Source of the DNA: Tethya wilhelma
Taxonomy: Eukaryota; Porifera; Demospongiae; Tethyida; Tethyidae
Assembly: GCA_964030475.1 (NCBI GenBank)
Contig: CAXIPT010000001.1
Span: 538,229 to 602,228 of the forward strand
Length of the DNA: 64,000 nucleotides
Direction of reading: 5' to 3'
Part shown: positions 1 through 64,000 of the stretch, one piece after another
Layout: each line of letters begins with the position of its first letter
Position numbering within the stretch: the first letter of the stretch is position 1
The notes under the pieces: model-generated
What the model was told of the DNA's origin: nothing
The model's input: only the letters and a program-made list of their open reading frames with translations
Database searches by the model: none
Translations under genes and position numbers: made by a program

Positions 1-514
1 AAGGGTTGTCAATTTGAAGTGGCTAATGAATTAATGGTTGCCATACGGAGAAGGCGCTTTTTGTCTTGTATCTAGCGACTCAGGTAGAGAGATGAATAAC
101 CGATGCCTAAAGCACATGAAGACAAAGAAACTAAGTTTATTCAGTCAAGAATCAGCTTCTGAAAGTAAGCAGTCTTTGAGAAAGTCTGAAGAAGAAGAAG
201 AATAGAAAGAAGGAGAAAAGGCTTTGCATATTTTAGTTTGGTACTTTAACAATGATTTAGGCCACGTTTTTAGACTTATTAGAAAGAGAATGAGCTAAAT
301 AGTATCTTTAGAAGCCTTTTAGTGTCAAGCGCTCAGCTTTTGCCGAGTTATTTGCGTGAATATTAATATTTGTATTGCGCTTAGTACTACTGTACTGGGA
401 ATACTTTGAAGTTTAAGTGCATCACATGCATGTAATGCATTCTGTGTGGTGATCAAAACTTGAAGCTAACATTCAGAATGGTTCTAATCTCTCTCTCTCT
501 CCCACATGAAGCAG

Positions 515-630
515 GTGGTGTGGACCATGACTACCAGCTGCTGGAGGGAGAATGGGAAGAGGAGGAGAGAAAGAAAGAAGGAGAGGCTGCCCTCTATGAG
601 GTCCCCATACCAACAAAGAACACACACTAA
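515..630 (+). CDS. last exon (cytoplasmic tail) of a receptor gene mostly upstream of the window
   Basis: An acceptor (gaagcag) is followed by an open stretch ending in TAA. It encodes a short acidic/basic tail containing DYQLLE, an EEEERKKEGEAALYEVP block and IPTKNTH at the end. This is almost identical to the last exon of the complete receptor gene at 2734-5553 and to the orphan tail at 9224-9478, which places it as the 3' end of an earlier member of the same tandem family. The YEVP tyrosine is a good SH2-type (YxxP) site. No matching signal peptide or transmembrane exon is seen at 1-514, so the rest lies off the window or is lost. It is partial by position rather than visibly broken. Confidence 0.6.
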
Positions 631-758
631 CTTTTAGCTAACTTAAACAAGCTGTGACATCATCAATGGCCATTATACATGCTCATGAATAGACAGTTAC
701 TTTACAATTCATTTTTGCCACAACTGCACCTGTGTTTGCTATCATCAATATCTGTGGA

Positions 759-828
759 TAGCCATGTTCCCAGGCCTTCTCTCTTTTTGCAACAAATATT
801 GTGAGGGAGAAGCCTGGGAACAAAGCTA
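759..828. mobile_element. short MITE, TAGCC...GGCTA-type family, copy 1
   Basis: About 70 bp with imperfect terminal inverted repeats: a left end TAGCCATGTTCCCAGGCCTT and a matching right end reading AAGCCTGGGAAC then AAAGCTA. Flanking 9-bp direct repeats are imperfect (ATCTGTGGA and ATGCGTGGA, 7 of 9 identical). Two further copies with the same ends and exact 9-bp duplications lie at 10500-10538 and 44045-44129. There is no coding capacity. Confidence 0.6.
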
Positions 829-1265
829 ATGCGTGGAATTTCAATCGATTTCATGATTTATAGTTAAAACCATAGTTAGTAAGTTGCAAATACAAGCTCA
901 CTTATGAAGGCTAGTTTTCTCATGAGCGTGAGTGTGAAAAGACCTGCTCTAGACTTTTGCTAATTATACGTGTGAAACAGGCATACATTAATGAATGATT
1001 TTCAATAGCTGGTTTGAACAATACAATGACATCATAATGAAATATTGAAATCACTACTCGATCAGCTCTGATACCAAATTCAACTTAAGTAGGCAGATCA
1101 GGAGTAGCTTGTTGATTTCTATTGCTTGGTGGGAATAAGAGAAGGTAACACGGTTGGAGTGTATCATTTTATAGTTTTGCAGTTAGCAGATGAGCTGGCA
1201 TTTGCTGGAGAAAGTTTAAATCTACATCCCCTGTCAAGATTCATATTGGTCTGCTAGTACATAAT

Positions 1266-1895
1266 ATCTATACCAGCAACCTTAATAATATGTTTGAATA
1301 TAGGTTTGTAGTGACATAACCGAACCTTTCGGTTTTAATGTAACAGTTACCCACTTACAGTATATTGATTGTATTATCATGGATCATCAAGGGGCACCTC
1401 ACGAAACAAACCAGGGACACCTTAACGAGGACAATATTTAGGGAGTCCCTCTATACCGAAGAGCACAGCCAGGGGTCCCCCAACAGAAGGGGAGGGAGAG
1501 CCAACAGGTGCTGGTTGATAATGACTACCATTGTCTGGAGGGGTGCAGTGAGGGCAAGGACAGGGACTACTCCCAGCGACCATACATGGCTTAGAAACTG
1601 TAATGTTTAACTTGAATAAGGAATATAGTTCAAAATTCTGCAGCTAATCAAAGGTTACGCATTATTTCAACTACATACACATGTCATTGATGTGTTTGTC
1701 TTCACTGCCAACATACAGTCGGAAAGTCAGCATTAATTTTTATGTGACTCATTGTAATAATAACACTATTCCACAATATACAATAATATAATCAATATAC
1801 TGTAAGTGTAACTGTTACATTAAAACCTAAAGGTTCGGTTATGTCACTACAAACTTATATTCAAACATATTATTAAGGTTGCTGGTATAGATTGC
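1266..1895. mobile_element. foldback element with ~105-bp inverted arms around a captured receptor-tail exon
   Basis: The left arm (about 1266-1374) begins ATCTATACCAGCAACCTT. It is matched in reverse complement by the right arm (about 1784-1895) over roughly 105 bp with only a few differences. The ~400 bp between the arms contains a copy of the receptor cytoplasmic exon (1471-1593) and unrelated AT-rich sequence. I could not identify a clean target-site duplication. It may be a MITE or foldback transposon that captured a host exon, or an inverted duplication formed during growth of the receptor array. Confidence 0.65.
1471..1593 (+). pseudogene. orphan receptor cytoplasmic-tail exon fragment
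   Basis: One frame encodes GVPQQKGRESQQVLVDNDYH followed by CLEGCSEGKDRDYS and a TAG stop at 1591-1593. The same block, GVPRQKGRESQQVLVDNDYH, is in the tail exon of the intact receptor at 2734-5553. Upstream sequence still resembles the proline/glutamine-rich part of that exon but has an in-frame stop. There is no signal-peptide or membrane exon nearby, so it is a relic carried inside the inverted-repeat element at 1266-1895. Confidence 0.7.
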
Positions 1896-2575
1896 TAGAT
1901 CGAACGCTCTCTAAAAGTTTTGTAGCAGCAAAAGAAAGCTTCTAAAAGATGTTCTGTATTGAATTCTGGCCAAAATGACTGCTAAGCAGCATTGCTAAAG
2001 TAAGTGCACAAAAGAATAGCGCATTATAATACCAAAGCGTAAATTTCGTGACTGAAAAAGGGGGGAGGCAAATGCCCCTCTAGCCCTCCCCCCCCCTGGC
2101 TACGCCACTGGATTAAATCCAAATGGACTCTGCTCTCTTTTTGAGCTTGAGGCTTATGTAATCTTTGCAAATGGGCACCATTATTTGTTCAAAGATAAAC
2201 AATGAATCTATCAATGTTTTGACACGATAAAGAGCTAGTAAAACTATGTAGCTACTGCTAGAGCTGTAAAAATAAGCATAAATTATAATTTGCTTCAGTT
2301 AATCGCACATAAACATTCGTTCAGTGTTCAGCAAAGTATCCCTATCCTACAGACTGAGTTAGAACATGCCTAAGCACAACCACCTTCTCTAGGTTCATCA
2401 GTCACAGAACATCTGCCTGACTGAATACAAAGAATGTGCTCCATCACAATAACGAGTGTTGTCTACACACCATCATAACAACAATAACTATGCTTTTAAC
2501 AACTATTGGTCTATAGGACTACATTACTATCACTATGATAGGCAGAAAGGCTTCAGTAGTTAGTATTATCCATGC

Positions 2576-2637
2576 ATTGTACAGTGACACCAACCTGCAC
2601 TGCGGCTGCTCCCTCAGAAATACAATCAAGGTATAGC
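2576..2637 (+). pseudogene. relic of a receptor stalk exon
   Basis: The stretch beginning CATTGTACAGTGACACCAAC and ending in ATACAATCAAG|GTATAG closely matches the end of the Thr/Ser-rich stalk exon of the family member at 9893-11059, including the 'GCTCCCTCAGAAA' segment. No open ectodomain exon precedes it. It is probably left from an older member of the array that lay just upstream of the intact gene at 2734. Confidence 0.5.
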
Positions 2638-2733
2638 CTTACTATTATGACATCATAGTGAAATCACTACATAAACCAGCCTTTTCACCAAGTAACAAGG
2701 AAAACAAAGAGAGTGATCAAGAAAGACAGCTCC

Positions 2734-4162
2734 ATGATGGCTCATCTCATCAACCTCCTCCTGCTACTGCTGTGTATGGTGCTGGGACACACCACTCTCA
2801 CAGGTAAGAGATAATAATAATTATAATGGTATTAAAAAAGTGTTATGATTATTTGTAAATAATATTAGTTTCTCAACTGGACTCCTACTGGAGAATAAAT
2901 GTAACTCGAAATGAAAACCGACTAAATATCCAGACAAGTGTACATGTATGTAATGAAAATGGCTGTTGTAGACTACGATTTATGCGTATGATTGATAGAA
3001 ATCATAATTGTGAATTCCTGGCACCAGGTAGCACAAAACTGTTTTGTTCTGAGTCAGAGTCAGATGATTATGACAATAAAGAGACTGAACAATGTAAATG
3101 CAACACAGAAGGTATTTTTTCGTACAGTACTATAACACAACCACCCCCCAAGTGTCAAGGAGATGGACCATCAACTGCACTGGGAGTTATCACTGCCCTA
3201 CTGCTCCTGGCCCTGGTGGGTGTGGTCTCAGGATGGGTGGTGACATGCTACGTCATGAGGAGGAGAGAGACCAAGAGAGGCCTCCCAGCCACACCAGGGG
3301 CAGTGAGGTAAGCTATTAGCCTGCTTACATTAGTCGATATATAAGAGACAGTTACCATGCAATAAACTAGCTAGTATGTCAACACTAAAAGAAAACAAGG
3401 TACTTGAAGATAGTACCGTTTTATCCTGACATGAATTTCATTTTCTAACCAGTATTAGTGAGGTAAGGAGAAAATGTTGCTTTACCTAAGGACAGGATAA
3501 TTATGAGTACTATTAATTGCAAGCCAAAATCTTTGAAAAAAATCTCTGTACTTAAAAATCTAAAAGTAATTTGAATTTTTGAGTGATTAGAACCGAGTAC
3601 ACACACATTGTCATTCAGATGCTTACAAAGTGAAAGAACTAGAACTAGAAGATGCATGATCAAGAATAGACCTGCTGATAAAAGTTGTTGTAATGTCCAT
3701 TCAGAGACCAATACTAATTATTCATCGTGATCCCCAAGCTGTGCAAGGAATGTTATGTAGCTGTGTAGACACTTTAGATATCTTGATTTCGTGAGGATGA
3801 ACTATACAACGGAGCATCTTTTGCAGTGTGGGTGATTCATACTTTGCAATATTGTATAGTAGCAGCAAAATGTGGGAGTAGACAAATCACAAAATTAACT
3901 GCACGCAACTACTTAGGTAGTATTTGAGGGACGGCTAGAGAAACAATGCCCATAGTTATTTGAGTGATAATTCATGCCTATAGTAGCTATAAATATTCTA
4001 ATTTGAACACTATGGACTCGCATTTCTGGACATGAGTAGAGCGAGTGAGTTAATTATTGTAAAACAGAAACTAGTAGGTACAACAGTTTACTGTTTACAG
4101 TTTATATAAGCAACAATGCAACATCAACTACAGATCAAGTAAACATAACAGTATCTCTAATT

Positions 4163-4207
<45 letters not shown>

Positions 4208-5553
4208 ACACGGCAGACAAACACCACCCCCCTCCTCCACTTGGACACATTGGGGACAGCACTGAGGACTATGCCACTGTCATTGACAACATTGACCCAG
4301 AGAGATATGCCACCAGTGGAAACAGACAACCAGCGGCACAGGGGGCACCTCGACAGGGACCACAGCCAGGGGGTCCACCTCTGAGGAGAATGAACCCCTC
4401 ACGGGTACAAGGGTCGGGGGGTCCACAAAATGGGCCACAGCCTAGGGTCAGCGTACAGCAGACAAAATCAGGGGTCCCCCGACAGAAGGGGAGGGAGAGC
4501 CAACAGGTGCTGGTTGATAATGACTACCATTGTCTAGAGGAGTGCAGTGAGGGTAAGGACAGGGACTACTCTCTGTTGGAGCAGGAGGGAGAAGGTGAGA
4601 GAGAGGGGGGATGGTTAGTGTTCAATTGTTGATTGAAACCTCTGAATGATTTATTAACTTTAACACTAAAAGGAAAATCCAATAAACTTGTTCGTTTAAA
4701 CTTCTGCAATAGAACACTTGCAACTTCTCTAAAAGTATGGCAAAATATTACTAGTGACAATGTTGAACATCAAAGGGGCGAGCCGTTATCATTGCTATGT
4801 AGCAAATACTTAAGTTCATCAATAATTGATGTTACCTCAACTATATACAACACACATAAATATGAAAGCTGAATATTAACCAGGATGTCGGACAAATGAA
4901 CTAAAGTGTACTTGAAAATGTATACAGCATGACTGAGCAGCATTGTTCAAAAACTGACAGACAGGTGTATGTGCTAGTATAGGAGCCAGCAGTACTACCT
5001 GTTGTTTTTCTCTGCTTTCCTTTACTCAGCTATGCTCCCTTTTGGTAGTCTTCAGCCCCTCTAACTGCGGTCTCTCCAGTTATTGCATGGCTCAGTTCCG
5101 AGTCTTGAACTACAAGGGCACCATCTTGGCGAGAATTAAAGTTTACTCTCTTTTCAGCTCAAGCAGTAGCTTTCTTTCTCAGTCACCACTGATCAAGTTT
5201 CTCTCTGATTGAAGTGCAAGATCACAATGAACACGTGGACCTACGCGCATGCACTGTAGATTGAGATGCACAGGCAATGATCGTCATAAACACTAGCGTG
5301 GGGCTCGCTCCGGCTCGCCCCAATAATAAGTAAGAAATAGAGACATGTGCAGCTAGGGCATGTACAAGTGCTCTAGAGAGTGACCAAAACTATAACTGCT
5401 CTTAGCTAAACATGCCTCTCTCTCCCACACGAAGCAGGTGGGGTGGACCATGACTACCAGGAGCTGGAGGGAGGGGAGGAAGAGGAGGAGAGAAAGAAAG
5501 AAGGAGAGGCTGCCCTCTATGAGGTCCCCATACCAACAAAGAACACAAACTAA
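2734..5553 (+). CDS. single-pass membrane receptor with tyrosine-rich tail (array member A)
   Basis: Four exons keep phase: 2734-2803, 2869-3307, 4206-4594 and 5438-5553 (337 aa). Exon 1 is a signal peptide (MMAHLINLLLLLLCMVLGHT). Exon 2 holds a small ectodomain with paired cysteines (CNENGCCRLRF) and a transmembrane helix near residues 138-160 (TALGVITALLLLALVGVVSG) followed by RRRETKRG as a stop-transfer. Exons 3 and 4 are cytoplasmic: EDYATVIDNIDPERYATSG, a Pro/Gln-rich stretch, DNDYHCLEE, DRDYSLLE, HDYQELE and LYEVPIPTKN. Several tyrosines resemble SH2 or ITAM-half sites. Topology and Tyr-rich tail suggest a cell-surface signalling receptor; ligand and partners are unknown. A (CA)n tract lies just before exon 3. 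I recognise no named family. Confidence 0.75.
4163..4205. repeat. (CA)n microsatellite at an intron 3' end
   Basis: About 20 CA units run directly into the acceptor of exon 3 of the receptor at 2734-5553, so repeat length may affect splicing of the tyrosine-rich tail. Confidence 0.9.
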
Positions 5554-5987
5554 CTTCAGTAACTTTAAACAAGCTGTGACATCATCAATGGCCATTGTAC
5601 ATACACATGTATAGACAGCTACTTTTACAATTCTTTTTTGCCACAACTGCACCTGTGTTTGCTATCATCATTAATAATTATTTTTGTATAGAAATATTAA
5701 CGTTGATGTGGAGTTGTCTAATCATTAGTTCAGCGGGCATCAAAGTATATAACTAGAGTGTTCACCCAAAGGTGTTACAGGTGCCACATCAAAGGGGAGA
5801 AAGAGAAAGTGTATTTTATCCGACACACACATCATGCAAAATATTAATGTACATACAATTATGATAATCACAAGTGAAATAAAAGGTCTGGTGGCTAATC
5901 TGCTGAAAATAGATACACATAACTGCAACTCGAATCCTCCCCAGACTGCACAGACCACACTAGTTCCCAGAGCTTGTGCAACAATCA

Positions 5988-7227
5988 ATGGAGACCAACA
6001 AGCTACTCCTGTTCTCTCTGCTCATCATCTTACCAGTTACTGTGACCGCACAGAGTAAGTCATGGAGAATACCTTCTAACATAGACTTTTTGAATGATGT
6101 GTGTCAATTTCTCCAGGCTGTTCAGAGGGAGACCTCAGGGTGGCCTCAAGAGTACAGAGGTGTGATGACACCACCTCAGAGTGGTGCACACTGGCAGTAG
6201 ACTATGACCCACTTCGCCCAAGAAGATGCAACAGTCAAAAGTCAAGCAAAACTAGATTTAGAGATAATCGTCTGAGAAGCAAATTTAATGGTAAGTGTTT
6301 TAAGGAGTATACACTGAGTAGTTGAAAATACCTTTAAATTTTCACTTAATTGTTCAGGTTTCAGAAGCTGTTCAGACATCACCTGTGAGTGTCGTGATGA
6401 ATGTGAAGACACCTGCTCTACAGTCTGCTCAGAGATAGGAAGCAGATGCAATGCAACACGCAACCTAGATGTATCCACGTACTCCTGCACTGACCAAGAT
6501 GACACCCCAGCACCCATCACTATCACAGCCACCATCACAGCCACCATCACCAGCACACAGACAGCCACTACTACAGCCACCACACACCAGACTCTGACAG
6601 TGATAATCACCAGGGGAGAGACTCACACTTCAACAGTGAGCCTGACCAGGACAGTAACATCAACAGTCACCACCACTACTGTAGAGACATCAACAGTGAG
6701 TGGTGCCCATTGTACAACTAGCTCTGTGGTTGCTTCCTCAGAAACGAGGTAGGTTTATCATCACAAAACAAACAACAACATGAACCAGTTCTTCACACAG
6801 TCACGGTCCAGCTGCTACACCTGTGGTCTCTGGCAGCCTTACTTCAGAAGAGCCATCTTCCTCCTTGAACAAAAGAGACACCACAGTCTCCATGGCAACA
6901 ATGGGTGTAATTACAGGGATATCCCTGCTATCATTAGCACTGGTCATTGGAGGATGGATATGGACATGTACCAGAAGGTAAGGAGAGATGCAACTATGAG
7001 CCAGTCACCACTAACACCATGACTTCCCTCTCAGAGCCAACAGGAACCACCCTCCTGAAGAAGACAAGGCTCCTGGCCCTCCTAGGGTAGAGGTTGAAGG
7101 TCATCAAAGAGAGGAAGCTACCAAGACCATTTCCTTGTCTGGTAACCCAGCCTATGGTGAGGTGGGGAGGAGGGAGGAGATGACACAGGAGACACACCTC
7201 TATGACACGCCTACCAACTGGAACTGA
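5988..7227 (+). CDS. single-pass membrane receptor with Cys-rich ectodomain, Thr-rich stalk and NPAY tail (array member B)
   Basis: Five exons keep phase: 5988-6054, 6117-6290, 6358-6748, 6789-6977 and 7035-7227 (337 aa). The signal peptide is METNKLLLFSLLIILPVTVT. Exon 2 has the family signature C-x-EGD-x(7)-QRCD-x(5)-WCT. Exon 3 has a dense cysteine block (CECRDECEDTCSTVC) and then a Thr/Ser stalk that is probably O-glycosylated. Exon 4 is the transmembrane segment (MGVITGISLLSLALVIGGWI). Exon 5 is a cytoplasmic tail with NPAYGEV and HLYDTP. The gene is intact with clean GT-AG sites. A degraded alternative tail exon lies at 7431-7550. Function is inferred only from topology: a surface receptor whose tail could bind PTB (NPxY) and SH2 proteins. 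Confidence 0.75.
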
Positions 7228-7430
7228 GGGACACATACATGTACATTGGTTGTAGCATTTAGCCATTGATATCACAGAATACACATATTATGCAGTTATA
7301 ATAAGTAAAACAAACACTTATGTCAAAGTACGACATCATCATTACTGCATGGTCAAAACATAGTAGGGTCGGGTAATATTAATGGCACACACACATAATT
7401 ATATGAACTCAAATCATGCCAGGATATGGA

Positions 7431-7550
7431 GGGAGGGTGTCAGGGGAACAAAGAAGAGGAGGAGAGAAAGAAAGAAAGAAGAAAAGGCTCCGCTGTTCTC
7501 TATCATATGAGGTTCTCTCTCCAACAAAGCAGGAACAACAACCTGTAATG
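7431..7550 (+). pseudogene. degraded 'DYQ-LE...YEVP' tail exon downstream of member B
   Basis: The stretch GAGGAGGAGAGAAAGAAAGA followed by a 'CTCTATCATATGAGGTTC' segment matches the YEVP tail exon seen at 515-630, 5438-5553 and 9224-9478. Here the purine run has expanded and the reading frame that would give ALYEVPIPTKN is lost. It occupies the position where an alternative last exon would be expected. Confidence 0.5.
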
Positions 7551-7821
7551 TGACTTAGAGTCATTATAGACACAGATTCCTACAACTGCATATACTAGTG
7601 TTTGCTATCATAACTCCTAGGTGTGAGAAAATGGCAACATACATTTCAGCAAACCAGTCTTAACATTTTTTCAGTGTTGAATAAAAAACAACAGTGAGAT
7701 AAAAAAATGCATACTTTACACAATCATGCTATCTATGCTCAGCACTTTCAGTACTGTTTTGCTTGGGAAAGTGGGTGGTGGTTGCAACTATCTATACTGG
7801 CACTGGAGGACTCTTAGCGCA

Positions 7822-8785
7822 ATGAAGGTCACCAAGCTACTCCTGTTCTGCCCACTCATCCTAACAGCCACAGCACAGAGTAAGACATATAACTATAATA
7901 CATCTACTATTAGCCATGATAATTACTTTGTATTAGACTGCCCAGACAATGAGGGGTACCCAGCACTCAGGTTGGTTACCAGCTTACAGAGATGTGACCC
8001 AACCTTTGGCTGGTGCACTGTAAATTACATCATACACAGGAGACAGCAGATAGGTATGATAAATACAATGGTTGGCCATAAAGTGATACTAGTCTAAAGA
8101 TTTCAGATACAGAGACTGTGACAACAATATCCAGGGCTGTCGGAGAAACTGTCGAGATATCTGCAGTGTGGTGAACAACAGGCCATTCAATGACACCTGC
8201 CTGGATGTCCAACACACTGCCAGAGATAGATCCACTCCATCACTGGCCATCCTACCAAGGTCTGCTCTACCCACCATCACGGTCACAAGGACCACCACAC
8301 TCACCATCAGCAGTAGAGAGACCTCAACAGTTAGTGTCCACCATTGTGCTCCCTTAACAACCCAATCAAGGTAAGCCGATATCACTGAATGACCTAACTC
8401 CAGGAGTACCTAATTGTTTATTCTTAAACAGACGAAACACCACAGTTTCCATAGCAACCATGGGTGTAATTGCAGGGATATCCCTGCTATCATTAGCACT
8501 GGTCATTGGAGGATGGATATGGACATGTATCAGAAGGTAAGGAGAGATGCAACCATGAGCCAGTCACCACTAACACCATGACTCTCATTCTACCATCATA
8601 TCTTCCCAAGAGAGAGCAGACACCATTCTCCTGACCCTCCTAGGGTACAGGTCAAAGGTCACCAAACAGATGGAGCTACCACGACCATTTCCTTGTCTGG
8701 TAACCCAGCCTATGGTGAGGTGGGGAGGAGGGAGGAGATGACACAGGAGACACAGTTGTATGAGGTGCCTAGCAACTGGAACTGA
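7822..8785 (+). CDS. single-pass membrane receptor (array member C)
   Basis: Five exons keep phase: 7822-7879, 7937-8053, 8100-8370, 8432-8536 and 8611-8785 (241 aa). The signal peptide is MKVTKLLLFCPLILTATAQ. The ectodomain has CPDNEGYPALR, SLQRCDPTFGWCT and a second Cys block (DCDNNIQGCRRNCRDIC), then an ITVTRTTT-type stalk. The transmembrane exon (MGVIAGISLLSLALVIGGWI) is nearly identical to that of member B. The tail carries NPAYGEV and LYEVPSNWN. High exon similarity to B and to the broken copy at 9893 indicates recent tandem duplication. A further YEVP-type tail exon lies 0.45 kb downstream (9224-9478) and could be an alternative C terminus. Confidence 0.75.
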
Positions 8786-9223
8786 GGGACACACACTAGG
8801 TTGAAATAGGAACAATGAAGGAGAATACGTAGCTACATATGTGTATACTAGTTTTAATTATCAGCAAAAGAGTAAAAAAATACTAACCTCGTAAACCATG
8901 CCTTCCACTTTGCTTAGCAATACAAAGTGTGTGGGGATCAGAGGAGGGGGCTGGCTTAAGAGGGTATAATGAATAACAAATACAGCTAGAGTTCATGTCC
9001 CATAGTACTGTACCTAATACAAGATACCTTCAAGGAATACAACACAAGACTGAGTAACACTTATACCTAAGCATTACATCATCACTACACTACATGGTCA
9101 AAGATAGTGGGTGGGGACAATAGTTGAACTCTTAGCCGCACACACACGTACTTGTGCACTCAAATCATGCTCATTCATGCATGCAAGAGTCAGTACATAA
9201 ATGCACTAACTTATTCAAGATGA

Positions 9224-9478
9224 AGCTGGACCATAACTATGAGGTGCTGGAGGGAGGCAATCAGCATGGGGGGCACCTCGATAGGGAGCAAACCAGGGAT
9301 ATCTCAACCACAACAACAGTCAGGGGGTCTACCACAGCCAGGGGTCTATGGGAGGTACCATGACTACCAGGAGCTGGAAGAAGAGGAGGAGAGAAAGAAA
9401 GAAGGAGAGGCTGCCCTCTATGAGGTCCCCATACCAACAAAGAACACAAATGTTAAACTAACTTCAAACAACCAGTGA
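9224..9478 (+). CDS. orphan or alternative receptor tail exon (DYQELE...YEVP)
   Basis: Two overlapping frames resemble receptor tails. The first encodes LDHNYEVLEGGN and runs to a stop at 9361. After an apparent one-frame shift, or an acceptor at CAATCAG (9261-9267), the second reads GGTSIGSKPGISQPQQQ, then YHDYQELEEEEERKKEG and LYEVPIPTKNTN, ending in TGA at 9476-9478. The second frame matches the last exon of member A. Member C already has a stop at 8785, so this would need alternative splicing from an upstream donor, or it is the remnant of another gene. The open frame over the conserved part suggests recent or current function. Confidence 0.45.
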   Translation, partial: SWTITMRCWREAISMGGTSIGSKPGISQPQQQSGGLPQPGVYGRYHDYQELEEEEERKKEGEAALYEVPIPTKNTNVKLTSNNQ

Positions 9479-9892
9479 CGTCATTAAGAGTCATTATAGA
9501 CACAGATTTCTACAACTGCACCTGTGTTTGCTATCATCATAACTTCTAGATCTGTTAGTGTAGAAACGGAAACATACAATTATTAGTGCAAACCAGTCTA
9601 AACATTTATTCAGTGTGCAAAAAAACATCACCAACAATAATAATTCTATACAATAAGTTAGTATGACATCAACCAATTAACTGATGGTGGACTGAAAGTA
9701 TACACTTCATTACAAAATCATCTACACTCTGAAATATCAAGATTGCATACTGATATATAAAACCAGACTACAATCACGGCTACTTCCACCAGCAAAGAGG
9801 CCGGCTCACCTCCTGAAGGTAAATGACTCCAAGCACACTTTGTTTGTACACCTTTCCTCATTCATAGATCACTTCTCTTATACCCCCAAGCA

Positions 9893-11059
9893 ATGAAGGT
9901 CACCAAGCTACTCCTGTTCTGTCTACTCATCATAACAGCCACAGCACAGGGTAAGAGATATAACTACAGTACATCTACTATTAGCAATAAACATTCATTG
10001 TCTTGTATTAGACTGCCCAGACAATGAGGGGCACCCAGCGGTCAGGTTTGCTATCAGCTTACAAAGATGTGACCCAACCTTTGGCTGGTGTACTGTGCGT
10101 CAAACATTACAAGAGACTGAGATCAGACAACAGACAGGTAAATAAATCTATACAAGAAGTTGTCACAATTAGTGGTATTCGTCTAAAGATTCATGATTCA
10201 GAGACTGTGACAACAACTATATTGCTGATAGAAACTGTGGGAGTGACTGTGCTGATAAATGTCAGGATCTCTGCACAGTGGTGAGGATTAGGCCGTGTCT
10301 TATGCTATTCAACAACACCTGCCTGGATGTCCAACCCACTACCAGAGAAGGATCCACTCCATCACTGGCCATCACACCAAGGTCTGCTCTATCCACCATC
10401 ACAGTCACAAGGACTAGCATACTCACTATCAGTAGAGAGACCTCAACAGTTAGTGTTCACCATTGTACAGTGACACCAACCAGCACTGTGGTTGCTCCCT
10501 AGCCTCGTTCCCAGGCTCCTCCTTCGCGAACGAGGCTAGTTGCTCCCTCAGAAACACATGCTTTACAATCAAGGAACAGCCTTACTCTGAGTGTGAGTGG
10601 AGTGAGTCTTACTCCAGGAATACAATGTTCCTTCCTTGACAGCAGAGACATCACAGTCTCCATGGCAACCATGGGTGTAATTACAGGGATATCCCTGCTA
10701 TCATTAGCACTGGTCATTGGAGGATGGATATGGACATGTACCAGAAGGTAAGGAGAGATGCAACTATGAGCCAGTCACCACTAACACCACGCCTTCCCTC
10801 TCAGAGCCAACAGACACCACCACCCCATTGAAGAGGACACATTCAACAGGTACTGATTGGGTTAGCACTGTTGTATGTAGTCAGTGAGTGCATGGGTTAT
10901 CTTCTTAGGGGAAACAGAAACCACCCTCCAAGGGTCGAAAGTCACCAAAAAGATGGAGTTAACATAACCATATCTTTGTCTGGTAACCCAGCCTATGGTG
11001 AGGTGGGGAGGAGGGAGGAGATGACACACCTACCAACTGGAACTGAGGGACATAGATAG
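9893..11059 (+). pseudogene. receptor array member D, disrupted by an in-frame stop and a MITE
   Basis: The signal peptide (MKVTKLLLFCLLIITATAQ) and exon 2 (10012-10137, CPDNEGHPAVRFAISLQRCD) are intact. If exon 3 uses the same acceptor as member C (exon start 10189), TGA at 10194-10196 is in frame. Later a 39-bp MITE at 10500-10538 interrupts the stalk and places TAG in frame at 10500-10502. The transmembrane exon (~10652-10747) and tail exons (~10804-10850 and 10909-11059, with NPAYGEV) remain open, but the tail has lost the LYDTP segment through a small deletion. Secreted or rearranged products cannot be excluded. On the sequence alone this copy no longer encodes the full receptor. Confidence 0.65.
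10500..10538. mobile_element. 39-bp MITE, TAGCC...GGCTA family, copy 2, exact 9-bp target duplication
   Basis: The element begins TAGCCTCGTTCCCAGG and ends CGAACGAGGCTA, so its two ends are inverted repeats. It is flanked by an exact GTTGCTCCC duplication (10491-10499 and 10539-10547). The uninterrupted 'GTTGCTCCCTCAGAAA' is seen in paralogous stalk sequence, which confirms the empty site. It lies inside the stalk exon of array member D and supplies a stop codon. Confidence 0.85.
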
Positions 11060-11439
11060 ATTAGGGGGGAGGAATAGTAAATAGAACCTAACAGCAACAG
11101 TAGTTATAACATTGATTTCAACAGTCCTTGTCCTATCATGTATGGTACCTAATACAACATATCTTCAAGGAAATGCAATACAAAACAAACACTTATCTAT
11201 CTAAGCATGACATTATTATTACTCACTGCATGCATGGTCATAGTATAATAGTGGGGTAACATAATATGAGCTTTAATGGCATAAGACCCGTAACGAACTC
11301 AAATCATGCCAGAGATAGAAGCCCAGCACATAGGAGCACCAACTTAACCAAGCAGATATGGTCACAGTGGTCTGGATTAAACTACTTAGAGTGTTTACCT
11401 AAAGGTGCTAGGAAGTTACAAATACATGATCAACTTTCA

Positions 11440-11525
11440 AAAGCTGTAATGACATTTTCAGTGAATGTTATGATGAATGTGAAGAGACTTGCTCTAACAC
11501 TACACAGCTGCATCAAATCATCATG
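11440..11525 (+). pseudogene. relic of a receptor Cys-block exon
   Basis: The frame FSECYDECEETCS matches the ECRDECEDTCS block of member B, in sequence that otherwise shows no splice sites or open ectodomain. It lies between members D and E and is best read as debris of a decayed array member. Confidence 0.5.
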
Positions 11526-11610
11526 ATGACATCAAAAATCATGTCACAAACATGAGCTGTTTTCATAACAAATTCAACACAACAAAGTGAGTGATAAGAT
11601 AAACAGCTCC

Positions 11611-13333
11611 ATGATGGCTCGTGGTACAAACCTCCCCCTGCTACTGCTGTGTATGGTACTGGCATACGCAGGTAAGATACTATGAGACAACTAATGATGA
11701 GATGACTAGTGACTAACAGTTGTTGGTATTGTAGCTTCTCAACAGTCTTGCTGGAGGATAACGAATAAAATATACCGATTAAATATCCAGAGAATTGAAT
11801 GTGAGGAAGAGTATTGTTGCGAACTACAGTATAGCCTCAGCAACAGAGGTAGCAATTGCGACCTTTTACAATGTGTCTTCAAGATTCAGTAACAGAACAG
11901 AGCACACCATCTACAACAACTATAACAGTTACTAGGACAATATACCAACTTCAAAATACAACTGTCCAGTGTGTACCATGGTGCCATCCACCACACAAAC
12001 AGTCACACCTTCTTCTTCTTGCCATGAGGCCTCTGATAGCCTTACTGTTTCCTTCTTGAACAAAAGAGACACTACAGCCTCCATAGCAACCATGGGTGTA
12101 ATTACAGGGATATCCCTGCTATCATTAGCACTGGTCATTGGAGGATGGATATGGACATGTGTCAGAAGGTAAGGAGAGATAAAACTATGAGCCAGTCACC
12201 ACTAACACCATGTCTTCCCTCTCAGAGCCAGCAGACACCACCAAACTCCTGAAGAGGACACACTGGGTTAGCACTGTTGTATGTAGTCAGTGAGTACCGT
12301 AATTTGACTAATATTCGCATTAGGGAAATTTTCGTATGCGTCAAAAATTAAAATTTTGACGACCCATTACCAATATTAATGCGGGTGCTACGTATGTACG
12401 AAAATTAAACATGCGAAATTTTAGCATACGGAATATTTTCAATGCGAAAATATCTCAAACTACAGTAGATTATCTTTATCTTCTTAGGGGAAACAGAAAC
12501 CACGATCTAAGGGTCAAAGGTCACCAATCCGAGGGTATCTATGATTTCTGTGAGTCTTGGTTCAGAGCTACCAACTTCCATCAAAATCAGACGTGATTGC
12601 ACAGTATACATGGCAACACTGGGTGTTGTCATAGTGACAGCCCTGCTATTACTAGTGCTGGTTATCAGTGTGTTGACATGGACATGTTATTGCAGGAGGT
12701 ATAGGGAGATTAATAATTATTTACATTTTAACCATTCCAGATGATGAAGAAACAGACTACATTGCATGTATAGTTTAACAAATTTATACTAATTTAGTTT
12801 AGTTCTAGTTTAGCTGTTGTGAGACCCTTTTAGTTTGCTTTAAACATACCTTCATGTAGCTTGAAACATGTGGTTTAGATGATGTGTGTCAAATTGGTAG
12901 CTCAAGGTTCAGTTTTTCAAGTGAAGACTAATAACCAGAGATTTAGTTTTAGTTTTTTTGATATCAAAAACTAAACTAATAGTTTAGTTTTAGTTATCAA
13001 AATACCCCAAACTAATAAGGGTTTTAGTTTTAGTTATAGTTATAAAACAACAATGGGTTTAATACGTCCAAAGGTTGTAAATATTAAGACTCGTCACATT
13101 TATGTACCAAGATTTTATGAATATTTTTATCTCCTTCAAAGACGCACATCTAACACTTTAAGACAGTATACTAAGATTCTGTAACCACAAACACACAATT
13201 CTAATATTCTCTGTTTTAGAGTTAACAGAACCCACCCTCGTCAAGAGGTCAAAGGTCACAAAGGAGACCAAGACAACAGTGGGATTATATTGGATGAAAA
13301 CCCAGCCTATGGTGAAGTACACAGGAGGGAGTG
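11611..13333 (+). pseudogene. receptor array member(s) E, composite and probably decayed
   Basis: A signal peptide (MMARGTNLPLLLLCMVLAYA) at 11611 and an ectodomain exon at about 11735 (CWRITNKIYRLNIQ, EYCCELQYS) resemble member A, but the ectodomain frame runs into TAA at 11890. A transmembrane exon in the B/C style (GVITGISLLSLALVIGG, ~12090-12167) follows in a frame that cannot be joined without a shift. A second, different transmembrane exon (MATLGVVIVTALLLLVLVIS) starts near 12610, and a last tail exon with ENPAYGEV ends at TGA 13331-13333. Two partial genes may be superimposed. A MITE (12295-12467) sits in one intron. Alternative splicing could still give a product, but the parts look mosaic. 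Confidence 0.5.
12295..12467. mobile_element. TACCGTA-type MITE with TA target duplication
   Basis: The left end TACCGTAATTTGACTAATAT and the reverse complement of the right end TACTGTAGTTTGAGATATTT align with few mismatches. The flanking dinucleotide is TA. The paralogous intron in member D reads GTCAGTGAG then TGCATGGG without the insert, giving an empty-site comparison. Elements with related TACCGT ends are at 36480-36697, 40600-41769 and 48799-48983. Confidence 0.75.
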
Positions 13334-13758
13334 ATAGGCAGTCATTCATGATGTGACCATCTGCAGTTTATAGAACTAGTAAACAATACATATCAGTCTT
13401 ATATTAGCCTGGCATCTTTCATTAGAGTTACTGTAATAATAGAAAATGATTTTTTTCGAAAGAATTGTGTACAATTATAATAATTGTGTACGGAAGTTCA
13501 CAAGATGTAAAAACTAAATCAGTAGAGAAATGATCAGTGGTGTCTAAATCTTTGGCACAGACAAATGCTTCCAGCTTTGAGGCCATTAATAGCATGACTC
13601 TCAACATCCTCGTTAGTGTGATGTCAGTGTGATGTCACTGTGGAATGGACTACATCACTTCCTCTCATCCACCAGCTGGCATATGGCTTGACTCTCACAT
13701 GGTATATAACCACCCCATCCCTATCCATTCTACATACACACAGTCTGTATGTCCAAGA

Positions 13759-15026
13759 ATGTCAATGAAGATGACAAGAGTACTGTATTCTCTGCTCCTG
13801 GTGCTAGCAGCACTACTTGGCCACTCAGGTAGGTAGGCATGGCTGTACAATTATAGCTATAAAGAGTAGCTTGGTTTGATCTAATATGATGGTTGTGTTG
13901 TGTGGCTATTAACTACTGCAGTCCATGTCCTTGGGATGAATATGTGTCAAGATGGAGAGAGCAAGTTTGACATGGCTGACAAAATACAGCTCTGTGTAAA
14001 TAAAGACTGGAAGGATAACTGTACAGTTGATTGGAACACCATTAATGCTGCCACTGCATGCTCTAGACTCAATGACTACGAGCCTCAGGGTAAGTTAGAA
14101 TATAAACCAACTATATACACTAGCTGACATTGATTTGCTCTCTCTCTCCATACCAGTGCCAGCAACTACAACCCTAACACTAAAAATGACATTCATGTCC
14201 ACAGAGACAGAGACAGTGACCATGACCTCCACTCAGAAAGTCTCTCTCTGCCCATCATCCTCTCAGCTGGTCCCACTGTCATCAGCCACCACACCCTCCC
14301 CCTTCCCTATACCACCAACTGGTGATGGCAGCAGGGACCAGAGTCAGAGGGGGCTGATGTGTGACACAGCATCTACTGTGCTAGCGATTGTATCGGGGAC
14401 TCTCCTGCTGTGTCTGACACTGTCTCTCATCGGATGGATGTGGACGTGTTGTGTTCTCAGGAGGAAAAGAGTAGCCCACACAACCGAAGCCATCAACCAG
14501 TGAGCATAGGACACATAACATATCATGCATCAATTGTTAGGACACACACAGAGTGAAAGTTTATGTTATAAGAATTCATGTCAATGGCAAACAAAGCACA
14601 CACCTGAAAGCTGACACCACTTATAGAATTACTGACGTGAACACACTCCATACACTATACTCACTAAATACAGTAGCTATACTATCATGTCTCTTAACAT
14701 TATACAGGAAGGTGACACGCAGTGCCACCATTTCAGACGCTGAACACAAATTCCAGAACCCGATATACGATGCAACCACCATCCAACATTCAGACCCCAC
14801 CCCTTACATCATGGACACTGGCGGTCAGGCTGGCTATGAGACCGTGATGATTGATGACAAGAACCCAGCAGGCGCTAGGGAGCAAAGGTTTGTGGTAAAG
14901 ACAGCCCCAGATGGCGGACCGTACTACCACGTCTTGGAGAAGCCACTCCCAGACCATCCAACTACAAGGGATGGCAGCCAAGAACCAGAGGGAGAGGGCG
15001 TGGCATCAGACATAGCCAACAGATGA
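13759..15026 (+). CDS. single-pass membrane receptor with four-tyrosine-motif tail (array member F)
   Basis: Exons 13759-13828, 13922-14089, 14157-14499 and 14708-15026 join in phase to 299 aa. The signal peptide contains MTRVLYSLLLVLAALLGHSG; an in-frame upstream ATG gives MSMK first. The ectodomain has five cysteines (MCQDGES, LCVNKDWKDNC, TACSRL), then a Thr/Ser stalk and a helix (TVLAIVSGTLLLCLTLSLIG) followed by RRKR. The tail has NPIYDATT, TPYIMD, AGYETVMID and PYYHVLEKP, so more phosphotyrosine-like sites than its neighbours. It is the most divergent intact member and ends the array. A convergent partial Nup205 gene begins 0.37 kb downstream. It is probably a surface signalling receptor; the ligand is unknown. 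Confidence 0.75.
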
Positions 15027-15398
15027 CATGAACAGAACTGGGCCAACTGATATCAACTTTGTAATGTGATTTTTATTAGCTGAGTCAGCCTGTTCTCACA
15101 GGACCGTGGCTATACATGCCTAATGATGTAATTGTTGCTCACTTTGAAGAGATGTGCATACTGCATTTGTCTGATATACAGTAACCATCTGTTGTTTACT
15201 TCATGGGAATAGCATTGTGTTGTATAAATTCATTTTGTTTTTTGTGCTACCTTTTTTGAACATCACACAGAATTTTAATCATACAAACAAACTATCATTA
15301 CCCAAACCCACTCACAGCTGGGCCACATTTTATCTCAAGGGAAGCTAGCCACTAGACTACAAAGGACCACATTTCAAGATGGCTCCATGCTGACTTAC
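15027..15398. other. intergenic gap between convergent genes
   Basis: AT-rich sequence with no convincing exon on either strand. Continuing Nup205 exons would be expected here on the minus strand (after the motif FEELMML) but none was found. Polyadenylation signals for the receptor gene are likely but not individually identified. Confidence 0.6.
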
Positions 15399-16656
15399 CA
15401 ACATCATGAGCTCCTCAAATCCTCTCTTTCCTCTGGCTATTCCGTCACTGCTTCCCTGCAACAGGGCCAGCTGTCTGGCTACTTCATCTCCCTGGTTACG
15501 AAGCTCATTGATCTGACAAATGAGAACAAGAGGCAGGATGTAAGTGTGTGTGTGTGTGTGTGTATTGGTGCCTGCAGTGCAAAATACAGTATTCTTATCA
15601 AAGATATGATGCTGTTATGATGCTAACAGTAGCAAGAAATAAAGTAGCTGTATCAGCAATACAATGTATACAAAAATGGCCTATTGGAGATTATCTGTTG
15701 ATACACAAAGCCATTTAACTGTTTCCATGGAGACTAAGGGTCAATAATGACCATATATGCACATGGAGGGGACTAACATGCCAACTCACCCTCAACAGTT
15801 GCCCATAGCTACAAGTGTCTATGGACCCAAAGCCTTTGAGAGAAGGCCTACAACTGCTGGAGCTGGTGGCCATGGAATGGCAGGACCACAGCTATGCTGG
15901 GGCAACATACACTGGCTACTCATCTGTATGATAATGGTTCCTTTAGATGACCACAGCAGACTGTGGTGTGGCAGCTGGCTGCTAGTAATGGCTGCTTTGA
16001 TGTCCCTATTTAGGAGAGGGGGAGCTAGCTGACACTTGAGCTGGGCTACTATAGGAGTTTCATGTGATCAGATAACTAGAGGTTTGACCATGTTAGCTAT
16101 TGTGATTCACCACAAAAAATTTCAATTTCGCTACAAAAGACATTTCTACAACTAGTAGACCACAAACTAAATTCCCTGATGTCATCACTAGAGGCCTCAG
16201 GCTGCCACATGTAACTTGTCATTTACATGACATCACTATAGATGGTAGAGCCTCTACCATCTATGACATCATCCCCCCTCACCTTGAGGTGCATGTTGAC
16301 TATGAAGCTGGTCAAGACATTGTGCAACTTCTGAACACACAACTCCTGAAGGGGGAAAGAGAAATTTTATTATGAGTCTTTGGGTGCAATTGAACACAAA
16401 GTTATGATAACAAGAAAAATAAAATAAATATAAAAAAAATTAAAAAAAATAAATCTAGATCTGGTAAAGAATTATTAAAGTTACAAGTGTTTCTGGCGAC
16501 CTTTACCTCTTGGTGGAAGTGAGGTGAGCTGACAACACATCTCCTGAGGAAGTGAAAAGCCTCTCCTTTGACAGCCTCATCCACCAAACCCTCATCATCC
16601 TCTAGCTCAGCCAGGTTGGCTTCTACACACACACACACACACACACACACAGAGCN

Positions 16657-16725
<69 letters not shown>

Positions 16726-18643
16726 AAAACAGCCATAATAATTATAAACACAGGGGGCAATACTATAGGGGCATCAGCTGCAGTGAAAACTCTTTGCACA
16801 TGTCACAACAGGTTCCTATCAGTCATGCAACCAACAATGAATAGCAATGCGCCCTAGAACAGGTGGTAGAACACTGGCTCCCCTGTTTTCCCTTGTCAGC
16901 CATTAACTTGGAGCAAGCATAAACAAAGGGTAGTGAATGGAACCTCCACATTTCCAGGAGAAGCCCTCACCAGCAAACAGTGTCCTGCCAGCACACTCCC
17001 TCAGTAGCACAGCCCACACAAACTGGACAGCTGCAAACATCTCTGGAGTGGTCCAGTGGCCAGGACCCTTCAGCAGCTGCTCATGGAGGGAGGGGAGGAA
17101 CGTGAGGTCACTGAGGAGAGGGTAGTGGTCTTCAAGCTGGGTCTCATCCATGGCTGTCTCTGGGAGGGAGAGGGAGAGAGAGGGAGACACATACAGAGTG
17201 AGGCACTGATTTTGGACAAACCATCACCGAGACTACTTCTTAGCAACATCAATTTTAACATTCTATACATAAATAATCGTGTTGCAAATACTACAGGCCT
17301 GAACAGTTTTGAAAATAATCAATTATTGCTTTGAAAACCAATGGAATGTAGCTAGATAAAGATATAGCTGTATATTGCACACACATACCAACAGTGAGCT
17401 CTCCAATGTTGAAGCAAGCTATCAGAGTGTGAAACAGTGTCAAGTTGACAACATCCAATGGTTTGTATCCCTCTCCTTGAGTGCCTTCTTCTTGCTGCTG
17501 CTGTTGCTGTAAGTCTAACACCCCAGCTGTAGGCTTCTTGGCTCCACCACTCTGGGCAGCTGTCACTTTAGGAGTGCCCAGCTGCAACTTCCTTACGTGG
17601 TTGTACACACTCAACGTCTCGTCTTTGGGGAAAGGGTTCTGTGTTGCCCAAAACAACAGACACTCTGCCAACAATGAACGCTGTTCCTCAATGAAATCGA
17701 CAATCTGTTGGCGATGTCTCTTTCCTCCAATGGCCCTTCCCTTGGAGAGCTCCTCCAGCTCCTTCTCCACGCTGATGCTCTCCAGCAGTTTGAGGATCTT
17801 CTTCACAAGGCCATCTTGAAAGAGCTGGTCTGTGAAGGATGTGACGAGATTCCCCAGAGCAGGATTCAGTCCCAGGGTCCAGGCCACGCCCTCACGTGCT
17901 TGGATGAGCGTACGCAGAGCAGAGACCAGACTACGGCGGCCATCATGATAGAGGAGCACTGCTACCAGCCCCCGGGTCAAGGTGGGGAACCTAAGAGGGG
18001 GGAATGGGGTGAGGTTAACCACGGATAATACGTATGCATGTATATTGAGTTATAATGGTATAGGCTTATACAGGACAGTAAACAGAATTCCATGATACAA
18101 CACAAGGCCATCCCTCAAAATGTGTGGGTAGCAAGATTAAGTCATTGGTAGACATAATGTAAGCAGTCAGTGTAAGCTCATGTTCACTGGTAAGATGGTA
18201 AAAACACAATGCCCATTACATCATGAACACCATCAATACCTTGGTAGTTGCTGTTCTCCTGCTAGCAACAGCTCTACTGCTGAGAGCTCATTAAGGTTGA
18301 GAATGTCACTGAGGACGAGTGCCTCCTCGACAAAGTCCTTTGGTAAGATGAGAACTGATGGGAGACCAGGGATTTGAATACCATCCTTGGTGGCCTCTTG
18401 GACTTGAGTACGATGTCTGCTGTTCTTGGGCTGTATGCATGAAATTACATTGACTCAATGTACAGGCAATAGAAGTACTAAGATACCACTTACAGGATTT
18501 TGAAGCAGTGATACAAAGTCTGGTTTATGTTTAGTCAAGATAGCTTCCAAAGCGTAGTAAGCATCAGGCTGTTTGTCCAATATAGCAGAATTCACCACGC
18601 TTGCTAGCTCCTTGTAAGGCGCCCATACACCTCCTCCAGCCAT
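15399..18643 (-). CDS. NUP205: N-terminal part of nuclear pore protein Nup205
   Basis: Seven minus-strand exons follow vertebrate Nup205 in order: 18494-18643 (MAGGGVWAPYKELASVVNSA), ~18243-18432 (NELSAVELLLAGEQQLP), 17389-17990 (LTRGLVAVLLYHDGRRSL), ~16920-17158 (VQFVWAVLLRECA), ~16503-16622 (EAFHFLRRCVVSSPHFHQE), 16283-16345 and 15399-15512 (INELRNQGDEVARQLALLQG, FEELMML). Nup205 is an ~2000-residue alpha-helical scaffold of the inner ring of the nuclear pore. Only about 500 residues are encoded here, and nothing recognisable continues before the receptor array. Either the gene is truncated or rearranged, or its remaining exons lie beyond position 1 behind the whole array. It shares an upstream region with the E2F gene. 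Confidence 0.8.
16623..16722. repeat. (CA)n then (GA)n microsatellite
   Basis: About 30 bp of CA is followed, after an unresolved base at 16656, by ~65 bp of GA. The tract sits in a Nup205 intron next to the exon at 16503-16622. Assembly length here is unreliable. Confidence 0.9.
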
Positions 18644-19095
18644 CCTTGTAGCTAACACACCAACACACAACCTACATCAAGCATAAAGTACAAGGTTTCC
18701 AAAGCTTGCTTCTGCAGCGTCAACCATGTGGGTGCGCGTCAAATGGAATGACCGTACAATCATATCATCATTGTGATTGGTCCGCTGGGATTCAATTTGG
18801 CGGGATCCAAAAAAGAGCGGGAATGTTGCTAGGATGTTCAGCAGCAGTGGTTGATGGTAGCTAGGGTTTGTAAAGAAACAAATTTTGACGTTCTTTTTGA
18901 CATTATTTCGCGGCCAGTGGTGCCAGAGATTGAGGAAGCACCCCAGTGAAATGGCAAGTCTTTTGTTGAGTTGTGCACAATAGAGTGAATAGTCAATTAG
19001 CAACTTTTTCATTATCTTGTTTGGAATGCCTTTGACCAATTAACCTGTTCTCTCTTATAAAAGAACTGATATCTCTAATTTCTCTCACTAAAGAT
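18644..19095. promoter_or_regulatory. divergent promoter with an E2F consensus site
   Basis: Only 452 bp separate the start codons of Nup205 (minus) and the E2F7/8 gene (plus). It contains TTTGGCGGGA at 18796-18805, a textbook E2F-binding sequence (TTTSSCGC-type). A weaker TTTCGCGG-like core lies near 18905. CCAAT-like ATTGGT/ATTGGC elements also occur. An E2F site beside an E2F7/8 gene suggests autoregulation, which is known for E2F7/8 in vertebrates; for Nup205 it would imply S-phase expression. I assign the role from the motif only. Confidence 0.6.
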
Positions 19096-19493
19096 ATGAA
19101 TACTGAAACAGCTAAGAAGGAGGATACACGTGGAGTAGTTTGTGACTATCCATGCGAAATAACGATGGCTTTGGAGAAAGAGGTTGACAGCACAACTAAA
19201 AAGACCAGGGAGCCACTTTCTCTGATATCCACCAATGACCTGAATGTAGGATATGGTGGACAAACCTCAGTGCCTCAAAAAGGAATAGTAAGACCTGAGA
19301 GTGCAAGAGAGACAGTGTGTTCAAAAGCACCCGAAACTCCACAAAGAGCTCCTGAAGTTAATCCAGGTGTGTGTGTGTGTCGAATTACAACTTCTATATG
19401 TCTTAAATTTTCTAAGCTAGTTTGCCTTATTTCTAATTCTAAGCTTGCTTTCCTTAAATGGTGCGTCTTTTTCTACTTCTTAACTANNNNNNN

Positions 19494-19553
<60 letters not shown>

Positions 19554-22500
19554 GGCACTCCCCTGACCCCCATGGCTAACCTGAAGGTGCTCATAGCAGC
19601 AGCCAGCTCAGCCTTTGAGAAGGAGTGTGCCCGTGGCAGTAGCTCATGTGAAGTGAAGACAGAGGAAGGAGGGGCCAGTGAGGACACCGGAGGGAGGAAG
19701 ATGAAATCACTAGCTGTCCTCTGCAAAAAGTGAGCATCAGCTGCATGAAATCAGAACCGAAACTTGTTTTTCACATTATTAAATGTTTAGACAACTCTGT
19801 TTATTGTGTATGTTTGCTAACATTAAAATTCTTTGTTAAAATACCTTTCAAACAATATTACCAAATTGAAAATGCCCAGCCTATTGTTCATACTTGTCTC
19901 CACCCCTCAGGTTCCTGTCAGTAGCAGAGACTGCTGTTGGCATTGGCAATGACTTCAGTCTGGAGATGATGTCTCAGAGCCTGGATACCAATCGTCGTCG
20001 TATCTATGACATCATCAATGTCCTCGAGGCGTTGGAGATGATCGTGAAGCAGTCCAAGAACTGGTACACGTGGCTGGGCAGTGAGAACATGCTGGTCACC
20101 CTGGCTAAGATGAGGGTATGCTAAGCTATGAACACAGATCATGCAGTGAATTGACATTAAAGTGCATGAATGTACACCTCATCTCATTCACAAGTGTCCC
20201 TCCCTTTCTGTTCTGAGAGTTATTTAAAAGTCTTTTTTTTTCCTGTTTACTTTTCAGGCCATGGCTCAGGATGACCCTGAGTTCCGTGTTCTCTTGGACA
20301 AGGAGAACTCCTCCCCTAGCTCTCTGAGTGCTGGTGGTGGGGGTGGGCCTGTGAGGGCTGAGGAGTACAGCGAGGAGAGACTGGTGGAAGAGGGCGTGGC
20401 AGTTGGACTGGGCAATGGACGATGGGACAAGTCCCTCGGAGTGCTCTGTCAGAAGTTTGTCATGCTCTTCCTGATCACTCCAGTGAGTTAACTGCACCGA
20501 CTACAGATAGAGTAGACTGTTCCATTATCAATGGCAGTACACAACATACTGTAATGTTTGCTACTACTGTTTATACCTCCATTGTGTCCCAGGAGCATGA
20601 GGTGACTCTGGAGTATGCTGGCAATGTGCTGATGCCTGATACCATGGAGTACTCCAGCAGTGGGGTTCTCATACAGCCAGTCACCAACCCCAAGAGTGAG
20701 TTGTAAACTACACATTGCTTGGAGAAACAGATGCCTATATTTTCTCTTTCCCTTTCTCTTCAGCTAAAGTCCGTCGTCTCTATGATATTGCTAATGTGCT
20801 GACGACTCTGGGACTCATTAAGAAGAAGACATTCTTAGCTCCCAACCATCGGAAGATGCCAGGCTACTCATGGTCTGGACCCAGCCTAGCTGAGATACAA
20901 GCCATCCGTAAGAACACTGATAATAATGCTAGTGGTTTGTCTTATTAACCCATATAGGTTGTTGCAGATAATTCAGATAAGCTAAAGTACTTTTTTTGTA
21001 ATCTATTTCAGCTGCTACTGTACCACTTGTGGTGTAACCCTCTACCCCACTCGTGGTTGTGGTATAGCAGGGAAAAAATTGTAGAACAAAAAAATCCCCT
21101 GCAGTTAAAATTATTTAACTGCACACTCTCTCTCTCTGTCTCTTTCTGCTGCAGCTGTGTTTCGTAAGAGTGAGTACAATCTCTACCCGTTCTACTCCAA
21201 GAAGAAAGGTGGTGCCAGTGCCAAAGGAGGTGTGCCTCTCTCCAGGAAGCCCTCTCTCGGCAGTGTGAGGCCCTTCCTCCATCAGTATGAGGTCAAGTCC
21301 AGCAGCAGTGATGGACCAAACTCCGCCCCAACCACACCCATCAAGTCTCAAGGGGGTGGGTTCAGAAGGAGTCTCTCCTTTGGGGCTGGTCCATCTCGCG
21401 GAGGGACCTCAAGGCCGAGTGTACCGGTCCCCATTGCTCCAGCTCCCCCTCCCTCTCTCTCATCATCAGCTCCTCCTACCTCCAGTGGCAACAACAAGAG
21501 TGTCCTTGCTAGACCATGTGAGGGAGTATAGCTGGATGTACATTGATGTGTGTTTGAATGCTCTCTCTACATGCATTGCTACAGTGTGTCCAAAGCAACT
21601 CAACTACTCTCATGAGCTGCAAGAGTTTGAAGCAGAAGTTTTGAAACACTCCCACAAGTACCCTCATGATATCCTCACATTCTAACAATACTCATGTGTA
21701 GATTAAATTTGCACAAGTACAATGGAACTTTCTCCAATAGCATGTGATGTGATTTGGGGTAGCCTGGGAATTGTATTGTGTGTACTTGTAACATTTGAAA
21801 TACTGTATATTCCTTGACTTCTCTGCACTTGCATTCCTCTTCCATGAGTTCATCCGCAAGTATCAGAGCTCTCTGGACCAGGTGGCTGCCAGTGGACGCT
21901 CCATTCTACCCAAACTGCCCCTCAGCAGTTCCACCCCTGCCTCCAGTGCCCCTCCCATCAAACCACCCTTCAGTCCGGGAGAGCTGGCTCGTAGTCTACT
22001 GGGTCTCACCTCATTGGCCACCAGTGAGTCCACCAACAGCATCATCAGTGCTGCTGCTGTAGCGGCTGCTGGTGGGAAACCACCATCCACAGCTGAAAGT
22101 AACAACTCTGGAGCTGTTCTTCAACTGGCTAACTCTATCCTCTCTGCCAAGCAATACAATGAATCTTCTACAAGTGAGACTGGCCCTGATGGTAAACCGA
22201 CTGAGAAGGCTCCAGCCACCTCCACCAAAGTGCCTGCCCCTAAGGACCATCTCTCTGTGATCCCCTCCTCCACCCACGGCACCTTGACATCCCCCAGAGA
22301 CAAGTCCCGTGCCTTCTTGAGCGTCGAGGAGGTCCTGGTGAGCTCAGAGAAGCAACCATCAAACACTCAAACACTCCAAGTGTTGGGCTCCCTCGTGAAC
22401 CAGAAGCCCATCCTAGCCTCGTCTGCCTTCCCTGCCAGTGTCTCCTCTACCTCCCAACTGGGGGTCAAACCCACCCCTCCCTCCTCTCTGATAGCTGCCA

Positions 22501-22802
22501 CCATCCCACGAGTGGTCCACTCCTCCCAACCCCAGACCTTCAACCCGGCAGCCCTCCTCACAGACCCGGCCAGCCAGCTAGTGCAGTGTGCACTCCAACC
22601 AAACCTCTACTACCAGAGCATCAACCCTGGCTTCCCCGTCACAACCAGCCTGTTGAGTCTCTCCTCCCTCTATCCATCAGTAGCAGGCAGTGGCAGCGGT
22701 TCTGCTGTGAGCTCCAGGGGGGGTGCTTCTTATCTTGGGAAGAAGTCAAGTTCGTGTGATAGCAGTGAAATTTCTCCTCCAAAACGACCTCACTTAGAAT
22801 AG
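19096..22802 (+). CDS. atypical E2F transcription factor, E2F7/8 type (two DNA-binding domains)
   Basis: Nine exons: 19096-19366, 19555-19729, 19911-20115, 20258-20482, 20593-20695, 20764-20907, 21155 to ~21520, ~21588-21660 and ~21819-22802. The first winged-helix domain spans MKSLAVLCKKFLSVAETA to TNRRRIYDIINVLEALEM, the second DKSLGVLCQKFVMLFLITP to KVRRLYDIANVLTTLGLIKK. Two tandem RRxYDI-NVL domains and no DP-dimerisation segment define E2F7/8, which repress E2F targets in late S phase without a DP partner. The C-terminal half is long, Ser/Pro-rich and ends KKSSSCDSSEISPPKRPHLE. An intron contains a (CT)n run with seven unresolved bases. The exon 8/9 junction does not keep phase cleanly in my reading, so that boundary is uncertain. 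Confidence 0.88.
19494..19551. repeat. (CT)n microsatellite with an N gap
   Basis: Seven N bases (19487-19493) are followed by about 29 CT units, forming the polypyrimidine tract just before E2F exon 2. Length is unresolved in the assembly. Confidence 0.9.
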
Positions 22803-23001
22803 GCATCTGGAGAAACTCTATCTTATCTTTTATTGATTATCCTAATGTTAAAAAAATAATAGATGATTCTGTTCTATTGCACACGAGTGGATAATGGTTA
22901 TTCTCTTTATTATAGAGTACAGTTTTATGAAGGTTTTTTTCAGAGCAAAGTTTGAGCCTTACATGCAAAAAGGGGTGGGGCTGTCCCTTTTCAGCTAGTT
23001 G

Positions 23002-23278
23002 ATGACATCACTTTGTTCTAATTGTTGCGCATTCGTAGAAGCGGTTTGGCCGGCTTGGGGTGTTTCAAGGTCGGAGGAGATGCGTACCTTCGATGTAGCT
23101 GGATTGATGGAGACACTGCTTCTCCGCTCTGGGGATGTAGAGTTGAACCCTGGACCATCCACTAGTGAGTTGTATATAAAAAAGATGTATACATTAGTTA
23201 GAATTTCCATAGTCAAAGTTTGTCCTAAAATTATATAAATTTTCACGTTTCCTGGTTGTCTTTCTCCCCCCCCCCTTC

Positions 23279-23313
<35 letters not shown>

Positions 23314-26300
23314 GTCGGTCCTCTAGACCCCAGCCATACCTCAACTGTGGAGAATGAGCTGGTGTGTGTGGCCTCTAAATGGAAGGAGTTAGGTGCTGCT
23401 CTCTCTCTCAGCTCTGTTTGGTTAAAGGAGCTGAGTCAGCAAGACAAAGACCCTCTCTCTTCTCTTCACAATGTGGTTGAGCGGTGGTTGCTGAGTGGTG
23501 ATCTCTCTCCCTCCTGGGCCTCCATCGTCAAGGCTCTGGAGAAGCTAGGAGAAGAGGTGCTCTCTAAGAAGTTGAGCAGCAAGTATATCAGCAAGGAGCT
23601 GCCTCTCAGTGGTATGTGTATATTTTTTTAATATGTGAATGCTTGTTAATGCCTGCCAATAGTTGTGTACCTACTCATATCCCTCCTCTCACTTTTTTTT
23701 TCCAGAGAATCCATCTCGTATCGTGGTTCGCCTCCAGCGGCCCCCGTTTGAGGGGTGTGGCTTCAAGAACTGTAATGCCTGCTCTTATGTGATTGATACC
23801 TACCGTTCCATGATGACCCCTGACCTCCCCTACTTGGTCCCCGGCTGGTACCGTAATGGAGAGGAACGCAGGCACGTAATATTGGGAGGATGGGGGGGCA
23901 ACTTATACATTTATACATACAGTGTTTATTTATTGGATGGTTTTAGAGTTCAGTTTGTATGTTCTGGTGTGGCGTGAAGCCACCCAGTGTACGCTGTATT
24001 TGTGTGTTACTGAAAATATACACCGATCTATTACAGAGAGAGGCTTCTTCTGGAGCACAAGGAGATGCTCCACGCCTTCCAAGACCTCCTCTCCACTGCG
24101 TGGCGAGCTCTCGTGAGGAAGGGCATGACAACTGATAGGCTAGTGGCCCACCTGGAGTCCCTGGGAGGGGTCATCACAGACAAGCATCAGGTGGAGCAAA
24201 TACCCGTCTTCTCTCGGGTCATCGAGCGGTTCAAGGAGAACCAGTCACTGGAGGAGGTGTTCATGGACCTCAGGGACTACTACTCCTACTTCAACTACCA
24301 CCTCATCAGGAACCTCCTCAACTCCTTCTGCCCCTCCATGGAGGGACAGAGGATCCTCAAACAATACGAGGAGAAGTTTCGCTTCTTCACCCAGCACAAG
24401 ACGGTGGAGGCACCCTCGCTGCTCCTCATCCCCAATCCCCACGGCCACGCGTACATCACGGTGAGGATGGACCGTGACCCACGGAGGGTGTCCCTCATGG
24501 ACGTGGACCTCTACCGCCAGAGGATGTCCATCCTGCTCCGGTTGAAGGAGTTCTCCCTGAGGGTGATCTACGTGAAGACCATGGAGGATGGGAGGATGGA
24601 GACTGTCTACCAGTTCCCCCAGTGGCTGAGGTCAAAGGTGTTCCCCCTGTCAGAGCAGAAGGAGTCCCAGCTGAGAGAGGACGGGATCATCTACTTCGGC
24701 TGCTGTGATTACATCTTTACAGCTCCGGTGAGTGAGAGCCTGATGTGTAGTTTTACAGGATATTTTGCAATAGAGAACATATATTTGAATTTTGGAGGTG
24801 TTTCCAAGTGTTAGTGATGAATGCTCAATTTGTGGTAGCAATACACTCTTGGGTAGTTTGCTTATTCACAATCATTTCTTTAGTATGTGAGTGTTTGCAA
24901 GTGTACGTGGTATGTCTAGAGATATAGAGAATGGAAAGTGCTAATAATGAAAATTCTTTGTGTGGTAGTTTACTTTTCACAATCATTTCCTGCTTCAAAG
25001 TGTGCATATGTTTTGACAAGATTCACGTCTGACAGTTTTTATACTGTACATGAATCTATATAATGCCCACCATTGACCATCCCTGCTCCCTCTCCTCCAG
25101 CCTTCCAACTACGAGGCGAAGCTCATTGAGGCCCTGTATGGTGTCCCTACGCTGCCAGAGGATCCCAATGAAGAGATCTTCCCTCTTCCTCCCTTTGAAG
25201 GTGTCACTAACGAGGCCTTGCTCAAGAAGATGATGGCCGTCCTCTCTGAAACAGACTTCAAGATGGCTCTGGACCAGGACAGTGTCACTGCAGGACAACT
25301 AGCACTTGCCAGACTTGGAATGGAGAAGAAGAACACTATTAGCATTGTACGTGATGCCAGGGATGGACTTGTGGTGTTTGCTCTCATTCTCGGGCAGCAC
25401 ATTTATCTAATGAAAAATGCTCAAAAGCTTGCGAGGATCGTTGTTGTTGCCAGCACTAAACCACGCTGTGAGGCTCTCCACAAGGAGCTGAGTGCCCTCT
25501 TCCCTAAGGCTAGCATCGGGCTGTTCACCGGGACAGAGAAGGAGAGCATCTCCACCAAGCTAGACTCCCTACAACACAACGTCCTCGTGTGCACAGCTGG
25601 GAAACTCTTCCGTGACTACCAGAGCAGGACTCTCCTGGACGCCATCTCTCTGCTCCTCATGGAGGACTTCAACAACACCATGTTGAACACCTCCCTCAGG
25701 GACGCCGCTCACATCTACCTGGCTGCTAAGATCAACTACTACCGCAGGAAGACCCCCCACATGGTCGGCATCATGGCCTCACCTGGAGATGGAATTGCTT
25801 CCTTGACTGCGGACGATATGGAGGTGAGGTTGTTGAACTTTGCTGCTACGGTTGACGGTATGCGCCCCCCTGTTCATTATCCCAAAGGGGATTTCCCCAA
25901 AGACACCCAATTCAGTGTGACATCATTCAACTATCGAGATCCAAAGAGAGACTTTGTAGCTCATCTCTCGGTGGAGATGGGTCGTCTTGAGAACCAGTGT
26001 GGGCTCACTTGCCCCTTTGAGAAATGGTCCCCTGCCTACTCCTCTTTCATTCAGACGTTCAAAGACACTCTCTCCAGTTCCAGCACTCTCTCTTCTGACC
26101 CAGCTACTTTGGGCCACCTGGAGATGTTGCTGTGCTGCTCCAAAGCCATGGCCGTCGGCAGGGAGTTTGGTTGTGAGGATGCCGTCCAGGTCCTACGTAG
26201 GCACACCCTCTCCTCCGACCCCCTGATGAAGGGGGTGGAGAATGCCCTTGTGTTGTTACAAGCAGAGCTTCAAAACATTGTGACGAGAAAGCACACCGTT

Positions 26301-27302
26301 GTTGAGACAGTGCTTGGTCACCTGAGCAGCCAGTTCTCCCAGAGTCCACTCTCCAAAGGCATTCTGTTCGTGGACTCTTACAAGGAGGGCCAGTTCTTGT
26401 GCGAAGAGATAAAGAAGCATCTCTTTCACGTCCGCCCCACCTTTGTGGACCCTCTCTACCTGGACAGAGATGCTGACATGGAGACGGACTCCATCTTCAT
26501 CCAGGAGCAAGACACCTTGAAGAACTTCACCCGTGGGGAGTGTCGTCTCCTCGTCATCCCCTTCCCCATCGAGGAGGAGAGGGATCGGCTCCAGCTGCCC
26601 TCTTGTCACTTCATTCTCCGTCTCGTCACGGAGATCCCCTCCCCAGTCATGGTGGAGCTCCTCTACACCCTCACTGTCATCTCCAGCTCAAACCAAAAGC
26701 CCGTTCCCAATCTGCTGGCTGACCTGCAGATGAAGTTGATGGAAGTGGTTCTAAAGAAAGATCCCTTTTCAGACCAGACTGAGAATATGACGAGGAGGAG
26801 ACAAGGGAACTTGGTTCAGGACTACCTCACTCAAACCCGGTTCCCCTACGCCGCCCCAACCAGGAGGAAGGGGAAGAAGGTACCAGCCGAGAAGGTCGCC
26901 CTCAAGTGCAAGCAGTGTCGGACGTACGCCTGCAGGGGGAAGGACATCTTCACCCTCTTTGCTGACGGGGGACAGTTCTACGTCGTTCCCGATCGCAACT
27001 TTCGTCTGCGCTACATGACCAAGACTTACCGGTCAAAGCACCAGACGATAAAGAGAATCACCCGCCAGCACAGGATAGTGTGCCGGAGCTGCAACTCTCG
27101 TTGGGGCTCCATCTGCTACTTCCCTGCCAGGAAGTGTGCCATTCCCGTCATCAAATCAAAGTACTTCCTGTTTGATACGGACGAGAAATTGTTGATAGTG
27201 AAGCTTTGGCCACATGCTCCATTTTACGTGCCCCCAATCACAACATGCGACAATTTCAGATCAGTGGCCGCTAGTCCGAGCCCTCCCAGTGAATCAGAGT
27301 AG
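23002..27302 (+). CDS. 2A-Death-domain RIG-I-like receptor with degenerate helicase
   Basis: Five exons keep phase (23002-23164, 23315-23611, 23706-23875, 24041-24727, 25101-27302; 1172 aa). Exon 1 ends in a 2A-like peptide, LLLRSGDVELNPGP. Exon 2 is a Death domain (ASKWKELGAALSLS, WLKELSQQDKD, SWASIVKALEKLGEEVLS). Exons 3-4 hold a segment of unknown function with DYYSYFNYHLIRNLLNSF. Exon 5 is RLR-like: LARIVVVASTKPRCEALHKE, LLLMEDFNNT at the DECH position, MVGIMASPGDG at the GLTAS position, and a C-terminal RNA-sensing domain with CKQC and CRSC zinc pairs and RWGSICY. RLRs sense viral RNA in the cytosol. Here the P-loop GKT and DECH are gone, so ATP hydrolysis is unlikely; RNA binding by the zinc domain may remain, with the Death domain as output. 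The second acceptor choice in exon 4 is by phase. Confidence 0.8.
23134..23157 (+). other. 2A-like ribosome-skipping motif DVELNPGP
   Basis: Codons at 23134-23157 read DVELNPGP, preceded by LLLRSG. This matches the consensus D(V/I)ExNPGP at which ribosomes skip the Gly-Pro bond. Established precedent: 2A-like sequences occur at the N termini of sea urchin NLR proteins, where they make a mix of leader-fused and leader-free protein. The leader here is short (from ATG 23002, or the in-frame ATG at 23080). Exon 1 splices in phase 1 directly into the Death-domain exon, so the motif belongs to this gene. Confidence 0.85.
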
Positions 27303-27589
27303 AGGGAGTGGCACCCCGTCCATCTGTGGACGCACTAGTTACCATGCTATATATATACTATCTTTGTGTTAGGGCTAATTATTTAGACGCTACTTATATT
27401 GCTGTTTTGTACAACTTAATGTTAAAATTTGATTTTCTTGTACATACTTTTGTTGCACTTTATAGTAGAATTTAATTGTATTGACAGTTTGATCTAAATA
27501 AATTGTTATAATTGTAATAGTTTTTGTCAAAATACACAGCTAAACACAATTCAATATAATATTACTGTGTCACAAAACAAACGTGTGTT
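27303..27589. other. shared 3' intergenic region
   Basis: AT-rich, with AATAAA at about 27498 on the plus strand that can serve the RLR-like gene. No coding or structured feature is seen. The two flanking genes converge here. Confidence 0.6.
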
Positions 27590-29374
27590 CTAGTCCATGA
27601 AGTGCCTTGAAGGGTTGGCTCCAAATAGAATAGTACGGATCTCTGGCATCATCTACATGCAAACAAAATGATTATTAGTTCACTCATTAAAATTGAAAGC
27701 TAACTATAACTTCTTACCTGTGCTGCCATCAGGTCTAATCTGCTTTCCAAGGTATTCACAATCTTGATTTTGCCTTGATGAGCATACATTTCGACACCCC
27801 CAGCACTGAATATGTATAAATACCCAAATATTAGTCACTTCCCTTCAGTTGGCTCTGTGGCTTAGTTGGTTAAAGCGCCTGTCTAGTAAACAGGAGATCG
27901 CCGGTTCGAATCCGGCCAGGGCCTTTTTTTTTTTCCCCTTGTCCCACACACAGAATGATCTTTTTTTACTAACCTGTCTGGAGAAATGTACTCTTGAGTA
28001 TCCACTATGATTTTACACTGTTTTCCAGTTCCAGCAGTGTAACTAGCCTGAGCAGCTGGTATGACAGCCTGCATAACATTAGTATCAGGGTCACCATGAT
28101 GGCCAAGTACATATTGATGTACACCACTTTAAAAAAAACGAACCTTGACAAGTGCAAGATCTGCTTTTCTACACCGTATAATAAGTTCTGGTTCAAGCAT
28201 TTGGTACAAACCCTGACAACAGAAAAAACATAATCAAACAACAATCTAACAATGCTCAGATTTAATATATGATTTATCCATAAAGAATAAAAGTCTGAGA
28301 CAAAAATATTGAATATTTTCATCCCTGTGTTCTTAAAATAAGAGCTGGACAGACTAGGCACACTAACGAACCTATCTACCTAAGGTTCTAACTGTTAAAA
28401 CCACATAATTATGGGAATCAACCATACAGAGAGGCTATCAGCACAGGTTCATGTACCCGACCAATACCAATGTCCCCACTGTCTTAATGATAGAAACAAA
28501 AAAAACAAACTTTTCATACCTGTGTTATAAGTTCTTGAAGGAGCTTCTTCCATTGTGCTGGGTCCTTGGTGATCTCCCCTAGCTTCATACGGGACTCCTC
28601 TAGGAGTCTCTTGACATGATCATCTCTTGCCTTCAGCACAGACAGCCTAGCTTGGTTCAACATGTTAGAGTGTTGGCTGGAGGAAAAGGGGCTATTGACA
28701 ACCAGCATTTAGACAGTTCAGAAGACAACTCACATCTTACGCTGAAGTTCAAGTTGCTTCTCTTTTCTTTCAAAGAAATTTGACACTTTCCTTTTCTCAT
28801 TTTGTAAGAGTCTGCCTTTTTCGATGTTGAACTCCTCTTCAGCCTGAGATAGGGTAAGGCAAGGCAAGAGTGACATTGGAGAGACATGGACAGTCTATTT
28901 CATAGAAACATCACTAATGGTGTTCGTAAAATCATGTGAAATGTTCAACACATTCTCCGATGAATGGAACACCATTTCAAACACACAATCACAACAGCAA
29001 CAATGCTCTCCCTCCCACCCCCAACTCTCTCTCATCAACATAAGAATGAGAATTGTATGACTTATATCAAGATTCTAGTCGTTGATCATTTAATATCAGT
29101 GTCCTAAATTTTTATGCTGACACGTACAACTTTGGTATGGTAACTTTATAGTTATCATATCCATAGTACAGACAAGCTACAATTAATGTCACCTTAATCA
29201 AGATCTCCTCTGCTTTCTCTTTGGCTTCTTGCTCAATAAACCTCTTCATATGCTTTATCTGTAGGCCCAGCAACAAGACACCAACATCACATGATCACTT
29301 CATCTACCCTGCCTAGGAGAACCACGGCTCATGCTACGTACCTGCTTCTCAACCTCTGCATCCGAGAGCGCCAT
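27590..29374 (-). CDS. ATP6V1E: V-type proton ATPase subunit E
   Basis: Eight minus-strand exons join in phase to exactly 226 aa, the length of human ATP6V1E1: 29342-29374, 29193-29258, 28734-28843, 28520-28676, 28144-28212, 27974-28068, 27718-27805 and 27590-27652. Motifs include MALSDAEVEKQIKHMKRFIE, EEEFNIEKGRLLQNEKRKV, MLNQARLSVLKARDDHV, YQMLEPELIIRCRKADL, AGGVEMYAHQGKIK and LFGANPSRHFMD at the C terminus. Subunit E is part of the peripheral stalk (with G) that holds V1 still while the rotor turns, acidifying endosomes and lysosomes. All splice sites are GT-AG. A tRNA gene lies in the intron at 27806-27973 on the opposite strand. Its start is 0.42 kb from the NRPS-like gene, head to head. 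Confidence 0.96.
27851..27924 (+). tRNA. trnT-AGU: tRNA-Thr (anticodon AGT)
   Basis: A full cloverleaf can be drawn. Acceptor stem GGCTCTG (27851-27857) pairs with CAGGGCC (27917-27923). The D arm contains TTAGTTGGTTAAAG, the anticodon stem CCTGT/ACAGG encloses loop CTAGTAA with anticodon AGT, and the T arm is CCGG-TTCGAAT-CCGG. No intron and no encoded CCA. A run of about ten T follows at once and is a standard Pol III terminator. Internal A and B boxes (TGGCTTAGTTGG, GGTTCGAATCC) are intact. It sits inside an intron of the V-ATPase E gene, transcribed on the other strand. Confidence 0.96.
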
Positions 29375-29796
29375 CTTGGTGCGTGCCTTGTCCTAGATCT
29401 CCAGCTATTGTGTCTGACAAAGAGATGAAGCAATCTCTGCATGTGATTTCGTCTTTAGTAGGCGTACCTATTTCGAGTCCCGTGACTTTTTGCATCATTC
29501 AGTAACTTCCGGGTTGCACTTCCGTTCAATTATTGATGTAAAATGACCGGGGCATACTCCTAGTTCTGCCCACTACAAAAGGTGGAGCTGGTGCATGTGA
29601 ATTGCATTTCCACTGAAGTCTGCTTTTCCAAGGTAAGCAACCGTTTCAGCGTGGAGGGTAGCTAAGGAAATTAGTGGTGCTGTGTTATGGTTTTATGGTG
29701 CAACTACAAGTATTGTAAAATGACTGAAGGATCTTTTCAAACATTTTTTTTTCTCTGTGTCTTTATTTCACAGACTGAAGCAGGCTGCACTGAAGC
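29375..29796. promoter_or_regulatory. divergent promoter and 5' UTR region, V-ATPase E / NRPS-like
   Basis: About 420 bp lie between the two start codons. A plausible non-coding first exon of the NRPS-like gene ends at TTTTCCAAG|GTAAGC (29632) and its coding exon begins after CACAG (29774). No TATA box was identified. Confidence 0.5.
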
Positions 29797-32700
29797 ATGC
29801 TGGGAGTATCAGCTCATACAAAGGAAGAGGAAGGCAGTCTAAAGAATGGACACCTTCACAGAAACTTCCCAAGGATTGTGAAACAAAAGAAGCAAGTGAA
29901 TCCACTAGTGGCAGCTCCATGTGGTGACAGGGACACAATGACTGGAGGTGGTGGAGGGCCAGCTCAAGAGCCTCTCGTGTTCCCACTCTCTCCAAGACAA
30001 GAGAGAATGTACTTCATGCAACAGGCCCATCCTGACTCAAGGTGGGCGGTGCTTGCTAATTAGCATGACAATAATTATAAGGAAACACAGTTCTGGGAGG
30101 AGTTGAAAGGCTTGTTAAATCAATTAAGTTACTGTAGCACTGCCCAAGCATTGTATAAGATGACATGTAGTGTGTGTTGCTGTTGTGGCCACTGGATTAG
30201 AGTACCACCCCCTGTCTGTGTTTTAGTTGTTCCTTTACAAGTGCTAAACAAATCTGGATATAGCACTGCCCCCACTCTATAGATACCTGAATCAAATGAT
30301 GAAATATTGTTATAGATGGGGTTCAACTGTTAATAGTAATTATTACTTTGATATTTTAATAACAACTGAGCCATTGTTTTCATCATATGTAGGGCTTTCA
30401 ATGTAGCTGTGTCCATCCACCTCCAGTGTAAAGATGGCCATGGTAGCATCTCACCAGACCACTTGGAGAAGCTGACTTCAGCCCTAGAGACCATCATCAG
30501 CCGACACAACTCACTCAGGGTATCATTCCAGCACAAAGAGAGTGACAACAAAATGGAGTTGCAGCTCGTTCAAACTCTTCATCCGGCCAGTGAACTCAAA
30601 CTCTATGAAGTCATTCCCACTCTACCTGAGAGCAGTGAGTCTGAGGCAATACATACAGAGGTGTGCCGACCTTTGGACCTCACAAAGAAACCGTTCCGTT
30701 TCTCCATCCTCCGTTTCTCCAAGAGGAACCTCGTCCTAGTGATGACCATCCACCATATTGTCACTGATGGAGTGTCTGTCTTCATCACCATGAGGGAGCT
30801 ACTCCAGCTGCTGAGAGGGGAACAGCTTGAGCCAGCAATGGTGCAGTTCAACCATCTCCTCACCTCAAGGCCACTGCTCACATCTTCTCTTAGACACCCA
30901 GCTGCCGTTGATGACCCAAAGAAGAAGAAGAAACTTGACAAATGGATCGACCTGTTCTCCTCTGCTACCAGCTGCACCTCCTTCCTCTCTCACCTCCAGG
31001 AGTTTGACCACACCTCTGCCACGACAAGACCATTTACAAGTGACCACTGCTACATTGATCTGTCCAGAGACATCACGAGTGCCTTGAACACTCTCTCCCA
31101 CTCCCTCAACGCCAGTCCTGTGGTGGTCCTCTCAGCAGTGTTCTCCCTGGCCCTCCACAGCCTCACTCAAACCAACGACATCATCATTGGCATGGTCAAC
31201 GCCAACCGTAACACCAGGAGTGCCAATGTCCTGGGCTACCTCGTCAACACCCTGCCCCTGCGGGTTGACCTCACTGCCTCCTACTCCAGAGACCTCAAGG
31301 AGCTGGTGAGACACGTCCGACGCAACTGGAGCATGGTGCTGGATGGAGACATTGACCTCGGTGACCTCATCCCTCTATTGCCGTGTCTCCAACACACGGG
31401 GCAGCGGGAGGAGAGGTGTTCTTTGGAGGAGTCCCCCCTCCAGGTGTTCTTCTCCTACTACAGTGTGAGTGGCTTTGAAGACCTCCCCACCCAGCTCACC
31501 ATGGAGGGGGTGGAGTTTGACTGCCACACTGAGGTGCCGAGGCCCAACGAGTCTCACGCCAATCTATTGCTGGAGTTCAACCCAAGCAAGACCAACGACC
31601 AGGGGCTGCCAGGGTTCCTGTGGGAGTACCAGACCAGAGCTCTCAATGGAGATAAGATCAGAGTCCTTCACTCTCTGGTGTGTGGCTGTCTACTGGAGGC
31701 TGAGAGTCGTCTCACTGAGAGAGGAGGAGCTGCAGCGATAGTGGACCCTCGATCACTGATGGCCAGCCTAGCACAATCACTGTCTCACGAGACAACAGCC
31801 AAAGATAAAAGCTACTCCATTGCCAGAGGGACACCACTAGCCACAGCTCATCACCGCCTCCGTGATGACCTGGTGTACATCCAGTGGTTTGAGGAAGTGG
31901 CCAGAGAGCATCCAACGTCTCCTGCCTTTCGTTTGAAGGAGGACAACTCTCATCTGACATTCAGTCAGGTTCGCACCATCGTATCCCACCTTGCTGTGAT
32001 GATCCTGGAGGTAGGAGTGGGGCCCGGCCATCACGTTGCACTCTATCTCAAGCGTACCCCACTACTCTATCTCTGTGTGCTGGCCGTCTTGAAATGTGCA
32101 GCAGGCTACGTTTGCCTAGCTCTCCAGAATTCCCCCAAACGTTGTGCCAAGCTGGTGGAGTTGGCACAAACAAAGTTGGTGATCACAGAGAGTGCTCTCC
32201 TTGATAAGCTACCCTCTCTCTCCTGCCCCCTCCTCACCATAGACCCATCCACAACCACCCTCATGGAGTGCCGTCCTCTGACACCCAGCCAAGAGAAGAG
32301 ACTGTCCCATCTGGAGACCTGCTACTCTCCCTCTCTCCCATTCTACCTCATCTTCACGTCTGGCACCACTGGTGAGCCCAAGGTAGTGGTCATCACCAAT
32401 GGCAACATGCAGGCCACCCTCCACAACTACCTCTCCCTCGTCTCTCCCCAGGAGACCCGTGTCACACTGGCATCGTGCAACCTCTCCTTCGACGGACACA
32501 TTGTGGACAGCCTCGCTCCACTCCTCAATGGAGGCTGTCTGGTTGTCACTGAGAACATCACCCGGCTGGATGGAGGCGACCCTTACATGGCAAATGTCAC
32601 TGCCCTGTTCAGCACTCCCAGTGCAGCCGCCCTCGTCTCCTACCCTCCTTCCCTGAGGCTCCTGTTGGTCGGGGGTGAAGCCATGAGCAGAGCATGCCTC

Positions 32701-34851
32701 CAGAACACCATGGCAATACATCGTATCTTGAACATGTACGGTCCATCAGAGTGCACTGTGTTTGCTACTGTCAGGGAAGTCTCCAGGAGCCTCTCTCTGG
32801 ATGAGCTGGTCGTCTCTGAAGCTGCCATCATCGGTCGGCCTCTACCAAATGTGGAGCTGTTTGTTCTTGATGACTCCATGCAGCCTGTCCCGGTCAACTG
32901 CCCGGGAATCCTCTACATCAGTGGCCCCATTGTGTCCGACGTGGGCTACTACCGTGACCCCCGAAGGACAGAGAGGAACTTCATACAACACTCCATCAAC
33001 AGACCAGTGGGTTCCTCTCGCCAGTCAAAGAAGGAGTCTGTCTACATGTACAACACTGGGGACTGGGTGTGCATGCTGCCTGATGGGAACTTCAAGTTTC
33101 TCGGTCGTAAAGATGACCAGGTGAAACTCCGAGGGATGAGGTTCCAACTGCTGGAGGTGGAGAAGGCCCTCTCCAGCTGCCTGGGAGTCAAGTCAGCCAT
33201 CGCTCTCGTCACTAACCCCGGCACATCTTCAGCCACCCTGGTTGGCTACGTCACTCCCAGGGACGTGGATAGGAGTGATGTCCTGAGCCACCTTGGCAGC
33301 CTCCTCCCCTCATACATGGTCCCCTCTCTCCTGGTGCCTCTGGACAGGTTCCCCCTCACCAAGGAGGGTAAGGTGGACAGGAGGGCTCTCAAGGACATGC
33401 CACTCTCTCAGATGGCACACTTGCAAAGGAAGGAACATAATAGTGAGTCTGTTGTAACGAAGCTGACCAAGATCTTTGGAAGATGTTTGCAAATTGACGA
33501 CTATCCTGTTGATGGGAATTTCTTTGCACACGGAGGTCACTCTCTGCTGTGCTTTCAACTCATGAGACAAGTCAACCAAGAGCTGGGGGTGAGACTCAAC
33601 CTCACACACATCCTACAGCAGCCAACACCTCAAGGGCTGGCCAACCACCTCAGTCACAGACTGGAGAGAGGAGGAGGTGCAACTGGGAGCAAGAAGGAGA
33701 AGACTGAAATGAAGCCGACTGAAATTACATCAACCTTTCCCCACTCACAGCCACCATCAGTGAGGGAGGAGAGGAGTAAAGACCACCATGTTATGAGAGG
33801 GTTGATCTCAGAGCACCTGCAGAGAGAGCTGGAAGCAATCTTCAACAGCTCATCAACATCAGACGAGGCCAGTCGAGAGAGGGTGTCCACCCTCCTGGCT
33901 CAAGAGACAGGCTATGACATCCCGGGGGAGAAGCTGTGCCACTACTCCTCAGTGGAGATGCTGGAGGTGCATCTGGAGCTGAGGAATACCATCATGTTCC
34001 GATCCACCCCTCAGCCGGTCACCACCACCCTCTACCCTCCTAGCTCACCAACAGACACTCCCGTCTTCTTCCTCCATGGAGGCACCATCTGGTGGGGGCT
34101 GGCCTTCACCAAACTAGCACACACTCTCAAGATGTACAGTGTCGGGGTGCAGTGCAGCCAGGAGGCTTCACAGCAGTCGACACTAGAGGAGTTGTGTGCC
34201 TTCTATCTCAAACACATCCAAGCCATCCAACCACACGGACCTTACCGCCTGGCTGGGTATTGTTTTGGCTCCTTCACAGTGTACGAGCTAACCCGGCAGT
34301 TGAGTGAGCTGGGGGAGAGGGTGGACCTGGCGGTGATGATAGACAACTCACCAATGATTGCCCGAGAAGTGAGACCTCTCCTCTTCACCCCCCACGGCCA
34401 GCCCTCAGTGACCAGTCCCATGCACCCCTACCACTACTACCGGGACAAGCTCATGGTGGACCTGTCTCAGGACGATGAGCTGAAGGCACTGGAGAGAGAG
34501 GAAGTCACGGCTGAGGAGATGGTGAGAGCTCTCCTCACCAAGTACCACTGGCTGCCCTTCACACTGCAGGAGCTGGTGCAAGAATATCAGCAGTCATTTT
34601 CATTTGTCAAGAAAGGCATGCTACTCTACCAGCCCCAGCCGATAGCAGAGAAGAGTGCCGGACTGGTGAAACATGTCCTCCTGTTTCGAAACAGAAAGAT
34701 GCTCCGCCTGTTCAGGTCACATGACTATGGACTGAAGGAGGTGGTGAGAGAGGACAGTCTCAGTGTGATCATCTCACCCCACGACCTCCTCCTGGACAAC
34801 AGCGAAGCCATGACCTTTGTCAGCTCAGTCATCAGGAGCTACACTGGCTGA
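29797..34851 (+). CDS. monomodular nonribosomal peptide synthetase-like protein (C-A-PCP-TE)
   Basis: Two coding exons (29797-30041, 30393-34851; 1567 aa). The condensation domain starts at PLSPRQERMYFMQQ and keeps catalytic HHIVTDG (~202-208). The adenylation domain has the AMP-binding loop FTSGTTGEPKVV (~735), LSFDGHIVDSLAPLL, NMYGPSECTVFA, YNTGDWVCMLPDG, FLGRKDDQVKLRG and the C-terminal lysine motif FPLTKEGKVDRRAL. The carrier domain has HGGHSLLCFQL (~1128), whose Ser takes phosphopantetheine. The thioesterase has FFLHGG and GYCFGSF (~1369), so the nucleophile position is Cys instead of Ser. It should activate one amino or similar acid, condense it with an acyl or aminoacyl partner and release the product. 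Introns, 5' UTR intron and animal neighbours argue against bacterial contamination. Substrate unknown. Confidence 0.88.
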
Positions 34852-35408
34852 AGACCCAACAGGATGTGTGTGGCTGTCATCACAAGATAGTGTTGGTATT
34901 TTGATCAAAACCAAACCTTACCACAATCATAATCTATGTCCATTTTTAATCCCAATGTATCACTTCTTTGAATTGTTTGATGTGTCTATTGTTTGGATTG
35001 GGTGCAGTGCACCTTGATGTAGCTGGTAGTCAAAACATTGTGAGATAATGGCAATGTTTGTGTTACTAGTTCACTCAGACAAAGTCAAATCACTATTAAT
35101 AACTATTGCAGTATTGACTGAGAAAAGAATATTGTACTGTGGAAAAAAAAATTATAATTGCTGGGATATTTCTGTACAAAAACAAAGGTAGTGTACGTGT
35201 GTGTGTGTGTGCAATGAGTGCTAATGTGTCTGGCAACAATTGATCAATGTTTCAAGGTAGTACATAACAAAGCATAAGAGACAAAAGGCAAAGCACATCA
35301 CTCATTGAAACAACAGCACAATCATACACCAAGCTGTTCCATGGGACACACACATTCATACTAAAACATACTTTCACAATAATATTAAAGTGCATTGACC
35401 AACTGATC
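34852..35408. other. intergenic region between convergent genes
   Basis: AT-rich non-coding sequence with a short GT run near 35199-35212. I see no exon, RNA or mobile element. Confidence 0.6.
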
Positions 35409-38400
35409 TTAATGCGGTAGTGTTCCGGCATACTTGCAGATGATACCCAGCATCACCTCGTCGGCCCCGGCCCCTATGGAGAGGAGTCTCATGTCCCGCC
35501 ACATCCGGCTCACCTCCACCTCCCACGTGTAGCCCATCCCACCCCAGAACTGGAGGCAGGAGTCAGTGACCTCTCGGACCACACGACCAGCCTTCAGCTT
35601 CCCCATCGATGCCAGCCTGGTGGTGTCGTGACCTTTGAGGTAGAGACCTGTGCAGACCAAGACACAGTATTACATCATAGCTATTATTAGCACAATGTCA
35701 TGACAACAGTTCTGTACATGTGAGCATAGAATGTAATTGTGACAATGCATGATATGGGTATCCTGAACAGTTATATTTTTATTGATGAATTAAATTTGAC
35801 AATTAATTCACCTACTATATATTTTTGTATAGACAATGAGTGATATCAGTGGTGAAGATAATTCTATATAGTCCACACCCACTGACCCACCCAGCCCTCA
35901 GACCCACCTACGGTCCTGTAGAGTAGTGACCTCAACAGTTCCACCTCAGTCTCCATCTCTGCTAGTCTGAAGTGGATGACCTGGTTGTTGATGAGAGGCT
36001 GCCCAAATGCCTGCCTGTCTCGACAGTACTCAATGGTATGAGGTGGAACTCACCTGATGCGATGCCCCACATTCTCTCCTCCTGGAACTGCTGCATCTGG
36101 TAGGTGAACCCCTTTCCTTCCTCTCCGATGATGTTGCTCTGAGGGACCACCACATCTTCAAAGACCAGCTGTGCTGTGTCAGAGCTGTGGTTTCCAATCT
36201 TCTCGATCTTCTTAAAGACGGAGATACCCTTGGTATCCATGGGAACACAGATGAGGGACTTATTGCGATGAACTGGCCCCTCACTGGTGTTGGCTAGGAG
36301 ACAGATCCAGTCGGCCTGAGTGCCAGTTGTGATCCACATCTTCCCACCATTGATGACCAGGTCACTGGTGCCTGCCAGTGTACAGAGAGCATGGAACAGT
36401 TGTTATTAATCAATGGTTCATACAATGGCCAAATGTATACTGGTAATGAGTTCATGAAATGCTGCTACCTGAACTGTAATACCGTAAACGTGGAAATATT
36501 GGCGGTACATTAAATTTGGCGATCTTCTCGGAAATTGCAAAATTTAATGTACCACCAATATTTCGTCATATATACATTAAATTCTGCGAGTGTTCAGTCA
36601 ATGACCGCCAAATTTAAAACCGCCAATATTTTTGTTGGAGGCTTCCAGACCAAAATCACCAAATTAAATTACCGCCAATATTTCCACGTTTACGGTACTT
36701 TGAAACTTTCAGAACCATACTATTTGAAGCTTAATTTGCATCTACTAGTAAGTTAAATTTACTTGCTAAACTAATTTTGAATAAATTAAATTGAACTGTG
36801 CTTTATTCAGACTTACTAAACTGCTAGTTGACATTTGCCTAAACAATCACATACTTCACCTATTAACTATATAAATATGTCACAATACAGGATCAAGTTT
36901 ATAATTATTGTACCATCAGCGATAAGCACACAATAAATACATGTCATGGTATATCTTTCTACGGTGGCCCTGAAGGTTCAAACTGATTTTGTTAACCAAT
37001 TTTTGATCTAAGCTATTTTCAATCCCTCTAAGAGATTTTCATCTAAGCGATTTTGTATCAAAGCCGTTTTCATCAAAGCCCTAGCCCCTAGCTCCTAGCC
37101 TCTATTCCCTAGCCCCTAGCTCAAGCCCCTAGCCCTAGCCCCTAGCCCTAGCCCCTAGCTCCTAGCCTCTATTCCCCCCTAACCCCTAGCCCTAGCCCTA
37201 GCCCTAGCCTTAGCCTTAGCCTTAGACTTGGAAGAAAATCACTTAGATGAAAACGGCTTAGCCCTAGCCCTAGACTAAAACCGCTTAGACAAAACGGCTT
37301 AGATGAAAATCGCTTAGATGACTTTGGAATCCCTTAGAAGGGGTTAAAAATAGCTTAGATAAAAAATTGGTTTAGCAAAATCAGGTTGAACCTTCAGGGC
37401 CACTGTACCTTTCTTTGGCACAGCCTTTGTCTTGATGGCTGCCACGTCAGAGCCTCCTGTGACCTCACTCACTCCAAGACAGGCCACCACATCACCAGCA
37501 ATGGAGGGAGCAAGAAATTCCCTCTTTAGTTTGTCACTTCCATATCTCGCTAGAGCTGGGACAGCCATGTCTGAGGGGGAGAGAGAGTGTGGGAGGATCA
37601 TAAACATTTGGTATCATGTGGAGACAAATCAAAATAATGCACACTTGATTAGATACAACAATGAATGTTTCCATTTATGACTGATAGTGGAGTACATGTA
37701 CATCAATAATATATATGTTCAGCCAACCTGTGTGAACTCCAATCGCCATGGGAACACCTGCACACTTGATGCTGCCCAGTTCCTCTGCAATAGCTATGGA
37801 GTAGCTGTAGTCCAACCCTAGTCCACCATACTCTGGGTCTCTAGTTGGTCCCAGGAAGCCTCCCTCAGCTAGCTTCTTGAACAGCTGTAGTTCACATTAA
37901 AAAAAGGTTGACACAAATAGTAACAATCCAATCAATGTAAGTATTCAAGTATAAAGCGTTTTACATGTTTCTGTTACAAGCTGAAACAGGAAGAGTTTCA
38001 TAATAATGTTGAATTAATTTTGTTTATTTGTTGGTGGATGCAAGCAATAAACAACATTGTGTTAGAGTGTTATGAATAATTGAAGATGAAAACTGAAACC
38101 AACACCACCTCCACACCTTTCAAGAGTAACATGTGTAGTCTGTAAGAATGGGAGGGGAACTTCAACAAAAAAACTAAAATGGATCACTCAGAGCTAACTC
38201 GATTGAAGAAGTGTCACAGTGAACCGAAACAAAAACATATCCCACTCTCTCAGTCATGCAAGACTAAACCAATCACCAATATCATGTTATATCATCCACG
38301 CTCACTGCACCAACATCGACACGTGCAGCCATGCTGCCATTACTGACCAAGACACAACATCCGTTACACACATGTAAGCTCACACCATTATCCCCTGTTG

Positions 38401-40247
38401 TTGTACATACACCCACCCATGTTGCACTCACACCCACCCAATGACACAGCTACACCCACTCAAGATACGCCTATGCAGTGGGGCTTGATATAAAGGACAC
38501 CGCTAGGCCGAGAAATCTTGTGCGACTTGTCACTTTCAGGGACAAAGACTTCAACTTGGAAAAAAGGAAGGAAGAACAATGCTTACTGCACTGATTGTGG
38601 CAGCTTTATGCTTGTCATCAGCTGTAAGTTTGTAAGACATTTGTCTTGAATACTTCTTAACTCTCTCTCTCTCACACACACATGCACAACAATAGTTTGC
38701 CCAGGATGAGCTGGCAATAGCTAAGCCAATCATCGTCCCAACTATTGGTCCCCCAACCATCCTGCCTCCTCCTCCCCCACCTGATGTCTGTACCCCTCTG
38801 AGGTTTGAAGTAGAAGATGACATTGCTGGTAAACTCAACAGAGGAGAGCTGAGTCTTGCCGCTCCAGAAGCAGCACCAGCAGATGGACTTGCTGCTGCTG
38901 ACAGCTTTGTAGCCCCAACCATCAGACCAGTGAGGAGATGTGAGGATGGGCCAGTTACAGTACGTTGCAATCCTGGAATTCTTTGCATGTGCATACAGTC
39001 TCATACCATGCAGTTATGGTATAGGCTTATAATTATGTGCACGCATGTATATGTACTACGTGTGTTTTTAGCAGTTGACTGGTAACATGCATCTTCTCAA
39101 TATATGCAGGTGATTCACTCTGTTCCCAATGAGTTCCACTGGCCACCAATCAAGCGTAAGTCATGTAACAACCTCTACTGCAAGGACCCTCCGTGCTTCG
39201 TTCGTAGTCAGATCTGGCGCACAAAGTGTGTGCTGGTCTTCAAGAAAATCAATGGCTACTGGGTCAGGATTGGCTACCGTCTACGTCGCTACCTGGACCA
39301 CCTCAAGTGTGGCTGCAAGGAGTGCACTGACATTCGCGACCGACTGTGGTGTATCAAGACCACTCCCTGTCCCAACAGCGATGATCCCAACAGCTTCTGT
39401 CGCTGGATCCCCTTCATAATCTACCCTCCTGTTCTCACGGCTGAGGCAGCTGCCATTGCTCCTGATCCCATTGAGGATGACCTGGTCATCAAGCCAGTAC
39501 CTACCACCATCCCTTTCATACCAGGACGATGTGTCTGCTGTAAACCAGTTCCCTGCAAGCCTCCTAAATTCTTCAACCGTAACACGTGCAGATGTGAGTG
39601 TCCTTGGAGACCACCCTGCCCTCCAGGTCAGACCTTCAACCCCAACACATGTGAGTGTGACTGCCCACCAGGCACTAAAAAGAATGAAGACAACCAATGT
39701 GTTGGACCGTAAGTTGGTTGATAACATATTAGCAAGGTAATAACTGATTTCACTATCAATATTGTCCATACACACATTCATGCATGCACGCCACACAGTT
39801 GTGAGAAGCTAACCAGTCAGCAGTGCCCACTGATATTCTGTGACGACAACCCTAAGCATCGATGCAGACTTAATGCATACAACCGTTGTGAGTGTCCCAG
39901 CTGTGATGATTTCGAGAATGATCCAATGTGGTGCAAGAAAACAAAGCAAGTCAACAAAATAATGATAATCAACTAGTCCAAGAACAATCAAGTGACTAGA
40001 TCTGAATGTGTGCTGTGTCTGTAGATGCATTGAGCAGCCCATGAAGCTTGACTGTGTGGTGGACTCATACTCTCACAAGTGTCGCTGCCCAAGATGTGCT
40101 GATGCAAAAGACCCACTCTGGTGTCACAAAACACGATGTGGACTAAACAATAGCATCCAATGCAGGTATACAATACTTCAGTGATAGAAATGAACTTAGA
40201 GCTGCTACAATATATGACCCAATACATGGCTAGCTATCATGATATTC

Positions 40248-40288
<41 letters not shown>

Positions 40289-43200
40289 GTCCACTGACAG
40301 ATGGCAGTATTCTTGGCCACAGAGATGTGCATGCCCAGGCTACTGAACACCATGGCAACACAACTTAAACATTAATGTATCAAAAGTGTATACAACTAAG
40401 CTTAAATTTTTAAAACCTAGAACTATAGGTTACTGCTGTGCATAAATGATTTATATATATTTTCCAATGATTATTGAGCCATGATTGTACAGTAACACTG
40501 ACACCATTATATACAATATGGCAAGGGAGGGAGCATGACTGCATGCATGCATGTAAATATGTGACATGTAGATATTGCTCGGAGGAAATGAACAATGAAT
40601 ACCGTATAGACGGAAACTTTGGCGAGGATTTTATTTTGGCGAAATTGGCGAATTTCGCCAAATCGCCAAAATTAAATCCGCCAAAATTTAACCGCAAAAC
40701 GTAAATATTGGAGTACGCGCCGGTGTCACAGGACCAGAGCTCCCCCCGAAAATTTTCTCCGGGGGAGAATTTCTCCTAAGGGTAATTTCTCCCCCCGGAG
40801 TTAATTTCCTAGGACGGAATCTCCCCCCTTAGGATACAAGCTCCCCCCCAAACAACGAGAGTTTATACTGTTGTTGATGGTCATGAGGTACTAAAAAGGC
40901 TATGGATGAATGTCAGATTCTATACAAGCTTGTAGGACTATGAACCAATGGTCAGACACAAACATATGGCTGGACAGAGTCGAATATAATAACTTTCTAT
41001 TTTATCGCTAGGCGTGACTGATTGAGGAACGGAACGAGGAACGCAGCTATACGGTAGCTCTATCCCTAGTCCTAGCTCTAGCCCTAGCCCTAGCGCTAGC
41101 TCTAACCCTAGACCTAGCATTACTAGATCATACTATTCTATTCATATCGTTTTTTCTTCACAATCAACAAGTTCAAGGCAGTAAAGGCACCCGGAGTGCC
41201 AGTCCTGTGGGAGGAGTCCCAGTCCTAGGGCAAAGTCTCCAGGGGGGAGGAAATATCCTTAGACCGGATCCTCCGGGGGAGGAGATTTTACCCGGAGTGA
41301 ATATCCTATGACACCGGTGCGATCACGATAAAACGGTAATAGAGCTACGTTTTCTCCACAGTTCTTCACGAAATAAGCTTGAAACATGCTATATAAGTGC
41401 AGGGATACTTAGGCTATAAAATCTATAGCATCGCTTTTGAAAATTTGGTTGCCTGGCTAGAAAAAAAGCTTCAGATGCGCGGCAATATCACGATCGTCCT
41501 GTAGTTTCTTTTACACGGGAAAAAGCTTCACTGTTAATGTAAAAGGCTCTCAGCAGAGTTAGCCTGATTGCTTCTTAGCTTCATTGCAAGAAAAAGCTTT
41601 CTCCACTCTATTTACTAAAAGAAAAACAAAAAGAAGGCGTAGCTACTAACCTCGCCGTATTACGTAATGCACTTTCAAAGTTTCACTCGCCAAAATTAAT
41701 GTTCGCCAATATCGTTTGAGTTCCCTTTCGCCAAATTTAATTCTCGCCAAAATAACCGGCCATACGGTATTAATGATTCTCACAACCTGTTGAAGGACTG
41801 ATGGTCTCAGTCATCAATGAAAAGTAAATATTCAGTGACAAACAAGAATCCTGAACTAAAATTGATGTCCGTTTTAAAAGTCCATGTCAATTTTCAAAGG
41901 TAGTACATCTCTTGACCCTATAGGAGAGTCTGCATGTTGCATGCAACAGCAGAACACTGTATATGTCATAGAGGGCGATTCATTGAGGGCAGTGTATAAG
42001 GAGAAGGATAAAAGTTTTCTTACATGTTAACAATTTGTTCTTTCATTCACTCGTTCCAGTCACAGACAAGATGAATGATTCATTCAGAGTGGTTCATGAC
42101 ATAATGTGATGGATTCACTTTGTACATGCCATAATGCTAGTGCCATGTATCAACAACATGCTCAATGGGTTATAGTTTAGTCACCAGGGAGTCTAGCTAG
42201 ACTCACGAGCTAGTTTGGAGTAAATTAGAAAGAGACCTCAAAGTACAGGCATATGAGTTTCTGATGGTCTTTAAGCTAGCTAATGACAGTGAAATAATTA
42301 TTATAGATTATACTCACTCAAGGCTGTGACAAATTAATGTTATAAGCAGTCAAAATGTTTGTCTTGATGGTAATGCTTGCTCTATCAGTCCAGGTAAGAT
42401 ACAATATCAATCAATTGCATGTATGCAAGGCAAATAACACAATAAACTGGATCTATGTTATATGGAGGTTGTTTCTATTATGTATACTGACTTGTGAAAT
42501 GTTTTGTTACTCTAACATAAATTGTTGCAATATACAGCAATCAGAACAAACTATGAGCATGTCAAAACGTTGGGACTTAACATATTTCCATTCTACAACT
42601 GGTAAATATTATGACTAGTATAAAAACACTATAATAATATTGAATACTACACATACATACACATATTTTAATACAACAGCTGATGAATTACTTGATCAAC
42701 TCAACAGTGGACTGTCTGTTAGTGACCTCAGTCTATCATCGCGACCCCATGACCCTCCATCACACTGCAATGATGGACCACAACAGGTAAAACCTCATGC
42801 ATGATTCCCTTCCAAATCCTCATCAAACCATATACTATACAGGTGCTGTACACAGTCCCCAATGAGTTCCACTGGCCCCCAATATTCCGAGGGCAGTGCT
42901 ATAGCCTGTTGTGTGATGAAGGGAGGCCATGTCTTCTCCGAAGGATGGACTGGAAGAGTAGCTGGGTGTTGGTCTTCAAGAGGAACGACTCTCTCTGGTC
43001 AGAGGCCGGCTATGAACTGAAGTGGTACCTGGACCATCTCAAGTGTGGCTGCCCCAACTACTGTAGACCACCAAGAGTCATGGTGGAGGGAAGATGTGAG
43101 TGCTCTGAGATGAGGTGTCCCCACCCTGGTCAGACCTTCAACTCCACCAGCTGTGAGTGTGAGTGCCCACCAGACAGGGCCAAGAGGGACGATGGACGGT

Positions 43201-43550
43201 GTGTCAGAATGTAAGGAGAGGGGGAGGGAGGGTATAGGCTGAGGAGAGTTTGGAAGTGTTCTTTATCTTAATTGCTGGTAGATGTGAGGGGGCAGAGAGG
43301 AAGCACCACTGTAAGGGACGCCATCCTCCTCCACACAAGAAGAAGAAGCAAAAGTGCTTGTGTCCAAAATGTGAGGATCAAAGTAACCCATCAGAGTGTG
43401 CAAGGACATATTGTGGACACCATTACAACACACAGTGCCAGTAAGACCATCACACACACACACNNNNNNNNNNNNNNNNNNNNNNNNNNNNNNNNNNNNN
43501 NNNNNNNNNNNNNNNNNNNNNNNNNNNNNNNNNNNNNNNNNNNNNNNNNN

Positions 43551-43594
<44 letters not shown>

Positions 43595-43670
43595 TACAAT
43601 ACCACTGAACAGCAGCAACAAAATGCTAGACAATGATTTTGACAACCCCTTACCGCTCAAACATATATAT

Positions 43671-43705
<35 letters not shown>

Positions 43706-45346
43706 TAGGTGGGACAAAAAGTGCAGCTGTCCTCAAGCTGAATGAAATCTCTAGCAGCCATATATACTCTGATAGCTGTTAATTACTTAACTATTCAGTG
43801 AATATTATTTCTTCCTATAACACACCCCATAATGTACAAACAAATCCTAAATACACTCAGTACATCGTAGCACAAAGTAGTCACACACTCTATAGCTATA
43901 CGTATGACAGTCATTGTGATCATAAACCAGGTTAGCAACTACAGTCAGTGGAACCTCTCATAGCGGACACTCCCAGCAAAGGACAACTCTATAATTATAT
44001 TATAATGGACAACCTCTTTGGCATGGACTCATGTTCATATAGCTTAGCCTCGTACCCAGGCTCTCTCCTTTGACCTTACACTAACAGTAAGGACAAAGAG
44101 GACTGAGAGCCTGCATGGGTACGAGGCTACATATAGCTACTAATACAAACTAACCTCTGAGAGCGGACTTCTCGATTCCACAGTTTATCTCAGTCCAAAC
44201 GGCCAACTTAGTACAATTTCTACCTCTAAATAACAGACAACCACACCCTTTAAATATTGCTTTGAGTAAGTTATTTCTTGATTAATTTTTGCCCAGATAA
44301 GTGTAAGTACATATAGATCTCTTACTGTATATACAATGCCTTCATCTAATTTAATTAGGCATACAAATAGTTTTTAAATTATAATTATACCTCTCATCTC
44401 AACCCCATGCGTCATGCATGCTAGACGCATGTGCCAATCACATCACAATTCACGGTCAAACTGGGTATTGTGGCAACGGAGTGCTGCATGTTTGAAATTT
44501 TTGGATGAAATTTAATAACAGTAGAGGTGTTTGAGCTTCATTAGTCTCAACCTAAGGGCAAAAGTCGTGCCCCCAACTTGTGTTATTCAGAGGTTCTACT
44601 GTATATAAGAATCAGGTTTTCAACAAGGATCAAGCATAGACATAAATATGATAAACCCAAACCATGGTGGCATTGATGATGGTGAAACAGTTTTGCCACA
44701 GTATAACTGAGAGTTTGAAGGCATGGATCAGGGGTCAAAGTTTCTTTTTACTGTTAACGTTGTTCAGTGTTTCCCCCAGGACAAAAGTAAAGAGGGGGGG
44801 AAGTGGGTAGAATTGCTTAAAATCCTCTGAAAAATAGTAGTTTTATATGTATTTATATGGGAAGGAGAGAAATTAAAAGGAGGGGGGAGCGCCCCCCTAC
44901 CCCTCTTTGAAAACGATCAAGGCCTCTAACTATTAGTAAATTGAGTGTTCTGATCCAGCTCGTCACAGATGGAATCATACCTGGAGTGTAAGCGACTACC
45001 CCCAGCTACTGAGTAAGGAGTTTCTTACCTGTTTTGCTGGGAAGATCTTGGCCGCCTCCCACTCCTCCACATGAGGGTTGATCTCTTTCTCAATGAGTTT
45101 CCTGAGAGAGTGTCTCATCTCCCAGTGCTCTGTGGTGTAGATGGTCTCCTCCTGAGGACTGACACCACCAAGACACGGGCTGCTCACTGAGAGGGACCTC
45201 ACTGACACTGGAAGACTATAGGCAATGAATGATGGGTGGAAAATTCATAATAATGGCTGGGAAAAGGATAATTTTTTGAGACCACAAAAGCTTCCAACTA
45301 CTAACCTCCGTAGAGATCTCCCGAGCAGTGTCCTAAGAAACGCCAT
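35409..45346 (-). CDS. acyl-CoA dehydrogenase, probably mitochondrial, with nested genes in a long intron
   Basis: Minus-strand exons: 45306-45346, ~45030-45217, ~37730-37884, 37409-37570, ~36055-36372, ~35908-36029 and 35409-~35652. The start MAFLRTLLGRSLRR is basic and amphipathic, like a mitochondrial presequence. Family motifs: ETIYTTEHWEMRHSLRKLIE, FKKLAEGGFLGPTRDPEYGG, CLGVSEVTGGSDVAAIKT, NGGKMWITTGTQADWICLL, DRQAFGQPLINNQVIHFRL and CLQFWGGMGYTWEVEVSRMW. These are the FAD/acyl-CoA segments of the fold that oxidises acyl-CoA to enoyl-CoA. The helix between QFQEERMWGIASG and YCRDRQAFG is missing ~10 residues, and only ~25 bp lies between these exons, so the assembly or the gene is damaged there. 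IGAGADEVM near the end lacks the Glu that MCAD uses, as in LCAD/IVD types. A ~7.1 kb intron encloses two plus-strand genes. Confidence 0.82.
36480..36697. mobile_element. TACCGTA-type MITE
   Basis: The two ends read TACCGTAAACGTGGAAATAT inward in inverted orientation, flanked by TA. The interior has further inverted GGCGGT/ACCGCC tracts. Length is 218 bp with no coding capacity. It lies in an intron of the acyl-CoA dehydrogenase. Confidence 0.85.
36960..37407. mobile_element. Tc1/mariner-like MITE with (CCCTAG)n-type core
   Basis: The ends are TACGGTGGCCCTGAAGGTTC and, in reverse complement, TACAGTGGCCCTGAAGGTTC; inverted similarity extends ~60 bp. The TA plus CAGTG end pattern fits non-autonomous Tc1/mariner elements. 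The core (37080-37225) is a degenerate array of CCCTAG/CCTAGC units and the outer parts repeat CTTAGATGAAAA-like motifs. Its right end abuts exon 4 of the acyl-CoA dehydrogenase and supplies part of that exon's donor site. Confidence 0.8.
38579..40346 (+). CDS. secreted cystine-knot growth-factor-like protein with VEGF-C-like Cys tail (copy 1)
   Basis: Six exons. The signal peptide MLTALIVAALCLSSA is in exon 1 (38579-~38625). Exon 2 is a Pro-rich propeptide-like segment ending VRRCEDGPVT. Exon 3 (~39111-39709) has the conserved core VPNEFHWPPIKRKSCNNLYC, CFVRSQIWRTKCVLVF and RRYLDHLKCGCKEC, a spacing like PDGF/VEGF cystine knots. It then has repeats such as CPPGQTFNPNTCECDCPPG, resembling the C-terminal repeats of VEGF-C/D. 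Exons 4-6 add more (CRLNAYNRCECPSC, HKCRCPRC) and stop at 40344-40346. The intron after exon 4 appears to use a GC donor (AAA|GCAAGT). It lies inside an intron of the acyl-CoA dehydrogenase, opposite strand. A paralogue follows at 42355. Knot class is my inference. Confidence 0.65.
40251..40287. repeat. (CA)n microsatellite
   Basis: About 18 CA units just before the last exon of the growth-factor-like gene at 38579-40346. Confidence 0.9.
40600..41769. mobile_element. TACCGTA-type element carrying a second nested inverted-repeat element
   Basis: The left end TACCGTATAGACGGAAACTT and the reverse complement of the right end TACCGTATGGCCGGTTATTT share their terminal bases, with many TTGGCGA/TCGCCAA inverted blocks just inside. 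Inside lies another element (about 40719-41320). Total ~1.17 kb without coding capacity, inserted between the two growth-factor-like genes. Confidence 0.7.
40719..41320. mobile_element. nested GCACCGGTGTCA-ended inverted-repeat element
   Basis: The left end reads GCCGGTGTCACAGGA and the reverse complement of the right end GCACCGGTGTCATAGGATAT. The interior is rich in CTCCCCCC/GGGGGGAG tracts that can fold on themselves (CTCCGGGGGAGAATTTCTCC). It is surrounded on both sides by sequence of the older TACCGTA element, so it inserted second. A stretch of CCCTAG-like units lies near 41060-41120. Confidence 0.65.
42355..43745 (+). CDS. secreted cystine-knot growth-factor-like protein (copy 2)
   Basis: Six exons. 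The signal peptide MFVLMVMLALSVQ is at 42355, followed by two short exons (42539-42600 and ~42681-42786, DELLDQLNSGLSVSDLSL). The core exon (~42842-43212) has VPNEFHWPPIFRGQCYSLLC, WVLVFKRNDSLW and WYLDHLKCGCPNYC, then CPHPGQTFNSTSCECECPPD. Two further Cys exons follow, one basic (HKKKKQKCLCPKCEDQ), with stop at 43743-43745. The identical VPNEFHWPP, YLDHLKCGC and GQTFN-CECxCPP blocks show it is a tandem paralogue of the gene at 38579. The basic stretch may bind heparan sulfate, by analogy with VEGF. An N-filled CA repeat interrupts the last intron. Confidence 0.65.
43454..43590. repeat. (CA)n microsatellite with 87-bp N gap
   Basis: CA units flank a block of N (43464-43550). A second CA tract is at 43674-43703. 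Both lie in the last intron of the growth-factor-like gene at 42355. True length is unknown. Confidence 0.9.
43946..44602. mobile_element. possible pogo/Tigger-like MITE
   Basis: The left end CAGTGGAACCTCTCATAGCG and the reverse complement of the right end CAGTAGAACCTCTGAATAAC are similar, and CAGT-GAACCTC is typical of pogo-type ends. Internal repeats of 'AACCTCT-AGCGGAC' are present. Boundaries and target duplication are not clean. A 9-bp-TSD MITE is inserted inside it (44045-44129). Confidence 0.5.
44045..44129. mobile_element. 85-bp MITE, TAGCC...GGCTA family, copy 3, exact 9-bp target duplication
   Basis: The left end TAGCCTCGTACCCAGGCTCT and right end GAGAGCCTGCATGGGTACGA then GGCTA are inverted repeats. 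Exact CATATAGCT duplications flank it (44036-44044 and 44130-44138). It belongs to the same family as 759-828 and 10500-10538. Confidence 0.9.
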
Positions 45347-46377
45347 GGCAGAGTGTGAGACCAGAGACCAGTCAGAACCGAGAGAAGCTCGAAGCTTGAC
45401 ACGTACAGGAACACGCCCACTACACACCACTCTTCAGTATGCAATTTATGGTAGGGTCATACCCTTGACCGCTTTGGCTGTAGAGCTAAAAGGAAGAAAT
45501 TAAACCCACAGAATTTCAACCATGAGATCCAGACGACGTCTCTTGACTCGGCAATTATGGACAATTCACAAGTATTATCAGTGAGTCCTGCTCCTGAGGT
45601 GAGCCATATCTATCAGTATCTATATCTATGGGTGAGCTTATATGAGTTGATTAAATTAATAAGTAATTGTGGGCACTGTGTTGTTGCCCATCATGTATTA
45701 ATTTCAAGTCTAGCCTGCTTTGTTTCAGGCTCTATGCCATTCATAGCTATCAGTGCCGCAATTCAGTGCCTGTTTAAGTGCCGCGCTGACTAGTAAAAGC
45801 AGCACAACTGGTGAATGGGTATCCCTAAGAGTCATTCTAAAGATTTGTATAATTTGTGTCAATGAGAGTCATGGTCAACCCACATCAACATATTGGTGCA
45901 TTTGTTAGCTATCACAAAAACATTGCTATACTGCTATTAAATTTGTACTAATNGATAAAGTCATGGACTTTTTACATGTAGTTTCTTTTCATTTGTTCCC
46001 CTTTCTTTTCATTCACTCTCATGGTAACATCAGATTCATTATGATTCTATATTTTCCCTTTATCATACACAAGATTTTGTTTGTGAATCATGAATCAATC
46101 CACTGCATGCACATAAGTTAAATTTTAATAATAATTATGTATAATATTTAATAAGATTGGGCTATCTGCACATGCATATGCATGCACATAATCTAAGCTT
46201 TCAGTCTGCAAAAGGTTGTAAGAAAGCCTCAGTACGTATTATGCAGGACGTGGGTAAACCACCATAATTTAGACATCCGGAAATGGTCGTTCAATTGGCC
46301 ATGGTTTGCATTGCTAGGAGGGGTGGGGCTGCACGAGTAATTATTGGAGCATGCGCAGTAGTGTACAGAAATTGAAG
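45347..46377. promoter_or_regulatory. divergent intergenic region, acyl-CoA dehydrogenase / arylsulfatase
   Basis: About 1 kb. An ATG at 45557 opens a 14-codon frame ending at a good donor (CTGAG|GTGAGC), which could be a small first exon, but I found no continuation. The rest is AT-rich with one unresolved base near 45953. No TATA box was assigned. Confidence 0.4.
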
Positions 46378-49255
46378 ATGTCTCTCCCAGTTCTCTTGGT
46401 AGCTCTGACGGTTCAGCTGCTGTTGGTTGGAAGTGCTAGAGCTGTTCTCAATGAAGACCGCCCTGGAGGTGTTGGAGGAGGTGTCCAAGACAATGGCCAC
46501 CCAAATATCATCATATTCTTCATAGATGATGTGAGTGTTAAACTTTAGTACATATAGATGTATTTAATGATAAGTTACTCCACTTGCCTCCCTCTAGATG
46601 GGCTATGGCGACCTGTCCCCCTATGGACACCCCACCTCAAACACCCCTCACATCCAGCGCCTTGCTGACGAGGGGCTTCTCTTCACCCAGTTCTACACAT
46701 CCAGTCCCGTGTGTGCCCCGTCCCGCTCGGCACTGCTCACTGGGCGCTACCAGGTGAGGTCAGGCATCTACCCCGGAGTGTTTGATCCAGATGACCTTGG
46801 AGGTGAGTCTGTTGTCATGATAATGATGTGGGAATAAGTGGTGGTCTAGTACATGAGCAAGTCAGTTTTATATCTATGGGCATAGGGTTTTACATGCATT
46901 ACATTGTTAGGTCTCCCAAAGACTGAGATCACTATTGCTGAGGGTTTGAAGGAGGCTGGCTACAGCACTGGGATGGTAGGCAAATGGCATCTGGTGAGTC
47001 AGTTCATTGTCACATGACACATGCATGCACTATACAAGTTACAACTAGTCAGTGATTAAAAGTAATTCAGTTTGTAACTGAAAAAGCAGCTGTGAATAGC
47101 CTATTGAGGTGTTCTGATCTCTGCTAGGGAAGTGTCAGACATTGACAGTAATAATTGTGTTTCACAATAGTTGAAAGAAATCACAGGTTGTTGCCGTGCA
47201 CTTTTCCTACAGTGTTCACTATTGTAGTTTAAATTGAGTTCTATTATCTTTTAAATTACAAGAACTTCTAATAAGAGAGTGCATGCATGCATAGTCATTA
47301 CAGACACTGCCTCTACTGACATCATGATGGTTCTTACTTTTGTATAGGGTGTTGGGAAAAATGGCACTCATCTTCCGCACAATCACGGCTTTGATTACTA
47401 CGTGGTGAGAACATCAAGTGCCAAATGTACAAAGAAATAGCTAGAGTGTTATAGTGTTAGTGTTGAAAAAAAGCATTACAAAGTACTATATAGTAAGTAT
47501 GATCAAAAATGATGTGTGTCTTTCAATTCAGGGTCTTCCATACACTCACGATGCCTGTCCTTGTTTCACTTGCTTCTACCCCCATCAGGAGTGCGTGGAC
47601 ACCAGTCGCTGCAACCCTCGTGAGTGGTGCATGAATCAGAGCCCTGATTTTATATCATAGCTTGAAAGACTAACTAGTACTGTAACAATTCACATGGCAT
47701 TGTATTAATGGTATCGGCTTCTTCATCTATATAATATTATGTTTAGAGTATGTGCCCTGTCCTGTGTACAAGAGTAAGTATGATCAGAAGAAGATTATCC
47801 AACAGCCAGCTGATTTGACAACATTGTCAGCAAATCTGGCAAGTGCTGCTGTTTCGTTTATCAAGAAAAAAGCCAGTGAGTTTTGTACATGTATGCATAT
47901 GTCTTGAGTTGTTCTTTATGTAATCTGTTCCGATCATTGTTAATTTTGTCATCAGGTAATGGTGAGACGTTCTTCTTGTACTATGCCTTCCAACACACTC
48001 ACTACCCTCAGTTCAGTGGAGAGAGGTTCAGGAACTCCAGCATCAGAGGAGAGATGGGAGACTCCATTGTAAGTTAGCACAGGCATGAGTATTGTCTCTG
48101 TCCCGTACATGTAGCCTAATCCCTAAATTTATCTACATGTGAAGCTAGATTTTACAAAATCAGGTGTTTGGATTGTGTTTGCATGTATAGCGGGAGATAG
48201 ACTGGGCTGTGGGTCAAGTCATGCAAGCTCTGAGGAACAAGGGTGTGTACGACAACACCTTTGTCTTCCTCACAGCTGATAATGGGTAAGCCCTTACTAA
48301 TCAAGACTAATGATCAATTGAGCTCTCTATACTCCTCCTATTATGACAATTATAATTATATCACAGTCCTGATTTGAGCGAGGGCCCCCTGGGGGGCAGT
48401 GCTGGCCTCCTGCGGTGTGGCAAGGCCTCCACCTGGGATGGTGGCATGAGGGTGCCGGGGATAGCGTGGTGGCCCAGCAAGATACGACACAGCAGGACAC
48501 ACAAGCTTGCAGCCACTCTTGATCTTCTTCCCACCATCTTCTCCCTTGTTGGAGTGAGTCTGCCAGAGGGCTACTCCACTGATGGAGTGGACATGAGTGA
48601 CATCCTCTTCTACAAGAATGGCCAGGTGAGCTTATGCCATGTAGTGACGTCATACATCACTATAGGGTCTAAGAGGATGATCTACCATGAAAAGGTCTAA
48701 TCACTCATCAGTGCTAGCAAGGTTGAACCTAACAATATTTGCATTTAACTTTCTAGGAGATCATTTGATGTGTTAAAATGTAAGACCTATCAATTCGCTT
48801 ACCATATAGCGGGAATTAAAGTTTTGTGGTGTCAAAATTTTTGCAGATGTCACTAGTCAAAACATTTTTGCCTTTTAATTTTCATGGATGAGCTGCCAAT
48901 TTCCATACATATATGTGTTACGGAGAATTTTCGGGTTAAAAACCGCAAAAGTTAAACTTGCAAAACTTTCCCGTTATACGGTATAATTATATAGACTGCA
49001 TTTTATGATTCATCACTTCATACACACAATGCCATTGTACAGACTAAGAGGGAGTGGTTTGCATACTTCCCTGAATTTGCTAATGAGACCCAGGGACCAT
49101 TTGCCATCCGATGGAAGCAGTACAAGGCACACTACTACACTCAAGGGTGAGAGAGCTTAGGAGTTTACTCATACCATACATTAATGTTGTACGTACTCAC
49201 TCTCTCTGGCACTACATCATCTTATGTTAGTCCCCACTTCACACACACACACTAT

Positions 49256-49293
<38 letters not shown>

Positions 49294-49955
49294 ACCCGTC
49301 ACTAGAGGGCTGTGCTCCAATGACTATCCTGATGAGGTGTGTCGTGCCAACACCTCCTTGCAGTACCACGACCCTCCTCTTCTCTTCAACCTCCACAACG
49401 ACCCCGGAGAGCTCTTTCTCCTCGACCCTGACACGTATCACAACACCATTGAGAAGATATCACTGGTACAATAAAATTTACATATTATATCACGCTGAGA
49501 CAATTAAGTATAGTATGCACAGCTCATTGAACTGTGATGCAAAGATTTATGAAAGACAATACCCCAGGTTGATAGTGCCTTGTATTGAGAAGACAACTTG
49601 TGTTACACTTGTGTTACACTTGTGTACTTAAACTTAAACTTATGTACTTAATTGTCAGAATAGCTTATTAGTTACATGCATGCACATAACATTGTACATT
49701 TGTGTGTCAGTCACACAACTTGCATGGGAACCTGATGAGATTGGACAAATCTGTAGTTATTTAATTCTCCATACACCATGCATCGTGCAGATTCGTGAGT
49801 CCTTCCTCAGTGATTTGGAGTGGGCAGAGCCTCAAGTACTTGCTGGTAAAGACACCACTGTCCAACCATGTGCCCTCCCAGGCTGTGAACCATTCCCCTA
49901 CTGTTGCCGTAGCAACACACTAGGTCAAAAGACGACCCCAGCCAGCTGGCTGTAG
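46378..49955 (+). CDS. ARSA: arylsulfatase A-like lysosomal sulfatase
   Basis: About twelve exons: 46378 to ~46530, 46598-46800, ~46913, 47349, 47533, 47747, 47958, 48191, ~48367-48626, ~49042, ~49307 and ~49792-49955. The signal peptide is [20 protein letters not shown]. Catalytic features: [17 protein letters not shown] (metal-binding DD), the sulfatase signature [12 protein letters not shown] whose Cys becomes formylglycine, [33 protein letters not shown] and [19 protein letters not shown]. The end, [13 protein letters not shown], matches the Cys-rich ARSA C terminus. In mammals ARSA removes the 3-sulfate of cerebroside sulfate in lysosomes. Closest by eye to ARSA rather than ARSB or GALNS; the substrate in this organism may differ. 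A TACCGTA-type MITE lies in the intron at 48799-48983. Confidence 0.9.
48799..48983. mobile_element. TACC(G/A)TATA-type MITE
   Basis: The left end TTACCATATAGCGGGAATTA and the reverse complement of the right end TACCGTATAACGGGAAAGTT are inverted repeats. 185 bp, non-coding, in an arylsulfatase intron. Ends are related to those at 40600-41769. Confidence 0.7.
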
Positions 49956-50180
49956 CTATAGAGGCATGGCTATGCACCTATACAATATTAGTTAGTCATT
50001 TTCAGTTAGTATAGAAAATTATGCACACGTATGCATGTCCAATATCACCAATTGCTAACGCTGGACTGCTTTCAGTAATTCTTCATGATATAAATCTGCT
50101 GTTTTCAAGTTGAAATGCCATATATAAGTATCACGTACTGAGCTCAATCCCAAAAGATCCCGGCACATGTCTCAAAAAGT
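49956..50180. other. short intergenic gap
   Basis: AT-rich 3' flank of the arylsulfatase gene. Nothing else is seen before the duplicated unit begins near 50181. Confidence 0.5.
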
Positions 50181-50405
50181 TATATACTATAGTGCTGATT
50201 TGCAGGCTTGCTCTTACAATAATATGTACACATGACGGCACATTTGTAATTATGACAAAGAAGTAGCATAATTTAAACACATAGCTACAGTCTAAGACAC
50301 CATTGAACTTAAGATTGACACTAATATCCTAGAGCTTTACAGTACATTCAAATGTTTATCAAAAAATCCTAATTAATTTCTATGCCAGCGATAATGGTCA
50401 GTAAG

Positions 50406-51785
50406 TTATTGAGGAGGTAGTGGATGGCTATTGAGACTCCTCCACTTGTCAATCACCCCTTGAGGGCTATCAAGGTCAGAGATCAGCGTGGAGATGACCT
50501 GGTCCATGTGCTGCTGCATGCCTCTTCTGGCATCCTCTGGAGCATTCGTATCGCCATGGGAACCCTTTGAGTCCACCCAGTACACCCACTGCTCGTGCTG
50601 CCCAGTGAAGTCATCCTTCCAACCGTAGACGTTGGTATACATCCCCTGGGATGGCTGAGTGAAGTTGTACAGATGGATCTTGCCCCTACGAGTTGAGAGG
50701 ATGTTGTTGTAGGTGCTCTGGGCATGTTCGGCGTGAGAAGTGGCATTCTGCTTTATAGCATTGATGTAGCCGTCTCGTGTAGACCCCTCCGTCACATAGG
50801 CCAACTCCTGCAGCAGTGCAAGGTGCATACCCCCTGCGATCATGTAGCCTGTGAACCCTCCTGTGGCGTAGCGGTCAGATTCCAGGACTCCAATCACGGA
50901 TGTCACAAACTGAGTCTGCTCGGGGGATATCTTGGCGTACAAGGTGGCATTCGGTGTTCCACTGTTTTTCAACGGTGTGTACGTATTTGCAACAAAGTCC
51001 TTGACACCATTGATCACACCATTGAGCTGATCAATGACATTCTGGGTGAGTTGGTCGTGAACGATCTGCTCAATTTTCTTGTAGACCTCACTAAAGTAGG
51101 AAGGAACAGATGGTGGGAAGATTTGATCGAATATGAGAGCTCCAACTTTGCCGGCGATGCCACTCAGAAGGCCGGTTCCAAGGGATTTGGCAAAATCTCC
51201 CAAGACAGACTCCAGCACAAGAGGTCGCACATTTCCATCAAACTCAAAGAGGAAGTCCGTTGCCTTGCTGCTAGCCAGAGCTTTGCTGGGATGCTCAGGG
51301 ACTCCTTTGACAATGTATGTTGGAAAATGAATGCAGTACTCTGCATGGTTTGTGCGACGAAGAAGTACACTTGAATGACGTTGGTAAGCTTTGAAGGGCT
51401 CTTCCAAGAAGGTGAAAAGGTCGCTTGTAATCTCTTCTCCATCTGCAAGTGGAAACACCTCTGGAAGTTGTGACAAGATACACTTTTGATGTTTCTCGAT
51501 CTTTTCCCTCATTTTTGCTGGCATGGTTTTCATAAGATGGTCGGCAGTTTCTTTAGGTGCTAGTTTAGGTCGTGGTAGTTGGCCATAACCATGCCAGCTG
51601 GCAGCCTTCTTGGCCGATCCTCGAGCATAAGCCTCTTCTTCCTTGCTCAATTCTCTCCCACCAGCTTTGTGTGGGCCAATGAGCTTTTGGAACACGTACT
51701 CTTCTTGTGCAGGCTGCTCAGCATGATGGAGCTGAGTGAAGCTGATGCCAATTCCAGCACTTAACACGGCAGGTAGGTTTTCCAT
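50406..51785 (-). CDS. delta-endotoxin (Cry) domain I-like protein, copy 1
   Basis: One uninterrupted 459-codon frame starts at MENLPAVLSAGIGISFTQ and ends PLPPQ. Residues ~190-290 resemble the helical pore-forming domain of insecticidal delta-endotoxins: a hydrophobic Gly-rich helix (GLLSGIAGKVGALIFDQIF), then PPSVPSYFSEVYKKIEQIV and a long amphipathic helix (QLNGVINGVKDFVANTY). The rest matches nothing I recognise; the N-terminal ~180 residues are charged and lack a signal peptide. It has no intron, unlike its neighbours. Role is unknown: a defensive pore former or a repurposed relative are both possible. The copy at 56131-57510 differs by only a handful of residues. Assignment is by pattern, not by search. 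Confidence 0.6.
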   Translation of the reverse strand: MENLPAVLSAGIGISFTQLHHAEQPAQEEYVFQKLIGPHKAGGRELSKEEEAYARGSAKKAASWHGYGQLPRPKLAPKETADHLMKTMPAKMREKIEKHQKCILSQLPEVFPLADGEEITSDLFTFLEEPFKAYQRHSSVLLRRTNHAEYCIHFPTYIVKGVPEHPSKALASSKATDFLFEFDGNVRPLVLESVLGDFAKSLGTGLLSGIAGKVGALIFDQIFPPSVPSYFSEVYKKIEQIVHDQLTQNVIDQLNGVINGVKDFVANTYTPLKNSGTPNATLYAKISPEQTQFVTSVIGVLESDRYATGGFTGYMIAGGMHLALLQELAYVTEGSTRDGYINAIKQNATSHAEHAQSTYNNILSTRRGKIHLYNFTQPSQGMYTNVYGWKDDFTGQHEQWVYWVDSKGSHGDTNAPEDARRGMQQHMDQVISTLISDLDSPQGVIDKWRSLNSHPLPPQ

Positions 51786-51859
51786 GACTTAAAAGATATT
51801 CCTTCGATCAGTCTATAGAGATAACTCGATCAGACTGACAGACAGAGTACTGAGCTCTC

Positions 51860-51868
51860 CTTTTATAT
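51860..51868 (-). promoter_or_regulatory. TATA box of delta-endotoxin-like copy 1
   Basis: On the minus strand the sequence reads GGATATAAAAGGAGAGCTC, about 75-80 bp upstream of the ATG, a good TATA spacing for a short 5' UTR. The same element precedes copy 2. Confidence 0.65.
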
Positions 51869-52753
51869 CCACTACACTCAATCAAGACAGGAAGACAATG
51901 AAGCCACGATACTGAGTTGTACCAAGAAGACACAGCATCAGTTCCGTGTAGCTATCAGTCATGTTGAGGAGTGGTCTGAGTATACTGTGCATGTAGTGTG
52001 GACCATCCTCCTATTGTCACAATACCTATTGACATAATAACGTTTTGTGGGAAAACTTAATTATTACAAAGCTGCCAAGAATATAGTAATTTCTGACTTA
52101 AATTTAATTAATCTGAGATAATAATATTAAATTTTGAGAAAGAGATCTCTTGATTGTGAAATTTCTTGAAATTTGACTCTAACTTGGCTTGGCAAGTTCT
52201 CTTGCACATTCTAATTGTGTCATGAATATTACAAACAGAAAACCCACAGGAACTTGGCTAGTTAACCATGGAAACCACACATGCACAATTAGTGGGAAAT
52301 TTCAGGCTTCCTCAACTTAATGCATACTCTTGACTACCACAGGCTGTCTGATTGGCACCACTGTGTGGCTATGTCGGACAGCATGAAGCCAGCGAAACAA
52401 TGCCGAGTCAGGCCTGCCTATGCAATATCATCAGTCACGTCTTAATTGGCTGTGCAGTATGTACAAACATGAACGACATTATTTTTGATATGTCTTGTCT
52501 GGGGACTTAGAGAGAGCCTGTGTATGCTATAGTGTTGAGCTCATTAGCACTCTCTCCTTTGATCTGGGAATGAGGCTCGATCTGCCGCATGTGTTCAACG
52601 GCCACAGCCTCCAGATCCATAATATTTGACAATATCTGAACTATGATACCAATTAGCAGGTAAGTACCAGGTAAGTACCTAGGCTATACTATTAATACTC
52701 TCACCATATTGAATCCCTACACAAACCTAATATAAATTATGTCATAACTTGAT

Positions 52754-55685
52754 NGAGCGAGGAGAGACGGATTTGGTCCAGCTTCACATCAATACTGGGG
52801 ATGCAAAGCCAATCAAGCAAGCTCCCCGTCGCACTCCATTCGCTGTGAGACGAGAAGTAGACCGTCAAGTGAAGCAGATGGAAGAGGCTGGAATCATTCA
52901 GAAGGCCTATGGTGCATGGTCCAGTCCTGTGATCTTGGTCAAGAAGAAGAATGGTACATATCGTTTTTGTGTCGATTACAGAAAACTCAATGAAGTCACT
53001 GAAAAGGACACATTTCCATTGCCCAGGATCGACGACCTGCTAGACCAGCTAGGCCAAGCTAAGTACTTCTCTACTCTTGATTTGGCTGCAGGCTATTGGC
53101 AGATCAAGGTGGCGCCTGAATCCAAAGCAAAGACAGCCTTTGTGACTCACAGAGGATTGTTTGAATTCAATGTGATGCCGTTCGGCCTAACTAATGCCCC
53201 AGCTGTGTTTCAGCGCCTTGTCCAAGAAGTCCTATCTGATCTGAACCCTGAGGAAGGCCCAGATTTTGTGTCAGCATATATTGATGACATTATCGTTTTC
53301 TCTCGGTCACTGGAGGAACATATCACTCACTTGCGTCTAGTTTTGGATTGCTTGATGGAAGCAGGGTTGAAGTTAAACCCAGAAAAATGCCGGTTCATCA
53401 TGCAGCAAGTTGAGTACCTGGGATATGTGGTCACTCCTCAAGGTCTGAAACCCTCAACTAAACGTGTTCAAGCGGTTGTGGACTTCCCGGTCCCGACTAA
53501 TTTATCTGAAGTCCGACGATTCCTAGGGCTTGCCTCCTATTACAGAAGATTTGTACACTCTTTTGCAAAGATTGCTAAACCTTTACATGCTCTCACCAAG
53601 AAGGATACTCCCTTCAATTGGAGTGCAGATTGCCAGTCAGCATTTGAGCTTTTGAAACAGAAGTTGGTGGAAGCTCCGATCCTAGCCTATCCTACTTTTA
53701 ACCGAGAGTTCGTGTTGGAGACTGACGCTAGTCAGAATGGTCTAGGAGCTGTCCTTGCTCAGGTGCAAGATGACGACTCAGTACATCCTATTGCTTATGC
53801 CAGTCGTGCATTGTCTCAGAGTGAGAAGAACTATGGAATCACAGACTTGGAGACCTTAGCAGTTGTGTGGGCGCTTTCCCACTTCCGGACCTACCTGTAT
53901 GGACAGAAGGTGAAGGTGATTACAGATCACTCCGCTGTGAAGTCAGTACTACTTAATCCAACAGCCAGTGGAAAACATGCTCGCTGGTGGGCTAAAGTGT
54001 TTGAGAGTGGGATTGGAGAAGTTGACATTCACTACAGAAGGGGAAGCGAGAATGTTGCTGCCGATGCACTGTCAAGAGCACCCCTGGAAGGATTCCCAGA
54101 TGACGAAGAGACATTGGGAGTTGCCGTCTGCTTGATAGACGAAGGGACAGAAGAGATTGAGGAATTGTTGAAGACTGATGTCACTACTGCCTCAACAGTC
54201 CATAGCACATTGGGCGAAGAGCAGCGAAAAGACCCCCTAGTGAGAGAAATGGTGGAGTTTATTGAGAGTGGTGTTCTGCCGTCAGATGACTCCAGAGCTC
54301 GCAAGATCACTCTTCGTGCCGACCAGTTCACTGTCATTGATGGAATCTTGTATTTCATTGATTGCAAACAGAAGCAACAGAAGCGAGCAGTTGTTCCATG
54401 TGAACTCAGGCCTACCATTCTGAAGTTGAATCACAGTGGATCTCTCTCAGGACATCTGTCTGGCCCTCGTTTGTATCGTGCTCTATCCTCTTCATTCTGG
54501 TGGGATGGTATGTATCGAGATGTTGTTAATTTCTGCCGCAATTGTCCACAGTGTGTTACTGTGACTGGAGGAGAGCGAGTGGGAAGACCCCCTCTTCAGA
54601 GCATACCTGTACAGAGGCCGTTCCAAGTGGTAGGAGTCGATGTCATGGACCTACCAAAGACGGAGATGGGAAACAAACATGTGCTAGTCTTTCAAGACTT
54701 TTTGACGAAATGGCCTGTTGTCTTTCCCCTGCCTGACCAGAAGACGCACAGACTTGTGGAGATACTGGTCAAGGAGATAGTTCCTACATTCGGTGTACCA
54801 GAGAGTCTTCTATCAGATCGAGGTACAAATTTATTGTCATTTCTCATGCGTGATGTCTGTGATCTCTTGGGCATTGCCAAGCTTAACACCACGGCCTACC
54901 ACCCCCAATGCAACGGGATGGTGGAAAGATTCAATCGAACACTCAAGATGATGTTGAGAAAACATGTGGAAGTCTATGGCAAACAGTGGGATCAGCATCT
55001 TCATGCAGTGCTTTGGGCATATCGGAATACCCCACACGAGTCGACTAACGAGAAGCCGTCCTTCCTACTATTTGGCAAGGATTTGAGGACTCCTACTGAT
55101 GCTGCCTTCCTTCCGCCTACTGACATCCAGTTGTCAGATGTGTCCACCTATCGAGAAGAGCTAGTTGCCGACCTGACGCTTGCACGTGAAAATGCAGCAA
55201 AGACCATTCAGAAAGCACAAGCTCGTCATAAAAAGTATTATGACAAGAAGACAAGTCCGAACAACTTGCAAAACAGTGAATGGATAATGATTCGATTTCC
55301 CCAAGAGGAAACTGGTGCTGAAAGAAAGTTATCCCGGCCATGGCATGGACCGTATCGAGTAGTTGACACAAGCCCTACTGGTGTTACAGCAACGAAGGTG
55401 TATGCACCTCAAGATGGGACAATTCAGGTTCATCTGAACAGAGTCTCAAGATGTCCGCCTCAGTTTCCTGCCGGTTATTACTGGTACGGATCTCGCCGTA
55501 AGGGTCCTGGCCGTCCACCTAAGATGTCATTTGAGCAGAAGCGAACCCCACAAGATTCTACTTCTGAGACCACAACTCCGGAGATCAGCCATGATGAGTC
55601 TGAAGAAGAGGAAGCGCCTGTTGTCTCAGCTACCTCTCGTCGTACGAAGACTAGACTGGTTAAACCCCCTGATCGCCTCATGTGA
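52754..55685 (+). mobile_element. pol: Ty3/gypsy pol polyprotein, 5'-truncated at an assembly gap
   Basis: The open frame begins at an unresolved base (52754) and runs ~977 codons to TGA 55683-55685. Reverse transcriptase: YRKLNEVTEKDTFPLPRIDD, FSTLDLAAGYWQIKV and catalytic YIDDIIVFS. RNase H: FVLETDASQNGLGAVLAQ. Integrase: an HHCC zinc finger (NHSGSLSGHL to CRNCPQC), a DDE core with GVDVMDL, LLSDRGTNLLS and YHPQCNGMVERFNRTLK, then a GPYRVVD (GPY/F) segment and a basic Ser-rich C terminus. Order RT-RH-IN is typical of Ty3/gypsy. Gag, protease and the 5' LTR are absent, lost or hidden in the gap. The remaining frame has no stops, so insertion is recent. Confidence 0.92.
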
Positions 55686-55720
55686 ATCATACTCGGGACG
55701 AGTTTGTCTGGAGGCCGGAG

Positions 55721-55873
55721 TGTGTGACATTGTGTACCTTACTCTATTGTATGTTCTTGCATTGACTGTACTTTGACCTATGTAGCTATGTAATTAGTAT
55801 GCCAATGATGTAATGTGTGCCATGTGCGCATGTGCTGGGATTCAGAATAAGACGTTTGATGATGAACCGAGTT
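55721..55873 (+). repeat. 3' LTR of the Ty3/gypsy element
   Basis: The purine-rich tract TCTGGAGGCCGGAG just upstream looks like the plus-strand priming site. The next bases begin TGTGTGACATTG and run ~153 bp to GAGTTACA, giving TG...CA ends, with AATAAG inside as a possible polyadenylation signal. The duplicated unit copy 2 begins immediately after. The matching 5' LTR is not in the assembly. Confidence 0.65.
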
Positions 55874-56130
55874 ACATATACTATAGTGCTGATTTGCAGG
55901 CTTGCTCTTACAATAATACATACACTTGACGACACATTTGTATATAATATTATAGAATTCAGTTCAAAAATAATTATGATAAAGAAGTAGCATAAATTAA
56001 ACACATAGCTACAGTCTAAGACACCACTGAACTTAGATTGACACCAATATCCTAGCGCTTTACAGTACAGTGTTTATCAAAAAATCCAAATTAGTTTCTA
56101 TGCTGGCGATAATCACTGAAGGTTGCCAAG

Positions 56131-57510
56131 TTATTGAGGAGGTAGGGGATGGCTATTGAGACTCCTCCACTTGTCAATCACCCCTTGAGGGCTATCCAGG
56201 TCAGAGATCAGCGTGGAGATGACCTGGTCCATGTGCTGCTGCATGCCTCTTCTTGCATCCTCTGGAGCATTCGTATCGCCATGGGAACCCTTTGAGTCCA
56301 CCCAGTACACCCACTGCTCATGCTGCCCAGTGAAGTCATCCTTCCAACCGTAGACGTTGGTATACATGCCCTGGGATGGCTGAGTGAAGTTGTACAGATG
56401 GATCTTGCCCCTACGAGTTGAGAGGATGTTGTTGTAGGTGCTCTGGGCATGGTCGGCATGAGAAGTGGCATTCTGCTTTATAGCATTGATGTAGCCGTCT
56501 CGTGTAGACCCCTCTGTCACATAGGCCAACTCTTGCAGCAGAGCAAGGTGCATACCCCCTGCAATCATGTAGCCAGTGAACCCTCCTGTGGCATAGCGGT
56601 TAGATTCCAGGACTCCAATCACGGATGTCACAAACTGAGTCTGCTCGGGGGATATCTTGGCATACAAGGTGGCATTTGGTGTTCCACTGTTTTTCAACGG
56701 TGTGTACGTATTTGCAACAAAGTCTTTGACACCATTGATCACACCATTGAGCTGATCAATGACATTCTGGGTGAGTTGGTCGTGAACGATCTGCTCAATT
56801 TTCTTGTAGACCTCACTAAAGTAGGAAGGAACAGAGGGTGGGAAGATTTGATCAAATATGAGAGCTCCAACTTTGCCGGCAATGCCACTCAGAAGGCCGG
56901 TTCCAAGGGATTTGGCAAAATCTCCCAAGACAGACTCCAGCACAAGAGGTTGCACATTTCCATCAAACTCAAAGAGGAGGTCCATTGCCTTGCTGCTAGC
57001 CAGAGCTTTGCTGGGATGCTCAGGGATTCCTTTGACAATGTATGTTGGAAAATGAATGCAGTACTCTGCATGGTTTGTGCGACGAAGAAGTACACTTGAA
57101 TGACGTTGGTAAGCTTTGAAGGGCTCTTCCAAGAAGGTGAAAAGGTCGCTTGTAATCTCTTCTCCATCTGCAAGTGGAAACACCTCTGGAAGTTGTGACA
57201 AGATACACTTTTGATGTTTCTCGATCTTTTCCCTCATTTTTGCTGGCATGGTTTTCATAAGATGGTCGGCAGTTTCTTTAGGCGCTAGTTTAGGTCGTGG
57301 TAGTTGGCCATAACCATGCCAGCTGGCAGCCTTCTTGGCCGATCCTCGAGCATAAGCCTCTTCTTCCTTGCTCAATTCTCTCCCACCAGCTTTGTGTGGG
57401 CCAATGAGCTTTTGGAACACATACTCTTCTTGTGCAGGCTGCTCAGCATGATGGAGCTGAGTGAAGCTGATGCCAATTCCAGCACTTAACACGGCAGGTA
57501 GGTTTTCCAT
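56131..57510 (-). CDS. delta-endotoxin (Cry) domain I-like protein, copy 2
   Basis: A 459-codon intronless frame with the same start, end and domain pattern as 50406-51785. I see only a few residue differences, e.g. KGIPEHP for KGVPEHP, AMDLLFEF for ATDFLFEF, GNVQ for GNVR, ESNRY for ESDRY and SHADHA for SHAEHA. Both copies keep full frames, which suggests selection or very recent duplication. Same unknown role; the two may be separate loci or alleles assembled side by side. Confidence 0.6.
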   Translation of the reverse strand: MENLPAVLSAGIGISFTQLHHAEQPAQEEYVFQKLIGPHKAGGRELSKEEEAYARGSAKKAASWHGYGQLPRPKLAPKETADHLMKTMPAKMREKIEKHQKCILSQLPEVFPLADGEEITSDLFTFLEEPFKAYQRHSSVLLRRTNHAEYCIHFPTYIVKGIPEHPSKALASSKAMDLLFEFDGNVQPLVLESVLGDFAKSLGTGLLSGIAGKVGALIFDQIFPPSVPSYFSEVYKKIEQIVHDQLTQNVIDQLNGVINGVKDFVANTYTPLKNSGTPNATLYAKISPEQTQFVTSVIGVLESNRYATGGFTGYMIAGGMHLALLQELAYVTEGSTRDGYINAIKQNATSHADHAQSTYNNILSTRRGKIHLYNFTQPSQGMYTNVYGWKDDFTGQHEQWVYWVDSKGSHGDTNAPEDARRGMQQHMDQVISTLISDLDSPQGVIDKWRSLNSHPLPPQ

Positions 57511-57592
57511 GACTTGAAAGATATTCCTTCGATCAGTCTATAGTATATATGAGATGACTCGATCAGACTGACAGACAGAGTACTGAGCTCTC

Positions 57593-57602
57593 CTTTTATA
57601 TC
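57593..57602 (-). promoter_or_regulatory. TATA box of delta-endotoxin-like copy 2
   Basis: The minus strand reads AGATATAAAAGGAGAGCTC, same position and sequence as for copy 1 apart from one base. Confidence 0.65.
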
Positions 57603-58506
57603 TGCTGCACTCAATCAAGACAGGAAGGTAAATGAAACCACGATACTGAGTTGTACCAAGAAGACACTGCATCAGTTCTGTGTAGCTATTGATCATGTTG
57701 AGGAGTGGTCTGAGTATACTGTACATGTAGTGTGAACCATCCTCCTATTGTCACAACACCTATTGACATAATAACGTTTTGTGGGAAAGTTTAATTATTA
57801 CAAAGCTGCCAAGAATATGGCAATTTCTGACTTAAATTTAATTAATGTGGGATAATAATATTAAATTTTGAGAAAAGAGATCTCTTGATTGTGAGATTTC
57901 TTGAAATTTGACTCTAACATGGCTTGGCAAGTTCTCTCCACATTCCAATTGTGTCATGAATATTACAAACAGAAAACCCACAGGAACTTGGCTAGTTACA
58001 CCATGGAAACCACACATGTACAATTAGTGGGAAACTTCAGGCTTCCTCAACTTAATGCCTACTCTTGACTACCACAGGCTGTCTGACGAGCACCACTGTG
58101 TGGCTATGTCTGACGAGCACCACTGTGTGGCTATGTCTGACAGCATGAAGCCAGCGAAACAATACTGAGTCAGGCCTGCCTATGCAATATCATCAGTGAG
58201 TCACGTCTTAATTTGGCTGTGCAGCATGTACATACAAACATGAACAACATTATGTTTGATATGTCTTGTCTGGGGACTTAGAGAGAGCCAGTGTATGCTA
58301 TAGTGTTGAGCCCATTAGCACTCTCTCCTTTGATCTGGGAATGAGGCTCGATCTGCCGCATGTGTTCAACGGCCACAGACTCCAGATCCATAATATTTGA
58401 CAATATCTGAACTATGATACCAATTAGCAGGTAAGTACCAAGGCTAATACTCTCACCATATTGAATCCCTACACAAACCTAATACAAATTATGTCATAAC
58501 TTGATA

Positions 58507-58893
58507 CCTCACCTTAAATTCTTTAATTTGCAGCTGCATGTCCTCATAACTTTATATATTTCTGTGTATAGGTACACAGTTCCATTATGTCCATATGAAC
58601 AGCTATATAGGCTCCCAGGCTCCTCACTAGACTGAGAGTAAAGGTTAAAGTCTAACCAGAAGCCACAAAAATTACTGGAATTTAAAGTCATGCACTGATA
58701 ATTGCATGCATCCACATGTGTCAGTGAGATGATTACATGAAAATTAATACTTAATCATTCAATTTTTTATTTCTAGCTAACAAAAATAATTTATGGAATG
58801 AAAATAAAAAAAATAATAATGTTATTGTAAAACAGAAAGCATAATCTATGCAAGATGAAAACATAGACTAATTATTATTCATAAAAATAGTGA
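58507..58893. other. intergenic AT-rich region
   Basis: No supported gene. It lies between the duplicated unit and the 3' end of the Bcl-2-like gene. A minus-strand AATAAA-like signal for that gene is plausible in the A/T-rich stretch near 58740-58880. Confidence 0.5.
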
Positions 58894-59580
58894 CTATTTC
58901 TTTCTAGAAAAATACCAATAACCTAAAGCAACTGCTCCTAATGCTACTACAACAGGTACAGCTATCTTCAACAGTCCACTGTGTCTGTTCCTCTCTCCTC
59001 TCAACCCACCAGGACCAGTGTTGCTTCTCGAAGGAGAAGGACTGAGAAACATGTCCGGCAGTTCATCGTTGAGTGAGTCACTACCTTCACCAGCAGCTGG
59101 TGTGGCTCTCCTTGCTCCCCCCCTGGCTACGATCTCAGGAGGGTGGTGGGGATGATGGCTGCCTACAATGTTCACCGAGGCAACAGAGCTCATGGAGCTG
59201 TGACGTGAGTGAGTGCGCACAAAGTAGCTCTCTTCCTGTACAGCTTCTATGGAGATGATGCTTTTGGACAGCTGGCTCTGGTATTGGAACGTCAAACTAC
59301 TTGAGGAGTAGTCGAAGAAGGTGGCTGTGCCGGGGGTGAGGGTGTCCAGGGAGCTCGTTGACAAGCTACGAGGGATTGATTGCTTTCGTATATTTATCCT
59401 ATCAATGGTGGCTGACTCTGAGTCTGTCTCTGGGACTGGGAATAAGACCTCCACACTAACGGTCCTCCGGAGGCAGTAGCTGGCTGGAGACTGGAAGATG
59501 TTGTGACGGTTTGGTGGACATGGAGCAGGTTGTTGCTGGGAGGCTTGATGGTGGCTGATCTGTTCAACAGCTGCAGGCTG

Positions 59581-59628
<48 letters not shown>

Positions 59629-59985
59629 TAAGGTATACTATGGTGTGTAATGAACAGAGTAATCCTGTAAACTACTCAAAGAAATGCCAGAAGCGGGGAA
59701 GGCCTGGTTAATTCTACTAAGTTAATTGTATGTGGAGTATTCTAATTGTGTGTGTACAGTTGAAGCTGTACAGTGTGAATGCAGTGGTCTTTCAAGAATG
59801 CAGCACATATTAGTATGATGCACACAAGTAACGCTGTACAAAGGATGGTATAGTGCACTCACTGTTAATTCCTCTAGAATGACAGCTGGTATGCCCAGGT
59901 CATGGTGCTGTAGAACAGTGGACAGACAAGTAATCGTAAATTGACGACCGTATCACAACAGTGAACTCACTCAGAACAAGTAGTG

Positions 59986-60074
<89 letters not shown>

Positions 60075-63000
60075 NCACACACACACACGGAGTACATACA
60101 CATACCTGGCCCTCATGTGGCCCCCTACACACAGGTGCCTGGTAGTCATCATAAAGGTCCGCGTACTCATCCTCCTCATAGACCTCCACCTGGGTGTAGC
60201 TCTCCATGAGAGAGTTCTGGGGAACAACAAGAGATGATGGATGGGAGAGAAAATAATTATAGTGGATCCTGAAAATTTTACTAACAACAAAACATGAATA
60301 AGAAAGGCTTTTGGCAAATATTTCCTGATCTAAGAGTAGACTTGTGTGCATATGGTGTGAGTTTTCATGAATGAAACTTGTCAAATCAGCTCAAGCTGAC
60401 TAATGTGATGGTTTATAGTTCAGGGGTCATTGTTTGTCTGAATACAGTGTTTCTATAAACATCTTGAAAATGATTGGCCTCAACAGATCAAACACAACAA
60501 CTTCACTGTCACAAATAACTTTCACACATACCATACTGTTATTGGCTTTCCATTTTGATGCAGAGTTTTATATTATTGAAATTTTAAATTGTACGGAGGT
60601 GGAGAGGCAATTATTAGCTAATTGTTCAGTTAAAGAGCTCTATAATTTATACTGGCAAAAATGCTTTGCTGATTACCAGTGATTCAGAAAAATACACTCC
60701 TCAAAACTTCCTGGCTACACTGCAATTTTAACCCTGTTCATTCTGACTCACCCAGCCTCCCACAGAGAGGAGGATGTCAGCTGCATACTGGTCCATCACT
60801 TGCTGGGTGAAGTAAGAGATGGTCTCTCCCAGCTGCGGCATCACCTCGCTCAGCCGCCGCCCAAAGCAGGTGATCATGAAGAGGCCATCTTGGATCCTCC
60901 GTCCTTCCAGGAGAAGCCTCCTGGAGACAGTGCTAAAGTTTTGCCACGATATGGTACTTTTGATGATGTCCATCAGCACAGCGTCCAGAGCTTGGTTCAA
61001 CTCTATGTCATACTTGCTGTCAATCTGATCGCCAATCATGCACAGTTTGAATGAGATGTAGTCCTGGAGTACAGGATCTCGGCCCAGATGTTTAATGTAC
61101 TTCAAAAAATTAGGATCTGAGAATGCGTGATGTGGAATCTCCTTAGCCTGGGCTTCATCTGTCACTGAGTACTGCCTTTGTTTGACCTTTGTGACCCTAG
61201 GGAGGGTGCTGAACTTAGCTGCACCATGGTCTGGACCGGCTGCTGCATTGCCACGTTTTGAAGCCACTCCACGTTCTTTCTCTTCCGAGGCAAAGTCAAA
61301 CGGGTTGATCTCCACGCTCATCGGGGTGTAGTAGCCATGGGGTGTGGTCGTTGTCTGGAGCGGGAGGCCCACCCGACTGTCACTCTCACTACAGGGGCTA
61401 GGGAGAGTGATGGAGAGTTGGGGCGTGGAGAAGTAGCGTCTGTAGTGGGGGTGAGAGGAGGGTACGGACGTAGGAGGCTCTTTGCCTTCCTCGGCTGGTT
61501 CACCATCAGCAGCTGTAGAGCTGTTTTCAGTTTCAATATCAGAGGATAGCATGGAGCGATCACCTTCAGATGGTAGAGTAGACCCATCATCTTCTTCAGT
61601 GTCCTCATCCATTGACCCATCAGCCACAGTGAGGGAGGACGTTGTGGACACGTCTGTTGTGAGTGTATCAACAATGATCTCTGACCTCTCCTCCCAAGAG
61701 AAGTCAATGGTGTCCTTTGACCTTTCAGTGACGGCTGCATGAACTTCCACCTCCTTTTGCTCAAATGAAAAGCACTCCACGTATTGTTCTTTGGACATTA
61801 GCAGCAGTTCGTGGTCATTTACACCACCATCTGTTTCGTCGGATACATCTTGGTATTGTTGCCTAGGTGATGACACTGTATCACTGTGGATGTGAGAGTC
61901 CAGTCCATCAGGGTGGGCATTAATTGGAGAGCTCTGTGGAGATGCATCTGCAGTGATAGGTGGAGACACAGATGCTGCTTTTGGCGGAGAGGGTGATTTT
62001 GACAAGGGTCCAGTGCCTGAGGGAACTGGGGGTGGAGCAGGAGGGTTTGATGGAGGAGGGGGTGGGGCACTGAATCCAAAGGAGGGTGGTAGCGTGGTCC
62101 ATGAGCTGGGGGGCGGGGCAGGAGGGGAGGAGGGGATGGGAGAGAGGGGTCCACGATCCTGATGGGAGAGAAACAGATGTGAGTACATCAGTTAAACTAT
62201 TGTGTAAACAATAACAATATCACAGCCACAGATATAGCTACAGTACTGGTACAATGTACAAGATTGTAAATTATACCAGGTGTACTAGTAAGTCAGGGCA
62301 TTTCTGGCCACACAAAAATACACTGATGTCACAGGAAAGCTAGCAGCTATTAGTCGTGTGTTGTGTAAGTTTAAGAACACTGTTGATACACATTGTAAAC
62401 TTTATCAGCTTACTTTGAATCTGGATTGGTGCTCAGTAGAACCATTAGCATCCAGAGAGTGGGCTTTCCTCTTTGTTAGCTTCCTGAACAGTTTTCCTGG
62501 ACTCAAACGCTTCTTCTTAATCTTGTTGAATTTCATTTTCTTAACCCTCTCACTAATATTACGTCCAGTGTTGTGTTCTCTCTTTATCGACCGTCGTTCT
62601 TCTACATCTTTGGTCTGTACTACTGGTTTTTGTGACGGAAGCTTGGTAAAGTTTTTTGTGACATGCCCTCCACTCTCCTCAGATGGTGACACGATGTCGT
62701 GCTTCAGTTCAGACACGGAGTTCAGTTTCCGCAGCACCCGTTGTCTTCGCGAGGGAATCTTGAAGAAGTTGTTGATGACATGTTCACTCTCCTGTCGGAT
62801 AAAGTTGGACGCCTCCATTCTATCGGGAATGACCTCCGACTGTGTGAGCAGAATGTTCCCCTTCCTGCTATCACCACCACCCAATGTGTGTTCACTGGCA
62901 TCCTGATAGGCATTGACATAGACCCGGTGATTGAACAGTCGCCTAGCTCTCGTCCTGGACCCCTTGTCTTCCCGTCCTGCTTGCACCAGCTTCATGTTCC

Positions 63001-63497
63001 TCAGAGACTCCAGCTCCTCATTCCGTGAGGCCTTGAGGGATTTGGAGAGATGTTTGATCTGCTTGGCTTCTTCCCCGCTGAGTCCCTCTCTGGAGCTCTT
63101 CCGTGACCCAGGGGGTGGAGCTTNTTTCCCTTTTGATGTCTCACCGAGAGGACCATTTTGACGCTTTGTGAGAATGTTTCTGGCAATTTTCCCAGCTTTG
63201 AGGGCTTCACGGACCTGAATCAATGGGGGGTGGAGATTGTATCAACAACCTTAGTTTAGAAGTTAATCAATCGGATTCTCAGTTATATTAAACTCACTCT
63301 TTTCTAAACTTACGCTATCTATGTTTGTATCTAGAAAATAGAGTAAAGTTGATTGTGTGTTTACAAGCTAAAGTCGTGAAGTGACCTACTTTTCCCATTT
63401 GGGTGATTCTGCTCAGTTCTTCACTCGACTCCATCTTCCTCCTGTCATCCAGCCGTACCAGACCGTCCTGGAACTCAACTTCCTCAGACAGATCCAT
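58894..63497 (-). CDS. very long Bak-like Bcl-2 family protein with tail anchor
   Basis: Six exons keep phase exactly: 63390-63497, 62414-63214, 60752-62158, 60106-60216, 59863-59907 and 58894-59577 (1051 aa). Residues 1-~620 are charged or Pro/Ser-rich and look disordered. A Bcl-2-like block then follows: BH3-like KLCMIGDQIDSKYDIELNQA (compare Bak, L-x3-IGDDI), SWQNFSTVSRRLLLEG, a degenerate BH1 (LFMITCFGRRLSEV) and BH2-like DILLSVGGW. About 280 further residues, with acidic VYEEDEYADLYDDY, lead to a C-terminal helix IAVPVVVALGAVALGYWYF and SRKK, as in tail-anchored mitochondrial or ER proteins. Bcl-2 proteins control outer-membrane permeability in apoptosis and are normally 170-300 aa. The core NWGR is not kept, so pore activity is uncertain. 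One N in exon 2 leaves one codon unread. Confidence 0.7.
59584..59629. repeat. (GT)n microsatellite
   Basis: About 23 GT units in the intron just 5' (in gene sense) of the last exon of the Bcl-2-like gene. Confidence 0.9.
59989..60088. repeat. (CA)n microsatellite
   Basis: About 50 CA units with one unresolved base (60075), in an intron of the Bcl-2-like gene next to exon 4. Confidence 0.9.
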
Positions 63498-63691
63498 GAA
63501 GAACACTCAGAAAACCAACTGTGAACTAATTTTGTGCACTTTGTACGTTGAAGTGTCTGGAAACCAAAACAATGCTGGGAGGGGATTTACCTTACAACAC
63601 GATTTACTCGGGGATGGCCGCGGAAATTGGTGTTTAATTAACGGGACATCCTCAATTGGTATAATTAGCTCCCATTGGACTCCCAACAACA
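63498..63691. promoter_or_regulatory. short divergent promoter
   Basis: Only 194 bp separate the start codons of the Bcl-2-like gene (minus) and the next gene (plus). It contains CCCATTGGACT (an inverted CCAAT box, ~63671) and a second ATTGG near 63654. No TATA box was seen. Confidence 0.55.
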
Positions 63692-64000
63692 ATGGCTAGC
63701 GTAGAGACGCCAGAGGCACTCAGCCCAGCTGAACTACCCGAGGCAGAGAGAACCAGCACTCCACCGCTAGAGGAAGTAGACCTTGTCATACAGGACAGCA
63801 GCTTGGTTAGTCCTGGTCACAGGAAGCCAAAAGTATGTTTGAGTCGCATGTCTTTATTTAGGCTGCCATGGCCCAATAACTCGTGACCAATTGAATGTGA
63901 TATTTTGTGCACCCCTACAGTTCAAGCCCACTGTACCCAAGCCCTTCAACCTGGGCATTGATAGGAGGATTGCAGAGAGACAGAGGTTTGATGATGGAAG
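63692..64000 (+). CDS. 5' part of a gene with a TPX2-like motif
   Basis: Exon 1 (63692-~63831) encodes MASVETPEALSPAELPEAER and a short acidic segment ending PGHRKPK at a donor (AAA|GTATGT). Exon 2 starts after CCTACAG (63920) with FKPTVPKPFNLGIDRRIAER then QRFDDG and runs off the window. The PKPFNL-x(2)-DRR-x(3)-R-x-RFD pattern resembles the repeat found in TPX2-type microtubule-associated spindle proteins. Too little is present to name the gene. Confidence 0.5.

Follow-up and report, generated by a model that had tools for sequence, protein, structure and literature searches.

In Tethya wilhelma, a gene related to RIG-I, a sensor of RNA viruses, has a last exon that encodes a RIG-I-type C-terminal domain and a predicted first exon that encodes a virus-like 2A ribosome-skipping motif. 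We analysed a stretch of 64,000 nucleotides of this sponge (hereafter the window), in which the predicted first exon of the gene encodes the 2A peptide LLLRSGDVELNPGP. We think it rather probable that this exon is spliced to a Death domain and a RIG-I-like back end, and that skipping at the 2A frees a receptor that starts with proline. The best reading of the gene as a whole is that a 2A-Death front, shared with other loci of the genome, has been placed before a RIG-I-like back end.

A canonical 2A motif in the predicted first exon

Translation of the window reveals the octapeptide DVELNPGP in an open frame at 23134..23157 of the plus strand, immediately after the hexapeptide LLLRSG (23116..23133, plus strand). 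Skipping is predicted between the Gly and the final Pro of this core. The translated segment 22999-23172 contains MRTFDVAGLMETLLLRSGDVELNPGPST. The predicted coding exon 1, comprising leader and 2A (23002..23164, plus strand), codes for MTSLCSNCCAFVEAVWPAWGVSRSEEMRTFDVAGLMETLLLRSGDVELNPGPST plus one extra base and is followed by GTGAGT (donor CTA/GTGAGT after 23164). The initial annotation had placed a 2A element in this exon, and its presence is confirmed here, with the canonical motif in a frame that stays open to the GTGAGT donor. A six-frame scan of the window for ExNPGP returned the exon 1 site as the single occurrence and no second one.

Upstream, the frame of exon 1 is stopped by a TAG at 22996-22998, and candidate start ATGs lie at 23002, 23080 and 23107, with a purine at position –3 for 23080 only. 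Counted from the Met at 23080, the presumed start, through the last Pro, the 2A leader is 26 residues long; counted from 23002 it has 52. Another ORF on this strand stops 200 bases ahead of exon 1, at 22802, and probably closes a gene of the E2F type. The E2F domain lies at 19870-20121, and the final ORF (end 22802) itself has no Pfam match.

The sequence around the core was compared with what the available passages of two studies report on 2A function. A 2026 survey defines 2A, or StopGo, sequences by the octapeptide (D/G/C/N)(V/I)ExNPGP, a pattern into which the in-frame DVELNPGP falls (PMC12846837). In the same passages, motifs 2 and 6 are LLLLSG-like upstream contexts, a representative of motif 6 skipped in a cell-free assay, the favoured residues preceding NPGP include L, and G before D is usual (PMC12846837). 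By inspection against these classes, LLLRSG, with its G before D, can be placed among the LLLLSG-like StopGo contexts and fits a permissive upstream context. In the sea urchin 2A, mutations of R11, L13 and L14 are among those that reduce recoding most, according to the passages available (PMC4981915). The window 2A is identical to the sea urchin sequence at these three residues, with positions counted from the mutation names given there.

A five-exon gene model

Five predicted exons on the plus strand (23002-23164, 23315-23611, 23706-23871, 24037-24727 and 25101-27302) join into one open frame that codes for 1172 residues and has its only stop at the end. Predicted intron 1 (23165..23314, plus strand) is a phase 1 intron of 150 nt that begins with GTGAGT and ends in a CT-rich tract closing with AG, (CT)nAG, directly before 23315. 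Joining exon 1 to exon 2 (23315..23611, plus strand) in phase 1 reopens the frame into the Death-domain exon. The in-phase splice proposed in the initial annotation therefore holds as a predicted join, with donor and acceptor giving a frame that is open through all five exons.

Exon 2 contains no Met. Its Pfam Death match, with an E-value of 9.7e-4 and 19.7 bits, is under the cut-off of 22.6 bits; it scores 63 bits with a local Death family profile, which exon 2 itself helped to seed. Exon 3 (23706..23871, plus strand) is a Cys-containing linker without a Pfam match. Intron 3 stays in frame in two ways, either with a GC donor that ends exon 3 at 23871 or with a GT donor that ends it at 23875, combined with an acceptor four bases further on. 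A plain GT-AG pair would leave the gene out of frame after exon 3. Exon 4 (24037..24727, plus strand) is a module found at other 2A-Death loci, and exon 5 (25101..27302, plus strand), with the stop at its end, encodes a RIG-I-like pseudo-helicase and C-terminal domain. Neither NACHT nor LRR was matched by Pfam in exons 2, 3, 4 or 5. Downstream of the gene, a tRNA-Thr (AGT) lies at 27851-27924 on the plus strand.

The 2A-Death front recurs across the genome

A 2A codon pattern, defined as D-x-E-x-NPGP with a T in the middle of the second codon, occurs at 77 sites in the 124.6 Mb assembly, against 0 for the reversed pattern, so that the 2A site of the window is not a chance occurrence. We read 41 of the 77 sites (the window and 40 of the 76 others). 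A Death profile match lies on the same strand within 4.9 kb downstream at 30 of these 41, and antisense ORFs yielded such a match at 0 of 41. Four sequences, one of them from the window, seeded the profile, which was then iterated; among the loci that did not seed it, 26 of 37 matched. Many of the Death-linked loci are tandem relatives, and the counts are thus not independent. These rates leave aside a genome-wide Death search in which 150 of 591 candidates were scored. The initial annotation had pointed to other Death-domain genes as places to look for the motif, and the motif does recur upstream of other Death matches. The first GTR after NPGP, a mechanical pick of putative donors, stands in phase 1 at each of the 30 Death-linked loci, and at 22 of them it has the offset of the window, +7 nt. 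At least 12 of the 36 remaining 2A sites have a Death or exon-4-like match within 10 kb downstream, judged by position alone.

The front was also recovered outside this assembly. Searching with a profile of three 2A-Death ORFs of this genome returned nine proteins (7684 candidates). In both P0007 (an ENA contig of 1376 bases) and P0008 (a JGI contig of 1757 bases), a single unbroken ORF spans 2A and Death and is collinear with the predicted spliced product of the window. Both match the Death family profile, in which neither took part: P0008 scores 52 bits, with a Pfam Death E-value of 2.3e-7 that is above cut-off, and P0007 scores 64 bits, with a Pfam Death E-value of 0.0079 that is below cut-off. 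In P0009-P0013, the 2A sits in a short ORF that has no Death profile match, and P0005 and P0006 have a Death profile match with no 2A. Taken together, the same-strand Death matches at 30 of 41 sites and the 2A-to-Death ORFs of P0007 and P0008 argue that the 2A-Death front is a shared module. The join of exons 1 and 2 in the window is in turn supported by its phase, by the GTR phase and offset of the sister loci and by these two uninterrupted ORFs. In L044, P0008, P0010, P0011 and P0012, the leaders are long and start with a motif similar to WRARIG or WRAAVG, at some distance ahead of the hydrophobic stretch and the 2A; the leader of P0013 has YRLAIG.

Since 11 of the 41 read sites have no Death profile match, two of them being retrotransposon-like, the 2A motif alone does not mark the module. 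At L011 and L018, the 2A sites lie inside PHD-like ORFs that resemble, by eye, non-LTR retrotransposon proteins. The 2As of such elements have the same core motif as the window exon, which differs from them by its host-gene arrangement. We rejected the notion that a retrotransposon 2A had been misread as a host exon, as the window has the +7 phase-1 donor and the Death exon of the family downstream. One further site, L047 (G000:C4:2844359), encodes DVESNPGP after a charged, non-hydrophobic stretch, with GTAAGT in phase 2 and no Death match; it may represent another type of 2A gene or a chance occurrence.

What follows the front varies from locus to locus. Pfam matches in the largest downstream ORF of ten chosen 2A sites were ankyrin repeats at four, an AIG1-type GTPase with fibronectin repeats at one, ZU5 with a COR-A match below cut-off at one, COR-A or Roc below cut-off at two, NB-ARC below cut-off at one and a reverse transcriptase ORF at one. 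From their position, these ORFs would lie in one gene with the 2A exon, which is doubtful for the reverse transcriptase. The initial annotation had described the 2A for the RLR (RIG-I-like receptor) gene. It is not peculiar to that gene, as the 2A-Death leader module also precedes ORFs with ankyrin, GTPase/FN3, ZU5 and other domains.

Exon 4 (230 residues) has 57 matches in the genome at an E-value of 0.001, itself included. A same-strand 2A lies within 12 kb upstream of 21 of the 57 (the window included) and of 12 of the 16 best, and the corresponding count for opposite-strand 2As is 0 of 57; the other 36 have no 2A inside 12 kb. Eleven aligned members have a conserved C-terminal half in common. 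Five of these eleven relatives weakly match TRADD-like_N, with a best E-value of 3.8e-4, and the window exon 4 has no Pfam match to TRADD-N. Against the protein database, 0 of 204 candidates reached an E-value of 0.01. Judged from its sequence relatives, exon 4 belongs to one module with the 2A-Death front.

A RIG-I-like back end without helicase motifs

Exon 5 contains a RIG-I_C-RD match with CxxC...CxxC cysteines at 26898..27242 (plus strand), with an E-value of 1.9e-15 and 57.5 bits against a cut-off of 25.6. The helicase region upstream has diverged at its catalytic motifs. At the place of motif I (25347..25367, plus strand), the window reads VRDARDG where a contig 5 paralogue has APTGSGKT, at the place of motif II it reads MEDFNN in contrast to IDECHH, and motif VI is absent. 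The exon overall still aligns to RLRs. The identification of the gene as an RLR was thus correct as regards the RIG-I-type C-terminal domain, but with helicase motifs I, II and VI gone, the gene does not count as an intact RLR. LGP2 keeps its ATPase motifs and is not known to have a Death domain or a 2A. Among solved structures, LGP2/DHX58 (PDB 9lou and others) is the best sequence match to exon 5, with an E-value of 4.7e-12.

Three database homologues, P0002-P0004, are 59, 54 and 51% identical to exon 5. They too are without motifs I and VI, motif II is partly kept as DDFH or DDCH, and the same zinc cysteines of the C-terminal domain are present. These proteins are single-ORF predictions that cover 59-61% of the query, and N-terminal exons lie outside the predicted proteins. 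In the search with the full-length product, the 7994 candidates that shared most words were scored. The loss of motifs I and VI shared by three homologues, together with intact zinc cysteines, points to a maintained pseudo-helicase lineage, and we rejected a decaying pseudogene on the same grounds. Exon 5 and P0002-P0004 also have a C-terminal tail in common, PPSESE or PPTESE. Aligning exon 5 against viral and prokaryote contigs led to nothing.

The genome has 12 RIG-I_C-RD matches, namely the window gene and 11 that are clustered on contig 5 (1273176-1322018), one of the 11 being partial, weak and below cut-off. One locus of the cluster, at 1295148-1296971, contains seven stops. Identity between exon 5 and the genes of the cluster is 23-28%. 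By pattern, DECH and QxxGRxR are kept in seven of eight contig 5 cluster loci, and L055 has neither. The one cluster gene that was read at its front has APTGSGKT and an in-frame Met before a Death stretch, which scores 36 bits with the family profile and has a Pfam E-value of 0.016, below cut-off. Near the front of this gene, no ExNPGP was found in 2.2 kb, and the only 2A-pattern site of contig 5 lies 2.7 Mb from the RIG-I_C-RD cluster. The initial annotation had named other RLR genes as further candidates for a 2A, and these loci lend that idea no support. Judged from this one front end, the cluster looks like a set of ordinary Death-type RLRs.

Consequences of skipping and alternative readings

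If ribosomes skip the Gly-Pro bond at the 2A, the short leader would be released and a leader-free receptor starting with proline would be produced. The skipped product is most likely a cytoplasmic receptor without an N-terminal tail, and such a tail-free N terminus might be required for clean Death-Death contacts. Any chains that are not skipped would yield a cytoplasmic form tagged with the leader, not a secreted one, in an amount set by skipping efficiency. The C-terminal domain may bind RNA, and the protein would not hydrolyse ATP. Binding RNA without hydrolysing ATP, the product would act not as a motor-type RLR but as a Death adaptor that is RNA-gated or a decoy.

The leader itself sets this gene apart from its relatives. 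Among the 30 Death-linked leaders, that of the window is the least hydrophobic, with a best 12-residue mean of 1.48 compared with 2.1-3.4 in the other 29. On the same span, the 36 residues before the core, its best 19-residue mean is 0.28; over the full length of the leader, the values are 1.53 for 12 and 1.04 for 19 residues.

A leader without a targeting signal would suit a second reading, which we regard as unlikely, in which the 2A acts as a translational throttle or stability switch. Stalling at the 2A would tie output to elongation or stress, and the N-terminal proline would set the half-life of the product. In line with this, some ribosomes are modelled to terminate at the 2A, and regulation through eEF2 is postulated, in the passages available of PMC4981915; a proline-recognising N-end pathway is cited in those of PMC12846837.

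Dual targeting, in which the unskipped form would enter the secretory path or another organelle and the skipped form would stay in the cytoplasm, is known from sea urchin NLRs. There, the passages available report that SpNLR2A6 behaves in this manner in HeLa cells and also in plant cells, and that 12 of 14 such 2A leaders are predicted signal sequences (PMC4981915). The sister leaders in the Tethya genome are strongly hydrophobic, as this reading would have it. However, the sea urchin effect depends on a signal-sequence leader and the window leader has the lowest hydropathy of the 30, which makes dual targeting weak here, and the exocytic path is of no evident use to an RNA sensor. We therefore consider it quite improbable for this gene that two forms are made at different locations, as the initial annotation had proposed. 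A cytoplasmic product is favoured instead, because the window leader is without the hydrophobic core of the sister leaders.

The same missing stretch could mean that part of a former function has gone, and that the 2A exon is a relic, which arrived with a duplicated 2A-Death front and skips no more in the window gene. Against this, the core octapeptide is intact, as are the residues R/L/L of its context. We know of no need for this combination other than recoding, and a relic strikes us as rather doubtful. Finally, exon 1 could belong to another transcript and the receptor could start elsewhere, given that the exon 1-2 join is a prediction and that 15 ATG-plus-GT combinations in 22803-23314 are phase-compatible with exon 2, but such a gene-model error is very unlikely, as only three of the 15, which are those of exon 1 as modelled, have the consensus donor GTGAGT, the sister loci share the phase and often the offset, and P0007 and P0008 join 2A to Death without an intron.

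Relation to known systems

Precedents are known for N-terminal 2As in the sea urchin NLRs, for sponge RLRs with a Death domain at the head and for Death-TRADD-N families. The sea urchin SpNLR2A system (Roulston et al. 2016, PMC4981915), which the initial annotation had cited as a precedent, is indeed the closest that we found in the sources available. From the available passages, both systems head an immune receptor of the Death fold with an N-terminal leader containing D(V/I)ExNPGP, and they share the R/L/L context and the short leader (26 residues in the window, from the Met at 23080). They differ in their back ends, RIG-I-like in the window and NACHT-LRR in the sea urchin. In addition, the window leader is poorly hydrophobic and is a predicted separate exon with a phase-1 donor, and in the Tethya genome the 2A leader precedes several non-NLR architectures.

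The arrangement is also reminiscent of the Death-TRADD-N expansion of the sponge Amphimedon, where units with variable C-termini are described in 357 proteins in the passages available (Kaur et al. 2021, PMC8195603). Common to both are the Death front, a following module (exon 4 here, with weak TRADD-N similarity in some relatives) and variable back ends, which in Tethya include ankyrin, GTPase and RNA receptor types. The main text of that paper, as far as it was available, contains none of the terms 2A-like, NPGP and skipping, and the RLR fusions that it names are from cnidarians and brachiopods. The A1-type (Death) RLRs of Amphimedon, as described in the available part of PMC8998645, likewise have Death before a RIG-I-type helicase and RD; the window gene differs in that it adds the 2A leader and the exon-4 module and has lost the helicase motifs. 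Within the titles, abstracts and passages of the literature searched, no paper linked 2A to RLRs or sponge Death genes. Little weight can be put on this, since the coverage did not extend to Rao et al. 2025, a survey of 2As in eukaryotes that bears directly on the subject.

Skipping signals of this kind are regarded as rare among cellular genes. With 77 sites in one genome, and at least 30 of the 41 read ones before a Death match, skipping would be in routine use in the host immunity of one animal. RLR biology would gain a relative of RIG-I that is led by a 2A and has a dead helicase, with a back end preserved in three further database proteins. We tentatively suggest, with somewhat less than even confidence, that ribosome skipping is a general design of immune receptors in an animal. 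A mobile 2A-leader exon would be carried by dozens of genes of the Death fold whose back ends are interchangeable, in one of them a conserved, ATPase-dead RIG-I-like sensor, and skipping would set the amount of a leader-free antiviral Death adaptor. The gene also raises a testable question, namely what role N-terminal skipping plays when the leader is no signal peptide.

Other features of the window

Further downstream on the plus strand, an ORF of 1493 residues (30370-34848) combines condensation, AMP-binding, carrier and thioesterase domains and thereby resembles an NRPS of one module; the genome around this NRPS-like gene is probably that of an animal. Two similar-looking cysteine-rich ORFs lie at 39086-39709 and 42774-43211 on the same strand; a CXCXC repeat is matched in the former, with no such match in the latter.
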